A stretch of 49,206 nt of DNA from a virus. Position numbers and translations under genes: made by a program. The DNA lies in the IMG/VR virus record IMGVR_UViG_3300032116_000318, positions 1 to 49,206 of that record; one strand, 5' to 3'. Shown piece by piece: positions 1-49,206 of this stretch (the stretch's first letter is position 1; the number at the start of each line of letters is the position of its first letter). The notes under the pieces are model-generated. The model was given only the letters and a program-made list of their open reading frames with translations, did no database searches and was not told where the DNA came from.

Positions 1-139
1 GCCGGTCGCCAAGAAAATCGCGCACCTGCTAGATATCGAACTGGAGGATCTGTACGTGGAAGGACTTCCGTCCTTCACGGCCATGAACGCGCTCATGGGC
101 AAGCCCGCCCCCATGGGGGCTGAACCAACCATGCAGGGG
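1..139. repeat. Terminal direct overlap, left copy (matches 49068-49206)
   Basis: The 139 bases here equal the last 139 bases of the window except at two adjacent positions, 127-128 (AA here, GG at 49194-49195; Thr versus Ala in the portal). The portal reading frame continues smoothly across the join, so the window is best read as one circular unit of about 49,067 bp. This may reflect a circular or permuted genome rather than a true terminal repeat. The two mismatches may be population variation or sequencing error. Confidence 0.9.
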
Positions 140-232
140 CCGGCGGGCGCGGCCAATGCGCCCCAGCCGCCGGGCATGAACGCCGGAGGCCAGCCGGCCT
201 ACCCGGCGCTCGCTCCGCCGATTCCCGCTTGA
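2..232 (+). CDS. Portal protein, C-terminal end (partial; rest at 47161-49206)
   Basis: This frame is open from base 2 and stops with TGA at 230-232. Its first 46 codons repeat the last codons in the window, and the remaining 30 codons complete the portal protein to 712 aa. The tail is rich in Pro, Gly, Met and Ala, a flexible end typical of podovirus portals. A short gap then leads to the scaffold-like gene, the normal portal-scaffold-capsid order. The fragment cannot be recognised alone; identity rests on continuity with the right-hand part. Confidence 0.85.
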   Translation, partial: PVAKKIAHLLDIELEDLYVEGLPSFTAMNALMGKPAPMGAEPTMQGPAGAANAPQPPGMNAGGQPAYPALAPPIPA

Positions 233-298
233 CGGCGGCGTTGCAAAATGTGAAAAGAGCGCTTGCGGATTTGCAATCCGCGTGACAAGGAGACGCTA

Positions 299-1309
299 AT
301 GACCGGCTCGTCCCCGGAACCCAATACGTCGGTTGAGAAAACCGAACAGACTGAGACGGACGTTTCAGCAACTTCGGCATCGTCCCCCGAAGAACAAAAA
401 GGCGAAAAGTCTCTCCTTGAATCGGTTCAGGCCGCGCTCAAGGACAGCAAAGCGGAATCCTCGCCGGATTCCAGCCCGGAGCCGGACAAACCTGGCGCCG
501 TTTCCCCCGACAAGCCCGCTACCTCTGTAGCAGATGAACCCCTCGGCGATCCAACGCCCGAGGAGCTTAAGACGTACACGCCGAAGACCCGGCAGCGCGT
601 GCAGCAATTGCTGCGCGAGCGGCACGATCTGGAGCAGCGAGCGACTGCGGCCGAAGAGAAGGCCGCTCGTTTCGACCAGATCATCGGGTACACCGAAGCG
701 AACCGCCTGTCGCATGACGACGTGGCGGCGATCTTTGAAATCGGCGCGTTGGTCAAGAACGACCCCGAGAAGGCCTACGACAAGGTGCTGCCGGTTTTCG
801 TGCACCTCTCGAAGCTTACAGGGCGCGTTCTTCCACCGGATGTGCAGGAGCGGGTGAACCTCGGCTACCTGCCGCAATCGGACGCTCAAGAGTTGGTCCG
901 TCTGCAAACGCAAGCGACGCTGCGCGAGCAGCGCGCCGCCGAACAGGTCAGGCGGGCGACCGAGACCGAACAGCGGGTTCGGGCCGAGGAAGTGAACCGT
1001 ACGGTTCAGGCCGCGGCTGTCGACTGGGAGACGAGGCAGGCGCAATCCGATCCGGATTGGTCGTCGAAGAAAGACCTTGTGCGGGACGCCATGCAGGCGG
1101 CTGTCGTGCAGGAAGGCTACCCGACTGACGCGGCGGCGGTAGGCAGGCTCCTGAACGGGGCGCTCACCAAGGTCAATGCGCAGTTGGCGCACTTCCGGCC
1201 ACGGCCGAAGGCCATGGCGCCGGTGTTGGGTTCGACTTCGACTTCTGCGCTTTCCGAGCCCAAGACCGCCCTCGAAGCAGCGCGGCGCGCACTCGGAGAC
1301 GCAAGGTAG
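299..1309 (+). CDS. Scaffold-like capsid assembly protein
   Basis: The product is 336 aa and probably guides head assembly. Residues 1-90 are acidic, low in complexity and rich in Ser, Pro, Glu and Thr. They are followed by long charged helices with coiled-coil character (RERHDLEQRA, LREQRAAEQV), and the protein has a short basic C-terminal end. This composition and the position between portal and major capsid protein fit podovirus scaffolds. I chose ATG at 299 because AAGGAGA lies about 7 nt upstream; an upstream non-ATG start at 263 has no such site. No family motif was recognised, so the name rests on context and composition. Confidence 0.65.
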   Translation: MTGSSPEPNTSVEKTEQTETDVSATSASSPEEQKGEKSLLESVQAALKDSKAESSPDSSPEPDKPGAVSPDKPATSVADEPLGDPTPEELKTYTPKTRQRVQQLLRERHDLEQRATAAEEKAARFDQIIGYTEANRLSHDDVAAIFEIGALVKNDPEKAYDKVLPVFVHLSKLTGRVLPPDVQERVNLGYLPQSDAQELVRLQTQATLREQRAAEQVRRATETEQRVRAEEVNRTVQAAAVDWETRQAQSDPDWSSKKDLVRDAMQAAVVQEGYPTDAAAVGRLLNGALTKVNAQLAHFRPRPKAMAPVLGSTSTSALSEPKTALEAARRALGDAR

Positions 1310-1326
1310 TTCCGAAGGAACCTCCA

Positions 1327-2364
1327 ATGCCTCTGTCCCTAGCCCAGGTTGAACTTATCACCAACAACGTGCTCGACTTCTACAAGAAGGGCACGCCGCG
1401 CGATCAGCATATCCAGGAGCGCCCGCTTCTGGCGAAGATGCGCGCCAAGCAGAAGACCTACCCCGGCAACAAAGGCCGCGTGGATATGCCGGTCGTGATG
1501 GACACCTCCAGCACGCTTCAGGGCTTCACCTACGACGACACCGTGAACTATGGCAACCCCGCCAACGTCAAGCGCGTGTCCTATCCGTGGAAGCTCTTTC
1601 ACATCGGCATTCAGGTCACGCTGCACGAGCTCCTGCACGACGGAATCTCGATCACCGATTCCACCACGGGCAAGAACACGTCCGAGCACACCGACCGCGA
1701 GGTCGTGGCGCTTACCAACCTCCTTGAGCACAAGATCCGTGACATGGAGGAAGGCTACGAGCGCGACCACAACACGATGATGTGGCGCGACGGCACACAG
1801 TCGGCTTACGCCTACCCTGGCGTGACCTCGATTGTGGTCGACAACCCCTCGGCTGCGGTTGTCGTCGGCGGCATCGACCAGTCCGCGAATGCGAAGTGGC
1901 GCAACCGCGCCAGCCTGACCATCGCGCTTGGTTCGTCTGCGGAGTCGCAGGCTGTCACGCTCACGCTCGACCGCGAGATGCGTCAGCTTCGGCGCTACGG
2001 CGGCCGTCCTGACTTGTTCCTCGCCGGTTCGGACATGATCGACCGTCTCAACCAGGAGCGCCGCGCGAAGGGCACCTACACCCAGACCGGCTTCTCCAAC
2101 GGCCAGGACATCTCCGCCGGCGATTCGATCTACGACGGCAAGCAGATCATCTACGACCCGACGCTGGACGATCTCGGCTATTCCAAGCGCCTGTACGTGC
2201 TCGACACGCGCCGGCTCTACCCGTTCGTCGTCGACGGCGAGGACGGCAAGACCCACGCGCCGGCCCGTCCGGAAGACAAGTACGTCATCTACCGTGCGAA
2301 AACCTGGGTGGGCGGCCTCGCCTGCGACCAGCGTAATTGCCACGGCGTTTACGCCTTCGCCTGA
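1327..2364 (+). CDS. Major capsid protein
   Basis: The 345-aa product is likely the HK97-fold shell protein. It begins with a short helical N-terminus (LAQVELITNNVLDFY) and has a central HELLHDG segment and a YERDHNTMMWRDGT stretch. Its C-terminal part resembles the phage major capsid families of podoviruses, with conserved-looking NRASLTIAL and YDPTLDDLGY segments. Size and position after the scaffold-like gene and before a decoration-like gene support this. The start follows an AAGGA site. I recognise the overall type but cannot assign a Pfam family with certainty. Confidence 0.8.
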   Translation: MPLSLAQVELITNNVLDFYKKGTPRDQHIQERPLLAKMRAKQKTYPGNKGRVDMPVVMDTSSTLQGFTYDDTVNYGNPANVKRVSYPWKLFHIGIQVTLHELLHDGISITDSTTGKNTSEHTDREVVALTNLLEHKIRDMEEGYERDHNTMMWRDGTQSAYAYPGVTSIVVDNPSAAVVVGGIDQSANAKWRNRASLTIALGSSAESQAVTLTLDREMRQLRRYGGRPDLFLAGSDMIDRLNQERRAKGTYTQTGFSNGQDISAGDSIYDGKQIIYDPTLDDLGYSKRLYVLDTRRLYPFVVDGEDGKTHAPARPEDKYVIYRAKTWVGGLACDQRNCHGVYAFA

Positions 2365-2382
2365 CCGGAAAGGATTCAGCAA

Positions 2383-3273
2383 ATGGCAGTCGATATCGTT
2401 TCTACGGTCCTCTCCGCGGCGGTTGCGAACGGCGGGACCATCACCTTCAGCTATCCCGCGGGCAAGGACGCGGGCAGTTACCGGGGCGGCTACAACCACT
2501 CCCTGATTGCCCGAGGCCTTCAGTCCCGCTTCACCGAGCCGGCGAACTTCACGATCGCCTTCGGCTCGTCTGTGGTCGTGACCTACAACGGGTCCACGAC
2601 CATTCCGGCCGGCACCCATGTCAGTCTCGAACTGAATACCGTGGGCATGTCCGGTGTGGTCGAGCCGATCGCCAATACGACGCAGCGGCTCTCCAAAATG
2701 GAACTGTTCCACGTTGACTTCGGCGCGGTCGACACGGCGGACGCTGACGGCGTGATTGCCTCCCAGGCGATTACCTCGGCCAGCGGCCCCGCGACGGGCA
2801 TCAACGGCGCGCTCGCCAGCGGCGGCGTCGCCACGTTCGATGTTCCACGCAACGTGGTCGCGGCGTGGACCAACACCGCCGTCATGACGGTGACGGGCAC
2901 GGACGAGTACGGCGTGACGGTGAAGGAGTCTTCGGCTTCGGGTACTTCGTTCACCGGCAAGAAGGCGTTCAAAACGGTAACGGCCGTGTCTGTTTCGGCC
3001 GACGTGACCGGCGCGACCGTCGGCTCCGGCGTGGTGCTCGGCCTGCCCGTCTACATTCCCTACGCCGCCGGCTCGGTGGTCAAGGAAGTGCAGGACGGCG
3101 CGAACGCCAGCGCGGGAACCGTGGTCGCGGGCGTCCGCACCGCGGCCACCGCCACCACCGGCGACGTTCGCGGTACGTGGGCTCCGAACGGCACGCCGAA
3201 CGGGACCATCAACTTCGCCATCACGCTCTGCATCGACAATCCGAACTATCGGGGCGTCACGCAGTTTAGCTGA
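2383..3273 (+). CDS. Head decoration-like or minor capsid protein
   Basis: The 296-aa product is rich in Ala, Gly, Thr and Val and looks all-beta, with repeated short strands (TITFSYPAG, VVVTYNGST, AVMTVTGTDEYG). This resembles head-stabilising or Ig-like decoration proteins. It begins 18 nt after the capsid gene, so the two are probably co-transcribed and abundant. A GC-rich hairpin follows its stop codon. The role is inferred from context and strand-rich composition; a tail or fibre component is a less likely alternative. Confidence 0.5.
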   Translation: MAVDIVSTVLSAAVANGGTITFSYPAGKDAGSYRGGYNHSLIARGLQSRFTEPANFTIAFGSSVVVTYNGSTTIPAGTHVSLELNTVGMSGVVEPIANTTQRLSKMELFHVDFGAVDTADADGVIASQAITSASGPATGINGALASGGVATFDVPRNVVAAWTNTAVMTVTGTDEYGVTVKESSASGTSFTGKKAFKTVTAVSVSADVTGATVGSGVVLGLPVYIPYAAGSVVKEVQDGANASAGTVVAGVRTAATATTGDVRGTWAPNGTPNGTINFAITLCIDNPNYRGVTQFS

Positions 3274-3279
3274 TGAATG

Positions 3280-3307
3280 ACGGGCGGGGCGCTGTTGTCC
3301 CGCCCGT
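3280..3307 (+). terminator. GC-rich hairpin after the capsid/decoration genes
   Basis: A perfect 9-bp inverted repeat (ACGGGCGGG and CCCGCCCGT) with a 10-nt loop begins a few bases after the decoration gene stop. It is followed by TCCTCCC, not a T run, so it is not a canonical intrinsic terminator. It may lower read-through or protect the capsid mRNA 3' end. Confidence 0.4.
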
Positions 3308-3327
3308 TCCTCCCAGAAAGGTGCTAC

Positions 3328-3663
3328 GTGAAGCTACACACATGCAAGGTTCGCCTCGCCGGACAGGTTCAGGATCAGGTCGAGAAGACCGCTGTCACCG
3401 CCGCCGAGATGCACGTTCTCCGCGTCATCCACGGCGAGGATGCGATCACCGACATCGTAGAGACCGGCGACGTAGACCGCTCCGAGGCCATGGAGCGCGA
3501 CCGGCTGGAGTTTATCTACAGTGAAGATCTCATTCGCCGGGTCTTTGGGGCCACTGTCGCGCGCATCGGCGACGGCGTTGCGCCGGCCAGGGTGGAACCG
3601 CCGCGCCCTGCGCGCCCCAAGGCGCCGCTTACGGCGGTCAGCGTGCTTGAAGGCATTGCCTGA
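3328..3663 (+). CDS. Unknown head-tail region protein
   Basis: The product is 111 aa with a mixed alpha/beta N-terminal part (VKLHTCKVRLAG) and a Pro-rich end (ARVEPPRPARPK). I chose GTG at 3328 because AAAGG lies about 7 nt before it; an ATG-free longer frame from 3277 would cross the hairpin at 3280-3307. Its stop overlaps the next start (TGATG). The position between capsid and tail-adaptor genes suggests a small connector or structural protein. No family recognised. Confidence 0.6.
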   Translation: MKLHTCKVRLAGQVQDQVEKTAVTAAEMHVLRVIHGEDAITDIVETGDVDRSEAMERDRLEFIYSEDLIRRVFGATVARIGDGVAPARVEPPRPARPKAPLTAVSVLEGIA

Positions 3664-4364
3664 TGGCCCGCGGGGTCCAACTTCTGCAACTGACGACGCG
3701 CCTGCGCGCGGAGCTTGGCCGTTCGACCAGCGCCGCGCTTGGCGCGGCAGACGTTCCGACCCTGCACCAGGCCATTAACCGCGCCTATGAAACGCTCTAC
3801 GAGCGCCCGGTGTGGCCGCATCTGCGCCGGGAGTTCGCCAAGATCAGCCTGGCGGCCGGCCAACGCTACTACGACCCGCCCGCCGAAATGGACACCGACG
3901 GGGTTGAGCGCGCCGTAGTCTGGTGGAGCGGCCATCCCTACCCGCTGACCCGAGGCATCAGCTTCGAGCAGTACAGCGCCTACGACAGCACGATCGACGA
4001 GCGCACAAGCCCTGCGTCGCGCTGGGATGTGCGCTGGACCGGCGTTACCGACCAGATCGAGGTCTGGCCGATTCCTTCCGACAACAACCAGCGGCTTCAG
4101 TTCATCGGCCGGACCAAGTTCACGAGGCTGGTTAACGACGACGACCTTTGCCGGCTCGACGACGTGCTTGTGGTCCTCCATGCGGCGGTGACGCTCGCCA
4201 TGGGCCGCAAGGGCAACGACGCCGCGATGTTCCAGGCGGCGGCGCAGCAGCGCTACGAAGACCTCCTTGCCAACGGCCATGCGGCTGACCCGGTGACCCG
4301 GATCGGCCTTGGGCCGGGCTTTGAACCCGAACTGCCTTCGCAAGTCGTCGTACGGGTGCGCTAG
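3663..4364 (+). CDS. Tail tubular protein A-like head-tail adaptor
   Basis: The 233-aa product occupies the place of T7 gp11, the ring linking portal to nozzle. It starts with a helical segment and an NRAYETLYERPVWPHL stretch. Further on come YYDPPAEMD and a WPIPSDNNQRLQFIGR motif, typical of the gp11-like adaptor family, where alternating Tyr/Pro/Trp positions are common. It is coupled to its neighbours by TGATG upstream and TAGTG downstream. Identity is supported by context and motif style rather than by alignment. Confidence 0.65.
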   Translation: MARGVQLLQLTTRLRAELGRSTSAALGAADVPTLHQAINRAYETLYERPVWPHLRREFAKISLAAGQRYYDPPAEMDTDGVERAVVWWSGHPYPLTRGISFEQYSAYDSTIDERTSPASRWDVRWTGVTDQIEVWPIPSDNNQRLQFIGRTKFTRLVNDDDLCRLDDVLVVLHAAVTLAMGRKGNDAAMFQAAAQQRYEDLLANGHAADPVTRIGLGPGFEPELPSQVVVRVR

Positions 4365-6433
4365 TGCCCTACGTCCTGGTCGACAGTTTCCGTTTCGGCG
4401 TCGATCGCCGGAGGCCGCGCTACGCAGCGGTGCCGGGAACGCTTTATGCCGGCAAGAATGTTCACATTTCACGCGGCGGCGATATCGAGCGCGCCAAGAA
4501 GTTCGTGAGCCAGTACACGCTGCCGGCGGGCACGTTTGGCCTCGGGCAGATCAACAGTCAGTTGTGGGTTTTCGGGTCTCTCGATCTGGCGGCGTCCATG
4601 CCGCCGAACGTGCAGTACCAAAGGCTGCAACTCGGCAGCGCCAACATGACCCAGGTGCTCTCGCACCGCACTTTCGACAGCAAGCATTATGTGGTCGCCG
4701 AGTACGACACCGGCGACATCGCGCATTTCTACAATGGCTCGCGCATAACGGCCATGGACGCGCAGGCGGACGCCAATTCCAGCTTCACGACGCTTGCGGA
4801 TTATCTGGCGCGGAAGCTGTCCGCCGACTCGACCGTCGAAACGCAGGTTTCCGGCGGGTCGATCCTGGTTGAAGCAGTCACGGCGGGAGTCGCTTTCACG
4901 CTCGCGGCGAGCACGACAAATGGCGGGGCGGCGACAGACCAGACCGCGACCGTCACTTTGCTTCGGGCGAACGCCGCCGCCGTGGCGGAGGTACGCGCGG
5001 CCGGCAGCGTCACGATCACCGGCGGCTCTGCTTCGGCGGGGGTCAACACGGTAAGCCAGGTGACGGTCAACGGCACGAATCTGCTTTCGGCGCCGGTCGA
5101 CTACATCAGCAACAACAACGCGACGGCCGCCGCGCTTGCGGCAGCGATCAACAATAACTCCCTCGCCAGCACGTATTCCGCCGTCGCCGCAGGCCCGACA
5201 GTCACCATCCGCGCGCTTCCCGGTCTCGGAGCGACCGCGAACGGCCGCGTCGTCGTCGCCACGACCACCGGCGATGTCACGGCGTCAGTGGTGGGTCTGG
5301 CGGGCGGCGTGACCGCAACGCCGGCCGTGGCGCAGATCAGCCAGGTGGCGTTTGGCGGGACATACGAGGCGACGGACACGTTTGTACTGACGCTGAACGG
5401 CGTGGCCTACACCGCCCGAGGCCGCGCGTCCGGCTACGGCACTTTCGCCAGCGTTTACAAGCGCCGGGTGTTCCAGACCGCCAACAGCCTTCTGCGCTAT
5501 AGCAAGCTGTCCGACCCGCAGGACGTGACCGACGCCAGCCCGTCCACGGGCGCGGGGTTCATCAACCTATCGAACGATTCGGAAGGCTCCGAGCGGCTGG
5601 CGAGCATCGGGCCGTACCAGACCTACCTCGCGATCTTCTCGCGCCGCAACGTTCGCGTCTACGACATCAGCACCGACGCGACGCTGAACGCTTTCCGGCA
5701 GGAGCTTGAGAACACCGGCACTTTCGCGCCGAAGTCGGTCACCACCTACGGAAACACCGATGTCTTCTATCTGGACGACACGGGGATTCGCTCGCTTCAG
5801 GTGCGCGACGTGTCCAACGCCGCATTCGTCAGCGACGTGGGCTCGGCGATCGACCCGCTCATGGCGGAATATCTTGGGACGCTGACCCGCGACGCCCAAT
5901 CCAAGGCCGTTTCCGTCATCGAGCCCATCGATGGCCGATTCATGTTGGCGCTTGGCCCGCGGGTGTTCGTCCTGTCGTTCTTCCCGAGCTCCAAGGTCAA
6001 TGCGTGGAGTTGGTACGAACCGGGATTCACGATCACCGATTTTGCGCGGGTGCAGCGCCGCCTGTACGCCCGCGACGCGACCACGATCTACCTGTACGGC
6101 GGCCCTCGGGGCAACGTCTACCCGGAAGCGGGGGAGCAGTCGCCAGTGGTCGAATTGCCCTTCATCAACGCGCAGTCAGCCCCCGAGTTCAAGCGCTGGG
6201 AGGGCATGGACATGGGCGCGACCGGCGTGTGGCGAATGGAGATGCTTATCGACCCGCGCGACGAAACCAAGGTCGTCGACTGCGGCAGCATTGACGGCGT
6301 GACCTACGGGCTGCCGGAGACTTCCTTGATCGGCGAATTGCCGATGTTCGCGCTCAAGCTCACGTGTACGTCGGCGGGCTACGCGAGCCTGTCGAATCTT
6401 GTCGTGCATTATCGCGGGAGCCGCCCCGGATGA
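4364..6433 (+). CDS. Tail tubular protein B-like (nozzle) protein
   Basis: The product is 689 aa and follows the gp11-like adaptor, the place of T7 gp12. It starts with GTG at 4364, overlapping the previous TAG. The sequence is beta-rich with an N-terminal propeller-like part (LGQINSQLWVFGSLD, HYVVAEYDTGDIAHFYNG), an inserted Ala/Thr/Val-rich domain at about residues 150-320, and a later propeller part (YQTYLAIFSRRNVRVYD, DVFYLDDTGIRSLQ). The insert resembles beta-sandwich domains found in phage tails. Likely forms the tail nozzle. Confidence 0.65.
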   Translation: MPYVLVDSFRFGVDRRRPRYAAVPGTLYAGKNVHISRGGDIERAKKFVSQYTLPAGTFGLGQINSQLWVFGSLDLAASMPPNVQYQRLQLGSANMTQVLSHRTFDSKHYVVAEYDTGDIAHFYNGSRITAMDAQADANSSFTTLADYLARKLSADSTVETQVSGGSILVEAVTAGVAFTLAASTTNGGAATDQTATVTLLRANAAAVAEVRAAGSVTITGGSASAGVNTVSQVTVNGTNLLSAPVDYISNNNATAAALAAAINNNSLASTYSAVAAGPTVTIRALPGLGATANGRVVVATTTGDVTASVVGLAGGVTATPAVAQISQVAFGGTYEATDTFVLTLNGVAYTARGRASGYGTFASVYKRRVFQTANSLLRYSKLSDPQDVTDASPSTGAGFINLSNDSEGSERLASIGPYQTYLAIFSRRNVRVYDISTDATLNAFRQELENTGTFAPKSVTTYGNTDVFYLDDTGIRSLQVRDVSNAAFVSDVGSAIDPLMAEYLGTLTRDAQSKAVSVIEPIDGRFMLALGPRVFVLSFFPSSKVNAWSWYEPGFTITDFARVQRRLYARDATTIYLYGGPRGNVYPEAGEQSPVVELPFINAQSAPEFKRWEGMDMGATGVWRMEMLIDPRDETKVVDCGSIDGVTYGLPETSLIGELPMFALKLTCTSAGYASLSNLVVHYRGSRPG

Positions 6434-6906
6434 TACGTGTCAGGGCCGCGACGCTTCGCGATGTGGACTTCATTCTGGAAGATCCTTCGTCAATCACGGC
6501 GCGAGAGCTTGAGGCGTCCGGCGTCACGACGTGGCAGGCCTTGCAGATGTTCCACGCCTCGATCCAGAAAGGCTTCGGGCGGACGCTGACCCGCGACGGC
6601 GTTCCGCTGTTCGTGCTGGCGCTTCGCCCGTCCGGCGAAGGCCTTCAGACGTGCTTTGTCGCGTCCGAGGCCTACTGGCGGCTGGGCGCGTCAGGGGTGC
6701 GCCTCGGGCGAGCCCTGGTGGCGTCGATTGCCGAGAAATTCCCAGGGCGGGCGCTTGTCGCTCGAACCTGGAGCGCGCAGCCGCAAGTTGCTCGCTGGTT
6801 CGCTTTGCTCGGGTTTGAAAAGCAATGCCATCTCGGGCTGAGCACGGTGTTTGTCCGCCCTCCAAAAGCCGAATTTTGGGGTGACAGCCGCCGTGGAAGC
6901 AGCTAA
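6430..6906 (+). CDS. GNAT-like internal virion protein (T7 gp13-like position)
   Basis: The product is 158 aa and begins with ATG at 6430, overlapping the previous stop as ATGA. The RAATLRDVDFIL start and the later FALLGFEKQ and RALVARTWSAQPQVARWF segments follow the layout of GNAT acetyltransferase-fold proteins. Many podoviruses carry such a protein between the nozzle and ejection genes (T7 gp13 position). Whether it has catalytic activity is unclear; an assembly role is more likely than acetylation. Confidence 0.6.
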   Translation: MIRVRAATLRDVDFILEDPSSITARELEASGVTTWQALQMFHASIQKGFGRTLTRDGVPLFVLALRPSGEGLQTCFVASEAYWRLGASGVRLGRALVASIAEKFPGRALVARTWSAQPQVARWFALLGFEKQCHLGLSTVFVRPPKAEFWGDSRRGSS

Positions 6907-6973
6907 TATGTGTTAGATCGGGCGCGCTCAGAACTGGTCTCGCCGAACCAGCAACCAGACAAAGCCACGCCCC

Positions 6974-7816
6974 ATGTGCATCCCTCAATTCACCAGCGGC
7001 TCGGCGGGCCGCAACCAGGCCATCTGGCAGGCGCAGCGCGACGAAGAGATTCGCCAGCAGCAAGAGCGCGAACGCATCGCCGCGCAGCAGGAGATGCAGC
7101 GCCGGCTGGAGGAACAGCAAGCGCGCGAAGCGGCGATTCTCGCCGAGCAGCAGCGCGTAGCGCGGGAGGCCGAGGCGCAGGCGAGGGTAGACGAAGAACG
7201 CCGGCAGGTCATGATCCGGCACAACCGCAGCGCTGTCGACGACGCCTTCGCCGGCTTCAATGACCAATATTTTACGGACGCGGCGTCGCGATTCGCAGCG
7301 GCCAATCTTCCGGCGTTCGAGGATGATTATCGTCAGTCGCTCGACAAGCTCAAGGCCGCGCTCGCGGGCCGGGGCGCGCTCGAAAGCACTGCCGGCATTA
7401 ACCAGATCGCGGACCTCGATCGCCGGGCGGCGACAGAGCGCGCGACGATCGCCTCGAAAGGCATGGACTTCGCCAACTCGCTCCGCGAAAAAGTCGGCGC
7501 GTCGCGCAACGCGCTCTACGAAGCGGCGGGCACGGCTGCGGAGCCGCAGGGCTTCGCGGCTCGCGCGACCGGCGAGGCCACCAACCTTGTCAACCTGGGC
7601 GGCGTCGTGCCGTTCGGCCAGCCCACGGCGTATGGCTCGCAGACGCCGGGCAGCGGCGTTGCCCCGCCGAACACCTCCAGTGTGTTCGGGGCTATCCTCG
7701 CGCCGTTGGTCAACGCCGCGAACGCCAACATGGGCGCGCCACGCGCAACAAACTCCATTGCGTCGGCGGTCAACGCTCCCATCACGGGGGCGGGCACGTC
7801 CAAGGTTCGTAACTGA
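6974..7816 (+). CDS. Internal virion protein, coiled-coil (280 aa)
   Basis: Residues 15-90 are almost entirely Glu, Gln, Arg and Ala (REREARI-type repeats rich in QQ and EEQ), a long coiled coil. The rest is Ala/Gly-rich with an N-proximal CIPQFTSGSAG and a C-terminal region rich in Asn, Ser and Ala. It lies at the start of the ejection-protein block and ends with a TGATG coupling to the next gene. Probably one of the small internal core proteins released with the DNA. It shares the MC start and general layout with its downstream neighbour but little obvious sequence. Confidence 0.55.
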   Translation: MCIPQFTSGSAGRNQAIWQAQRDEEIRQQQERERIAAQQEMQRRLEEQQAREAAILAEQQRVAREAEAQARVDEERRQVMIRHNRSAVDDAFAGFNDQYFTDAASRFAAANLPAFEDDYRQSLDKLKAALAGRGALESTAGINQIADLDRRAATERATIASKGMDFANSLREKVGASRNALYEAAGTAAEPQGFAARATGEATNLVNLGGVVPFGQPTAYGSQTPGSGVAPPNTSSVFGAILAPLVNAANANMGAPRATNSIASAVNAPITGAGTSKVRN

Positions 7817-8679
7817 TGTGCGTTGACCCAATCTCCCTGGCGCTCACGGCAGCCGGCGCGGGCGCAAGCGCGCTCGGCACGAGTATGCAGAACAGCGCCA
7901 ACAAGAAGGCCTATCGGCAGAACCTCATGGCGGAGGCCATGGCGGACCAGCGCAATCGCGAGATTGACGCCCGGAATAACGCGCGCGTCAACGAAGACAT
8001 CGCGAAGGCGGAGCAGATCCAGTATCAGGCGCTCCTTCAGAACGCCGAGGAAGCACGGGTCCGGAATGAAGTGCTCGCGGATTTCACCGCGCGCCAGAGG
8101 CAGGTCGCGGAGCGTAACGCCGCACAACTCGCGGCCGGCGCGCAGGCGCAGGGAGCCGAGAGCACGAAAGCCCGGACGGCTGACGCCGCCCGTGTCCGTT
8201 CGGATTTCGCGGGCGCGGCGATCGACGGCTCGGCGCCGGTTGACGCCAACTTCCGCGGCAGCACGCCCGATGTCGTCAAGGACACGCTGGCCCGAGCCCT
8301 GGCCGACAGTCGGCGCACGGCGCGCGAGCGCTCGGACGCCAGCGCCGCCGTCAGCGCGTATGGCGACGCGGGAACGACGCAGGGCCTCGGGCTCGCGGAC
8401 ATCATTGGCGGAATCAACTTGAACAACGACGCAGCCAAGGGCGATCTGTCGCTCCTGCCGGCTGCGCAGGAGCTTCGCGGTTCGCTGGTCCGCACGCCGA
8501 TCTACGCGCCGCCGCCCACCTTGCTTGAGGCGAACGTCGGCCGACCGCAGCAGATCGCCGCGCAGCCCTCCATGATGGCGGACGTGCTCAAGGGTTTTGG
8601 TTCGCTCGCGGGGTCTATCGCGGGTTCGGGGCGTGCGCCGGGCATGGCCCGCTCCGTCTCAAGCTGGTTCGGAGGCTGA
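7816..8679 (+). CDS. Internal virion protein B-like (gp14-like)
   Basis: The product is 287 aa. It begins with a short hydrophobic Ala/Gly segment (LALTAAGAGASALGTSM), then long Ala/Gln/Arg-rich helices (NREIDARNNARVNEDIAKAEQ) and a Gly/Ser C-terminus. This architecture, a membrane-compatible N-terminal helix plus coiled coil, is typical of T7 gp14-like ejection proteins that form the outer membrane channel. Coupled by TGATG to the previous gene; the next gene starts 4 nt downstream with GGAGG in its own tail. Confidence 0.65.
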   Translation: MCVDPISLALTAAGAGASALGTSMQNSANKKAYRQNLMAEAMADQRNREIDARNNARVNEDIAKAEQIQYQALLQNAEEARVRNEVLADFTARQRQVAERNAAQLAAGAQAQGAESTKARTADAARVRSDFAGAAIDGSAPVDANFRGSTPDVVKDTLARALADSRRTARERSDASAAVSAYGDAGTTQGLGLADIIGGINLNNDAAKGDLSLLPAAQELRGSLVRTPIYAPPPTLLEANVGRPQQIAAQPSMMADVLKGFGSLAGSIAGSGRAPGMARSVSSWFGG

Positions 8680-8683
8680 CGCC

Positions 8684-10189
8684 ATGCCCTCGCTTCTTGG
8701 TCGCCGCATTCCGACCAGCGCTATCATCGCCAGCGCGCCCCGCGCGCCGCAGGCCGCTTCGAGCGCGCCACTTGCGCCCGCCGCCGGCTCGTCTGGCATC
8801 GGCGAGGCCATTGCGTCGCTCGGCCGCACGTTCCAGAACGGCGCGCAGATCGCGCTGCGGCAGGAGCAGTTGCAGAAACTCGCGAACGAGAATGAACTGA
8901 CGCGCATGGTCGCAGGGGCGATCGGCGCGGACGGAATCATCAACAACCCGCAGGTCGCTTCGATCGCCGCCTCGCTCGGAGCCATGGACCCGCAGCGCTA
9001 TGGTCGCTTGCAGGCGATCCAGGCCGCGACGACCGGCGGCGTGGATTCGCCCAAGGCGGCGGAGTTCCTGACCGGCCTCGGGGAGTACCGGGCAACGCCG
9101 CTGTACGCCAGCCGCGACTTCGCGAACCAGCAGCAAATGCAGCAGATGCAGGAGCAGACCAAGCTGCGCATGGCCGAAGCGCAGGAGCAGACGAAACTGC
9201 GCATCGCCGACAACACGCTTGAAACGGTCATGACGCCGGAAGGGCCTAAGTTCGTGCGCCGAAGCGCGGCGGTCGGTCAGGCCCCGGTGCTGACCACCGA
9301 CCAGACCAAGGCAGTTGTGCAGAGCCAGCTTCTCCCGACCCTGCCGGAAAACCGCAAGGCCGATTTCGCTTTCGGCGCGCAGAGCCCCGGCGAACTCGGC
9401 AACGTCACCGTGGGCGGCCGTACGCTGCCGGCGTTCGCGCGGGCGGACGGTTTCTATGCGCCGGGCGGCGGAAAGATCGAGGGCGACGTTACGTCCTTCG
9501 GTAAGCTGACCGCCGCCAAGGCGGACGATCTGAGCGGCGACAGCGGCGTTGGCAAAGACGTGCTGACCGGGCGCATTAACACCGAGCGCGCGGTCGGCTT
9601 GATCGACAACCTGACAGAAGAACTGACGAAGCCCAACGCGGGCGTCAGCGTCGGCTTCCTCGGCAGCCTGTCGCAGACCGCGAACAACATCCGTTCGCAG
9701 TTCGAGGCCGGCGCGCGAGCGCTTGGACAGATGGGCGCGAAAGACGAACTTCGCGCGCCGGAAGTGGCGACGGCGCTCGACAACGTGATGCGCGAAAACA
9801 GCGTCATGTTCGCCGCGCTTCAGCGGCAGGGCATCGACACCGCCCAGGTGCGCGCGTTGATCGAGGATCTGGCTTACGCGCAGGCCAAGGCCAACGACCC
9901 GAACGGGCGTGTCAGCAACCAGGACGTTGAACGCGCCGGCCGCCAGGTCGGCATGGGTCTCGGCGATCCGGTCGCCATGCGCGCCGTCCTGTCCGATCTT
10001 CGCGAGCGGACGATCAGCGGGCAGGAAATCAGGGAGCGCAACGCTTCGGCGTTCCTGCCGCGAGGCCAGACCTTGCCGGCGTGGAACGCGCCGTTCATGC
10101 AGGGCCGGCAGCGCCCGGCGCAGGGGGCGGCCCCCGCGCAAGGAACGACGCCGGCCAGCAACCTGAAACAGAAATACGGGCTTGAGTGA
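8684..10189 (+). CDS. Internal virion protein C-like (gp15-like)
   Basis: The product is 501 aa. I chose ATG at 8684 because GGAGG lies about 7 nt before it; the longer open frame from 8597 overlaps the previous gene. The sequence is helical, rich in Ala, Gln and Arg, with a Met/Gln-rich coil around residues 150-175 (QMQQMQEQTKLRMAEAQEQ). The place and size fit the middle ejection protein of T7-like core complexes. No enzymatic motif was seen. Confidence 0.6.
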   Translation: MPSLLGRRIPTSAIIASAPRAPQAASSAPLAPAAGSSGIGEAIASLGRTFQNGAQIALRQEQLQKLANENELTRMVAGAIGADGIINNPQVASIAASLGAMDPQRYGRLQAIQAATTGGVDSPKAAEFLTGLGEYRATPLYASRDFANQQQMQQMQEQTKLRMAEAQEQTKLRIADNTLETVMTPEGPKFVRRSAAVGQAPVLTTDQTKAVVQSQLLPTLPENRKADFAFGAQSPGELGNVTVGGRTLPAFARADGFYAPGGGKIEGDVTSFGKLTAAKADDLSGDSGVGKDVLTGRINTERAVGLIDNLTEELTKPNAGVSVGFLGSLSQTANNIRSQFEAGARALGQMGAKDELRAPEVATALDNVMRENSVMFAALQRQGIDTAQVRALIEDLAYAQAKANDPNGRVSNQDVERAGRQVGMGLGDPVAMRAVLSDLRERTISGQEIRERNASAFLPRGQTLPAWNAPFMQGRQRPAQGAAPAQGTTPASNLKQKYGLE

Positions 10190-13100
10190 TGTCCGACATC
10201 GCCCGCGTCAAGCGCAACATCCAGAAGATGATCGATCAGGGCGCTCCTGAATCGGACATCGACGCCTATGTGGCGGAGGAGGGCCTGACGCCGGAAGCGC
10301 TTCGCGCCGCGCCGGTCGCCGCGCCTGCGGCTCCGCCGGCCCCTCCGTCGCTTGGCCTGCAATCGGCGCTCGACGCGCAGGCGGGCAAGGTTACGTCCGA
10401 GACGCCGAAGTACGGCTTCGGACGGGGGTTGATGCTTGGCTCGCAGGCTGTCGGCAAGGGGCTTGCTGACGTTGCGGGTCTCGTGCCTGACCTTTCGACC
10501 GCCGCCGCGAATCTCGCGCTGGCCGGCGTGGACACTGCGGCGTCGGTTGTTGGCGGAGGCGTCGACTACCGCTTCCCGCCTAGCGCGCTCGGCAGTGAGG
10601 CGCTATCGCGCGCAGCCGGCAATGCGGCGGAGGCCGCAGGCCTCGAACTGGTCGAACCCGAAAACTCGCGCGAGCGGATGATGTACAACATCAACCGTTA
10701 CGGCACGCAAGGTTTGGCGACCGGCGGCCTCATGGCTCGCCTCGGCGCGGCAACCGCGCCGTCGAACACCCCTCGCCTTCGCGATGCGTTCCTGAAGCCC
10801 TACGCAGACGCCCCGGTCAAGACCGTGATGGGCGACGCCGCCAGTGGCGCGGGCGCCGGCGTGGCGCTGACCGGCTCGCAGGAGTACCTGCCCCAACAAA
10901 TCCGCGACTACGGCGGAGGCCTCGGGGGCACACTGGCGGACTTCCTCGCCATGATGGCCGGCGGCATGGCCGGCACGATCGGTTACGGAACGCTTGTGAA
11001 CGGGCCAGGCGACATTCGCGCAATGGCGACAGCCAAACGGCCGGCGGCCGACGTGGCCTTCGACCCGCAGACTGGTGCGCCTGTCACCAACCGCGCGTTC
11101 GAAAAGGCGGCGGTCAAGATGCAGTCGAAGGCGGTGGACGCATCCGCCGCCGTCAAGGCGATCGATGACGCCATGGAACAGGCGGGCGGCCTGCCGCTTC
11201 CGACAACGGGGCTGATGACCAGCGATAGCGGCCTGATTGGCGTCGAGCAACGGCTGCGTACGTCGATGAGCGGCGACAGCCTGGCGGAGGGGCCGAACGT
11301 CGCTCCGGCCACGCAGCGGAACTACTCGTTCGTCGAGCGCGACAAGGCCCTCCGCGACGCCGCGGTCGAGAAGGTAAACGCCATGCGGCCGCCGGATGCG
11401 GACCCGGTGGCGCTTCAACAAGCTGCGGCTGCGGAAACCCGCCGTATGCGCGAGGAAGTGCAGGCGGCTAACGAGGCGGAACGCGCCCGGCGGCAGGCGA
11501 GGGTTGACACCGTGGAAGGCCGCGCCGAAAAGGTCGAAGCCCTGCGGCGCGAAGACGCGCTGCCGATTCAGCCCTACACGAAGCCTGGCGCTGACGTAGA
11601 AGCCAGCATTCGGCTTGACGACGCCGTGGTCAACCGCAGCTATTTGCCCGATCGCGCGAACAAAAACGCGCTGTACGACAACGTTGACCCCGCCCGCGCC
11701 GAAATGGTGGACATAGCGCCGATGGCGGCCGCAGCGGCGAAAGTACGCGAGCAGATCAACCAGCTAGGGCCGCAAGCGCAACAACTACCCGCAGAGTTTG
11801 TGCAGCGAGTCGAAAAGCTGGCGCCGAAGATCGAGCAGCAACCGTCGGCCATTGTCGGGCCGGACGGGGGCCTCATCATGCGCGAGGTCAACACCGGCGG
11901 AAGTGGAAGGGCCGCCGTTGGCGACATCGTAGATCTGCAAAAGTACACCGGCAAAGCCCGCGACACCGCGCGCCAGACAGGCAACTTCGCATTGGCGGAC
12001 AACTTGGCGGAGCTTCGCGCCGGAGCGAACGAGGCCATCGAGAACTCGCCCGCCGCAGCAGCGGCCAACAGTAACTATCAGGAGAACTTCGCGCCGAAGT
12101 ACCGCCCTGGACCGGGCGACGAAATGGCGAAGTTCACGAAGGACATTGACCGGGACGGCACACGCAGCACGACGCCGCCAGAGAAGACCGCAGCGCGGTT
12201 CCTTTCCAGCCCGGAAAAGGCAAAAGCCCTTCAGCGCGTACTCGCGGATTCGCCCGCAGGCGCGCAAGGCAACGCCGCAGTCCGCGACTATTTGCTATCG
12301 GATCTTGCGGGGTCGGGTGTGCTCGACAGCCGCAGCGGTTTGGTACGTCCGGATCGCTTGAAGGCCTGGCGCGACAGATACGGCGCGCAACTGGACGCAC
12401 TGCCGGGGTTCAAGGAAGAGGTTAACGGCCTGCTTTCGCGCGCTGAAAAAGGCGAGCGCGTTTCAGGTGGCCTCGCGAAAAGCATCCGTGACGCACAGAG
12501 CAAATTCAGGGAGAGCGAGCGAGCCGCTGGCCGCGCCGAGCGCGACATTGAAGCCGCGATCAACAAGAGCGCGCTGTCTTCGGTCATCGACGCCGACGCC
12601 GACCGCGCGGTATTCTCGATCATGCGCGATCCGGACAGTTCGCAAAAGAAAATCGACGAGCTTCTGCGGTTGACGCAGAACAACACAGACGCGCGCGACG
12701 GGTTGAAGGCCTCCGTCGCCGATTACTTCGCGTCGAAGGTTTCCGGCGTCGCCCCGCAGAACGTCAGCGAAGGCACGCAGAGCATCAACTTCGCGCAATT
12801 GACCAAAGAGTTCGAGCGGCACCGCCCGACGCTCGCGAAGCTGTACAGCCCTGAAGAAATGAACAACCTCCAGCAAGCGCAGACGGTGCTCGCCCCGCTC
12901 GCCAAACGCGCGCAGCAAGCGACAGAAGGCTCGCAAACAGCGGAACGCAGCCAAAGCTTCTTGCGGGCGCTAGAGGCCGGATTTAAGCTGTATTTCGGCA
13001 TGTTGAAGGGCGGGGGCCTCACGCGCACGGCCAAGCTTATCCTGGAGCAACTGAACGACGGCAGCGCCCAGGCCGCTGAAAGGTTGATCGCCCGCGCGAT

Positions 13101-13233
13101 GTTCGATCCCGCTCTGGCGAAGCAGCTTCTCACGGCGAACGTCAAGCCTCCGGCCGGCGCGCTTCGCGGCCCCGCCACGGGGCGGCTGCTTCGCGTCGGC
13201 GAAGTCGCGCGGCAAACGACCGAGGAGGATTGA
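10189..13233 (+). CDS. Large internal virion/ejection protein (gp16-like position)
   Basis: The product is 1014 aa, starting at ATG 10189 within TGATG; a GTG one codon earlier is also possible. Residues 1-60 contain a short helical part and a Pro/Ala linker. Residues 75-270 carry Gly/Ala-rich hydrophobic stretches that could enter a membrane (LADFLAMMAGGMAGTIGYG). The remainder is long, charged and helical. It ends the late operon, as T7 gp16 ends the core genes. I see no lytic transglycosylase motif, unlike T7 gp16, and the phage has separate lysozymes. Confidence 0.6.
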   Translation: MSDIARVKRNIQKMIDQGAPESDIDAYVAEEGLTPEALRAAPVAAPAAPPAPPSLGLQSALDAQAGKVTSETPKYGFGRGLMLGSQAVGKGLADVAGLVPDLSTAAANLALAGVDTAASVVGGGVDYRFPPSALGSEALSRAAGNAAEAAGLELVEPENSRERMMYNINRYGTQGLATGGLMARLGAATAPSNTPRLRDAFLKPYADAPVKTVMGDAASGAGAGVALTGSQEYLPQQIRDYGGGLGGTLADFLAMMAGGMAGTIGYGTLVNGPGDIRAMATAKRPAADVAFDPQTGAPVTNRAFEKAAVKMQSKAVDASAAVKAIDDAMEQAGGLPLPTTGLMTSDSGLIGVEQRLRTSMSGDSLAEGPNVAPATQRNYSFVERDKALRDAAVEKVNAMRPPDADPVALQQAAAAETRRMREEVQAANEAERARRQARVDTVEGRAEKVEALRREDALPIQPYTKPGADVEASIRLDDAVVNRSYLPDRANKNALYDNVDPARAEMVDIAPMAAAAAKVREQINQLGPQAQQLPAEFVQRVEKLAPKIEQQPSAIVGPDGGLIMREVNTGGSGRAAVGDIVDLQKYTGKARDTARQTGNFALADNLAELRAGANEAIENSPAAAAANSNYQENFAPKYRPGPGDEMAKFTKDIDRDGTRSTTPPEKTAARFLSSPEKAKALQRVLADSPAGAQGNAAVRDYLLSDLAGSGVLDSRSGLVRPDRLKAWRDRYGAQLDALPGFKEEVNGLLSRAEKGERVSGGLAKSIRDAQSKFRESERAAGRAERDIEAAINKSALSSVIDADADRAVFSIMRDPDSSQKKIDELLRLTQNNTDARDGLKASVADYFASKVSGVAPQNVSEGTQSINFAQLTKEFERHRPTLAKLYSPEEMNNLQQAQTVLAPLAKRAQQATEGSQTAERSQSFLRALEAGFKLYFGMLKGGGLTRTAKLILEQLNDGSAQAAERLIARAMFDPALAKQLLTANVKPPAGALRGPATGRLLRVGEVARQTTEED

Positions 13234-13290
13234 TTTTTTACTGGCGGCAATAGCGCAAAAAAGATAGCTAGAAAGCGCTTGCGTTGTGTA

Positions 13291-13306
13291 AATAAGTGTG
13301 TTTATT
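13291..13306. promoter_or_regulatory. Inverted repeat upstream of the repressor gene
   Basis: AATAA and TTATT flank a 6-nt centre in an unusually AT-rich patch about 50 bp before the Xre start. The placement suits an autoregulatory operator or the promoter of the lysogeny cassette. Short AT-rich inverted repeats arise by chance, so this is tentative. Confidence 0.3.
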
Positions 13307-13355
13307 GCTCGCGGTGTTGAAGCAGGGAGGTCCACCGCCACCAGGGAGCAAGGAC

Positions 13356-13742
13356 ATGGATGACGAACTGAATAGCAGGAAGCGCCGGGCGCTTGAGTTT
13401 TCAAAGCGGCTGTTGGCCCTTCGGGTAGACAAAGGCTATAATCAATCGGAGCTTGCGATTCGGGCAAGCGCCTACCTTCCAGATCGCCGGTCATTTTCAA
13501 GGGCGAGCATATCGCGTTACGAGATGGGCGAAAACATTCCAGGCCCAAACACACTAGCGGCGCTCGCTCAGGCGCTCGGGGTCGAACCAGCAGAATTGCT
13601 GCCCCGCACAATCGGCGCCGGCCAACGCGCGCCAGTCTTCCTCGAAGCGGATTCGGAAGGCCACGCCAGACTGTCGCTGGACATACGGCTCCCTTACGAT
13701 CTTGCGCTCAAGATCATGGCAATGCTGCCTTCGCGTTCATGA
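13356..13742 (+). CDS. Xre-family repressor-like HTH regulator
   Basis: The product is 128 aa. Residues 12-80 form an HTH_3/Xre domain: a KRLLALRVDKGYNQSELA first helix pair, then the recognition-helix region (SRASISRYEMGENIPGPNTLAALAQALGV), slightly long in the loop because of an inserted SAYLPDRRSF stretch. The C-terminal 45 residues may serve in dimerisation. No LexA-like Ser/Lys protease domain is visible, so induction would not be by RecA-driven self-cleavage. ATG at 13356 follows a GGGAGCAAGGA region. Its stop overlaps the next gene as ATGA, and integrase follows, so it probably controls lysogeny. Confidence 0.8.
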   Translation: MDDELNSRKRRALEFSKRLLALRVDKGYNQSELAIRASAYLPDRRSFSRASISRYEMGENIPGPNTLAALAQALGVEPAELLPRTIGAGQRAPVFLEADSEGHARLSLDIRLPYDLALKIMAMLPSRS

Positions 13743-14098
13743 CCTCGGGAGAGTTTGCGAACCTCTGCGGCGTGTCCTTGCGGACAGTACAGCGCTACCT
13801 GGCGGACGGGCGGTTGAAGCCCGCTTACCGCACCGCAGGAGGCCACGCCCGTTTTACGCCAGATCAAAAAGAGAGATTGCCATGCCCCGACCCGTCCGCA
13901 CCGTTCCCTGGATCGAGACCCGCAACGGCGTCCACTATGTCAACTGGTACGCGCCGCCTGCGGATTCAGCGGCCAAAGGACGGACGGAGCGCCTTAGCCT
14001 TCGCACGCGAGACGCGGCTGAAGCGCAAGCTCGCTTCGCTGCCTTCCTCGCTGAAGGCCCCGCTATTTTCGCGCCGAAAAGTGTGCAAGCTGTCGTAA
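13739..14098 (+). CDS. Excisionase-like MerR/AlpA-type HTH protein
   Basis: The first 46 residues are a clear winged-HTH of the excisionase/MerR type: SGEFANLCGVSLRTVQRYLADGRL, then a GGHARF wing. Start ATG overlaps the repressor stop (ATGA). The frame then stays open for another 70 codons inside the integrase gene, where the sequence becomes Arg/Ser/Pro-rich and looks non-functional. Either the protein has an overlapping low-value tail or the true stop is lost. Position before integrase supports a role in excision or integrase control. Confidence 0.6.
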   Translation: MTSGEFANLCGVSLRTVQRYLADGRLKPAYRTAGGHARFTPDQKERLPCPDPSAPFPGSRPATASTMSTGTRRLRIQRPKDGRSALAFARETRLKRKLASLPSSLKAPLFSRRKVCKLS

Positions 14099-14946
14099 CT
14101 GTGCCAGACGCGCTTGATCGCTATTTCACCGAGCACGTCGTCCCGAATGTTTCGAGCCGGATTCGACAGGAAATCGCCATCCGGCACCTGAAAGCCTACT
14201 TCGGCGATACGCCGCTCAACAAGGTGGACATCCCCGCCTGCCGCGGCTATGCAGCCGCGCGCCGCGCCGGGGCTGTCGGGGGGCATGTCTCGGGCAAGCG
14301 CGCCGAAGGGAGCGATTCCACCATTCGACGGGAACTGACCGTTCTGCGGGCCGCGGCGGGCCATGCGCTCAGGTGGAAGCGCCTGTCGGCGGCGGACGCG
14401 CCCACCTTCGAGTTGCCCACCGAGAACCAGCTTGACGAAGACGCCATGTGGCTGACGAAGGGCGAGCTCCTGCGGCTGCTCCGCCGCGCCGACGGCGATC
14501 TGAAGACCTTCATCGCGATATGTTACTGGACCGGTTCGCGCCGGGGGGCGATCGAGACCTTGACGCTGGCGCAGGTCGAGGCCGACCGAGGCCGCGTCAA
14601 GCTCGCCAAGCCGGGGGAGAAGCGCACCAACAAGCGCCGGCCGCCAGTCCCGATCTTCCCGCGCATGAAACCCTACCTGGTCCGTCAGATGAAGGCCGCT
14701 GAAGCCGCCGGCCGCAGCACGCTCTACGCCTCGAACATCGACTTCTACAAGGCCTTCCGGACGCTCTGCGAGGCCGAAGGCCTCGGGGAGAAAGGCTTTC
14801 CCCACATCCTGCGCCATAGCCGCGCCACGCACATGCTGATGGCCGGGGAGAGCATCTACAAGGTGGCGAAGCTCCTGGGCGACACGATCCGGACTGTCGA
14901 GACCCGGTACGGTCACGCCAGCGTCGAATTTCTCGCGCAGAACTGA
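13882..14946 (+). CDS. int: Tyrosine-family site-specific integrase
   Basis: The product is 354 aa and would catalyse integration and excision at the tRNA-linked attachment site just downstream. An N-terminal SAM-like core-binding part occupies about residues 70-180. The catalytic domain shows TGSRRG (Arg220), HILRH (His308, Arg311) and ETRYGH (nucleophile Tyr343). The usual His/Trp of box II after LLG is Asp334. I chose ATG at 13882; upstream frame extensions read through the excisionase-like gene. The gene lies between regulators and attP, the standard arrangement for a temperate phage. Confidence 0.92.
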   Translation: MPRPVRTVPWIETRNGVHYVNWYAPPADSAAKGRTERLSLRTRDAAEAQARFAAFLAEGPAIFAPKSVQAVVTVPDALDRYFTEHVVPNVSSRIRQEIAIRHLKAYFGDTPLNKVDIPACRGYAAARRAGAVGGHVSGKRAEGSDSTIRRELTVLRAAAGHALRWKRLSAADAPTFELPTENQLDEDAMWLTKGELLRLLRRADGDLKTFIAICYWTGSRRGAIETLTLAQVEADRGRVKLAKPGEKRTNKRRPPVPIFPRMKPYLVRQMKAAEAAGRSTLYASNIDFYKAFRTLCEAEGLGEKGFPHILRHSRATHMLMAGESIYKVAKLLGDTIRTVETRYGHASVEFLAQN

Positions 14947-14991
14947 CCCGCCGTTGCGGCGCGTTACGCGTCAAATTCTGTCGTAGATATT

Positions 14992-15005
14992 GAACGGAAT
15001 CGTTC
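14992..15005. promoter_or_regulatory. Inverted repeat left of attP
   Basis: GAACG and CGTTC flank GAAT in an AT-richer stretch between the integrase stop and the tRNA-like core. It may be a binding site for integrase, excisionase or a host factor. Confidence 0.3.
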
Positions 15006-15054
15006 TAAGTCTCTGATAATATTGCGTTCACCATTCGCACACTCTTCAACTCTC

Positions 15055-15103
15055 TGCCCTCCGAAGGCAAAGGTCACACGTTCGAATCGTGTCGGGTGCG
15101 CCA
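15055..15103 (+). other. attP core: 3' half of tRNA-Arg(CCG)
   Basis: The 49 bases read as the 3' part of a tRNA. They hold the anticodon loop CTCCGAA with anticodon CCG, the 3' anticodon strand GGCAA, a 5-bp T stem closing TTCGAAT, a 3' acceptor strand CGGGTGC, discriminator G and encoded CCA. The 5' half (D arm and 5' acceptor) is absent, so this is not a functional gene. It sits about 110 bp after integrase. Integration would restore the host tRNA gene. Confidence 0.85.
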
Positions 15104-15180
15104 GTAACCCCCTGAAATCGTTAAGTTGTTCATTTGTTTGATTTGGCGTGAATGCCTGTTTGGCGCGTTACTCTGGCGCG

Positions 15181-17313
15181 TTATTTCCGGTAGCGCTTGC
15201 CTTCCCAGCCGTCAGCGGCGATCGGCAGACCGTCCATCCAGGGCCTCGGCTGCTTCATGAGCCCGACAAATTCGTCGAACGAGCCGAAACCGACAGGCGC
15301 TTCGGCCACTACCTCGTCGTGGATCGTCAGAACGGGCGTGTAGCCCGCCGCGTCGACCGCCAACATGCTTTCAGCCATGACATCGCGCGCTGCCGCCTGG
15401 ACGGGGTTCTGCACGGCCAGCCCGCCGTAGAAATGCTGCTTCGACCATTTCTTCGTGAAGCTGTCGACCGCGAAAAACGACATGCCTTTTACCTTGGCGG
15501 GCTTGCCTTCGTCGTCGGTCCAGGGCGCTTCGCGCCAGTCGATCGAGGGAAAGGCGTAGGCGATCAACCTCCCGCTCGGCAACCGGCAGAACAGCCACGA
15601 ACCGTGCTTGCGGTAGCGGAGCCGGCCGGCGTGGGTGACGAGCCCCGGATTCTCGACCGCCTCGACCGCCGCCTGATTGCAGGCTTTCCAGTAAGCGACT
15701 GTCGCGGGGTGGCTGTCGCGCCAGCCGAGCTTGACGACCTCCGCCGTTAGCCAGCGCCGCTGCATGACCCCGCTCGCCTTGCCCCGCGCTTCCCACGCTT
15801 CCTCGGCCTTCCGGATGTTGGCCGCCGTCGCGCTCGCCATCACGGCGTCGTGCGTGTCGGCGATGTCGAGGCGATAGTTCTTCGCCATTTTCAGGAGCGC
15901 CATCGCGCCGCCGCCGAATCCGAAGCTGAGGTCGCTGACCTTGCCGACTTGCCTTCGAGGATCTTCCTTGGAGATGCTGTCCGGACTCACACGGTAAATG
16001 CCCGCCGCCGAGACGATGTACACGTCCGGACCGGCCTTGTTGTCGGCGTCGACGAAGGCCTTCAGGACATGCTGCTCGCCGGCCAGCCACGCCGTCATGC
16101 GGGCTTCGATCTGGCTGTAGTCGGCGGCGAGAAGGCGGTGGCCTGGTCCGGCCGTAATCATGGAACGGATGCAGTCCGACACCACCGACAGCGCGGACAC
16201 CGGCGGTATGTTGGCCTCCGGCGGGAACGTCTCGCCGTACAGCATCTCCAGCAGTTCAGCATCGCCGAGCATGAGGTTGTCGAGAACGGCGGGCGTCACC
16301 TTCAGCGCGGGCCGCGGTAGGTTCTGAAGCTGCGCGCCGCGCGCCGCCCACCGACCCGTCGTCGCGCCGTGATACTGAAGGTTCCCGCGCATCCGGCCGT
16401 CCGCCTGGCGCGTTGCAAGCAGCTTGGCGATCTTGGCGGTGCTTGTCTTGGCGCCTTCTTGCCGGATGTTCAGCGCGCGCCGCACGTCGGGCGGCAGATC
16501 ATCGCGCACCAGCAGGTCGGCCAGTTCGTCCTTCTTGACCGATTCCGCATCGACGCCGCGCTCGCGACAGAACCCGACCAGTTCGGCGACGTTCGAGACG
16601 CCCCGGACATGAAGATCCGTGACGCGGCGCATCTCCTCGTCCAGGCGGGCCTGCGCGGCCTCCACGACCCGCTGGCCGGCCAGGCAGAGCGCTTCGTCGA
16701 CATAGACGCCCCGGTCGTTCGCGCGTTGGTCCAGGAACCACACCCGCTGCTCGGAATCGGACAGGGGCGGAATTCGGGCGTCGATCGCCGCTTCGGCGCG
16801 AACGTCCGCCTTGCAGTACTCCCCGAGGCGGGCCAGCTTCTCCGGTTCATCCCACCAGTATACGCCTGCGGGGTCTTCTCCCTTGCGCGCCTTCCTAGTT
16901 TTGCTCATCCGGAGCATAAGGGCCTTGCCCTCCATGTCCTTTTCCTGCGCCAGCCCGATCGCGGGGGCGCATTGCTCCAGCTTGCCCGGAAGGCCGACAG
17001 CGTACGCGGCCGCCATGACGCAGCGGTATTGCTCCAGGTCGGGCTCGGGCCAGCCGTAGCGAGGCGTCAGCAGCCTGCGCCAGGCAAGCCGCTCGAACGC
17101 GACGTTCCAGCCGTAGACAAGACCGCCGAGCAAAACGTGCTCAGCAACACGCAGCGGGACAGGCTGGCCGGGGAACCACAGTTGCGGCTCCTCGTCGTCG
17201 AACGCCCACGCAAGCAGCCATATATCTGCGCTCGGATGATCGAAGTAGACGTAAGCGTTCGCTTTCGGCAGGTCCACGACGCATCGGGTTTCAACGTCGA
17301 TATGCAGCTTCAC
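15181..17313 (-). CDS. Family A DNA polymerase with 3'-5' exonuclease
   Basis: The product is 710 aa. The N-terminal DEDD exonuclease shows HIDVET (Asp6, Glu8) and YGWNVAFE. The palm has motif A (LAADYSQIEARM), motif B (RRQVGKVSDLSFGFGG) and motif C (LTIHDEVVAE). There is no 5' nuclease domain, as in T7-like and other phage PolA enzymes. Start is GTG at 17313, overlapping the previous stop as GTGA. It is the last gene of the leftward operon. It would be the phage replicative polymerase. Confidence 0.92.
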   Translation of the reverse strand: MKLHIDVETRCVVDLPKANAYVYFDHPSADIWLLAWAFDDEEPQLWFPGQPVPLRVAEHVLLGGLVYGWNVAFERLAWRRLLTPRYGWPEPDLEQYRCVMAAAYAVGLPGKLEQCAPAIGLAQEKDMEGKALMLRMSKTRKARKGEDPAGVYWWDEPEKLARLGEYCKADVRAEAAIDARIPPLSDSEQRVWFLDQRANDRGVYVDEALCLAGQRVVEAAQARLDEEMRRVTDLHVRGVSNVAELVGFCRERGVDAESVKKDELADLLVRDDLPPDVRRALNIRQEGAKTSTAKIAKLLATRQADGRMRGNLQYHGATTGRWAARGAQLQNLPRPALKVTPAVLDNLMLGDAELLEMLYGETFPPEANIPPVSALSVVSDCIRSMITAGPGHRLLAADYSQIEARMTAWLAGEQHVLKAFVDADNKAGPDVYIVSAAGIYRVSPDSISKEDPRRQVGKVSDLSFGFGGGAMALLKMAKNYRLDIADTHDAVMASATAANIRKAEEAWEARGKASGVMQRRWLTAEVVKLGWRDSHPATVAYWKACNQAAVEAVENPGLVTHAGRLRYRKHGSWLFCRLPSGRLIAYAFPSIDWREAPWTDDEGKPAKVKGMSFFAVDSFTKKWSKQHFYGGLAVQNPVQAAARDVMAESMLAVDAAGYTPVLTIHDEVVAEAPVGFGSFDEFVGLMKQPRPWMDGLPIAADGWEGKRYRK

Positions 17314-17588
17314 CGCCGCCTCTTGCGCTTTAAGGCTTTCCAGTGCGGCGGTTCGGAGAAATCATCGCCAACGCCAAGGTAGTTCTTGTTCGGCTTCGTT
17401 GGGGTCACCGTAACGACGGTCTCGCCCTCGATCAGAAGCCAGTGCCCGTCCGGTAGCGGAACGCTGCGCGCCTTTATGGCGATGTACGGGTCCGCGATCC
17501 TCTGAAGCTGGCGACGGTGGGATTCGACATCGATTCCGCAGCACCGCTCCATGAAACGCAAAAGCGCATGGTCGCTAATCCGTCGCAC
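17310..17588 (-). CDS. Unknown small basic protein upstream of polymerase
   Basis: The product is 92 aa. I chose GTG at 17588 because GGAGGT lies 6 nt before it; the longer frame to 17636 lies inside the previous gene. The sequence starts RRISDHALLRFMERCCGID, a pattern seen in short phage proteins, and ends in a very basic KALKRKRRR tail that could bind nucleic acid. Stop overlaps the polymerase start. Function unknown. Confidence 0.7.
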   Translation of the reverse strand: MRRISDHALLRFMERCCGIDVESHRRQLQRIADPYIAIKARSVPLPDGHWLLIEGETVVTVTPTKPNKNYLGVGDDFSEPPHWKALKRKRRR

Positions 17589-17811
17589 GGGAGACCTCCA
17601 CGGCAACGTATTCAACGGTGAACAGATCGTGCTCAAGCCAGGCCAAAGTCCAGACCTCCGCGTCGCTTCGCGTGGGGAACTTCTCGGCTTCGCGGGGGTC
17701 GCGACGCCAGACCAGCGGCCGCCAGCCTGTGCTTCTGTCAGTGGCCGGCCGGGGCGTCGGATTGACCGCCACGTACTGACCCTCCACTTCGACGGCGTAA
17801 AAACCCTTCAT
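17575..17811 (-). CDS. Unknown 78-aa protein
   Basis: The start at 17811 is fixed by an ATGA overlap with the GcrA-like gene before it. The product begins MKGFYAVEVEGQYVAV and ends with a Trp- and acidic-residue-containing region (DAEVWTLAWLEHDLFTVEY). No signal peptide or membrane segment. It overlaps the next gene by 14 nt. Not recognised. Confidence 0.65.
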   Translation of the reverse strand: MKGFYAVEVEGQYVAVNPTPRPATDRSTGWRPLVWRRDPREAEKFPTRSDAEVWTLAWLEHDLFTVEYVAVEVSRATD

Positions 17812-18119
17812 TTGCGGCGGTTCCGGGTTCGGCCCCGGCCTTGTTGGCGGCTCAATCGGAAAACCATGTCGAGCGGCGCGCGGGGGCCGTCGTGGGTGCG
17901 GTGGCCGCGATACACGGTTCGCGCCAACATGTCCGCGTGGCATTCCAGCAGTGGGGGCTTCTGAACCGACTCAATGCTGGCGCTCCAGTGCGCTTCGCAA
18001 TAACTGCGGCCTTCTTTCTGCGGGTCGCCGCAGAACAGGTATGGCGCGCGGTCGCCGATCGGCCAGCGGCACTCCCCGCGTTTCAGGTCGAAAAGGGTCT
18101 TCAATTGGTTGTCGCACAT
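17808..18119 (-). CDS. GcrA-like protein with sigma-interacting domain only
   Basis: The product is 103 aa. Residues 14-40 carry the signature of the GcrA C-terminal domain: GECRWPIGD, YLFCG, then SYCEAHW (Cys/Cys/Cys/His pattern). GcrA is an alphaproteobacterial cell-cycle regulator that binds sigma70 region 2 through this domain and methylated DNA through an N-terminal HTH. That HTH is missing here: only about 10 residues precede the domain. The tail is Arg-rich. ATG at 18119 follows GAGGAC 3 nt upstream, and the stop overlaps the next start. I infer a sigma70-targeting protein, either an antagonist or an appropriator. Confidence 0.8.
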   Translation of the reverse strand: MCDNQLKTLFDLKRGECRWPIGDRAPYLFCGDPQKEGRSYCEAHWSASIESVQKPPLLECHADMLARTVYRGHRTHDGPRAPLDMVFRLSRQQGRGRTRNRRK

Positions 18120-18152
18120 TTTGTCCTCTCGGTTCAACTTTTTCACGAGCGA

Positions 18153-18170
18153 GGCCGCGCGAGAGCGGCC
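18153..18170. promoter_or_regulatory. Hairpin between GapR-like and GcrA-like genes
   Basis: GGCCGC and GCGGCC flank a 6-nt loop in the 63-bp gap, the widest gap in this part of the operon. No T run follows in the direction of transcription, so it is not a standard terminator. It may tune expression of the polymerase-proximal genes. Confidence 0.3.
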
Positions 18171-18182
18171 CCGCCCGCTGGT

Positions 18183-18428
18183 TTACGACATGGCGCGGCG
18201 GTAGAGATCGAGGATTTCTTCCTCTGCCGCCAGTTCATCCCGATCGCGCTTGCGTTCGGCGATCAGCTTGCGCATGATCTTCGGAGCGAACCCGTTGGCC
18301 TTTGCCTCGGCGTAGACATCGCGGATGTCGTCGGCCGTGGCCTTCTTCTCCTCCTCAAGCCGTTCGACGCGCTCGATCAACGCGCGCAGTTGCGGATTGA
18401 AGTTGGACCTGGGGGCTTCGTCCGTCAT
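18183..18428 (-). CDS. GapR-like (DUF2312) nucleoid-associated protein
   Basis: The product is 81 aa and matches the whole GapR/DUF2312 fold. It has RVERLEEEK, then the highly typical [10 protein letters not shown] turn, a basic helix ([17 protein letters not shown]) and an [12 protein letters not shown] end. Host GapR is a tetrameric clamp on overtwisted DNA ahead of polymerases and helps gyrase and topoisomerase IV. The phage version probably does the same on replicating phage DNA or competes with the host protein. Start overlaps the previous stop (ATGA). Basic helix residues are retained. Confidence 0.9.
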
Positions 18429-18688
18429 AGCGCCCCCACGATGTTCTTGAAGTGCCTCTCAAGGCCGGTCAACGCCCTGTCCGCCTGTTTGAGGCGGTTG
18501 ATCGCGCGGTCTATGTCGCCGTTAACCGTGTCCGGCGCAGAGGGCTGCGCGTCCCACGCAACCGGCCCAAGCAGACGCTCGTGGGTGTGCATCGCCCACT
18601 CCTCAAGCGCCTGGACGCGATCGTTGAAAGAGTTGATCTCCGCGAACAGCCCTGATGACTTACTGAGCTCCACCGCCGCCCCCTTCAC
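18425..18688 (-). CDS. Unknown helical protein (87 aa)
   Basis: It starts with GTG overlapping the stop of the ssDNA-binding protein gene (GTGA) and ends overlapping the GapR-like start. The sequence is mostly helical ([49 protein letters not shown]) and may form a coiled coil. Co-translation with the ssDNA-binding and GapR-like genes suggests a DNA-metabolism role. Not recognised. Confidence 0.65.
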
Positions 18689-19266
18689 GAGAAGATCTCC
18701 TCGGTCACGTCGACCGGCTCGAACTCCTGCGCGGCCGTGATCATGCCGCCGCCGATACGCTCGTCGTCCTCAAGAAGCTGCACGTTCTGGAGGTAGACGC
18801 CGACGCCTTTCTGCTCGCCGTCGTAGGGCTTCACGCGCACGGTCACGAACGCCCACCGGCCGCCGTAAACCTCGTGCGCCTTGTCATCGCCGCACACATC
18901 GCCGTTGGCGAAGACAACCCCCGGCTTGTTGCGCGAATTGAGCCGCAGGAACACCGAGTAATCGGCGGCAAGCTCCGACATCCGGGGCTGGTCTTCGGTC
19001 TTGAGGAACGGCTTCTTGACCTTGACCTTTTTCGCGTAGTCGGCGCCCCATTCCTCCACCGCGGCGGCTTCAACCGCGTCGGTCAACACCTTCATGTTGA
19101 CCCCTCGGGGGATCAGCACCGTGGTCTGGAAGCGCGCCTTGTCCGGATTGTTCGGTTCCTTGCGGTTCGGCTGCGGCTTGAAGAAGTGCGGGTAGTACAG
19201 CCGCACGCGCGGCAGCCTGATGTTCCCGCTCGCCATGAGCTTGCACGTCATTTTATCAGACGACAT
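18685..19266 (-). CDS. ssDNA-binding protein (DUF2815 type)
   Basis: The product is 193 aa with the layout of phage DUF2815 ssDNA-binding proteins. It has an RLPRVRLYYPHFFKPQPN start, an FQTTVLIPRG strand, an AWGADYAKK-like helical middle and an OB-fold-like region (PGVVFANGDV; YGGRWAFVTVRVKPY; GVYLQNVQLLEDDERIGGG). It ends with an acidic tail ([10 protein letters not shown]), as in SSB proteins that recruit partners. I chose ATG at 19266, overlapping the nuclease gene end; ATG at 19251 is possible. It works with the neighbouring DUF2800 nuclease and polymerase. Confidence 0.8.
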   Translation of the reverse strand: MSSDKMTCKLMASGNIRLPRVRLYYPHFFKPQPNRKEPNNPDKARFQTTVLIPRGVNMKVLTDAVEAAAVEEWGADYAKKVKVKKPFLKTEDQPRMSELAADYSVFLRLNSRNKPGVVFANGDVCGDDKAHEVYGGRWAFVTVRVKPYDGEQKGVGVYLQNVQLLEDDERIGGGMITAAQEFEPVDVTEEIFS

Positions 19267-20515
19267 CTGGGTCACTTTCGTTCGAGGTTGCAAATTCCGA
19301 CGCATCGGCGATAACCGACGGACGGGGGTCATCATCGGGAGCCAGGACGGTCCCCGAGGATTTCTTGACGGTCAGGTCGGCGAGCGCCTTGGCGCGCTCG
19401 GCCTTGTTCCTTCCCGGCATAAGTTTTTCGATCTTGGCGGGAGAGAGCAGTTCGGGCTCGGTCCAGATGTCCGTCAGCCCGCGCGCCTGAAGCGCCTGGG
19501 CGGCCTCCTGCTCGTTCCGCCATTCCCTTGTCGCCCGCCGCGCCACCAGCTTGTAGCCGGTCGGAAACCGGCCCTGCGCGGCCTCGGCGTGGGCGAACTC
19601 GTCGATGCGCGCAAGCCAAGACGTGATTTCCGTCCGCAGGCGCAGCACCCGCGCGATTTCGTCGGGGCTCATCGCCGTGACGATCGGCAGGGTTGGCTTC
19701 TCATCGTAGACGCCAAACTCGGCCTTCACGATATCGAGAACCCGGTCCCGCTTGGCCGGGCAGATCGCCTCGGCCTTGCAGAACTTGCACCAGTCGCCAG
19801 CCCGTAGCGGCGCGTCCGGCGCTTCCGAGGCCTCCGCCGCCCGCGCAAGATCCACCTCGAAGTCGAGCAACGTCACCGCGTCGGCGACCCACCTGCGAAC
19901 GGGTCCGTCCTTGTGGCCGCAACGCGGCTGAACCACGATAAGCTCGATGTCGCCGACGCCCCGATTGTGGTACCGATTGACCACGCCGAGCGCGTAGCAG
20001 AGCAGTTGCGTGTTCTCGGACGGCTCAACCGCAACGCCCCGGCCGTATTTCAGGTCGGCGACCACAACCTTCTGCGTCGCCGGATCGTAGGCCATGAAGT
20101 CGGCGGTCCCGCCCTCCATACCGGAGACGCCGGACAGATCGACCCACGTCTCGTAGGAATGCTCGACTTGCGGAGACGCCGCCGCGAGAACGCCCGCGCA
20201 GGTGTCAAGGTAAAGCTGGACGCCATCCACCATCTCGGAATCGACAAGGAACGAGCGGCCGCCAACGGGGGCGATCGTCACGCGCTGCGCCTCCGGCGCG
20301 TCCAGGTTGACATAGAAATCCGCAAGATCTTCCGCGCGGATTCCTTCACGCGCGCAGCGCTCCGCCAGTTCGTGCGCCGCAGTGCCCTCGTCCGCGAAGG
20401 ACGAGCGCCTGTCGGGGATGTGCTCCTGCATCCGGAGGCTTCCAGGGCACTCCATGACGCGCTTCGAGCCGGACGGGCTGAAGCGCGCATGGCGCCGGGC
20501 GACGTGGCCGCTCAT
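19256..20515 (-). CDS. DUF2800 Cas4/RecB-like nuclease
   Basis: The product is 419 aa. The active-site region shows GGTADFMAYD then VVVADLKYGRG, the PD-(D/E)XK pattern (Asp, Asp-Leu-Lys). A downstream Cys cluster (WCKFCKAEAICPAK plus an earlier RCGHK and CPGS near the N-terminus) fits an iron-sulphur site as in Cas4/AddB nucleases. Start ATG 20515 overlaps the stop of a tiny membrane gene (ATGA); the open frame upstream to 20740 covers that gene. DUF2800 with DUF2815 and PolA is a common phage replication-recombination set. Confidence 0.85.
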   Translation of the reverse strand: MSGHVARRHARFSPSGSKRVMECPGSLRMQEHIPDRRSSFADEGTAAHELAERCAREGIRAEDLADFYVNLDAPEAQRVTIAPVGGRSFLVDSEMVDGVQLYLDTCAGVLAAASPQVEHSYETWVDLSGVSGMEGGTADFMAYDPATQKVVVADLKYGRGVAVEPSENTQLLCYALGVVNRYHNRGVGDIELIVVQPRCGHKDGPVRRWVADAVTLLDFEVDLARAAEASEAPDAPLRAGDWCKFCKAEAICPAKRDRVLDIVKAEFGVYDEKPTLPIVTAMSPDEIARVLRLRTEITSWLARIDEFAHAEAAQGRFPTGYKLVARRATREWRNEQEAAQALQARGLTDIWTEPELLSPAKIEKLMPGRNKAERAKALADLTVKKSSGTVLAPDDDPRPSVIADASEFATSNESDPDVV

Positions 20516-20661
20516 GAAAGCACCACGGCGGAGACAAGGATCGCCGCAACGCTGGCGATCACGACAAGCAGGGAGCCAGGGAACAGAAGCGCTGCCCCGA
20601 CTGAAGCCGCAGCGCAGACGCCGCTCAAGACGGCGGCGCGAACATGCCTGTCGAGGCTCAT
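20512..20661 (-). CDS. 49-aa membrane peptide
   Basis: This short gene has ATGA overlaps at both ends, with the DUF2800 start and the methyltransferase-fusion stop. The product begins MSLDRHVRAA and then is nearly all hydrophobic (VLSGVCAAASVGAALL; SLLVVIASVAAILVSAVVLS), giving two likely membrane helices. No signal peptidase site. Perfect coupling on both sides supports reality. Function unknown. Confidence 0.7.
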   Translation of the reverse strand: MSLDRHVRAAVLSGVCAAASVGAALLFPGSLLVVIASVAAILVSAVVLS

Positions 20662-21125
20662 GCCAGCCCCCTATGCTTCGCAATCGCGGCGATGAAGGCC
20701 TTGCGGTCGCCCGGCTTGATTTCGCTGATTTTCGCAGCATTGAACTCCGCCAGAACCTCGCGGCACTTCGCGCGGCCGTCCGCCTGCCTGCCGAGGTCGA
20801 GCAAGGCGTTGCGGGCGTCGTCCTCGGTGAACTCGGTTTCCGAGTTCAGGGCGGCGATCGTCTCGACCGCGGCGGCCTCGACCGTCGCAGGCTTGCTGGC
20901 CTCGGGCTGCGGGGCGGGTTTCTCGGCGGGGTCAAGCGCCGGAACCGGCTCGACCAGCGCGGGCGACTCGGGGGCGCGCCTGGCGCGCTTGCGAGGCGTC
21001 GCCTGCGGCGCAGGCGACGAAAGCTGCGCGTCATCGATCTGGTTCCCGATCGCGGCGGCCAGCGCCGCCAGTTCGTCCAGGGCTTCCTGCGCGGCAGCCC
21101 CCGTGATCGTGATATTGACAGGCAT
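20658..21125 (-). CDS. Possible separate 155-aa protein from internal start
   Basis: Translation may begin anew at ATG 21125, preceded by AAAGGG. The product begins MPVNITITGAAAQEALDELAALAAAIG, resembling the start of independent phage proteins near recombination genes. It continues with a Pro/Ala/Glu linker and a C-terminal helical domain (REVLAEFNAAKISEIKPGDRKAFIAAI). In most phages I recall this type as a stand-alone gene, so the in-frame union with the methyltransferase may be a recent fusion or a masked stop. Function unknown. Confidence 0.5.
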   Translation of the reverse strand: MPVNITITGAAAQEALDELAALAAAIGNQIDDAQLSSPAPQATPRKRARRAPESPALVEPVPALDPAEKPAPQPEASKPATVEAAAVETIAALNSETEFTEDDARNALLDLGRQADGRAKCREVLAEFNAAKISEIKPGDRKAFIAAIAKHRGLA

Positions 21126-21839
21126 GTGCGTTTTCCCTTTCAAAAGTTGCACATTTTTCGACACTTCAGGCGACAAAATTTTGGTTGTCGGCGAATTTCG
21201 CACCGGCGCAGAACCGCCGGTCTCTTCACCGAGCCGGAGCCAGCCCCATTGCGTCTTCCCGCTGCGCGGCGCGTCCGCCGGCTCCCACACCAACCAGCAC
21301 CAGTCAGAAGACCCGTTACCGGCCTTATTCCCTGCGGCCAGATAATCCCCCGGCGGACAGGACACGCGAGGCGTCACGACCCAAATTCGATCCGGTGGGA
21401 AATCGTGATAGAGGCCGTTTGCGCGTTCGCTGCTCGCCAAAAACCGAACATCCACAAACGCAGCGGTTTTCAGCCCGGTGGCGAGCGCCTGTCGAATGGC
21501 AGTTTCCGTCCCCTTCGCCTTGAAATATGGGGGGTTCGTGATAATCGCGCCTGGGGCGAGATGCGGCGCAACGCCATCCTGCAAGAAATTACGCTCCCCC
21601 TTGAACCAAGGGGTCTGCGCCGGGACGCGCCGGACCAAATCACACCCGAACGCCTCGATCCCGGCCGCCCGACAGGCGGAAACAATGTTCCCCCCTCCGC
21701 AGCAAGGGTCCAGCACCGGCGCGGCGAAACGCTCAACACGCAACAAAGCCGTCGTCGCAATCACGGGCTCCACGTACCAATCCTCGGAGTGGCGCTCCCA
21801 GATGTGCGCCTTCTTCACACGCTTCGTAGATTCGACCAC
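20658..21839 (-). CDS. N6-adenine methyltransferase fused in frame to a phage accessory domain
   Basis: The product is 393 aa from GTG 21839, with GGAG 6 nt upstream inside the C5-methyltransferase end. The first part is a class I amino-methyltransferase: DPCCGGGN (SAM motif I), then FGCDL and ITNPPYFKAKG (catalytic NPPY). After about residue 235 the frame runs without a stop into a Pro/Ala linker and a helical end (EDDARNALLDLGRQADG). An ATG at 21125 with AAAGGG upstream could start the second part separately. Probably an anti-restriction modification enzyme; target unknown. Confidence 0.75.
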   Translation of the reverse strand: MVESTKRVKKAHIWERHSEDWYVEPVIATTALLRVERFAAPVLDPCCGGGNIVSACRAAGIEAFGCDLVRRVPAQTPWFKGERNFLQDGVAPHLAPGAIITNPPYFKAKGTETAIRQALATGLKTAAFVDVRFLASSERANGLYHDFPPDRIWVVTPRVSCPPGDYLAAGNKAGNGSSDWCWLVWEPADAPRSGKTQWGWLRLGEETGGSAPVRNSPTTKILSPEVSKNVQLLKGKTHMPVNITITGAAAQEALDELAALAAAIGNQIDDAQLSSPAPQATPRKRARRAPESPALVEPVPALDPAEKPAPQPEASKPATVEAAAVETIAALNSETEFTEDDARNALLDLGRQADGRAKCREVLAEFNAAKISEIKPGDRKAFIAAIAKHRGLA

Positions 21840-21840
21840 C

Positions 21841-22986
21841 TCAAGCTCCAACGGTTTCGAGAAGCGCGGCGAGGACTTCCGCCGCGACTTGCGGAACGAT
21901 TGCATTGCCTCCAACGCGCCAGAGATCCACTCGTCCGGGAAGCCCATCAACCAGAAGGCGAAGACCGGGTTTGGTGCGCCGCGCTTTTCCGTCGTGGCAG
22001 ATGATCCATTCGTGATCGGACCAGTAAGAGCCGGAATAGTTGTGCCCTGTGCTGCGTGTTCCATTGCTATGTTCAACGGAGTCCCCATGCGCCGGCCATG
22101 CTTCGCCACAACTCGCGCCTGTCTCGCCTCGTGCGTCTCTGGTGTATCCCCGCTCAGCGAAGCCGATACGGTCGGCCAAGTCGCCAGTTCCGTTGCGGCC
22201 ATCTGGCGGGGCAACTGGTCGAGTCGTGAGCGGTCGCCTGCTTCTGTCGCCATCCCCACGCTGTCCTTCCAGTCTCGGGCCGAAGGCGTCACCCAGGGCG
22301 ACGCCTTGTGCATCTGCGCCGGCAGCGGCATTCCGCCCGCTCCGAAGCTCATGTTCGGCCCGCCCTTCTCCCCGTCGCTCGCACGCGGCGTGCTCCAGGT
22401 CATCAGTCCGTTCAGCAGCGGCTCGTCCGCCCGCGCCCCGCTGCGCGCCTTCCTGCCGCCCTGCACGTCCGCCACGGTCGGCGTCGGCCACGGCGACCCA
22501 ATACAGCCGGTTCCGTTGGTGTGGCGCGTCGACGGCGAGAGCCGGGATATCGACCGTCCGGCTGGCGTAGCCTTCGCCCTCCAGATCAGCGCGGACTCCG
22601 TCGAACCAATCGTAGCCAGCCGCTCCCGCAGCCTGTTCTCCCACGAGGACAGGGGGCCTTCGGGCACGGGCGAGCCGATATACGTCCGGCCACAGATGCC
22701 TTGGATCATCGGTTCCGAGCCCTTTGCCCGCCGGGCTGAACGGCTGGCAGGGGCAAGAGGCGGTCCAGAGGGGCCTGTCGTCGGGCCAGCCGGCCATTCG
22801 GGCGGCGACGGACCAGAGGCCGCCGCCAGCGAAGAGGTGGACTTGGGTAAATCCTGTGAGGTCATTTGGCGTCAGGTCCATGATTGAACGGGAGTCGACA
22901 ACGCCCGGCGCGATGACGCCCCGGGCAATCTGCTCGCGCAGGATGGCGCAGGCGGCTTCGTCGATTTCGTTGTAATAGGCGGTCAT
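21841..22986 (-). CDS. C5-cytosine DNA methyltransferase
   Basis: The product is 381 aa. Motifs in order: VHLFAGGG (I), SCPCQPFS (IV, catalytic Cys), GEQAAG (VI, with Gln in place of Asn as in many phage enzymes), QRNRLYWV (VIII), then a long Gly/Ala/Arg-rich variable region and GNAIVPQVAAEVL (X). Start ATG 22986 is set by an ATGA overlap with the tiny membrane gene. No cognate endonuclease is visible, so it is an orphan enzyme, probably anti-restriction. The next frame over the same DNA also looks protein-like (see findings). Confidence 0.88.
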   Translation of the reverse strand: MTAYYNEIDEAACAILREQIARGVIAPGVVDSRSIMDLTPNDLTGFTQVHLFAGGGLWSVAARMAGWPDDRPLWTASCPCQPFSPAGKGLGTDDPRHLWPDVYRLARARRPPVLVGEQAAGAAGYDWFDGVRADLEGEGYASRTVDIPALAVDAPHQRNRLYWVAVADADRGGRAGRQEGAQRGAGGRAAAERTDDLEHAACERRGEGRAEHELRSGRNAAAGADAQGVALGDAFGPRLEGQRGDGDRSRRPLTTRPVAPPDGRNGTGDLADRIGFAERGYTRDARGETGASCGEAWPAHGDSVEHSNGTRSTGHNYSGSYWSDHEWIICHDGKARRTKPGLRLLVDGLPGRVDLWRVGGNAIVPQVAAEVLAALLETVGA

Positions 22987-23129
22987 CGCGCCAACGCCCA
23001 AATGATCAGCCAAACGGCATCCAGGAGCATCGCCGCCGAGACTGCCCGGCTGATATCGATCTCCGCCTTCGCGCCGCGCCGCGCCCAAAGCACCAGCGCC
23101 GTTCCGGCGAGCAATCCGAAAGTAATCAT
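22983..23129 (-). CDS. 48-aa membrane peptide
   Basis: The product begins MITFGLLAGTALVLWARRGAK and ends LLDAVWLIIWALAR, with two short hydrophobic helices and a basic link. AGAGGA lies 7 nt before ATG 23129. ATGA overlaps couple it to the zinc-ribbon gene upstream and the C5-methyltransferase downstream. Function unknown; one of six such peptides in this genome. Confidence 0.65.
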   Translation of the reverse strand: MITFGLLAGTALVLWARRGAKAEIDISRAVSAAMLLDAVWLIIWALAR

Positions 23130-23311
23130 GTCCGTTTCCTCTTCGCAGGTTTCCGCGCGCCCCGTTCCAGCCGCTTGACCGGAACGCTTTCCTCGGTCGC
23201 GTAGCGCTTGCCGCACTCGTCGCATTGCCGGCGGCGAAGAACCGCGAGCCCTGCGGGCTGCTTGCGCAGCACCCACGACTTTCGCGAGCCGCACTTGGGG
23301 CAAGGCGTCAT
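23126..23311 (-). CDS. Zinc-ribbon protein (61 aa)
   Basis: CPKCGS and CDECGKRY, with RRRQ just before the second pair and ATEE after it, form a four-Cys zinc ribbon like the N-terminal part of NrdR. The ATP-cone domain of NrdR is absent. The rest is a basic tail (RLERGARKPAKRKRT) fit for nucleic-acid binding. Coupled by ATGA to the helicase upstream and the membrane peptide downstream. Possible transcription or replication accessory. Confidence 0.75.
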   Translation of the reverse strand: MTPCPKCGSRKSWVLRKQPAGLAVLRRRQCDECGKRYATEESVPVKRLERGARKPAKRKRT

Positions 23312-24645
23312 GCGAACAACTCCCTTGTCGTCGCCAGCTTGTCAGCGCACGCCGCCTGAATGCGTTCGTCGTACGACCCCGGCACAGTCGCGAACCACGC
23401 CTGGCAAGGCCTCGTCTTGAACAGGTTCACCACGCGCATCGCTGCTTGCTCGTTGACGCCCGGCGTCCATGAACTTTCGGCAAAGACAAGCTCGTCGGCG
23501 GCGCTCAAGTCGATCGCTTCCCCAGCCGTATCAAGGTTGCCGACGAAGACCCGGCACTCCGGATCGCGCGCAAATCTCTCAACCGCTTCCCGCCGCTCCC
23601 GCGCGCTCGAACCGCCATAAAGCGAAACAGCCCCGAACGCCCGGAGCGCGTCCCGGTAGCTTTCAACAACTTCAACATGGTGGGCGAACAAAACGAGCTT
23701 CGACCCGCCGTCCTCCAGGCGCTCGAATGCCCAATCCGCCACCGCCTTGACCTTGGCGAGGCCAGTCAGACGCCGCAGTTCGCCCTTCGACGCCGCGAGG
23801 CTCGACAGCGCAGCAACGCCGGAACGATCCAGCGCGGCGTTGATTTCCCGCACATCGTCGGCGACCGACGCCGGAAGCCGAAGGCCTCCGGTCAGCGGCA
23901 GGATATCGACAGACAGCCGCGGGAGATCCGGCGCGATATCTTCCAGCGACCGGCGAAGCACGTAGGGCTCCATGGCCGCTTTAAGCTCAGCCAGGTTCTT
24001 GCCGCCGGTAATCCGGACATGGCCAAGATAGTTTTCCTCGGTGCGACAGTAGCGACTGACGAACGTCCAGTAGGACAGGGGATGGCCGGGACGCGACCCC
24101 TTGACCTTCCCGCCGGGAATAACCCCCGGCATGATCGCCCGCAGCATCGGCCACAACTCCGCAGGGTGGCTTGGCGCAGGCGTGCCGGACAGGCACCAGA
24201 CCACCGGCGCGCATTCCGCGAGGCCTCCGGCGCGGTCCCACTTCTCCCCGTAGGCGGCTTTCGTCCTGCGCGCGTCCCGCGTCTTCAGCCGGTGGCTCTC
24301 GTCAAACACGACCAGATCCCACGGCCGCTGGAGCTTTTCGCGCAGCGAGCCCGAGGCGAGATCGTAGCTGGTGATGTTGACGCCTTCGCCGGGGTCGGAC
24401 GCGCGGCTGACAAGCACTCGAACCCCGCGCGGTTGCGTCTGAAACCCGATCCACGCCTTCGCGTGCTCGACCGTCGCCGCGCCGCGCGTCAACCAGAGGA
24501 TATTTTTCGCGCCGACTCGATCTGCTCCGCCGATCGCCGAAGGCGTCTTGCCGACGCGCATCTTGTCGGCCAGAAGGGCGGACGGGCGCTCAGCCAGGAA
24601 GTCAGCAGCGGTGATCTGGTGCGGGCGAAGCGAGCGAAGCGGCAT
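23308..24645 (-). CDS. SNF2/DEAD-like superfamily II helicase
   Basis: The product is 445 aa. It has a Q-motif-like LRPHQ start, motif I DKMRVGKT (residues 27-34), motif II DESH (115-118), motif III SGTPAP (153-158) and a C-terminal half with IVLFAHH-like and VFVGNLDTAGEAIDLSAADELVFAE (motifs V-VI region), the SNF2 style. ATG 24645 follows GGGA 5 nt upstream; ATG 24651 is possible. It belongs to the same replication-recombination set as DUF2800/DUF2815. Likely remodels replication forks or recombination intermediates. Confidence 0.85.
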   Translation of the reverse strand: MPLRSLRPHQITAADFLAERPSALLADKMRVGKTPSAIGGADRVGAKNILWLTRGAATVEHAKAWIGFQTQPRGVRVLVSRASDPGEGVNITSYDLASGSLREKLQRPWDLVVFDESHRLKTRDARRTKAAYGEKWDRAGGLAECAPVVWCLSGTPAPSHPAELWPMLRAIMPGVIPGGKVKGSRPGHPLSYWTFVSRYCRTEENYLGHVRITGGKNLAELKAAMEPYVLRRSLEDIAPDLPRLSVDILPLTGGLRLPASVADDVREINAALDRSGVAALSSLAASKGELRRLTGLAKVKAVADWAFERLEDGGSKLVLFAHHVEVVESYRDALRAFGAVSLYGGSSARERREAVERFARDPECRVFVGNLDTAGEAIDLSAADELVFAESSWTPGVNEQAAMRVVNLFKTRPCQAWFATVPGSYDERIQAACADKLATTRELFA

Positions 24646-24724
24646 GTGCATCCCGTGAATCTGTTGCTAATACCCTACACACAATTCAACAGTCCGCGCA
24701 AGCGGAAAGTTGCCTGGATCGTCG

Positions 24725-25096
24725 CTATTTTCCCTCCAATGCCGCACGGGCGCGGCGCAGGTCGGCTATCCTGTGCTCCAAACGTTCAATCTCGGATTGA
24801 GCGTCTTCAAACTTGATACGCCTTAAATTTCGATCCAAGAGTTTTCGCAATTCGACGTAATCTTTTTGCGCCAACCCGCCGAATATATCGAAACTCTCGT
24901 ACCAATAATGTTTGCTCGGGCCGACTCGGAACCTTATGCCCGCACCCGCCAATTCGTGTCCGTAGAAGGTTATCTGGTAGGTGCATTCATTATTGCCGCC
25001 CACCATGTCGTCGTTTATGCTGGGTTTTGGGGCAAAAACAGTGCCGACAGGCGGGCCGCTTATCGTCGCTTGCATTTTATGCAGAAACGTTTTCAT
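24725..25096 (-). CDS. Unknown protein with ALEGK tail (123 aa)
   Basis: ATG 25096 follows GGAGGG; the open frame upstream lies inside the previous gene. The product has a beta-rich middle (YQITFYGHELAGAGIRFRVG; YWYESFDIFGGL) and a coiled-coil C-terminus ending LRRARAALEGK. The previous gene ends with the same LRRARAALEG residues, and the DNA is repeated (see repeat). Not recognised; typical accessory gene of an early phage operon. Confidence 0.65.
   Translation of the reverse strand: MKTFLHKMQATISGPPVGTVFAPKPSINDDMVGGNNECTYQITFYGHELAGAGIRFRVGPSKHYWYESFDIFGGLAQKDYVELRKLLDRNLRRIKFEDAQSEIERLEHRIADLRRARAALEGK
24730..24760. repeat. 31-bp repeat in gene tail, copy 1 (copy 2 at 25098-25128)
   Basis: Thirty of 31 bases match 25098-25128. 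The repeat encodes the RRARAALEG tail of two consecutive genes and carries GGAGGG, the ribosome-binding site used by the gene after copy 2. After copy 1 there is only a 79-bp gap without a gene. Confidence 0.8.
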
Positions 25097-25506
25097 GTTC
25101 CCTCCAATGCCGCACGGGCGCGACGCAGAACGCCGAAGGTCAAACTCATTTTCTCGCCGTTGCCGTACCATCCAACATGGTCGTTATCGTCGTGGTCGTC
25201 CATTCCAATATCTTCGTCATGGTGCGCCATTACCTGCGCTAACGCCTCCCGCAGCTTCGCGTTCTCGGCCTCCAGCGCCTCGATCTTCGCCAGCGCGCAT
25301 TCGTAGTGTCGCGGTCCCCAGGTATGGCAGTCGCCGGCATGGGTTGACCCATTGCCCTTGGCGTCCCGGTCTTCCTGCCAGCGCAGGGCGGCGCGAAGGC
25401 GTTCGATTTCGGCGGCGGCTTTCTTTGCAAGCGGCATGTAGACGCCGGACGGTGCATCGCCGCCAGTCGCCAGCGCCTCAAGCCTCTTCACCAGATCATT
25501 GCTCAT
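25093..25506 (-). CDS. Early phage accessory protein with coiled coil (137 aa)
   Basis: The product starts MSNDLVKRLEALATGGDAPSG and has a helical coil (ALAKIEALEAENAKLREALAQVM), then an acidic His/Asp-rich loop (HHDEDIGMDDHDDNDH) that could bind metal, and the RRARAALEGT tail. ATGA overlaps at both ends. Similar coil-containing proteins of the Ea22/Lar neighbourhood are common in phage early operons, but I cannot assign a family. Confidence 0.65.
   Translation of the reverse strand: MSNDLVKRLEALATGGDAPSGVYMPLAKKAAAEIERLRAALRWQEDRDAKGNGSTHAGDCHTWGPRHYECALAKIEALEAENAKLREALAQVMAHHDEDIGMDDHDDNDHVGWYGNGEKMSLTFGVLRRARAALEGT
25098..25128. repeat. 31-bp repeat in gene tail, copy 2
   Basis: Partner of 24730-24760, differing at one base. 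It supplies both the last codons of one gene and the ribosome-binding site of the next. Confidence 0.8.
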
Positions 25507-25943
25507 GTCGGCTCCTTCATGGCTCGGATGACCTCCGCTATAAGATAGGCTTGATGCTCCGCTGTCCGCTTGGAGGGGTAATCTGCATACGAAAACCCAT
25601 GACCTCCTGCCTGCGTAGCCACCTTCGCCGCTTCCTCAAGCGCTGCGTTGCGAACGGCGGCTTCCGCGCTGGCAACTCGCGTTTCCGCGTCCAGTCCAAT
25701 CAGCGCGAGGCGGCAGAGTTCGCGAACGGTAGCGGGGTCGAGCCGGGCTATATGCAGCGCATCAGCCACCCACTGCTTATGGCGTGTGCTTCTCGCCGAA
25801 CTGTGTGGATAGGGACCCAACGCGATCCGTGACCACATCCCACCGTCCGGATCACCGTAGATAGTGGTAGCTTCTAGCCGCCATGATCCGGGCGTCACTC
25901 CCTCGCACCCCGCTGCAATAGCTTCGATCTGGTCTCTGGTCAT
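25503..25943 (-). CDS. Early phage accessory protein (146 aa)
   Basis: The product begins MTRDQIEAIAAGCEGVTPGSWRLE and contains a WVADALHIARLDPATVRELCRLAL segment; the C-terminal half is helical (AEAAVRNAALEEAAKVA). The pattern of a PGPW-like opening followed by an AARLDP-type helix is common in short phage proteins of unknown role. ATGA coupling at both ends. Confidence 0.65.
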   Translation of the reverse strand: MTRDQIEAIAAGCEGVTPGSWRLEATTIYGDPDGGMWSRIALGPYPHSSARSTRHKQWVADALHIARLDPATVRELCRLALIGLDAETRVASAEAAVRNAALEEAAKVATQAGGHGFSYADYPSKRTAEHQAYLIAEVIRAMKEPT

Positions 25944-26359
25944 GGCTTGTTCTCCTCTTTCGGAGGGAGGGGAAGGGGACGCCAGTGCGTTGGTGAGACA
26001 GGCCAGCAGGCTTCCGTTTCTTCAGCGGTTTCGTACCAGCCGGGCTCGAAAAGTTCCTGCTCCTCAAAATCATCATCGATGTCAGTTTGTGATAGCCAAC
26101 AGCCGCGAAAGGTGCGCCAATTGCCAAGACGATTGCGCAGCCCCAGAAGGATTGTTCTGCCATTCTTTCGCGCGCTGTCCATCGGTTGCCACATCGCCGC
26201 TTCGTAGGCGTCGATGGCGGCGCGAAGCTTGCTATTCAAGAAGGCCCGCGCAAACTCTTCGCCGTCAGCTCCTCCTGCCGCGCAGAACCTCAACATCTGA
26301 GGGTCAAGCATCGCGGTCATCGCCGCCTCAAAAGCCTTCTCTCTGATTGCGTCAGTCAT
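25940..26359 (-). CDS. DUF551-like phage protein (139 aa)
   Basis: The C-terminal half carries WQPMDSARKNGRTILLG and a Trp/Pro-rich end (CWPVSPTHWRPLPLPP), the hallmark of DUF551-type phage proteins. The N-terminal half is helical (MTDAIREKAFEAAMTAMLDP). ATG 26359 overlaps the previous stop; the Gly-rich open frame upstream is a shadow of the Ala-rich gene. Function unknown. Confidence 0.7.
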   Translation of the reverse strand: MTDAIREKAFEAAMTAMLDPQMLRFCAAGGADGEEFARAFLNSKLRAAIDAYEAAMWQPMDSARKNGRTILLGLRNRLGNWRTFRGCWLSQTDIDDDFEEQELFEPGWYETAEETEACWPVSPTHWRPLPLPPKEENKP

Positions 26360-26938
26360 GACGGGTAGTCTCCTCCGTTCGCAATGCGCAGGAACTCGGT
26401 TGTTTGCGCCTCGCGCTCGGCTTCCATCGCCGCCGCCGCCTCCGCCGCCCCCACCGCTGCCCACGCCACCGAACGCTGCGCCGCCGTCGCCGCCGCCCCC
26501 ACCGCTGCCCACGCCTCCCCCGCCTCCGCCGCCGCCCGCGCCGCCGCCGCTGCCCACGCCACCGAACGCTGCGCCGCCCCCGCCTCCGCCTCCGCCTCCG
26601 CCGCCCACGCCGCCGCCGCCGCCACGTCAAGCTCCTCGGCCGTCGCGCGCCCGTTCGCGTAGCGCTTGGACACGTCGTTCGCCGCTTTGACTCGGGGGTC
26701 GGTATTCAGGTACTCGACACGTCGCGCGCACCAAACCGCGTACAGTCGAACTTTCCGCTCGTACCGGGGCTCCGCCCGCAGACAGTACAAAGCATCGTCA
26801 AGCCCGTTGCTTTCGACGATGACCGAGAACGGCAGCGGTTCGTCATCCGGGCCCGTTTTGCCAAGGTGCCTGAGAAGTTTCGCCCAGCCGTCCTGACAAG
26901 GACCATGCGCCCGAATGCGGTTGAGGGTGGTGGTCATC
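26351..26938. repeat. Large duplication, copy 1 (copy 2 at about 28467-29028)
   Basis: Almost the whole Ala-rich gene is repeated about 2.1 kb away in the same orientation. The flanks, 26660-26938 and 26351-26428, are nearly identical to the second copy; the GC-only Ala-coding middle differs in length and order. The intervening DNA holds a tiny membrane gene, two unknown genes, RuvC and a DUF6378 gene. Confidence 0.85.
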
Positions 26939-26955
26939 GGTTCAGTCATGGTCAT
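26356..26955 (-). CDS. Phage Ala-rich repeat protein, copy 1
   Basis: The product is 199 aa. Residues 10-90 form a conserved domain (TTTLNRIRAHGP, DGWAKLLRHLGKT, LDDALYCLRAEPRYERKVRLYAVWCARRVEYL), followed by about 75 residues of almost pure Ala/Trp/Glu/Arg helix (AAQRSVAWAA occurs twice) and a REAQTTEFLRI end. ATG 26955 overlaps the stop of the membrane peptide (ATGA); ATG 26949 has a better-spaced GGAG. Family known from phages; function unknown. A paralogue lies at 28470-29060. Confidence 0.75.
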   Translation of the reverse strand: MTMTEPMTTTLNRIRAHGPCQDGWAKLLRHLGKTGPDDEPLPFSVIVESNGLDDALYCLRAEPRYERKVRLYAVWCARRVEYLNTDPRVKAANDVSKRYANGRATAEELDVAAAAAWAAEAEAEAGAAQRSVAWAAAAARAAAEAGEAWAAVGAAATAAQRSVAWAAVGAAEAAAAMEAEREAQTTEFLRIANGGDYPS

Positions 26956-27086
26956 CTCCCGACAATCCAAAACGCGGCGGTTCCGAGCGCAGCGACAAGC
27001 GACGCGAGAACCGTGGCGATGATTGCGGCCCATGTCGCTATCCCGCGACCGCGCGGCATGTGGTCGTCTTCACGAAAGGGATACAT
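26952..27086 (-). CDS. 44-aa membrane peptide
   Basis: AGGAGGG lies 3-4 nt before ATG 27086, a strong site. The product starts MYPFREDDHMPRGRG and has one membrane helix (IATWAAIIATVLASLVAALG TAAFWIV without the break), then GR. Stop overlaps the following start as ATGA. Charged N-terminus probably cytoplasmic. Function unknown. Confidence 0.7.
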   Translation of the reverse strand: MYPFREDDHMPRGRGIATWAAIIATVLASLVAALGTAAFWIVGR

Positions 27087-27115
27087 GATCCCTCCTGGGG
27101 CGGGGTTGTGGGGCG

Positions 27116-27361
27116 TCAGTCATGGGCCGCCGCCCCCGTCAGAAGCGCCAGCAAGCCTTGGCGCAACCGACGCGCCACATGCGCCCTGTGCGCCAGATCG
27201 TGATACTCCAAGGTGTTCATCTCCCGGTGGACCTGGGAGGAGTAGAGAACGGGAATACGGGCGTCGGCCCCAGTCGGAAAGTAGCGGTCCATAACGCGAT
27301 CCCACTGTGTTTCCGGGTCGGTCTTTTTCGTCAAGTCGAGCGCCTTAACATCGTCAGCCAT
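27116..27361 (-). CDS. Unknown protein (81 aa)
   Basis: ATG 27361 follows GGAG 8 nt upstream and overlaps the end of the previous gene by 8 nt. The product is mixed alpha/beta (MADDVKALDLTKKTDPETQWD; MNTLEYHDLAHRAHVARRLRQGLLALL). The open frame upstream to 27577 is a shadow. Not recognised. Confidence 0.65.
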   Translation of the reverse strand: MADDVKALDLTKKTDPETQWDRVMDRYFPTGADARIPVLYSSQVHREMNTLEYHDLAHRAHVARRLRQGLLALLTGAAAHD

Positions 27362-27638
27362 GAGATATCTCCGTTGTTGTGTTCGCGACCGCACCTGTGG
27401 CGCGGCGCACCCGCGATAAATCCTCGGCATGTGCGTGCCACCTACGCCCGTCCGCCGCTTCAACGTGAAACTGCCAGCCGGACAAAGTGACCCCGCTGTA
27501 GAACCACCTCGCCGTAACCACGCCCTCAAAGGACGGTATGGCGCCAATCGCGCGCCGCCGTACGCGATCGCCCACACGCGGAAGCCCGCTATCCGAGGAC
27601 GACGGCGGACGTTCGGAAACCGGCGGAAGCGCGTTCAT
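27354..27638 (-). CDS. Unknown protein with SH3-like beta core (94 aa)
   Basis: ATG 27638 overlaps the RuvC stop (ATGA). After a Pro/Ser-rich start the sequence reads GDRVRRRAIGAIPSFEGVVTARWFYSGVTLSGWQFHVEAADG, alternating hydrophobic strands like a small beta-barrel with basic residues, perhaps nucleic-acid binding. Function unknown. Confidence 0.6.
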   Translation of the reverse strand: MNALPPVSERPPSSSDSGLPRVGDRVRRRAIGAIPSFEGVVTARWFYSGVTLSGWQFHVEAADGRRWHAHAEDLSRVRRATGAVANTTTEISHG

Positions 27639-28150
27639 CCCGCTTGCCCCGTGGCCCCCACAAACAGCAGCGGCTTTACCGGAACGCCCAGGACGAACAG
27701 CAAGAGGCCCAACGCATCCGCCTCGTCCTCGCTCCCGCAGGCGTACCCCGCGCGTTCCAGCGCCAACAGCATTTCCACCTTCGAGGCGTTGCCTTTGCCG
27801 GTGACGTGCTTCTTGATCGGCCCCACGCCAACGCCGCGATACGGAAGGCCTTGCGCAGCGCACCAGGTCTGGAGGTGCGACATCAGCCCCCCGTAAATCT
27901 GGGCGGCGATCACGCCCTTGTGCCGGCGCACTTCCTCGAAGTAGACGCGCTCGAAGCGCAAGTCCTCGCGCAGCCTGTCCAGGTTCTCGACAAGCCGCGC
28001 GTATCGCGCCGCGCCGTCGTCGAAATGACGGCGGCCAGTCGCGTCCCTGCGCGTAAAACTCAAGTCCCAGGCGCCCCGCACGACTGCCGCAGGGTTCGCC
28101 GCGAAAGCCCAGCCGGTTTGCGTTCCCAGATCCAACGCCAACGTCCTCAT
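27635..28150 (-). CDS. RuvC-like Holliday junction resolvase
   Basis: The product is 171 aa with a complete RNase H-like active site: ALDLGT (Asp7), YFEE (Glu72) and EDEADALGLL (Asp142, Asp145). The KKHVTGKGNASK segment before the last motif matches the DNA-binding loop of the family. AGGAG lies 6 nt before ATG 28150. It would cut branched recombination or replication intermediates before packaging. Coupled by ATGA to DUF6378 upstream and an unknown gene downstream. Confidence 0.88.
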   Translation of the reverse strand: MRTLALDLGTQTGWAFAANPAAVVRGAWDLSFTRRDATGRRHFDDGAARYARLVENLDRLREDLRFERVYFEEVRRHKGVIAAQIYGGLMSHLQTWCAAQGLPYRGVGVGPIKKHVTGKGNASKVEMLLALERAGYACGSEDEADALGLLLFVLGVPVKPLLFVGATGQAG

Positions 28151-28473
28151 GTGTTCTCCTTTGCTCTTGTGATTACCCCCCATGCGCACAACGCGTACCC
28201 GACAATATCGACATGGCTGTCGTAGTGGTCCGGCGTCTCCGCCAGACGCGCCTCCTTGACCAGCCGCATCAGCGCGGCGACATCGACAGGCGTCAGCCCG
28301 CGCGCCGTCTCAGACAACAGCCCAATGTTCACGAGGTGGGCGTTCCAGAGGCGGGCGATGCGCTCGAAGTTACGTTCCGGTGGCCCGTAGGCCTTCTGAC
28401 GGGGACCCTGCACAATGCGGATGGCGTCCGCGACCAAAGCGGCCTCGGGGGATTCCCCAGGGGCGTCAGTCAT
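28147..28473 (-). CDS. DUF6378-like protein (108 aa)
   Basis: The product contains VQGPRQKAYGPPERNFERIARLWNAHL, LTPVDVAALMRLVKEARLAETPDHYDSHVDIVGYALCAWG in short pieces typical of DUF6378. The family is widespread in phages; a nucleotide-pyrophosphohydrolase-like helical fold has been suggested to me by its spacing of Glu/Asp residues, but this is inference. ATGA overlaps at both ends. Confidence 0.75.
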   Translation of the reverse strand: MTDAPGESPEAALVADAIRIVQGPRQKAYGPPERNFERIARLWNAHLVNIGLLSETARGLTPVDVAALMRLVKEARLAETPDHYDSHVDIVGYALCAWGVITRAKENT

Positions 28474-29028
28474 GACGGGTAGTCTCCTCCGTTCGCGATG
28501 CGCAGAAATTCGGCTGTTTGCGCCTGGCGCTCGGCTTCCGTCGCCTTCACCTCCCGCGCCGCCCGCGCCGCCCCCGCCGCCGCCAGCGCCGCCGCCCGTG
28601 TCGCCACCCACGTCGCCGCCCACGTCGCCGCCCACGTCGCCGCCTCCGCCGCCGCCTTCGCCTCCGCCTCCGCCCACGCCGCCCGCGCCGCCGCCCACGC
28701 CGCCCGCGCCGCCACGTCAAGCTCCTCGGCCGTCGCGCGCCCGTTAGCAAAGCGCTCGGACACGTCGTTCGCCGCTTTGACTCGGGGGTCGGTATTCAGG
28801 TGCTCGGCACGTCGCGCGCACCAAACCGCGTACAGTCGAACTTTCCGCTCGTACCGGAGCTCCGCCCGCAGACAGTACAAAGCATCGTCGAGCCCGTTGC
28901 TTTCGACGATGACCGAGAACGGCAGCGGTTCGTCATCCGGACCCGTTTTGCCAAGGTGCCTGAGAAGTTTCGCCCAGCCGTCCCGACAAGGGCCAAGCGC
29001 CCGAATGCGGTTGAGGGTGGTGGTCATC
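28467..29028. repeat. Large duplication, copy 2
   Basis: Second copy of 26351-26938, shorter by roughly 26 bp in the Ala-coding middle. Confidence 0.85.
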
Positions 29029-29060
29029 ACCCCGGAGTCGTAAACCTGCTCAACGCTCAT
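28470..29060 (-). CDS. Phage Ala-rich repeat protein, copy 2
   Basis: The product is 196 aa. The N-terminal domain differs from copy 1 at only a few residues (HGPCQ to LGPCR, EPRY to ELRY). The Ala-rich middle is different: AARAAWAA and then ATWAATWAATWVATRAA repeats. The end (RQAQTAEFLRIANGGDYPS) is again nearly identical. ATG 29060 is preceded by AAGGGGG; GTG 29069 is an alternative. Strong purifying identity at both ends with a changed middle suggests recent duplication plus repeat reshuffling. Confidence 0.75.
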   Translation of the reverse strand: MSVEQVYDSGVMTTTLNRIRALGPCRDGWAKLLRHLGKTGPDDEPLPFSVIVESNGLDDALYCLRAELRYERKVRLYAVWCARRAEHLNTDPRVKAANDVSERFANGRATAEELDVAARAAWAAARAAWAEAEAKAAAEAATWAATWAATWVATRAAALAAAGAARAAREVKATEAERQAQTAEFLRIANGGDYPS

Positions 29061-29133
29061 GTCTGTCACCCCCTTGCCTGTGAACGATCAATGTGAAATC
29101 TTGTCAAACGGCGAGCAGCAAAAGCCGTGCAGG

Positions 29134-29382
29134 CTATTTCTGGCTCCGAACGAACTTCCGGCCGGTAGCGATGAAATCCAGCGCATGACGAATCGTCGAC
29201 CGCCTGAAGTTCCGACCCTTCCGCATATTGAAGACGAAATCGGCTTGCCCGACCGCATCGAGCCCAAACCCGTCGATCCGGCAGCCGGTCGCGCGAATGT
29301 AGCTCTCGACGGTCGGCTCTATGGCGTCCATCGCAGCGCCAATCTTCGCGGCGTTGCTCCTGATTATTTCCAGTTCCGACAC
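29134..29382 (-). CDS. First gene of the leftward early operon (82 aa, unknown)
   Basis: I chose GTG 29382 because GAGGAGG lies 5 nt before it and the likely promoter sits just upstream; the longer frame starting at 29478 would begin ahead of that promoter. The product reads SELEIIRSNAAKIGAAMDAIEPTVESYIRATGCRI in part and ends basic (TGRKFVRSQK). As the first early product it may act on host or regulatory targets. Not recognised. Confidence 0.55.
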   Translation of the reverse strand: MSELEIIRSNAAKIGAAMDAIEPTVESYIRATGCRIDGFGLDAVGQADFVFNMRKGRNFRRSTIRHALDFIATGRKFVRSQK

Positions 29383-29423
29383 GCCAGCCTCCTCGGTGAA
29401 AGTCTCGTGAATTGCGTATGGAC

Positions 29424-29453
29424 AATAGAGCATAGGGAATGCTAGATAGTCAA
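29424..29453 (-). promoter_or_regulatory. Leftward early promoter candidate
   Basis: On the minus strand TTGACT (29453-29448) and TCTATT (29429-29424) are spaced by 18 bp, a reasonable sigma70-type pair. Transcription would start near 29417, about 35 nt before GTG 29382. The region is markedly AT-richer than its surroundings and lies between divergent genes. Confidence 0.5.
29429..29443. promoter_or_regulatory. Operator-like inverted repeat in the early promoter
   Basis: AGCAT and ATGCT flank a 5-nt centre, placed between the -35 and -10 hexamers. A dimeric repressor here would block early leftward transcription; the Xre protein encoded at 13356 is the obvious candidate. Not found elsewhere by eye. 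Confidence 0.4.
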
Positions 29454-29513
29454 CAGGTATTTTCACTCTTTTCGACACCCCCGAAAAAAAAAATCAGCAA
29501 AAGGCCGCAGCCC

Positions 29514-31487
29514 ATGCCGCAAGACACGCCGCCGCGCTCGATCGCGGAAAAGCTTCGGAGCGAAGCGATCGCGCTGGCGAAGCAGGGATTCAGGGTTTTT
29601 CCGTTGCAACCCGACGGAAAGAAACCCGAGTTCGAGGAGTGGCAGGCGCAAGCCAGCGCGGACCCGGAACGGGTCAAGGCCTTGTGGAGCGACCCGTTCG
29701 GCGAAGCGCAACCATGGAACATCGGCGTACGCACCGGCGACGGCCTCACGGTGCTGGACGTGGACATGAAGCACGGCCGCCCCGGCGCCGAATCGCTGGA
29801 CGACCTCGCAACCTTCGCCGGGCTCGAACTCCAGACGTTCACCGTCCGGACGCCGACGGGCGGCCTCCATATCTACTACGACTCGACCGGCTACCGGCTG
29901 AAGAACAGCGTCGAGACGGTCGCCCCCGGCCTCGATGTCCGGTCGGAGGGCGGGTATGTGGTTGGCCCCGGCTCGACGATAGGCGACAGGGCCTATTCGA
30001 CGGAAACCCGCGCGGCGCTCGCCCCGATCGCCGCCTGGTTCGCCGCCCGCTGCGGCCACGCCGCGCGCAAGAGCGAACAGCCCGCCATCGCCGACATGGA
30101 CACCCCCGAAGCGCTCGCCCGCGCGAGGGAATGGCTGGCGAAGCACGCGCCGCAGGTCGTGGCCGACAGCGGCTCAGGCGATCATACGATGTACCAGATC
30201 GCCTGCCGGCTGAAGGATTTCGGCCTCTCCCAGGCGGAATGCCTCGCGGCCGCGCTCGACAGCTTCGACAGCCTGAAAGCCTTCCCGCCGCAGGGCGAAA
30301 CGATCTGGGCGAAGAAGATCGAGAACGCTTTCCTGCACGGCCAGAACCCGCCCGGCGTCCTGCACGCATCCGCGGAGTTCGATCCTGTCGAACTTGAAGC
30401 CAGGAGGCCTCCGGCGGGGCCGGCGGCCGGAGCGACGGCGACGGCGACCCCCCGCCGGTCGAAGCTCAAGGTCGTCAAGGGCTACGATTCGCTCGGGCTC
30501 CTCGCGCAGCATGACGAAAAGTTCGTGGTCGAGGACGTGCTCGGCGTGCAGGAAATGAGCGTCCTGTACGGCCGCAGCAACACCGGAAAGACCTTCGTGT
30601 GGCTGGACGTGGCGCTCCGTATCGCCGCCGGCATGGAGTGGAACGGCCGCAAGACCACGAAGGGTCCGGTCGTGTACGTCGCGGCGGAAGGCACGTTCGG
30701 CATCCATGCGCGCGTCGCCGCCTGGGCGAAGCACAACAAGGTCGACATGCGCGATGTCTGGTTTTCGACCGTGCCCTGCCCCGTGGATCTCCTGCGGCCC
30801 GACGCGGACACAAAGCCGCTGATCGAACTGGTGAACGCCGAAGCGGCCTCGTGGGGTGACGGGAGCCACGCGGCGGCCTTCGTCGCGCTGGACACGTTTT
30901 CGCGCGTCCTGGCGGGCGGCGACGAAAACTCAGGCGTCGACGTGGGGACGGTGGTGCTGCATATCGACATGTTGCGCGCGGCGACAAGGGCGCACGTCGG
31001 CGTGGTGCACCATAGCGGCAAGGATCAATCGCGGGGAGCGCGCGGCTGGTCGGGCCTGAACGCGGCGACGGACGTGGAGTTCGAGATCGCCGACGGCGTG
31101 CTCACCAACACCAAGCAGCGCGACCGCGCGCAGATCGAACCCCTGCCCTTCGCGATGCAGGACGTGGCGCTCGGCGCCAACCGCAGCGGCAAACCGATTG
31201 CGTCGCTTGTGCCTCTCTACGGCGCGGCGGCGGAGGAGGCGGACGGGGGGCTCACCGAGGAGCAAATGCGGTGGCTGACAGAGCTTCGAGCCGGGGCGGC
31301 GGCCATGGCGGAAGAGGCCGGCCTGAAGGCCTCGCGCCAGCCGTTGACGTGGCAGAACGCGAGCGCAATTTTCAGTGACATGGCGTCTCCAAAGCGCGCT
31401 ACGGTTGTAAAAAGACTGCGGTTACTCACCGAGAAAGGACACCTGTCAAAAGGCAAGGAAAACCAATGGTTTATCGCACGTCTTTAA
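29514..31487 (+). CDS. Primase-polymerase/helicase replication protein
   Basis: The product is 657 aa. The N-terminal Prim-Pol domain (about 1-180) shows GFRVFPLQPDGKKP, TVLDVDMKHG (Asp82, Asp84) and GGLHIYYDS (His119). The C-terminal RepA/RecA-type ATPase has Walker A GRSNTGKT (353-360), Walker B AFVALDTF and VGVVHHSGKD. A final winged-helix-like part (ASPKRATVVKRLRLLTEKGHL) may bind origin DNA. ATG 29514 chosen; the upstream frame to 29439 includes the promoter zone. The repeat-rich region directly after it is the likely origin. Confidence 0.85.
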   Translation: MPQDTPPRSIAEKLRSEAIALAKQGFRVFPLQPDGKKPEFEEWQAQASADPERVKALWSDPFGEAQPWNIGVRTGDGLTVLDVDMKHGRPGAESLDDLATFAGLELQTFTVRTPTGGLHIYYDSTGYRLKNSVETVAPGLDVRSEGGYVVGPGSTIGDRAYSTETRAALAPIAAWFAARCGHAARKSEQPAIADMDTPEALARAREWLAKHAPQVVADSGSGDHTMYQIACRLKDFGLSQAECLAAALDSFDSLKAFPPQGETIWAKKIENAFLHGQNPPGVLHASAEFDPVELEARRPPAGPAAGATATATPRRSKLKVVKGYDSLGLLAQHDEKFVVEDVLGVQEMSVLYGRSNTGKTFVWLDVALRIAAGMEWNGRKTTKGPVVYVAAEGTFGIHARVAAWAKHNKVDMRDVWFSTVPCPVDLLRPDADTKPLIELVNAEAASWGDGSHAAAFVALDTFSRVLAGGDENSGVDVGTVVLHIDMLRAATRAHVGVVHHSGKDQSRGARGWSGLNAATDVEFEIADGVLTNTKQRDRAQIEPLPFAMQDVALGANRSGKPIASLVPLYGAAAEEADGGLTEEQMRWLTELRAGAAAMAEEAGLKASRQPLTWQNASAIFSDMASPKRATVVKRLRLLTEKGHLSKGKENQWFIARL

Positions 31488-31488
31488 C

Positions 31489-31722
31489 GTGCTACCTTAG
31501 AAGCAAAAAACAGGGCTCGTGTTACCTCTGATGACCAATAGGAAAAACACGAGATGTTACCAATATAGGTTATTGTGGGTAGCATGAATTACGTAATGAT
31601 TTCAAGGCCTTCGTTGTTTTGTGTTACCTGTGATACCTTAGTGTTACCCTAAGTGTTACCGACCACGCCCCCGTAGTGTTACCGTGTTACCCCCACTATA
31701 TAAGTGGGGGTAACGGTAACAC
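31489..31722 (+). other. Iteron-like replication origin candidate
   Basis: GTGTTACC occurs exactly at 31519, 31621, 31641, 31653, 31676 and 31684, and inverted at 31715-31722. Near matches are at 31489 (GTGCTACC) and 31554 (ATGTTACC). The stretch is AT-rich compared with the rest of the genome and sits immediately after the replication initiator-like gene. Clustered short direct repeats plus AT-rich DNA plus adjacent replication protein is the classic iteron origin arrangement. No gene is present in 31488-31837. Confidence 0.65.
31676..31722. other. Long hairpin at the end of the iteron cluster
   Basis: The left arm, 31676-31697, pairs with the right arm, 31703-31722, over 20 bp with one 2-nt bulge (TG at 31685-31686) and loop ATATA. 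The inner 12 bp are perfect (GTTACCCCCACT with AGTGGGGGTAAC). The arms contain iteron units in opposite orientations. No T run follows. It could be a primase loading site, a replication start or an initiator-binding switch. Confidence 0.65.
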
Positions 31723-31837
31723 GGGCCTGAGAAAGGGGTGGTTTCAGGGAACCCGAAAGCCGGGGTTCGAGGCGGCGGAGATCGAGGGGCGGAGCGTGTG
31801 GGCGAGGGCGGGCGGCGACCCGCGATCGCGGGAGGCC

Positions 31838-32425
31838 ATGCCAAAAAATCGCCGCCGCGCCGGGGTGAAATGGAGACGGAGAAAAAGTCCGAAACCGAAA
31901 CGGATTTTGAAAATGGCGAATCGGAAAATTTTGGCAAATCCGTCAAAAAACAAAAAGAAGACGCGGAGGCCTGTCGAGCTCCGGTCGGCCGACCGCAGCC
32001 TGATAGAGCGCATGGGGTGGGGCCTGGCGGTGGTGCATTGTCCGGCGGCGACGCGAAAGGGCGGATGGTTGCGCGGCGGGCGGCCGCCTACGCGGGTGTG
32101 GGGCAAAGCGCGCGAGCATTCCCGCCGGCCGGCCGGGGCAAGATCCTATGATAAGGTGTTGCGTGTCATGGCGCCGGGCGAACTGTATCGCATGAAGGAT
32201 ATAGGCGCGGCGGCTGGGTTGGAAGGAAGCCCGCTCAAGGGCACGATCGCCTGCGTTCTGGTGCGGATGTGCTATGTCGAGCCAGTTGATGCTCAAGCGA
32301 TAGCGCGAGCCGGTCCGGCGGCGCTCCGTGTGCGTTTAAAGAGGTATAAGAATTTGTGGCGATTGACGCCGGAAGGCGAAAGGATGCGCGCGGCGGTATT
32401 GGCCGCCGACGCGCGGGAGGGTTGA
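31838..32425 (+). CDS. Basic DNA-binding-like protein (winged-helix C-terminus)
   Basis: The product is 195 aa if started at ATG 31838 (GGGAGG close upstream); ATG 31911 is an alternative. The first 60 residues are extremely basic (KNRRRAG, KWRRRKSPKPKR, NKKKTRRP). The C-terminal 90 residues look like a winged helix: SYDKVLRVMAPGELYRMKDIG, then GTIACVLVRMCYVEP and NLWRLTPEGERMR. It converges with the next gene with only 2 bp between. Its place beyond the origin suggests replication control or transcription regulation. Confidence 0.55.
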   Translation: MPKNRRRAGVKWRRRKSPKPKRILKMANRKILANPSKNKKKTRRPVELRSADRSLIERMGWGLAVVHCPAATRKGGWLRGGRPPTRVWGKAREHSRRPAGARSYDKVLRVMAPGELYRMKDIGAAAGLEGSPLKGTIACVLVRMCYVEPVDAQAIARAGPAALRVRLKRYKNLWRLTPEGERMRAAVLAADAREG

Positions 32426-32427
32426 GG

Positions 32428-32793
32428 TCAGCGCGGGCCATCCTGTGTTTTCCAGATGATCTTGCCGCTGATTCTGGGGCAGTCGCGTTCAACCGCGTCG
32501 ATCTCTTGTCGGCTCTGCCCGTCATGGATGACGCCGACGATATCGTCGCCAGTGGTATAGGCGATGTAGCCGGATTGCCCGTCGCTGTCGTGCGCCCATT
32601 CATATCGGCGGCGCTCGCCGCCGATATGACGGTCCAATGCGTCGGCGTAGGCGAGCGCGAAATCGTGCGCGCTGTGCGGGTCCATGTCAGGGTAGAGCTG
32701 CCGCGCGTCGTCGAGCGTGAACAGCCCGCCCTCGTAGTCGGCGCTGTCGCCGTAAATGTAGCCGGAATATTGGTCAATCAGGATAATGCGCAT
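32428..32793 (-). CDS. Unknown protein (121 aa)
   Basis: The product starts MRIILIDQYSGYIYGDSADYEGG and contains an acidic, Tyr-rich middle (AHDFALAYADALDRHIGG; DGQSGYIAYTTGDDIVGVI). The first half has the DxxSGYIxGD pattern seen in short phage or plasmid proteins. It lies downstream of the strong terminator at 32842-32892, so it needs its own promoter or read-through. Not recognised. Confidence 0.6.
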   Translation of the reverse strand: MRIILIDQYSGYIYGDSADYEGGLFTLDDARQLYPDMDPHSAHDFALAYADALDRHIGGERRRYEWAHDSDGQSGYIAYTTGDDIVGVIHDGQSRQEIDAVERDCPRISGKIIWKTQDGPR

Positions 32794-32841
32794 AGGATGC
32801 TCGCCTTCTGTTGATGGTGATGATGGTGACGCGGACGCATG

Positions 32842-32892
32842 AAAAAAAAAAAAAAAAAAAGCCTGCGGTCAGCTTTGAAGCCGACCACAGGC
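32842..32892 (-). terminator. Strong intrinsic terminator with 19-T tract
   Basis: On the minus strand the region 32892-32861 folds into a 14-bp stem (GCCTGTGGTCGGCT with AGCTGACCGCAGGC, two G-U pairs) with a short loop, followed at once by 19 T (19 A on the + strand, 32842-32860). It ends the accessory operon transcribed from 37.4 kb. The homopolymer length may be uncertain in sequencing. Confidence 0.9.
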
Positions 32893-32980
32893 CAGTCACG
32901 AGGGGTTGACCCTGGGCAAGGTCGATCCGCGCCGGAATGGCGCGGACGTTGAAACGTGTGCGCGGCGATTGTGGCGCATT

Positions 32981-33064
32981 TCAGACCTGCCAGAGCAATA
33001 GCGCAAAAAGCCCGGTCGCCAGGCAGGCGGCCGTTTTTGAGAGGATTCGGATGACGTGGGTCAT
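32981..33064 (-). CDS. 27-aa membrane peptide
   Basis: ATG 33064 overlaps the previous stop (ATGA). The product is MTHVIRILSKTAACLATG followed by LFALLLWQV, one amphipathic-to-hydrophobic helix. It is the last product of the accessory operon before the terminator. Very short, so confidence rests on coupling and resemblance in style to the other five tiny membrane genes. Confidence 0.5.
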   Translation of the reverse strand: MTHVIRILSKTAACLATGLFALLLWQV

Positions 33065-33498
33065 GCGCTGTAAACCTGTCCGTTGTCGCCGACGTATAGG
33101 TCTATTTCAGGAAACGATGTGCCCCGGCCGCAGAGTGTAGATAGTTTTTCACCTAGATCCGGTGACAGGGCCTCGCGGTCCCAGAATCCGACGCCGTGCC
33201 CGTTTCGCGTAAACCAGAAATCGCGGCCGGCTTGCGTGTCATCATATTCGTCTGTCGCGTAGGCGGCGTCCAGCAATGGCTCGGCCGCGCGCTGGAAGGC
33301 CTCGCAGTCCGCGAGCATTTGCGCGAGCGTTTCAGACGCCAGGTCGGAAAACCCATGGTCGGCGGTGAGCTCCCCAGGCTCACCGCCCGTTGATGAGAAA
33401 AACGCCGCCTCGATGTAACCCTGAACAAAATAGGGCAGTGAGCGGAATCGAGTGTGGTCGATAGGAGAGGGTCCGATGTTGAGTTCAAATTCTGGCAC
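33061..33498 (-). CDS. Unknown protein (145 aa)
   Basis: GTG 33498 follows GGAGG 6 nt upstream. The product begins MPEFELNIGPSPIDHTRF and has FVQGYIEAAFFSS, a helical middle and a C-terminal GHGVGFWDREALSPDLGEKLST with DLYVGDNGQVYSA. The FxGYxEAAxF and GHGxGFWDR patterns recur in phage proteins of unknown role near methyltransferase-like genes. Coupled to the 27-aa peptide downstream. Confidence 0.7.
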   Translation of the reverse strand: MPEFELNIGPSPIDHTRFRSLPYFVQGYIEAAFFSSTGGEPGELTADHGFSDLASETLAQMLADCEAFQRAAEPLLDAAYATDEYDDTQAGRDFWFTRNGHGVGFWDREALSPDLGEKLSTLCGRGTSFPEIDLYVGDNGQVYSA

Positions 33499-33646
33499 GG
33501 TGGGCCTCCTTTACGGGGTTTGCATTGAACATGTCCGGAGTGTCGGGGCAACGATAGAGCTCCTGAAACGTTTCGCCGCGTTCCGCGACACCCTCCCCAT
33601 TGCTGAAGGCGTCGTTGTCGGATTTGACTTGCAGGTAAAACAACAT
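33485..33646 (-). CDS. Unknown small protein (53 aa)
   Basis: ATG 33646 is coupled to the previous stop as TGATG and preceded by GGGGAGG. The product begins MLFYLQVKSDNDAFSNGEG and is acidic with no membrane helix. The end overlaps the next gene start by 14 nt. Too short for the usual gene callers but well supported by coupling. Confidence 0.65.
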   Translation of the reverse strand: MLFYLQVKSDNDAFSNGEGVAERGETFQELYRCPDTPDMFNANPVKEAHRARI

Positions 33647-35370
33647 CACGCCTCCCCTTTCTCGATCACGACAAGCACGGTTGAAACGCCGGTTCCGGAC
33701 GCCCTGAAGGAGCCTTCGGGCAGTTCGTACTTTTCGCCGCCGGACTCTTCAAACCACATGCGGAACGAGCGCGACCGTTCATCGCTGCGAAAGAATGGGC
33801 CGGGCGACATGATGGCGACCAGCCGCCCGCCGGGCTTGAGATGTGCAAACGCAATCCGAACGTGCGCGGCGTCCTGGCCGTTTTCGAACGGCGGATTCAT
33901 CAATACACGGTCAAACGTCGCTTCCGGCTCGCGTTCCGTGAAGTCGCATTGGTCGACCGTGTAGCCCTTCGCCTTCAGGATATCGGCAAGCGCGCCGTGC
34001 CGCTCAAAGGCGGCCAAACGCGCGCCCGGATGCGCCGCCGCGATTTCGTCAAGAATCGCGCCAGCGCCGGCCGACGGCTCAAGAATGAGCATCCCTGGCT
34101 TGACGTCCGCATGCTCCAGCATCGTTGCAACCACGGCGCGCGGCGTCGGGAAAAAACCCGGAATGTTGGCGAATTGCAGCGCGCCGATTTTGGCCCGCAA
34201 TTCGTCCGCCTTTCTGTCGGCGTCGCTTCGCGGCGCGATCAGCGTCCAAAAGGCGCGCGCCGCCGGCGTGTCAAGCGCGGGCTTGTCGGTATCGTGTCCG
34301 GCGTCATAGTAGCCTGCCCTGCTGTGATCGATGAACGATCTGGCAAGGTCATAGGCGACGCGCTTTGAAGTGACGCCGCGCAAATCGCCCGGAAGCGTGC
34401 CGGCGTCAATCGCGTCCGCCATGGCGCGCAATCCGGCCTGAGTCCGCTTGAGCCGTCGCCACTCGATCCGCATTGCGTCCGCCTGTCGCTTGCGCTTTGG
34501 CGTATTCGCGAGCCTGTCGCGTCCGGCGTTGTCGATCTCGGATTGCATGTCGTTCGCCATGTCGCGCAGATTGCCGGCAAGGCGCGCGTTGGCGTCCGGG
34601 GCAGGCGCGGCGGCTGGCGCGTCCGGCGCGTCCGTGTCGGGCTTGTCGCCGCCGTCCGGGCCGTTGCCGCCCGTCATGCCTGCGAAGGCGCGCGCCGCCG
34701 CTTCGCTCTTGAACGCGAACCCGCCTGGCGTTCCTGCCCATGCCTTGCTATACCAGCCGCCGCGCGCCTTCGCTTCGCTCAAGAGCCGGTCATATTCAGC
34801 GCGGTCAACGCGATTGAGTAGGACGACAAGCCAGAAATCAAATCCGTGTTTCGTATGGTGGTGTTTCTCGATCCGCGCCGCGCCGGACGTGAGAGATTGC
34901 GCGGCGTCCGTGGCGTCCGTGGCGCGCGCCTTCGAAGCCTTCGCCACGTCCGGCGCAAGCAACCATTCGCCCTCCGGTATGGAATGCGCCGGCCTGTCGC
35001 CATAGAGCCGGACCTTGCGCACCGTCCAGCCGGTCGAATACCGGCCGGACGCCTTGAGATAGTATCCAGCGCCCATGCTCCATTTTTCGCGATGTTCAGC
35101 ACTGTTTGGAGCGTCTGCGAGGTGTGCCGCGTCCGGAAAATGCCGGACGGCTTGCCGCAATTCCGGAAAAAGGTCGCGACCATGTGGCGAGAACGCGAGA
35201 ATTACGGTTCTGCCTGTTTTCGTGTTGAAATAGTCAGACATGGGGTCGGAGTCGTCGATCTCCATTTGCGCGACAATGACCGCTTTCGCCCATGTCGGAA
35301 TACGGCTCTCAGCGTCCGCCTTGAACGCTTTGGAGCGTTCCGCCGCGTGTTCAATCGTTGACACGTTCAT
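33646..35370 (-). CDS. Two-part protein with C-terminal N6-adenine methyltransferase
   Basis: The product is 574 aa. The N-terminal 240 residues are unrecognised, with an RGGWYSKAWAGTPGGFAFKSEAAARAFAG segment in short form typical of large phage accessory proteins. A Pro/Ala linker and a helical middle follow. The C-terminal 190 residues are a methyltransferase: FFPTPRAVV, LEPSAGAGAILD (motif I), AFERH, then RVLMNPPFENG (catalytic NPPF) and HLKPGGRLV. ATG follows GGAG. Likely anti-restriction or host-interference; third methyltransferase of this phage. Confidence 0.75.
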   Translation of the reverse strand: MNVSTIEHAAERSKAFKADAESRIPTWAKAVIVAQMEIDDSDPMSDYFNTKTGRTVILAFSPHGRDLFPELRQAVRHFPDAAHLADAPNSAEHREKWSMGAGYYLKASGRYSTGWTVRKVRLYGDRPAHSIPEGEWLLAPDVAKASKARATDATDAAQSLTSGAARIEKHHHTKHGFDFWLVVLLNRVDRAEYDRLLSEAKARGGWYSKAWAGTPGGFAFKSEAAARAFAGMTGGNGPDGGDKPDTDAPDAPAAAPAPDANARLAGNLRDMANDMQSEIDNAGRDRLANTPKRKRQADAMRIEWRRLKRTQAGLRAMADAIDAGTLPGDLRGVTSKRVAYDLARSFIDHSRAGYYDAGHDTDKPALDTPAARAFWTLIAPRSDADRKADELRAKIGALQFANIPGFFPTPRAVVATMLEHADVKPGMLILEPSAGAGAILDEIAAAHPGARLAAFERHGALADILKAKGYTVDQCDFTEREPEATFDRVLMNPPFENGQDAAHVRIAFAHLKPGGRLVAIMSPGPFFRSDERSRSFRMWFEESGGEKYELPEGSFRASGTGVSTVLVVIEKGEA

Positions 35371-35373
35371 GTC

Positions 35374-36201
35374 TCAAGCTCCTATGGGTTGCATATCGGG
35401 GCGCGCCGCCGCGATTTCCAAGGCGATGGCGGTTGCGCGATCGTCCAGGATGCGGTCGACCGTCTTTCGCGCCGTATCAACCGCGCCGTTATCGTTGATG
35501 GCTGAAAAGACATAATCGGGCGCGATTCCCCATAGGGAATCGCATTCCTCGATTTCTGTCAGGTTGTCGTCTTCATCGCGTTCATAGATGGCGGCTGCGT
35601 AGCCGACGGCTGATTCCTCGCGTAATTCGCGGAAGGTGGATTCTTCACGCGTCAATTCGGCGCGGGCGAAAAGCCAAGCGTCGCTGCGTGCGTAACCCCG
35701 TTTGCGCGCGTGGCCTAGCCGTTCATGCCATGTGCAGTGGTGGGGTTGATAGTAGAATTGCTGGTCGGAAAGACGTTCGTCATCGGGCGCGTCGCAGCGC
35801 AAGCCGTCAACGCAATCGCGATATCCGCGCGTGTCATTTTCATAGCCTAGGGCGACGTATTCGCCGTAGGAGTCGCCTAGGTCTAGGGGTAGGTCATCCG
35901 GGATTATCTTTACGCCGATGATCAGGCCGCGATATTCCAGCGTGTAGCCGGCCGCGCCGTGGTTTCGCTCACGGCGCGACAGGATTGAGTCGTCACTGTC
36001 GAGATCCTGTTCCAGCCGATTTGCAGCGGCCATGGAGCGCGCGACTTGCCAAGCGGTTTTCGCGCCATGATACGTGCGATATCGGTCGACGGTTTTGCGC
36101 TGGTGGTAATCGAGGCGCAAGCGCTCGATCGCGCGGGCGAATGCGGCGGAAGTGAAGGGCGCGATGAAGCGCGCCCCGCGGCCGATGTGGTGGGTTTTCA
36201 T
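35374..36201 (-). CDS. Unknown protein (275 aa)
   Basis: The product starts MKTHHIGRGARFIAPFTSAAFARAIERL, then a basic helical region and a long acidic C-terminal half (EYVALGYENDTRGYRDCVDGLRC; YERDEDDNLTEIEECDSLWGI). Charge separation and many Tyr/Asp residues recall DNA-mimic or antirestriction-type proteins, but no family was recognised. ATGA overlap upstream; 3-bp gap to the methyltransferase gene. Confidence 0.65.
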   Translation of the reverse strand: MKTHHIGRGARFIAPFTSAAFARAIERLRLDYHQRKTVDRYRTYHGAKTAWQVARSMAAANRLEQDLDSDDSILSRRERNHGAAGYTLEYRGLIIGVKIIPDDLPLDLGDSYGEYVALGYENDTRGYRDCVDGLRCDAPDDERLSDQQFYYQPHHCTWHERLGHARKRGYARSDAWLFARAELTREESTFRELREESAVGYAAAIYERDEDDNLTEIEECDSLWGIAPDYVFSAINDNGAVDTARKTVDRILDDRATAIALEIAAARPDMQPIGA

Positions 36202-36557
36202 GGCGCTTCTCCCGTCGCTTTGGCGATGGCGGCAAGAATAGGCTTGAGCGCAGAAGTCTTGCCGCTTGCAAGGCTGTCTACGGATGTGCCTTCTTCATGA
36301 GCATACTGACATGTTGTCTCGATCCACCACTTTGCGTGCTCAAGCGCCTCAAGCATGTCCGGCGCGGCGGCGACCAAACGAGCGTTGGCTTCTTCGTCGC
36401 CGCTTACATCGTCCGCCAACCAACGGTTGCGGCAATCGGCTAGGACTGTCCAGTCGCCGTATTGGTCGCGCACGGCGACCAATACAGCGCGCGGGTCTTC
36501 GTCGTCGCCGCCGTTAGGTACGGCTGTCCAAGGCCCCGGCGTGTGTTTCGCGCTCAT
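36198..36557 (-). CDS. HTPGPW-type phage protein (119 aa)
   Basis: The product starts MSAKHTPGPWTAV and has NARLVAAAPDMLEALEHAK in the second half, the recognisable pattern of a very common phage accessory protein of unknown role. ATG 36557 overlaps the stop of a 31-aa membrane gene; the open frame upstream is a shadow. Ends by ATGA overlap. Confidence 0.75.
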   Translation of the reverse strand: MSAKHTPGPWTAVPNGGDDEDPRAVLVAVRDQYGDWTVLADCRNRWLADDVSGDEEANARLVAAAPDMLEALEHAKWWIETTCQYAHEEGTSVDSLASGKTSALKPILAAIAKATGEAP

Positions 36558-36649
36558 GCTCCAGCCCTCGCGATAAGGTCGATTGTGACCCAGCCTGCCC
36601 AAAGCAGGCCGATGAGAAAGAAGAGGAAAGCGAAGGGGTTGCCGGTCAT
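36554..36649 (-). CDS. 31-aa membrane peptide
   Basis: The product is MTGNPFAFLFFLIGLLWAGW followed by VTIDLIARAGA, one strong membrane helix. ATGA overlaps at both ends with flanking genes. Function unknown. Confidence 0.6.
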   Translation of the reverse strand: MTGNPFAFLFFLIGLLWAGWVTIDLIARAGA

Positions 36650-36939
36650 GGCGCGAACCCTTTCTCGATTGCCAGATTCCACGCGTCGGCCCATAACGTC
36701 GCCTCAGCCTCAGCCGCAGCGCATCCGGGCGCTTCGCCAAATTCAAGCCCTAGGCTCGCCCCAGCATCGTCCATAATCAGATTAGCATCGCAAAAATCGT
36801 GCGAGGCGCAGCATCCGTCCGCGTATTCTGGCGACGCGTTGCGCTTGTCGATTTCTCGCAGTTGCTCGCCAGAGAGAGTCGCGCGCATCCTCGCGCGGAA
36901 GGCCTCGCAGAGCGCGTCAGCGCTTGGCAGGTTGAGCAT
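36646..36939 (-). CDS. Unknown protein (97 aa)
   Basis: GGAGGAATGACCT precedes ATG 36939. The product is helical at the start (SADALCEAFRARMRATLSGEQLREI) and contains CCASHDFCDAN, a Cys/His/Asp-rich stretch that might bind metal, then an acidic Ala-rich end. Phage proteins with the CCASHDFCDAN pattern are familiar to me without a known role. Confidence 0.65.
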   Translation of the reverse strand: MLNLPSADALCEAFRARMRATLSGEQLREIDKRNASPEYADGCCASHDFCDANLIMDDAGASLGLEFGEAPGCAAAEAEATLWADAWNLAIEKGFAP

Positions 36940-36942
36940 AGG

Positions 36943-37305
36943 TCATTCCTCCGATTCGTTTTCAGGCCAATACCCAAGCAATGCGCCGTCGTCAGGATGT
37001 AGCCCGAAATAGAGATATGGTTGGGCCACCCCTTTTATGCGCGCGGCTACCGTTGTTTTGCTGGTTAATTCGGTCACACGATCCAACATGCCGTTTAATA
37101 GCTCGCTCGCTTGCTCAGACTCATAGATAGTGCCGTCGTTAAAAGTCCATCCGGCCGCGTGTAGCGCGGCGACTGCACGGGCTTCAACGGCGAGGCGGTC
37201 GTAGGGGTTGTGGCGCTCTAGCTCGCGCAACGTGGCGCGCATCAGATCCTCGGTGCGCAATGTTCCGGACGACACGGGACCGGGTTCGGGAAAATAATCG
37301 GTCAT
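36943..37305 (-). CDS. Unknown protein (120 aa)
   Basis: ATG 37305 overlaps the stop of a 25-aa gene (ATGA). The product begins MTDYFPEPGPVSSGTLRTEDL, followed by a helix (MRATLRELERHNPYDRLAVEA) and a C-terminal beta-rich part ending in YWPENESEE. No family recognised. Confidence 0.65.
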   Translation of the reverse strand: MTDYFPEPGPVSSGTLRTEDLMRATLRELERHNPYDRLAVEARAVAALHAAGWTFNDGTIYESEQASELLNGMLDRVTELTSKTTVAARIKGVAQPYLYFGLHPDDGALLGYWPENESEE

Positions 37306-37379
37306 GGTGTCGCCACCCACGCGACCAACCAGAGGCCGCTCACGATTGTTAACGTGATAGCGTCGGCGATATGTTGCAT
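37302..37379 (-). CDS. 25-aa membrane peptide, first gene of the accessory operon
   Basis: GAGGAG lies 8 nt before ATG 37379. The product is MQHIADAITLTIVSGLWLVA followed by WVATP, one membrane helix. The stop overlaps the next start (ATGA). It may act mainly as a leader that sets translation of the operon. Confidence 0.5.
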   Translation of the reverse strand: MQHIADAITLTIVSGLWLVAWVATP

Positions 37380-37389
37380 CTGTGTTGCT

Positions 37390-37498
37390 CCTCGCTGCGT
37401 GTGATATGCACTGATATACACGGTTATTCACAATCTGCAACAAGCAATATCGCAAAGCATATTTTGCGTAGTTGCAGCTATCGTGTTACGCTGCGAGG
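37390..37498. promoter_or_regulatory. Divergent promoter/operator region with nested inverted repeats
   Basis: The 143-bp gap between the accessory operon and the late operon is AT-rich. It holds CGCAAA-N6-TTTGCG at 37451-37468, CTGCAAC (37435-37441) facing GTTGCAG (37471-37477), and an imperfect outer pair around CCTCGCTGC (37390) and GCTGCGAGG (37490). On the minus strand TTGCAG and TATATC (37440-37413) with a 16-bp spacer may be a promoter. This looks like a control point between the two transcription units. Confidence 0.5.
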
Positions 37499-37522
37499 TC
37501 ATCGCTAGGTCAGAGGCTGTTA

Positions 37523-38008
37523 ATGCGCGCAGTTGTTGCAAAAAAGTCACTCACGCCACAAGAGGACCGTCTAGCACAGTTGCTGGCGTCAGGTATGGAG
37601 TTAACGCAAGCGTTAACTTTAATTAGTTATACCCTTGATGAGCATAAGGCCCGAAAACGCATAGCTGAGCCGATATTCATGCGTGCGGTAGAGCGGCATA
37701 TGAGGTATGCGCTACACGCAGAGCTAGCGCCGTTTGCCCTAGCGACTCTGCGCTCGATCGCCGCTGACACGACCGTTTTACCGGCTACCCGGCGCGCGGC
37801 TGCGCGCGATATACTAGACCGCGCGGGTTGGGTTCCGCCCAAGGCGGCAGCGCAAACGCCGCTAGACCAGAGCATCGCGAGCATGACAATTGATGAGCTC
37901 GCGGCGTTGGTAGATCGCACTGAACAGGAGCTCGCTGACCGCGCAACGGTCATTAACGCGACAGATGACGCGTCTAGGGGTGACGATCTATCTGATTTAC
38001 TTGAATAA
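37523..38008 (+). CDS. Small-terminase-like DNA-binding protein
   Basis: The product is 161 aa. It opens with a helix-turn-helix-like stretch (LTPQEDRLAQLLASGMELTQALTLI) and then RIAEPIFMRAVERHMRYALHAELAPFALATLRSI and PATRRAAARDILDRAGWVPP in recognisable short pieces, a pattern found in phage terminase small subunits. The C-terminal end is acidic (DDLSDLLE). It starts the late operon, far from the large subunit gene. The role is inferred from pattern and place; a general DNA-binding protein is possible. Confidence 0.6.
   Translation: MRAVVAKKSLTPQEDRLAQLLASGMELTQALTLISYTLDEHKARKRIAEPIFMRAVERHMRYALHAELAPFALATLRSIAADTTVLPATRRAAARDILDRAGWVPPKAAAQTPLDQSIASMTIDELAALVDRTEQELADRATVINATDDASRGDDLSDLLE
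37599..37618. repeat. Perfect 9-bp inverted repeat inside the small-terminase-like gene
   Basis: AGTTAACGC and GCGTTAACT are separated by AA, within codons for ELTQALTL. Packaging sites of headful phages often lie in the small terminase gene, so this is a pac or autoregulatory site candidate. Confidence 0.45.
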
Positions 38009-38011
38009 TCT

Positions 38012-38028
38012 TTGCCTTGATAAGGCAA
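38012..38028. terminator. Hairpin after the small-terminase-like gene
   Basis: TTGCCTT and AAGGCAA flank GAT just after the stop codon, then GC-rich DNA with further self-complementarity (CGGCCG, CCGGCCG). No T run follows. The 183-bp gap to the next gene has no other coding sign; TTCACC and TACTCT (spacer 17) near its end could be a weak promoter. Confidence 0.35.
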
Positions 38029-38191
38029 CGCGGCCGATCGCCGGCCGGGCCGCCCCCCGGCGCCCACCCCTTTCTCTTGCCCCACAGCGGGGGCCATGCG
38101 TTCACACCAATTTTTCAATTTTCAAAATCGTTCACCAAACGCCAATCATCTGCTACTCTCCCGGCCGCACACCCACCCAGGCCCGCTTCGC

Positions 38192-38980
38192 ATGAGCGCA
38201 CAAATCGCCCGCCTCCTTTTCGACCGTCTGCGCGCACAGGGGGTTCCGCCCCTGGCCGCCGCAGGCCTTCTGGGGAACCTGCGCCTGGAGTCCGGCCTGA
38301 ACACCGGCGCGCGTAATCCGGGCGACGGCCGGGACGGCTCGGACAGCATCGGGCTCGCGCAATGGAACTCGACCCGCGCCGCGGCGCTCAAGGCGCTGGC
38401 GGCGGAGCGTGGCGTTGACTGGCGCGACCCCAGCCTGCAAGCCGATTTCATCGCGCGGGAGCTTCAGACCACCGAAGGCCGCGCCGCCAGGGCGCTTCTG
38501 GCCGCGAAGACGCCTGAGCAGGCAGGCGCGGCGGCGATCGGGTATTTCAGGCCTGCCGGTTTCTCGTGGGATAACCCCGCCGGAGGCCATAACGCTGACA
38601 AGAGGATCGCCGCGGCGCGCGAATACGCGGCGATGTTCGACGGCCAGCCTGCCCCGGCCCGAGCGGCGGGCGTCGCGCTGCCTGCGCTGGCGCTCGATCC
38701 GTCCGGCGGACAGCCGATCGGGGCCGGAGCGCCGCTCGCCGGGCCTTCCGAGCCTCCGCCCGTCGAAGCGCCGCCCGCCGATGCGGGCCTCGCGCAGGCG
38801 CTCGCCTCGCTGGTCGAGGTTTTGGGGCGCTCCGGGCAGCCGCAGGCTTCATGGCGACCCTCTCAGGCGCAAAACCAGCCTCAAAAACCTCGAAAACCCG
38901 ATGTGAAGGTTGCGTTTGCGCCTGAAAGAGGCGTCTCTGCGCCGGCCAGACCCGACATGGCGGCCATTTTTCGCGTCTGA
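38192..38980 (+). CDS. Virion lysozyme-like protein (phage tail lysozyme domain)
   Basis: The product is 262 aa. Residues 1-150 match the phage tail lysozyme (Phage_lysozyme2) pattern: LAAAGLLGNLRLESGLN with catalytic-type Glu33, then DSIGLAQWNSTRAAAL and a GYFRPAGFSWDNP part. The C-terminal 110 residues are Pro/Ala-rich and unstructured. It precedes the tail spike and probably acts at the cell wall during DNA entry, though a second endolysin role cannot be excluded. ATG 38192 chosen for fit to the domain start. Confidence 0.75.
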   Translation: MSAQIARLLFDRLRAQGVPPLAAAGLLGNLRLESGLNTGARNPGDGRDGSDSIGLAQWNSTRAAALKALAAERGVDWRDPSLQADFIARELQTTEGRAARALLAAKTPEQAGAAAIGYFRPAGFSWDNPAGGHNADKRIAAAREYAAMFDGQPAPARAAGVALPALALDPSGGQPIGAGAPLAGPSEPPPVEAPPADAGLAQALASLVEVLGRSGQPQASWRPSQAQNQPQKPRKPDVKVAFAPERGVSAPARPDMAAIFRV

Positions 38981-39075
38981 ACTGTCGAATTTGTTGAAAT
39001 TCGATTGCACGAATGCAAGCAGTCGTGTACTTTTCGCCGTGAGCGGGTTGGGCCGCTTCTGGAAGCGGATTCAGC

Positions 39076-42000
39076 ATGGCGCAGCCCGTTCCTTACGACC
39101 GTCAGGCCAATTTCTCGGACGAGGAAACCCTTAATCCGGCCGGGAAGACGCCAGGCGACGACCTCGACAGCGAGTTCAACGCGGTCAAGGCGACGCTCGA
39201 CCAGACGCTCTCGAACCTGGCGCTGATCCAGCGCGACGACGGCGCCCTGAAAAACGGAATCGTCACTTCGGATTCGCTGGCGTCGTCGCTTTCGATCGGT
39301 TTCACGCTCACGGGGCCGTGGGCGGCGCCGGTGAACTACCGCGCGGGCGACGGCGTGACCCACGCGCAGAAATTCTGGCGCGCGAAGTCGAGCCACCTGT
39401 CGGTTGTCGGCCAGACGCCCGATGTGGCGACGACGCTTTGGGAGTCGCTGGTCGATTTTTCCGATTTCGCGGCGGTCACGCCGGCCGACGGCTCGGTCAC
39501 GGCGGCGAAGATCGCTTCCGGGGCGGTGACGGCCGCCAAGTACGCGGACGCTTCGATCAATACCGCCAAGCTGGTCGACGGTTCGGTGACCAGCGCGAAG
39601 ATCGCCGACACGTCGATCGGCGATTCCAAGCTCTTGCAAGCGCCGTTCACCTACGACACGCGCGCGGCGGCCATCGCGGCGTCGGTGCCTTCCGGCGTCA
39701 CGAGGCTTCTGCTGCTTGGCTGGAGCGCGCGGGGAGACGGCGGCGGGGCGCTGTGGGTCAAGGTCGCGGCGCAGCCGTCGCACGGCATGAAGTTCCAGAC
39801 GGCCGATGGGGCGTGGTGGGAACTGGCGCGGGGCCAGGCTTACGATATCCGGATGTTTGGCGTGGCCCTGAGCGCGCATGGCGCGACGCCTGCGGACAGC
39901 ACGGCCGCCATGGCGAACATGATTGGCTACGACCCCGGCGACGTGTTCGTTCCGCCCGGTATCGTGAAGGGCAACCTTGTCGTCACCAAGCGGTTGCGGC
40001 TTGTCGGCGCTGGCGGAACCCACGAAGGACTTACCGACGTGACCGCCCTGTCCGGCGGGTCGGTGATAATGGCGCATACGCTGACCTCGCCCGTGGTCGA
40101 TATCCGCGCCAACTCGACGAATCTTGAAGGCGTGCACCTGTACGGCGGTTCCGGTGGCGGCGTGGTCATTGGCTCGGTCGTCTCGGGGGTCGCGTGCTCG
40201 ACGATTTCCGGCAGCCTGACGATCAACGTTCCGGGCGGCGGCATGACTGCCGCCGACGTAGGCAAGTCGATACGCATCGAGACCTCGGGCGGGCCGGCCT
40301 ATCGAACCATCATGACGGTCCCCTCGGCGACCTCGATCACGGTCGACAGCGCCGCAGGCCTTTTGTCCGAGACGATCACCATGTCCTATGGTTCGGTCGT
40401 CACGCATGTTCGCCTGGAGGACGTGTCTACCAACTACGGTTGCGCGCGGGGCATAGACGTTCGCATGGCGGGAAGCTACCACTTCCTCAACTGCTACGCC
40501 TGGGGCTACGCGGCGGCGCTCTATCTGGACAACGTGCTGAATCCGGATACGGGCGACAGCGCCGTGATCGGCGGCGTCTTCAACTCCGATCCGACCACGG
40601 GCGCCTGCGTCCACCACATCGGCGGCGGTTCTGTCCGGTTCCAGGGCATCAAATTCGCGCAAGGCCAACACCACTACCGGATGCGCTGGACGCACGGATC
40701 TTCGGCGTCGGTGGTGTTCGTCAACAACACCTGGGAAGACTGCACGGGCGCGTCTATCCACGTTGAGAACACCTATCCTTTCAACCGTTTTGTCGTCGGG
40801 TCTGGAAACAGCTTCGGCGCGATGTCTACTCCGGCCATCTTCTTTTCCGACGTGCCGGGCGTCGGCGGCGTGGTGCGGCAGATCATCATCGACGGGTCGG
40901 TCTTCGACCAGACCGGCGGCGCGGTCGATCTGATCCATCTCGGCCGCGTGGACGGCGTGATTGTCGATAACTGCTTCTTCAACCATGTGAACACCGTCCG
41001 CTCGGCCGTCCGCACATCGTCCAACGCGCTCAATGTGGTCGTCGGCGCGGGCAACAACTTCAGCAACATTCCGGCGGGCGGCTATACGGTCTGGGACCAG
41101 TCCGCGTGGGGGCAAACCACGGTCATTTCCGCGACGGGCGGCGACAACCGCCTCGTCAACGGCGATGCGATGATCGACCAGCGCAACTCGGGCGCGGCGG
41201 CAACGGTCTCGGACGGGGCGTACGGCGGGCCGGACATGTGGATCGCCCTGGCGCAGTCCAACCCGATCACCATGACGCGACTCGCCGCGCCCGGATTGGG
41301 CCTTCCGTTCGCCATGCGCCTGACGCAGGCCAACGCTTCGGCGCAGCGGCTCGGGGCCTGCCAGATTATCGAGTCCACCAAGGCGCGGGCGATGCAATCG
41401 GGCCGCGCGAACATCAACGGGGCGGTGCGCTCCTCGGTGGACGGCATCGCGCTCCGGTGGGCGCTGCTCGGCTGGAACGGCACGGCGGACGCAACGACGC
41501 GCGATGTGGTGAATGACTGGACATCGACCAACTTCACGCCGTCGAATTTCTTCCTCTCGACCGTAACCGTTATCGCGGCGGGGTCGATTGGCCTTGCGGC
41601 AAATACGTGGACCAGCCTTCCCGGCGTGTCCGGCGTCGTGCCGTCAAACGTCAACAATCTTGTCGCGATCGTCTGGACCGACCAGACGCAGGCGCAGAAC
41701 GTGACGGTCGATTTCCGGCTCAAGGTGGAACCGGGCGATCTGCCGTCAACGTGGCGGCAGCCGCTTCACACCCTGGAAGAGGAAGAGTGCCAGCGGTTTC
41801 TGGTATGTCTTGGCGGGCAGGCGAGCATCACCATTCCGGGCCGAACCACGTCAACAACCAACTTCGAGGCGGCGCTTCGGTATCCGTCCAGAATGCGCGC
41901 AACGCCAGTCGTCTCGGTCGTCAACGTGACTGACATCGCGGTCAATGACGGCTCGGTCCAGAACGCGGCGTCGGCGCTCGGCTCAACGCTCATGGCGGCG

Positions 42001-42114
42001 GATAGCGGGCGGTTCAACGTCACGTCAACGGGCCTGACTGCCCACAGGCCTGGATGGGCGACATGCTCGACCGGAACGGGTCGCTTCGACATCAGCGCGG
42101 AGCTAGGCGCATGA
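39076..42114 (+). CDS. Tail spike/fibre protein
   Basis: The product is 1012 aa. Residues 1-110 resemble the virion-binding N-terminus of T7-like fibres (PVPYDRQANFSDEE). Residues 135-195 are repeats of the S-V-T-x-A-K-I-A type that form a trimeric stalk. Residues 200-690 look like a right-handed beta-helix with a pectate-lyase-like start (FGVALSAHGATPADSTAAM; VFVPPGIVKGNLVV). The C-terminus (NGDAMIDQRNSGAA; PSTWRQPLHTLEEEECQRF) is typical of receptor-binding ends. Likely host recognition, perhaps with polysaccharide cleavage. Confidence 0.85.
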   Translation: MAQPVPYDRQANFSDEETLNPAGKTPGDDLDSEFNAVKATLDQTLSNLALIQRDDGALKNGIVTSDSLASSLSIGFTLTGPWAAPVNYRAGDGVTHAQKFWRAKSSHLSVVGQTPDVATTLWESLVDFSDFAAVTPADGSVTAAKIASGAVTAAKYADASINTAKLVDGSVTSAKIADTSIGDSKLLQAPFTYDTRAAAIAASVPSGVTRLLLLGWSARGDGGGALWVKVAAQPSHGMKFQTADGAWWELARGQAYDIRMFGVALSAHGATPADSTAAMANMIGYDPGDVFVPPGIVKGNLVVTKRLRLVGAGGTHEGLTDVTALSGGSVIMAHTLTSPVVDIRANSTNLEGVHLYGGSGGGVVIGSVVSGVACSTISGSLTINVPGGGMTAADVGKSIRIETSGGPAYRTIMTVPSATSITVDSAAGLLSETITMSYGSVVTHVRLEDVSTNYGCARGIDVRMAGSYHFLNCYAWGYAAALYLDNVLNPDTGDSAVIGGVFNSDPTTGACVHHIGGGSVRFQGIKFAQGQHHYRMRWTHGSSASVVFVNNTWEDCTGASIHVENTYPFNRFVVGSGNSFGAMSTPAIFFSDVPGVGGVVRQIIIDGSVFDQTGGAVDLIHLGRVDGVIVDNCFFNHVNTVRSAVRTSSNALNVVVGAGNNFSNIPAGGYTVWDQSAWGQTTVISATGGDNRLVNGDAMIDQRNSGAAATVSDGAYGGPDMWIALAQSNPITMTRLAAPGLGLPFAMRLTQANASAQRLGACQIIESTKARAMQSGRANINGAVRSSVDGIALRWALLGWNGTADATTRDVVNDWTSTNFTPSNFFLSTVTVIAAGSIGLAANTWTSLPGVSGVVPSNVNNLVAIVWTDQTQAQNVTVDFRLKVEPGDLPSTWRQPLHTLEEEECQRFLVCLGGQASITIPGRTTSTTNFEAALRYPSRMRATPVVSVVNVTDIAVNDGSVQNAASALGSTLMAADSGRFNVTSTGLTAHRPGWATCSTGTGRFDISAELGA

Positions 42115-42848
42115 AGACGCAAATGCCATCCCTCTTTCGCGCCATGGCGCCGCGCATCATGCGCGACCTCATTCGCGACTTCGACATTCGCCCGCGTGCG
42201 GCCGCGGCGGTGCTGGGCAATATCGGGCACGAGTGCAACGGCTTCCGCACCATGCAGGAGGTCAAGCCGGTCGTGCCGGGTTCGCGCGGCGGTTATGGCT
42301 GGAATCAGTGGACCGGGCCGCGCCGCAGGGCGTTTGAAGCATGGGCCAAGGCCCGAGGCCTCAAGCTGGACAGCTACGAGGCCAATTACGGTTTCATGGC
42401 GCACGAGTTGCGCACGGCGGAGAACGCCGCGCTGCGCGTCCTGCGCGGGGATCACCCGCTGGAGAAGCTGGTCGAGTTGTTCGAGCGGGCTTATCTGCGG
42501 GCGGGCGTCATCCACCTGGACGGCCGGCTCAGGTACGCGCGCTGGGCCGTCGAGGCCTTCGACGCGGAGACCAGGCCCGCCAACCCGAAGCCGCTGGCGA
42601 AAAGCCGGACCATGCAGGGCGGCGGCGCGGCGGCGGGCGGCGGCGCGGCGGTTGTCGCGCAGAAGACCGCCGAAGCCGTCGAACAACTTGAGAAGGCGGA
42701 CGGGTACTTGCAGGCCGGAACGGCCATCGGGCTCGTGCTGGGCCTGCTCGTGCTCGCCGGGGCGCTCTACGCGCTCTACGCGCGCTGGGACGACGCGGGC
42801 CGGCCGTTGCCGGGCTGGTGGCCGGGGGCGAGCAATGACCCCGCTTGA
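42111..42848 (+). CDS. Endolysin (tail-lysozyme fold) with C-terminal membrane helix
   Basis: The product is 245 aa with ATG overlapping the fibre stop (ATGA). The N-terminal domain shows AAAVLGNIGHECNGF (Glu41) and GGYGWNQWTGPRRRAF, the same fold as the protein at 38192 but distinct sequence. After a Gly/Ala linker a hydrophobic helix follows (AGTAIGLVLGLLVLAGALYALY) and a short Trp-rich tail. It precedes spanin-like genes, so it is the likely lysis enzyme, tethered to the inner membrane by its C-terminus. Confidence 0.8.
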   Translation: MKTQMPSLFRAMAPRIMRDLIRDFDIRPRAAAAVLGNIGHECNGFRTMQEVKPVVPGSRGGYGWNQWTGPRRRAFEAWAKARGLKLDSYEANYGFMAHELRTAENAALRVLRGDHPLEKLVELFERAYLRAGVIHLDGRLRYARWAVEAFDAETRPANPKPLAKSRTMQGGGAAAGGGAAVVAQKTAEAVEQLEKADGYLQAGTAIGLVLGLLVLAGALYALYARWDDAGRPLPGWWPGASNDPA

Positions 42849-43080
42849 TCTGCTTTGGCGCTTTCGCGGTTACGTCGCGCTGGCGGCGTTTCTGCTGACC
42901 GCGTGGGCCTGGCACCACGTCGCGTTGCGAGAGGCCTACAGGGCCGGCGCTGCGGCGGCGCGGGCCGAAATCGACGCGGCCAACCGGGCGGCGGCCGAGA
43001 AGGCCGACGAGGCGGCGCGGACGCTGGCGGAGTGTCCGTTGGATAGGTGGAGCAGGGAGACGGGAACATGCGCGCGTTGA
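42835..43080 (+). CDS. Rz-like inner-membrane spanin
   Basis: The product is 81 aa: an N-terminal membrane helix (YVALAAFLLTAWAWHHVAL) followed by a periplasmic coiled coil (AAARAEIDAANRAAAEKADEAARTLAE). It overlaps the endolysin gene by 14 nt and the Rz1-like gene by 13 nt in another frame, the classic overlapping spanin layout. It would link to the lipoprotein partner to disrupt the outer membrane. Confidence 0.8.
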   Translation: MTPLDLLWRFRGYVALAAFLLTAWAWHHVALREAYRAGAAAARAEIDAANRAAAEKADEAARTLAECPLDRWSRETGTCAR

Positions 43081-43259
43081 TGGCGGGTCTGTGTGTTTTA
43101 ACGCTGGCGGCTTGTCAGCGTACGTCGCCCGTCGATCGCCCGTGCGGCGTGATCGTCGACAGCCTGCGCGACGTGCGCGGCGCGACGCCGGTCATGAATC
43201 GACGCATTGACGTTCACTTTGAGCGCGGCGTCGCCGCCGGATGCTGGAGGCGGTCATGA
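43068..43259 (+). CDS. Rz1-like outer-membrane spanin lipoprotein
   Basis: The product is 63 aa with a signal sequence and a lipobox LAAC (lipidated Cys16), leaving a 48-aa mature lipoprotein. It contains PVDRPCG and two further Cys. ATG 43068 chosen since it gives the correct signal peptide; it lies inside the end of the Rz-like gene. Less Pro-rich than lambda Rz1 but placement and lipobox are convincing. Confidence 0.8.
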   Translation: MRALMAGLCVLTLAACQRTSPVDRPCGVIVDSLRDVRGATPVMNRRIDVHFERGVAAGCWRRS

Positions 43260-43519
43260 GCCCGCAACTCGATGTGGATCTCGCCACGCTGAAGGCGGAG
43301 TTCGCCGCCCACCGCGAGCGCTACGACCGGGACCACGAAGCGGCGGCGCTGGACCGCGCGGCCATCAAAACCGATCTCGGCGAACTGAAGACGCTGCTCC
43401 ACCAGGTCAAGGGCGGGCAGAAGCTCGCCAAGTGGGTCGCGGGCGCGGTGCTCGTGCCGACGTTCACCCTTTTCGGTTTCCCGAAGGTCGCGGCGCTGCT
43501 CGCCGCGCTGGGGAAGTAG
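43256..43519 (+). CDS. Holin-like (XhlA-type topology) membrane protein
   Basis: The product is 87 aa: an N-terminal coiled coil (ATLKAEFAAHRERYDRDHE; IKTDLGELKTLLHQV) and a C-terminal hydrophobic helix (WVAGAVLVPTFTLFGFPKVAALLAAL). ATG 43256 follows GGAGG and overlaps the previous stop (ATGA). The layout resembles XhlA-type accessory holins, and its place in the lysis cluster supports a holin role. No other holin candidate was seen here. Confidence 0.6.
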   Translation: MSPQLDVDLATLKAEFAAHRERYDRDHEAAALDRAAIKTDLGELKTLLHQVKGGQKLAKWVAGAVLVPTFTLFGFPKVAALLAALGK

Positions 43520-43555
43520 CCCGCGCCGGGCTTTCGGCGTCAAGGAGTACGCGCC

Positions 43556-43918
43556 ATGCGCTTCATTTCCCGTTTGGTCTGTTTCGTTTTCTGGCTCGGC
43601 GTCGTCGCGCGAGCGGCGATAGGGCAGGAGGCCTGCATGTCGCTTGACGCGGCGATTGTCGCCGCCGAGGCGACCAAGGCGCAGGGCGCGCAGGTCGCTT
43701 TGCTGGACGGCCCGCGGGCGGCCAAGGCGCTGCGCATGGTGACGGACGCGGTTGGGCCGCCGCCGCGCCCGCTCTCGCTTACCGGGGCTATTCTCATGGT
43801 CACGCCGACGGGCGGCGTGCTTGCGCTGATCGAGCACACGCAGGTTTGCCTGGTCGCCAATCTCGGCAGCGCCATAAGCGGCGCGATCTGGGAGGCGGTC
43901 GAAGGGCGGGCGATCTGA
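43556..43918 (+). CDS. Secreted protein of unknown function (120 aa)
   Basis: AAGGAG precedes ATG 43556. The product has a signal peptide (RFISRLVCFVFWLGVVARAAIGQ, given here as the first 25 residues) with likely cleavage before QEAC. The mature part is Ala/Val-rich with two Cys that could form a disulphide. TGATG coupling to the next gene. A periplasmic role in lysis or superinfection control is possible but not shown. Confidence 0.65.
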   Translation: MRFISRLVCFVFWLGVVARAAIGQEACMSLDAAIVAAEATKAQGAQVALLDGPRAAKALRMVTDAVGPPPRPLSLTGAILMVTPTGGVLALIEHTQVCLVANLGSAISGAIWEAVEGRAI

Positions 43919-45180
43919 TGGCTACGCCCGCTCTGCCGCAGGAGTTGGCGAAGCAAGCCGTCGATGCGGTCAACGCGTCGCCTACAAAGCTGGCCGCTGC
44001 CGCCGCGCTTAACCTGTCGCGTGGGGCGCTGGAAGGTCGCTTGCGCGCCGCCGCGCGGCTTTACGGTCTGCACCCCACGCCGCGGTCTGTCCCCGCTCAC
44101 GGGTTCGAGGTTGCGTCCGAACACCTGTTTCTCGACGCGGACGGGGCGGTCAAGCGCCGCACTGTCCACACAAGGCCGGCGCGGGAAATCGATTACGCCG
44201 CTCCGGAAGGTCATGTCGTCAAGGGCGAAAGCGTCCTTGTGGACAGCGAGAACCGCGTCGTTCAGCGCTGGGTCAAGACGAGCGCCGAAGCAGAGGACGC
44301 GGCGCGGCGGATGAAAGCCGTCGCCGAGGCCCTGAAGGAGAAACTGCCGCGGGCCGCGCCGGTCAAGGCCCCCCGGCCGGTCAACACGGATCTGCTCAAC
44401 CAGTTCACCATCACCGACGTTCACTTCGGCATGTTGTCGTGGCGGGAAGAAACCGGCGCGGATTACGATCTGGGAATCGCGGAAAAGCTGCTGACGGACT
44501 GGTTCTCCGCCGCGATCGAATTGGCGCCGCAGGCGCACACCGCCGTTCTGGCGCAGCTTGGCGACCTTCTGCACCATGACGGGCACGAGAGCGTCACGCC
44601 GACCCATGGTCACGTTCTCGACGCCGACAGCCGGTTGCAGAAAGTTATCAGGGTTGTCATCCGGACAGTCCGGCGCGTCGTCGCGGCGCTGCTCGCCAGA
44701 CACCAGCACGTCCATATCATCATGGCGGACGCGAACCACGATCCGGCCAGCGGCGCGTGGCTGCGCGAGATGTTCTCGGCCTTCTACGAAGACGAGCCGC
44801 GCGTGACGGTCGACAGCACCGCCAGCACCTACTATTGCTACGAATGGGGCGATACGTCGCTGTTCTACCACCACGGCCACCGCCGCAAACCGGCGGATGT
44901 CGACAGCGTGTTCGCCGGCCGGTGGCGCGAAATCTACGGCCGCACAAGATTCAGCTACGCGCATCTCGGCCACCGGCACGCGGACGAACTGCGCTCGACG
45001 CCCCTGATGAAGGTCGAGCAGCACGAGACGCTTGCGGCGCCGGACGCCTACGCGGCCAACGGCGGGTGGCTCAGCGGCCGCAGCGCCAAGGTCATCACCT
45101 ACTCGAAAACGCGCGGCGAAATCTTCCGGTCGATTCTCTCGGCGGAGATGGTCGCCAACATGGCGGAGGCCTCGAAGTGA
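43918..45180 (+). CDS. Metallophosphoesterase with N-terminal HTH-like region
   Basis: The product is 420 aa. The N-terminal 55 residues look like an HTH (SPTKLAAAAALNLSRGALEGRLRAA in short). The C-terminal domain has the calcineurin-like metal motifs: TDVH (Asp167, His169), GDLLHHDGH (215-223), NHDP (Asn273, His274, Asp275), HHGH and GHRH (351-354). Such genes often sit before phage terminases. It may hydrolyse nucleotide or nucleic-acid phosphoesters during packaging. Starts within TGATG; ends with GTGA overlap. Confidence 0.85.
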   Translation: MATPALPQELAKQAVDAVNASPTKLAAAAALNLSRGALEGRLRAAARLYGLHPTPRSVPAHGFEVASEHLFLDADGAVKRRTVHTRPAREIDYAAPEGHVVKGESVLVDSENRVVQRWVKTSAEAEDAARRMKAVAEALKEKLPRAAPVKAPRPVNTDLLNQFTITDVHFGMLSWREETGADYDLGIAEKLLTDWFSAAIELAPQAHTAVLAQLGDLLHHDGHESVTPTHGHVLDADSRLQKVIRVVIRTVRRVVAALLARHQHVHIIMADANHDPASGAWLREMFSAFYEDEPRVTVDSTASTYYCYEWGDTSLFYHHGHRRKPADVDSVFAGRWREIYGRTRFSYAHLGHRHADELRSTPLMKVEQHETLAAPDAYAANGGWLSGRSAKVITYSKTRGEIFRSILSAEMVANMAEASK

Positions 45181-45530
45181 ACGCATCTGACGCGCCCCGG
45201 TTCTGGTACGTCGCGACGCCGTACACCAAGTACGAAGGCGGGCTTGACGCGGCGTTCGCTGACGCCTGCGAGTGGACGGCGCGGCTGCTGGCCTCGGGCG
45301 TTTCCGTCTTCTCGCCGATCGTGCACAGCCACCCCATCGCCATGGCGGGCAGGCTCGACCCGTTGTCGCATGACTTCTGGATGCGCGTTGACGCGCCGTT
45401 CATGGAGGCCGCCTACGGCTTGATCGTCGTTCGCCTGCCCGGCTGGGAGGACAGCAAGGGCGTTCAGGCCGAAATCGGGTGGTTCAAGCAGCGCGGGCGG
45501 CCTATCCGTTACGTGGGGCCGGAATCGTGA
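45177..45530 (+). CDS. DUF1937 protein (nucleoside deoxyribosyltransferase-like fold)
   Basis: The product is 117 aa from GTG 45177, overlapping the previous stop (GTGA). FWYVATPYTKYEGG, VFSPIVHSHPIAM and DFWMRVDAPFMEAAYGLIVV with GVQAEIGWF match DUF1937, a Rossmann-like group related to nucleoside 2-deoxyribosyltransferases. It may act on nucleotides. Overlaps the terminase start by GTGA. Confidence 0.85.
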   Translation: MNASDAPRFWYVATPYTKYEGGLDAAFADACEWTARLLASGVSVFSPIVHSHPIAMAGRLDPLSHDFWMRVDAPFMEAAYGLIVVRLPGWEDSKGVQAEIGWFKQRGRPIRYVGPES

Positions 45531-47167
45531 GCGCCAACGCCAAACAGCAAGAGGAATTGCTGCGCGCCGCGCGGCGGATGCTCGCCGTCAAGAAGGCGGC
45601 GGACAACCTGCTTGACTTCATGCGGCTGACCATGCCGGACCCGGAGGACATCGAGGACGTTTCGCGGTCCCGGTACGAGGTCACCCCGCAGGCGAGGCTC
45701 CTCTGCCAGATCGTCGAGAAGGTGCAGCAGCGCAAGCTGAAGCGGGTTTGCATCTCGATCGGGCCGCAGTTGGGCAAGAGCCAGATTCTCTCGCGCGGCG
45801 GGCCGGCGTGGATGCTCGGCAAAGATCCGTACCTGAACGTGATTCTCGGCACGTACAACCAGCCGTTCGCCAACGAGTTCGGCGACGCCGTGCGCGAAAT
45901 CATGAACTCCCCGGCGTATGCGCAGGTGTTCCCGCGCGTCTCCCTGCGCAAGGGTGGGCAGGCCAAGGATCTGCTTATCACCGAGGCCGGAGGCCGCGCG
46001 GCGTTCGTCGGCCGCGGGGGCTCCGGCACCGGCAAGCCGGCCGACGTGTTCCTTGTCGACGACCCGCTCAAGGACGCGATCGAAGCGCAGTCCGACGCTA
46101 CGCGCGATGAGGTCTGGGAGTGGTTCAACAAGGTGGCGCTGACGCGGTGCCATGAGCGCAGCGCGATTCTCGTCGTGCATACGCGCTGGAACCAGGACGA
46201 TCTGATTGGCCGCCTCGCGGACCCGGACCACCCCGAGAGGCACGGCAAGTACGCCGGGATCGCCGATCGCTGGACCTACATCAACCTGCCGGCGGTCATC
46301 GAAGACCCGAAACTCGCGGCGGCGCTTGGCCTGACGCTTACCGAGCCGACGGACCCGTTCGTGCGCAAGATGTTCGGCGTCAAGCCGATGTCGGCGTTGT
46401 GGCCTGGGCGCAAGGGGCTGGAGTTCCTGGCCGAGGCCAAGCAGCAAGACGCTTCGGGCTTTGGCGCGCTCTACATGGGCCAGCCGTCGCCGGCTGACGG
46501 CGACTATTTCAAGGCGAGCGATCTGGTCGAGTACAATGTCGACGATCTGCCCGAAGAACTGACCATTTACGGTGCGTCAGACCACGCGGTCGGGCTGAAA
46601 CAGCGCAACGACTCCACGGTGCTTGGCTGCGTCGGCGTTGACGCGCAGGACGATATCTGGGTGCTTCCCAGTCTGGTGTGGGGGAAGCTTCCGACCGACC
46701 GGATTGTCGAAGAACTGCTTGCGCAGTTCCGGAACCACAAGCCCGAGACGTGGTGGATGGAAAGCGAACTGATTTCCAAGTCGTTCGGCCCGTTCCTCTT
46801 GAAACGCATGGCGGAGGAGCGGCTGTACACGCCGATCGAGCCCGTCATTGTCTCCAAGGACAAACTAAGCCGCGCCCGGTCTATCCAGGGCCGGACGCAG
46901 ATGCGCAAGGTTCGCTTCCCTCGGTTCGCGCCGTGGTGGGAGGCCGCCAAGCGGCAAATGCTCATGTTCCCGAACGGCGCCAATGACGACTTCGTGGACT
47001 GGCTGGCGCATATCGGCCTCGGGCTCCTCAAACAGGTTGCCCCCGAGGAAGGAAACGTGCAAAATGTGAAAGAAAGTGCGCGTACGGGTTCTGTCGAGTG
47101 GCATCTGCAACGCACTTTGCTCCGTGTGCAGTCTGAACCGGCGAAAAAGCAGGCAGTGGGATGGTAG
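45527..47167 (+). CDS. terL: Terminase large subunit
   Basis: The product is 546 aa from GTG 45527. The ATPase domain has a Walker A-like GPQLGKS (79-85), a Walker B FLVDDP (175-180) and a coupling motif near HTRWNQDDLIGR. The C-terminal RNase H-like nuclease shows YGASDHAVG with a conserved Asp and further Asp residues in NDDFVDWLAH. It packs DNA into heads through the portal encoded next, whose ATG overlaps its last codons. Confidence 0.92.
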   Translation: MSANAKQQEELLRAARRMLAVKKAADNLLDFMRLTMPDPEDIEDVSRSRYEVTPQARLLCQIVEKVQQRKLKRVCISIGPQLGKSQILSRGGPAWMLGKDPYLNVILGTYNQPFANEFGDAVREIMNSPAYAQVFPRVSLRKGGQAKDLLITEAGGRAAFVGRGGSGTGKPADVFLVDDPLKDAIEAQSDATRDEVWEWFNKVALTRCHERSAILVVHTRWNQDDLIGRLADPDHPERHGKYAGIADRWTYINLPAVIEDPKLAAALGLTLTEPTDPFVRKMFGVKPMSALWPGRKGLEFLAEAKQQDASGFGALYMGQPSPADGDYFKASDLVEYNVDDLPEELTIYGASDHAVGLKQRNDSTVLGCVGVDAQDDIWVLPSLVWGKLPTDRIVEELLAQFRNHKPETWWMESELISKSFGPFLLKRMAEERLYTPIEPVIVSKDKLSRARSIQGRTQMRKVRFPRFAPWWEAAKRQMLMFPNGANDDFVDWLAHIGLGLLKQVAPEEGNVQNVKESARTGSVEWHLQRTLLRVQSEPAKKQAVGW

Positions 47168-49206
47168 ACTACGACAACCCGGCCGACGCGCAAGAGACGG
47201 CCCAGGCCGCCGTCAACGGGGCTGCCCCGCCGCCGGAGATCCCTGCGGCCGAAAAGGCGCTGGTCAAACGCTGGCTGCGCACGATCAAGGGCGACGCGGC
47301 GCACTGGAAGGACGTTTTCGCTCGCATGGAGAAGTGCGAGGAACTGGCGGCCGAAGGCGCTGACGAGCAATACCTGAAATCGGACCAGTATGTCGTGCCG
47401 ATCATCACGCGGCACATCAACCAGTCTGTCGCGCAGCTTTACGCGAAGAACCCGCGCGCCGCAGCGGCCCGCCGCAAGCGGCTGATGTATCAGCTTTGGG
47501 ACGGCAAGCCTGAATCGATCCAGAGCGCCATGCAGGCGGTGGCCCCGCCCGTGGACGCGGGCAGCGGGTTGCCCTATCCGCCCGACCCGGTTACCGGGGG
47601 CATTCTCGACATCAGGACCGGGCAGCCGTGGCAGCCAGACCCGAATGCGGTGGCGCTGCTTGAGGAGGTCCAGGCGGTCGCGGCGCAGAACGCGATGTTG
47701 GACAAGCTCGCGACCACGCTGGAACTTACCTGGGATTACTTCACCAGCGAACAGGGCGCCGGCTTCAAGGAGCAGATGAAGCTGCTCGTCCGCATGGCGA
47801 AAACCTGCGGGGTCGGGTACGTCAAGCTTGCGTTCCAGCGCGAGCTTCAGCCGCGGCCGGAACTGGCGGCGGGGATCGACGACGCGACGACGCAGCTTTC
47901 CGCGCTCGCGCAGTTGCAGGAGAAGGCGAGCAGGCCTCCGGGCGACGGCGGCATGGAGGCCGATTCAGCGGACAGCGCGCAGAAGGGCTTCCTGGAGCGG
48001 CAGCTATCGGAAACGGAATCGGTCATCGCCCGCGAAGGTCCGGTGTTTGATTTTCCGCATCCGACGGAAATTATCCCGTCGAAGAAGCTTCGCCACCTGA
48101 AAACATGGACCGGAGCGCCGCATCTGACGCGGGTGTTCCACAAGACGCCGGACGAGATCCAGGCGCTCTACGGCGTGGATATTCGCGGCCGGTACACCGA
48201 ATACGCCAAGTCCGAGGGCGGAGAGACCAAGGAAGAAGGCTACGCCTGCGTTTACGAGGTCGAGCACAAGGAGGCCGGGCAGACCTTCGCGGTGTGCGTC
48301 GGCTATCCGGGGTTTCTGCGCCAGCCGGGGCCGCCGGATACGCGGCTTGAGCGGTTCTATACCTACTTCGCGCTCGTGTTCAACGAGCCGGCCAGCAAGC
48401 GCAAGCCGTTTCCGCCGAGCGACGTGTGGCTTTTGCGCCACACCCAGGCGGCCTACAACCTGTCACGGGAAGGCCTCCGCGAGCACCGGCGAGCCAACCG
48501 GCCGAAGTATTTCACCAAGAAGGGCAAGCTCAGCCGCGAGGACAAGAACAAGCTCGCGAATGCGGAAGCCCATTCGGTCATCGAGTTGCAGGGTCTCCAG
48601 CAAGGCGAGGACGTGAAGACCGCGATTCAGCGTCCGGACCTCGCACCGATCGACCCGGCGATGTACGACACGCGCGGTTACTTCGAGGACATGCTGCGCA
48701 CTGTCGGCGCGCAGGAGGCCAATCTTGGCGGCACGTCGTCCGCGACCGCGACGGAAAGCTCAATCGCCGAACAGAGCCGTTCCGCGTCCATGGCGGACAA
48801 CGTGGACGATCTGGACGACATGTTGACGGCGCTCGCCAAGGCCTTCGGGCAGCTTTGCCTGCTCGAACTGAGCAAGGATACGGTGACGCAGATCGCCGGC
48901 CCCGGCGCCGTATGGCCGGACGCGGCCATGAGCCGCGAGGACATCGCTCGCGATCTGCTGCTGGAAATCAAGGCGGGGTCCAACGGGCGGCCGAACCGCG
49001 CGGCGGACATCGCCAACATGGAGCGCGCCTGGCCGATCCTGTCGAACCTGCCGGGCATGAACCCGCAGCCGGTCGCCAAGAAAATCGCGCACCTGCTAGA
49101 TATCGAACTGGAGGATCTGTACGTGGAAGGACTTCCGTCCTTCACGGCCATGAACGCGCTCATGGGCAAGCCCGCCCCCATGGGGGCTGAACCGGCCATG
49201 CAGGGG
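47161..49206 (+). CDS. Portal protein (N-terminal 682 residues; continues at 2-232)
   Basis: ATG 47161 overlaps the terminase stop. The frame stays open to the window edge and completes at 232, total 712 aa. Early features include WLRTIKGDAAHWK and YVVPIITRHINQSVAQLYAKNP, followed by the wing and stem (VKLAFQRELQPRP; EYTEYAKSE-like DIRGRYTEYAKSEGG) and later SATATESSIAEQSRS, typical of portals of this podovirus type. It forms the dodecameric ring at the DNA-entry vertex. Size matches P22-like portals (about 700 aa). Confidence 0.85.
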   Translation, partial: MVDYDNPADAQETAQAAVNGAAPPPEIPAAEKALVKRWLRTIKGDAAHWKDVFARMEKCEELAAEGADEQYLKSDQYVVPIITRHINQSVAQLYAKNPRAAAARRKRLMYQLWDGKPESIQSAMQAVAPPVDAGSGLPYPPDPVTGGILDIRTGQPWQPDPNAVALLEEVQAVAAQNAMLDKLATTLELTWDYFTSEQGAGFKEQMKLLVRMAKTCGVGYVKLAFQRELQPRPELAAGIDDATTQLSALAQLQEKASRPPGDGGMEADSADSAQKGFLERQLSETESVIAREGPVFDFPHPTEIIPSKKLRHLKTWTGAPHLTRVFHKTPDEIQALYGVDIRGRYTEYAKSEGGETKEEGYACVYEVEHKEAGQTFAVCVGYPGFLRQPGPPDTRLERFYTYFALVFNEPASKRKPFPPSDVWLLRHTQAAYNLSREGLREHRRANRPKYFTKKGKLSREDKNKLANAEAHSVIELQGLQQGEDVKTAIQRPDLAPIDPAMYDTRGYFEDMLRTVGAQEANLGGTSSATATESSIAEQSRSASMADNVDDLDDMLTALAKAFGQLCLLELSKDTVTQIAGPGAVWPDAAMSREDIARDLLLEIKAGSNGRPNRAADIANMERAWPILSNLPGMNPQPVAKKIAHLLDIELEDLYVEGLPSFTAMNALMGKPAPMGAEPAMQG
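49068..49206. repeat. Terminal direct overlap, right copy (matches 1-139)
   Basis: Partner of the left overlap; differs at 49194-49195 (GG, Ala codon) from 127-128 (AA, Thr codon). Confidence 0.9.

Follow-up and report, generated by a model that had tools for sequence, protein, structure and literature searches.

Profile searches and structure prediction confirmed the assignment of a 103-amino-acid phage protein to the sigma-interacting domain (SID) of GcrA, without the HTH of that regulator. The window, i.e. the whole stretch of DNA that was analyzed, comprises all 49,206 bases of an IMG/VR virus record, and the product of its open reading frame (ORF) 17808-18119 (minus strand) is MCDNQLKTLFDLKRGECRWPIGDRAPYLFCGDPQKEGRSYCEAHWSASIESVQKPPLLECHADMLARTVYRGHRTHDGPRAPLDMVFRLSRQQGRGRTRNRRK. 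An initial annotation made from the DNA letters had described this product as consisting only of the SID on the basis of the motifs GECRWPIGD, FCG, and YCEAH. All three motifs were found in the 103-aa protein, encoded on the minus strand, and the SID without HTH was borne out by profile and fold. The word "only" went too far, as residues ~53-103, half of the protein, form a basic tail predicted with low confidence. The gene and its parts are as follows:

17808-18119, minus strand: stand-alone GcrA SID protein, 103 aa (PF07750, fold match, coding composition, ribosome-binding site)
17970-18104, minus strand: SID core, residues 6-50 (alignments; pLDDT block means of 87-97 across residues 1-50)
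17811-17963, minus strand: basic C-terminal tail, residues 53-103 (low-confidence prediction, composition)
17575-17811, minus strand: downstream 78-aa gene, function unassigned, starting with an ATG that overlaps the stop of the SID gene (ATGA)

Domain assignment and coding status

Comparison with Pfam gave a single family, GcrA (PF07750), with an E-value of 2e-9 and 38.5 bits versus a curated cut-off of 26.9. The match covered only positions 97-143 of the 155-position profile, starting at 89 if the open frame was extended upstream. A SID profile built from 75 viral sequences, the window's own SID included, matched the protein with an E-value of ~1e-14. The NCBIfam equivalog model for GcrA (NF050816, cut-off 280 bits) gave 22.4 bits over residues 10-55 only, and the window protein lacked the second domain of two-domain GcrA, an N-terminal HTH reading methylated DNA. 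A phmmer search of the PDB retrieved only GcrA chains (5yix_B, E 0.007; 7ye1_G, E 0.025).

The fold was predicted by AlphaFold2 from a 97-row alignment of the window SID and 96 viral SIDs; a single-sequence model (pLDDT 45) was discarded. Block means of the pLDDT were 87-97 over residues 1-50 and 55-67 beyond, and the tail is probably disordered according to this model. The predicted fold matched the GcrA C-terminal domain, an unrelated fold being the outcome that the initial annotation had named as refuting its reading: the top three Foldseek matches in the PDB were 5yix_B, 7ye2_G, and 7ye1_G (probability 0.99-1.00), with the fourth being noise. Their weak E-values (0.04-0.12) are probably due to the shortness of the domain of about 45 residues. 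The alignment to 5yix_B had a TM-score of 0.72 by target length and an rmsd of 1.4 Å over 43 columns at 37% identity. The fold match supports the assignment rather than proving it independently, because the input alignment consisted of SIDs and the program may have been trained on these structures. GcrA from Caulobacter crescentus (PF07750; PDB 5YIX for SID-sigma2, 7YE1/7YE2) has the sequence and predicted fold of its C-terminal SID in common with the window protein, but comprises 173 residues versus 103 here; the window protein has neither N-terminal HTH nor linker and carries a basic C-terminal tail instead.

The SID core keeps eight positions that are invariant in viral and host SIDs (C17, W19, P20, G22, C30, Y40, C41, and H44), an invariance that partly reflects the use of a pattern in collecting the viral set; C17, W19, C30, Y40, C41, and H44 were also invariant in a set found by tblastn. 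The invariant C-C-C-H set resembles a metal site. It may be taken to indicate a small Cys/His module, possibly metal-binding, in which the SID fold is kept for a ligand other than sigma70. In line with such a module, a 74-aa protein of Rhizobium phage RHph_N65 has a C-C-C-C variant of the pattern and scores under the cut-off of the family, and a SID is fused to an unrelated protein in viral contig L079. As the window SID clearly exceeds the cut-off of the family and the only convincing structural matches were GcrA SIDs, we consider this alternative very unlikely.

The SID gene starts with an ATG preceded by a GAGAGG ribosome-binding site; an alternative GTG start at 18146, 27 nt further upstream, would give 112 aa. 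The G+C content per codon position (0.64/0.50/0.80) matched that of other phage genes and did so in both the SID half and the tail half, whereas an overlapping ORF within 17811-17943 showed no such match. Thus, the tail belongs to the coding sequence, with 17811 as the start of the next gene. Together with the GAGAGG site and the stop/ATG overlap, the normal composition indicates an intact, packed small gene. Residues ~53-103, about half of the protein, contain 13 K/R versus 4 D/E (pI ~11.8).

That the gene leaves no room for a GcrA HTH, as claimed initially, held true: the GapR gene upstream extends to 18183, which leaves 63 nt before the SID ATG, and no HTH profile matched. The window contained no significant match to a profile of 100 GcrA N-termini (best E 9.9), and a PF07750 search of the whole record revealed no second GcrA piece.

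Operon and phage context

Along the direction of transcription, the gene order is SNF2-type helicase, methyltransferase, DUF2800 exonuclease, single-stranded-DNA-binding protein, 87-aa protein, GapR-like protein, SID protein, 78-aa protein, 108-aa protein (phrog_8252), and PolA. From spacing and strand, we infer that the run from helicase to PolA forms one transcript. The features around the SID gene are:

23308-24651: SNF2-type helicase, operon member
20658-22865, minus strand: methyltransferase-like protein, 735 aa, NPPY motif (PHROGs matches)
18685-19335, minus strand: single-stranded-DNA-binding protein of the replication operon (PF10991, E 4e-24)
18183-18428, minus strand: GapR-like DNA-binding protein, directly upstream of the SID gene (PF10073, E 2.7e-29; NCBIfam NF010247, E 2e-27)
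18145-18178, minus strand: G+C-rich 14-bp hairpin between the GapR and SID genes (RNA fold of 18110-18190, 81 nt, z-score -3.4)
15181-17313, minus strand: family A DNA polymerase (PolA), closing the GapR-PolA slot in this phage group (PF00476, E 1.2e-19)
14449-14922, plus strand: tyrosine integrase domain
13739-14098, plus strand: MerR/excisionase-like protein

The 735-aa methyltransferase had no Pfam match at E ≤ 1; it comprises a stretch similar to phrog_1008 (phage DNA methyltransferase PHROGs), followed by the NPPY part, which corresponds to phrog_799. No T-run follows the hairpin between the GapR and SID genes on the minus strand, and scans for promoters and terminators yielded nothing useful. 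The integrase domain and the MerR/excisionase-like protein suggest that the phage is probably temperate. Its PolA is 40% identical to that of the rhizobial phage RHph_N65, and this relation, together with GapR and the SID, makes an alphaproteobacterial host most likely.

Some neighboring features were recorded in passing. At the position of the 87-aa ORF, which had no Pfam match above the cut-off, two relatives encode Acb2/Tad1 hairpin-domain proteins (PF24729) just before GapR (L211, 5338-5628, minus strand, E 4e-17; L135, 4260-4502, plus strand, E 2e-17). GapR adjoins a full-length GcrA in Agrobacterium phage Atu_ph08 (L002) and in contig L111. Elsewhere in the window (33646-35370, minus strand), a 574-aa protein has an NPPF methyltransferase end and a PADLOC mad2 match (E 4e-21).

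The initial annotation had also stated that the phage appears to lack an RNA polymerase of its own. None was found among the nine large proteins scanned against PHROGs, which is weak evidence for the statement, and a PF00940 search of the phage gave no match, with the control also matching nowhere. Avoidance of GANTC was considered as a sign of CcrM involvement and dropped. These sites are depleted relative to dinucleotide shuffles (110 vs 211), but in the 23 coding regions tested their number was close to the codon-preserving expectation (68 vs 76.8, sd 6.1).

SID-only genes in other genomes and their origin

A DNA-pattern scan revealed at least 120 viral stretches with candidate SIDs. Among those listed, 97 of 107 uncut SID ORFs had an HTH-like N-terminus, and ten, including that of the window, did not; this share is rough, since these ORFs also served to build the HTH profile and only listed matches were counted. 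Most of the 107 ORFs came from the DNA-pattern scan and were mostly viral, with a few from phage records. Six of those listed were clearly without HTH (window, L037, L079, L091, L106, and L109). The frameshifted full-length GcrA of L072 was rejected, and L059 (first cysteine missing) as well as L047 and the second L055 ORF (no HTH profile match, but long) were left out of the clear set. A pattern for SIDs close to the start codon added L149 and the 61-aa L146/L147. Convincing tblastn matches inspected in phage records were all full-length GcrAs, and peptide patterns retrieved no close relatives of the exact 103-aa protein from viral or genome contigs. Two of the unusual proteins were inspected individually. 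In L079 (11080-12405, plus strand), a 442-aa protein begins with the SID; it matches DUF6551 weakly and appears ParB-like by eye. The SID-like C-C-C-C protein of RHph_N65 (gp40, L129, 29098-29322, minus strand) scored below the GcrA cut-off (E 0.0019, 19 bits), and its gene is the first of a leftward run that diverges from a rightward one.

SID-only proteins, for which the initial annotation had suggested a search in alphaproteobacterial phages, were found at the same genomic position in the best PolA relatives among those found, G007 and G131 (60 and 62% identical). Both encode a SID-only protein of 94 aa between GapR and PolA (L091 in G007, L149 in G131), the slot that it occupies in the window. 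The SIDs are ~51% identical to that of the window over 41 residues, their tails differ, and a methyltransferase gene directly precedes them, its stop overlapping the SID start (PF01555 in G007, phrog_799 in G131). The phrog_799 assignment is common to the G131 methyltransferase and the operon methyltransferase of the window. Comparison of the L091/L149 pair (dN 0.13, dS 0.41) gave a dN/dS of about 0.33, which shows purifying selection. The reuse of one slot within a phage group argues for a function of the SID-only gene.

The conserved neighborhood could point to recruitment by separate subunits, in which the SID would link the host holoenzyme to a DNA-bound operon partner, the GapR-like protein or the methyltransferase, and two polypeptides would replace HTH plus SID. 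GapR lies just upstream or at most two genes upstream of the SID in all three related phages (window, G007, and G131), the methyltransferase stop overlaps the SID start in G007 and G131, and for the GapR homologue DsbA of phage T4, a role in recruiting host polymerase has been proposed (PMC7824862). However, the PolA relatives L130 and L135 have GapR but lack a SID in the slot, which in L130 holds a Dam-type methyltransferase; GapR is missing from the other SID-only phage records examined, and sharing an operon is not the same as contact. We regard this arrangement as quite unlikely, if slightly less so than the Cys/His module.

In a tree of 52 SID columns, the window SID fell among full-length GcrAs like those of RHph_Y1_10, Mwe-JY13, and pSymB, with support of 97/93, apart from L091/L149. 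Holding window, L091, and L149 as one group was marginally rejected (AU p 0.044, 52 columns), a weak test because the group was named only after the tree had been seen. The ten SID-only rows required at least eight state changes, with many forks poorly supported, which suggests several independent HTH losses, albeit weakly resolved; L091/L149 may come from a loss separate from that of the window.

The SID-only form arises repeatedly and sometimes by plain decay. The annotated 75-aa "GcrA" of Sinorhizobium meliloti ml21 pSymB (L194, 1429-1656, plus strand) is what a frameshift has left of the gene that encodes a 147-aa GcrA in strain ml47. SID-only ORFs were also found in alphaproteobacterial genomes, with a full-length GcrA alongside in 3/3 MAGs checked (L165, L183, and L184). 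The ml21 case and the grouping of the window SID with pSymB-type GcrAs would fit a decaying remnant here too, i.e. a full-length phage GcrA minus its HTH and without present function. We rate this as very unlikely in view of the good ribosome-binding site, the normal codon-position composition including the tail, the tight operon packing, the retention of all conserved SID positions with no HTH remnant, and the SID-only genes that two relatives carry in this slot and that as a pair are under purifying selection.

A candidate decoy for sigma region 2

In Caulobacter, the GcrA SID binds sigma region 2, and a separate DNA-binding domain provides methylation-specific promoter binding (PMC7403470); factors of this type are known to use region 2 as a docking hub (PMC6917491). 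Given this division of labor, a SID without HTH would be expected to compete with GcrA or, alternatively, to work independently of the DNA sequence, and we moderately favor competition. The SID protein would dock on region 2 of the host primary sigma factor, like the Caulobacter SID, and occupy the GcrA site on the RNA polymerase holoenzyme. Having no HTH, it could not bring the polymerase to methylated GcrA promoters, and the host GcrA/CcrM cell-cycle program would be uncoupled during infection while the phage replicates. Judged from homology, binding to sigma is probable, and, provided that it occurs, competition with GcrA is slightly favored as the main outcome. The complete chain from the freed SID docking on region 2 to the uncoupled host program is tentative, at somewhat below an even chance.

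This proposed sigma decoy is supported by the SID identity from profile and structure, the conserved positions kept, and the recurrence of SID-only genes between GapR and PolA in the nearest relatives found, G007 and G131, together with the dN/dS of that pair. Against it, the SID is ~37% identical to the Caulobacter SID, and a competitor would have to be abundant. The basic tail could contact DNA and make the protein an activator instead. Furthermore, full-length GcrA is far commoner in phages (97/107 uncut ORFs among those listed), an argument that phages usually benefit from GcrA activity rather than from its loss. Basic tail, GapR neighbor, operon methyltransferase, and integrase, none of which the initial annotation mentions, all widen the range of mechanisms.

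The tail would fit a Crl-like cofactor, which would bind sigma region 2 independently of DNA sequence and stimulate open-complex formation generally or at phage promoters, as Crl does for sigma-S, with the basic tail making non-specific DNA contacts in place of the HTH. Such a tail is found here (pI ~11.8) and, Lys-rich, in the SID-only phage protein L106 (whole protein pI 10.1), the gene belongs to a replication operon, with no RNA polymerase detected in this phage, and Crl itself works via region 2 without DNA contact (PMC6917491). However, some SID-only proteins are not basic (L147, pI 6.6; L183, pI 6.8), and known GcrA activation needs its DNA-binding domain (PMC7403470, PMC6917491); the region-2 activators GcrA, RbpA, and GrgA also need promoter DNA contacts, unlike Crl (PMC6917491). 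We consider a Crl-like role unlikely, though less so than the other alternatives to the decoy. The region-2 cofactors Crl and RbpA would resemble the SID protein by analogy only, if the SID alone modulates region 2 (PMC7403470), and family searches revealed no sequence relation to it.

Full-length phage-borne GcrA has been known since phiCbK in 2012 (PMC3556154; see also PMC6630229, PMC9382816) and is thought to manipulate the host transcription or replication state (PMC3556154, PMC6630229). These phage genes (phiCbK gp222, Atu_ph08 gp5, RHph_Y1_10, Mwe-JY13) encode a GcrA SID, as in the window; those aligned here keep the N-terminal HTH region, whereas the window protein has lost it. The phage anti-sigma factors AsiA, gp39, and P7 target sigma region 4, whereas SID homology points to region 2 (PMC7403470), and none of them was named for the SID protein by Pfam, PHROGs, or NCBIfam. 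In the open-access literature searched, we found no description of a SID-only GcrA or of region-2 sigma decoys (phage anti-GcrA) as a class.

More broadly, alphaproteobacterial phages may repeatedly have trimmed GcrA to its SID, which, with the GapR and methyltransferase operon, would act as a region-2 sigma decoy switching off the methylation-dependent cell-cycle program (anti-GcrA); this general proposal is doubtful at present. If true, GcrA could be inhibited with a dominant-negative tool of natural origin, and a phage factor would be at hand that acts on sigma region 2, whereas the reviewed phage sigma repressors act on region 4 (PMC7403470). The assumption for phage GcrA homologues is that they boost replication genes of the host; a recurrent form that retains only the grip on sigma predicts, instead, the displacement of GcrA from RNA polymerase.
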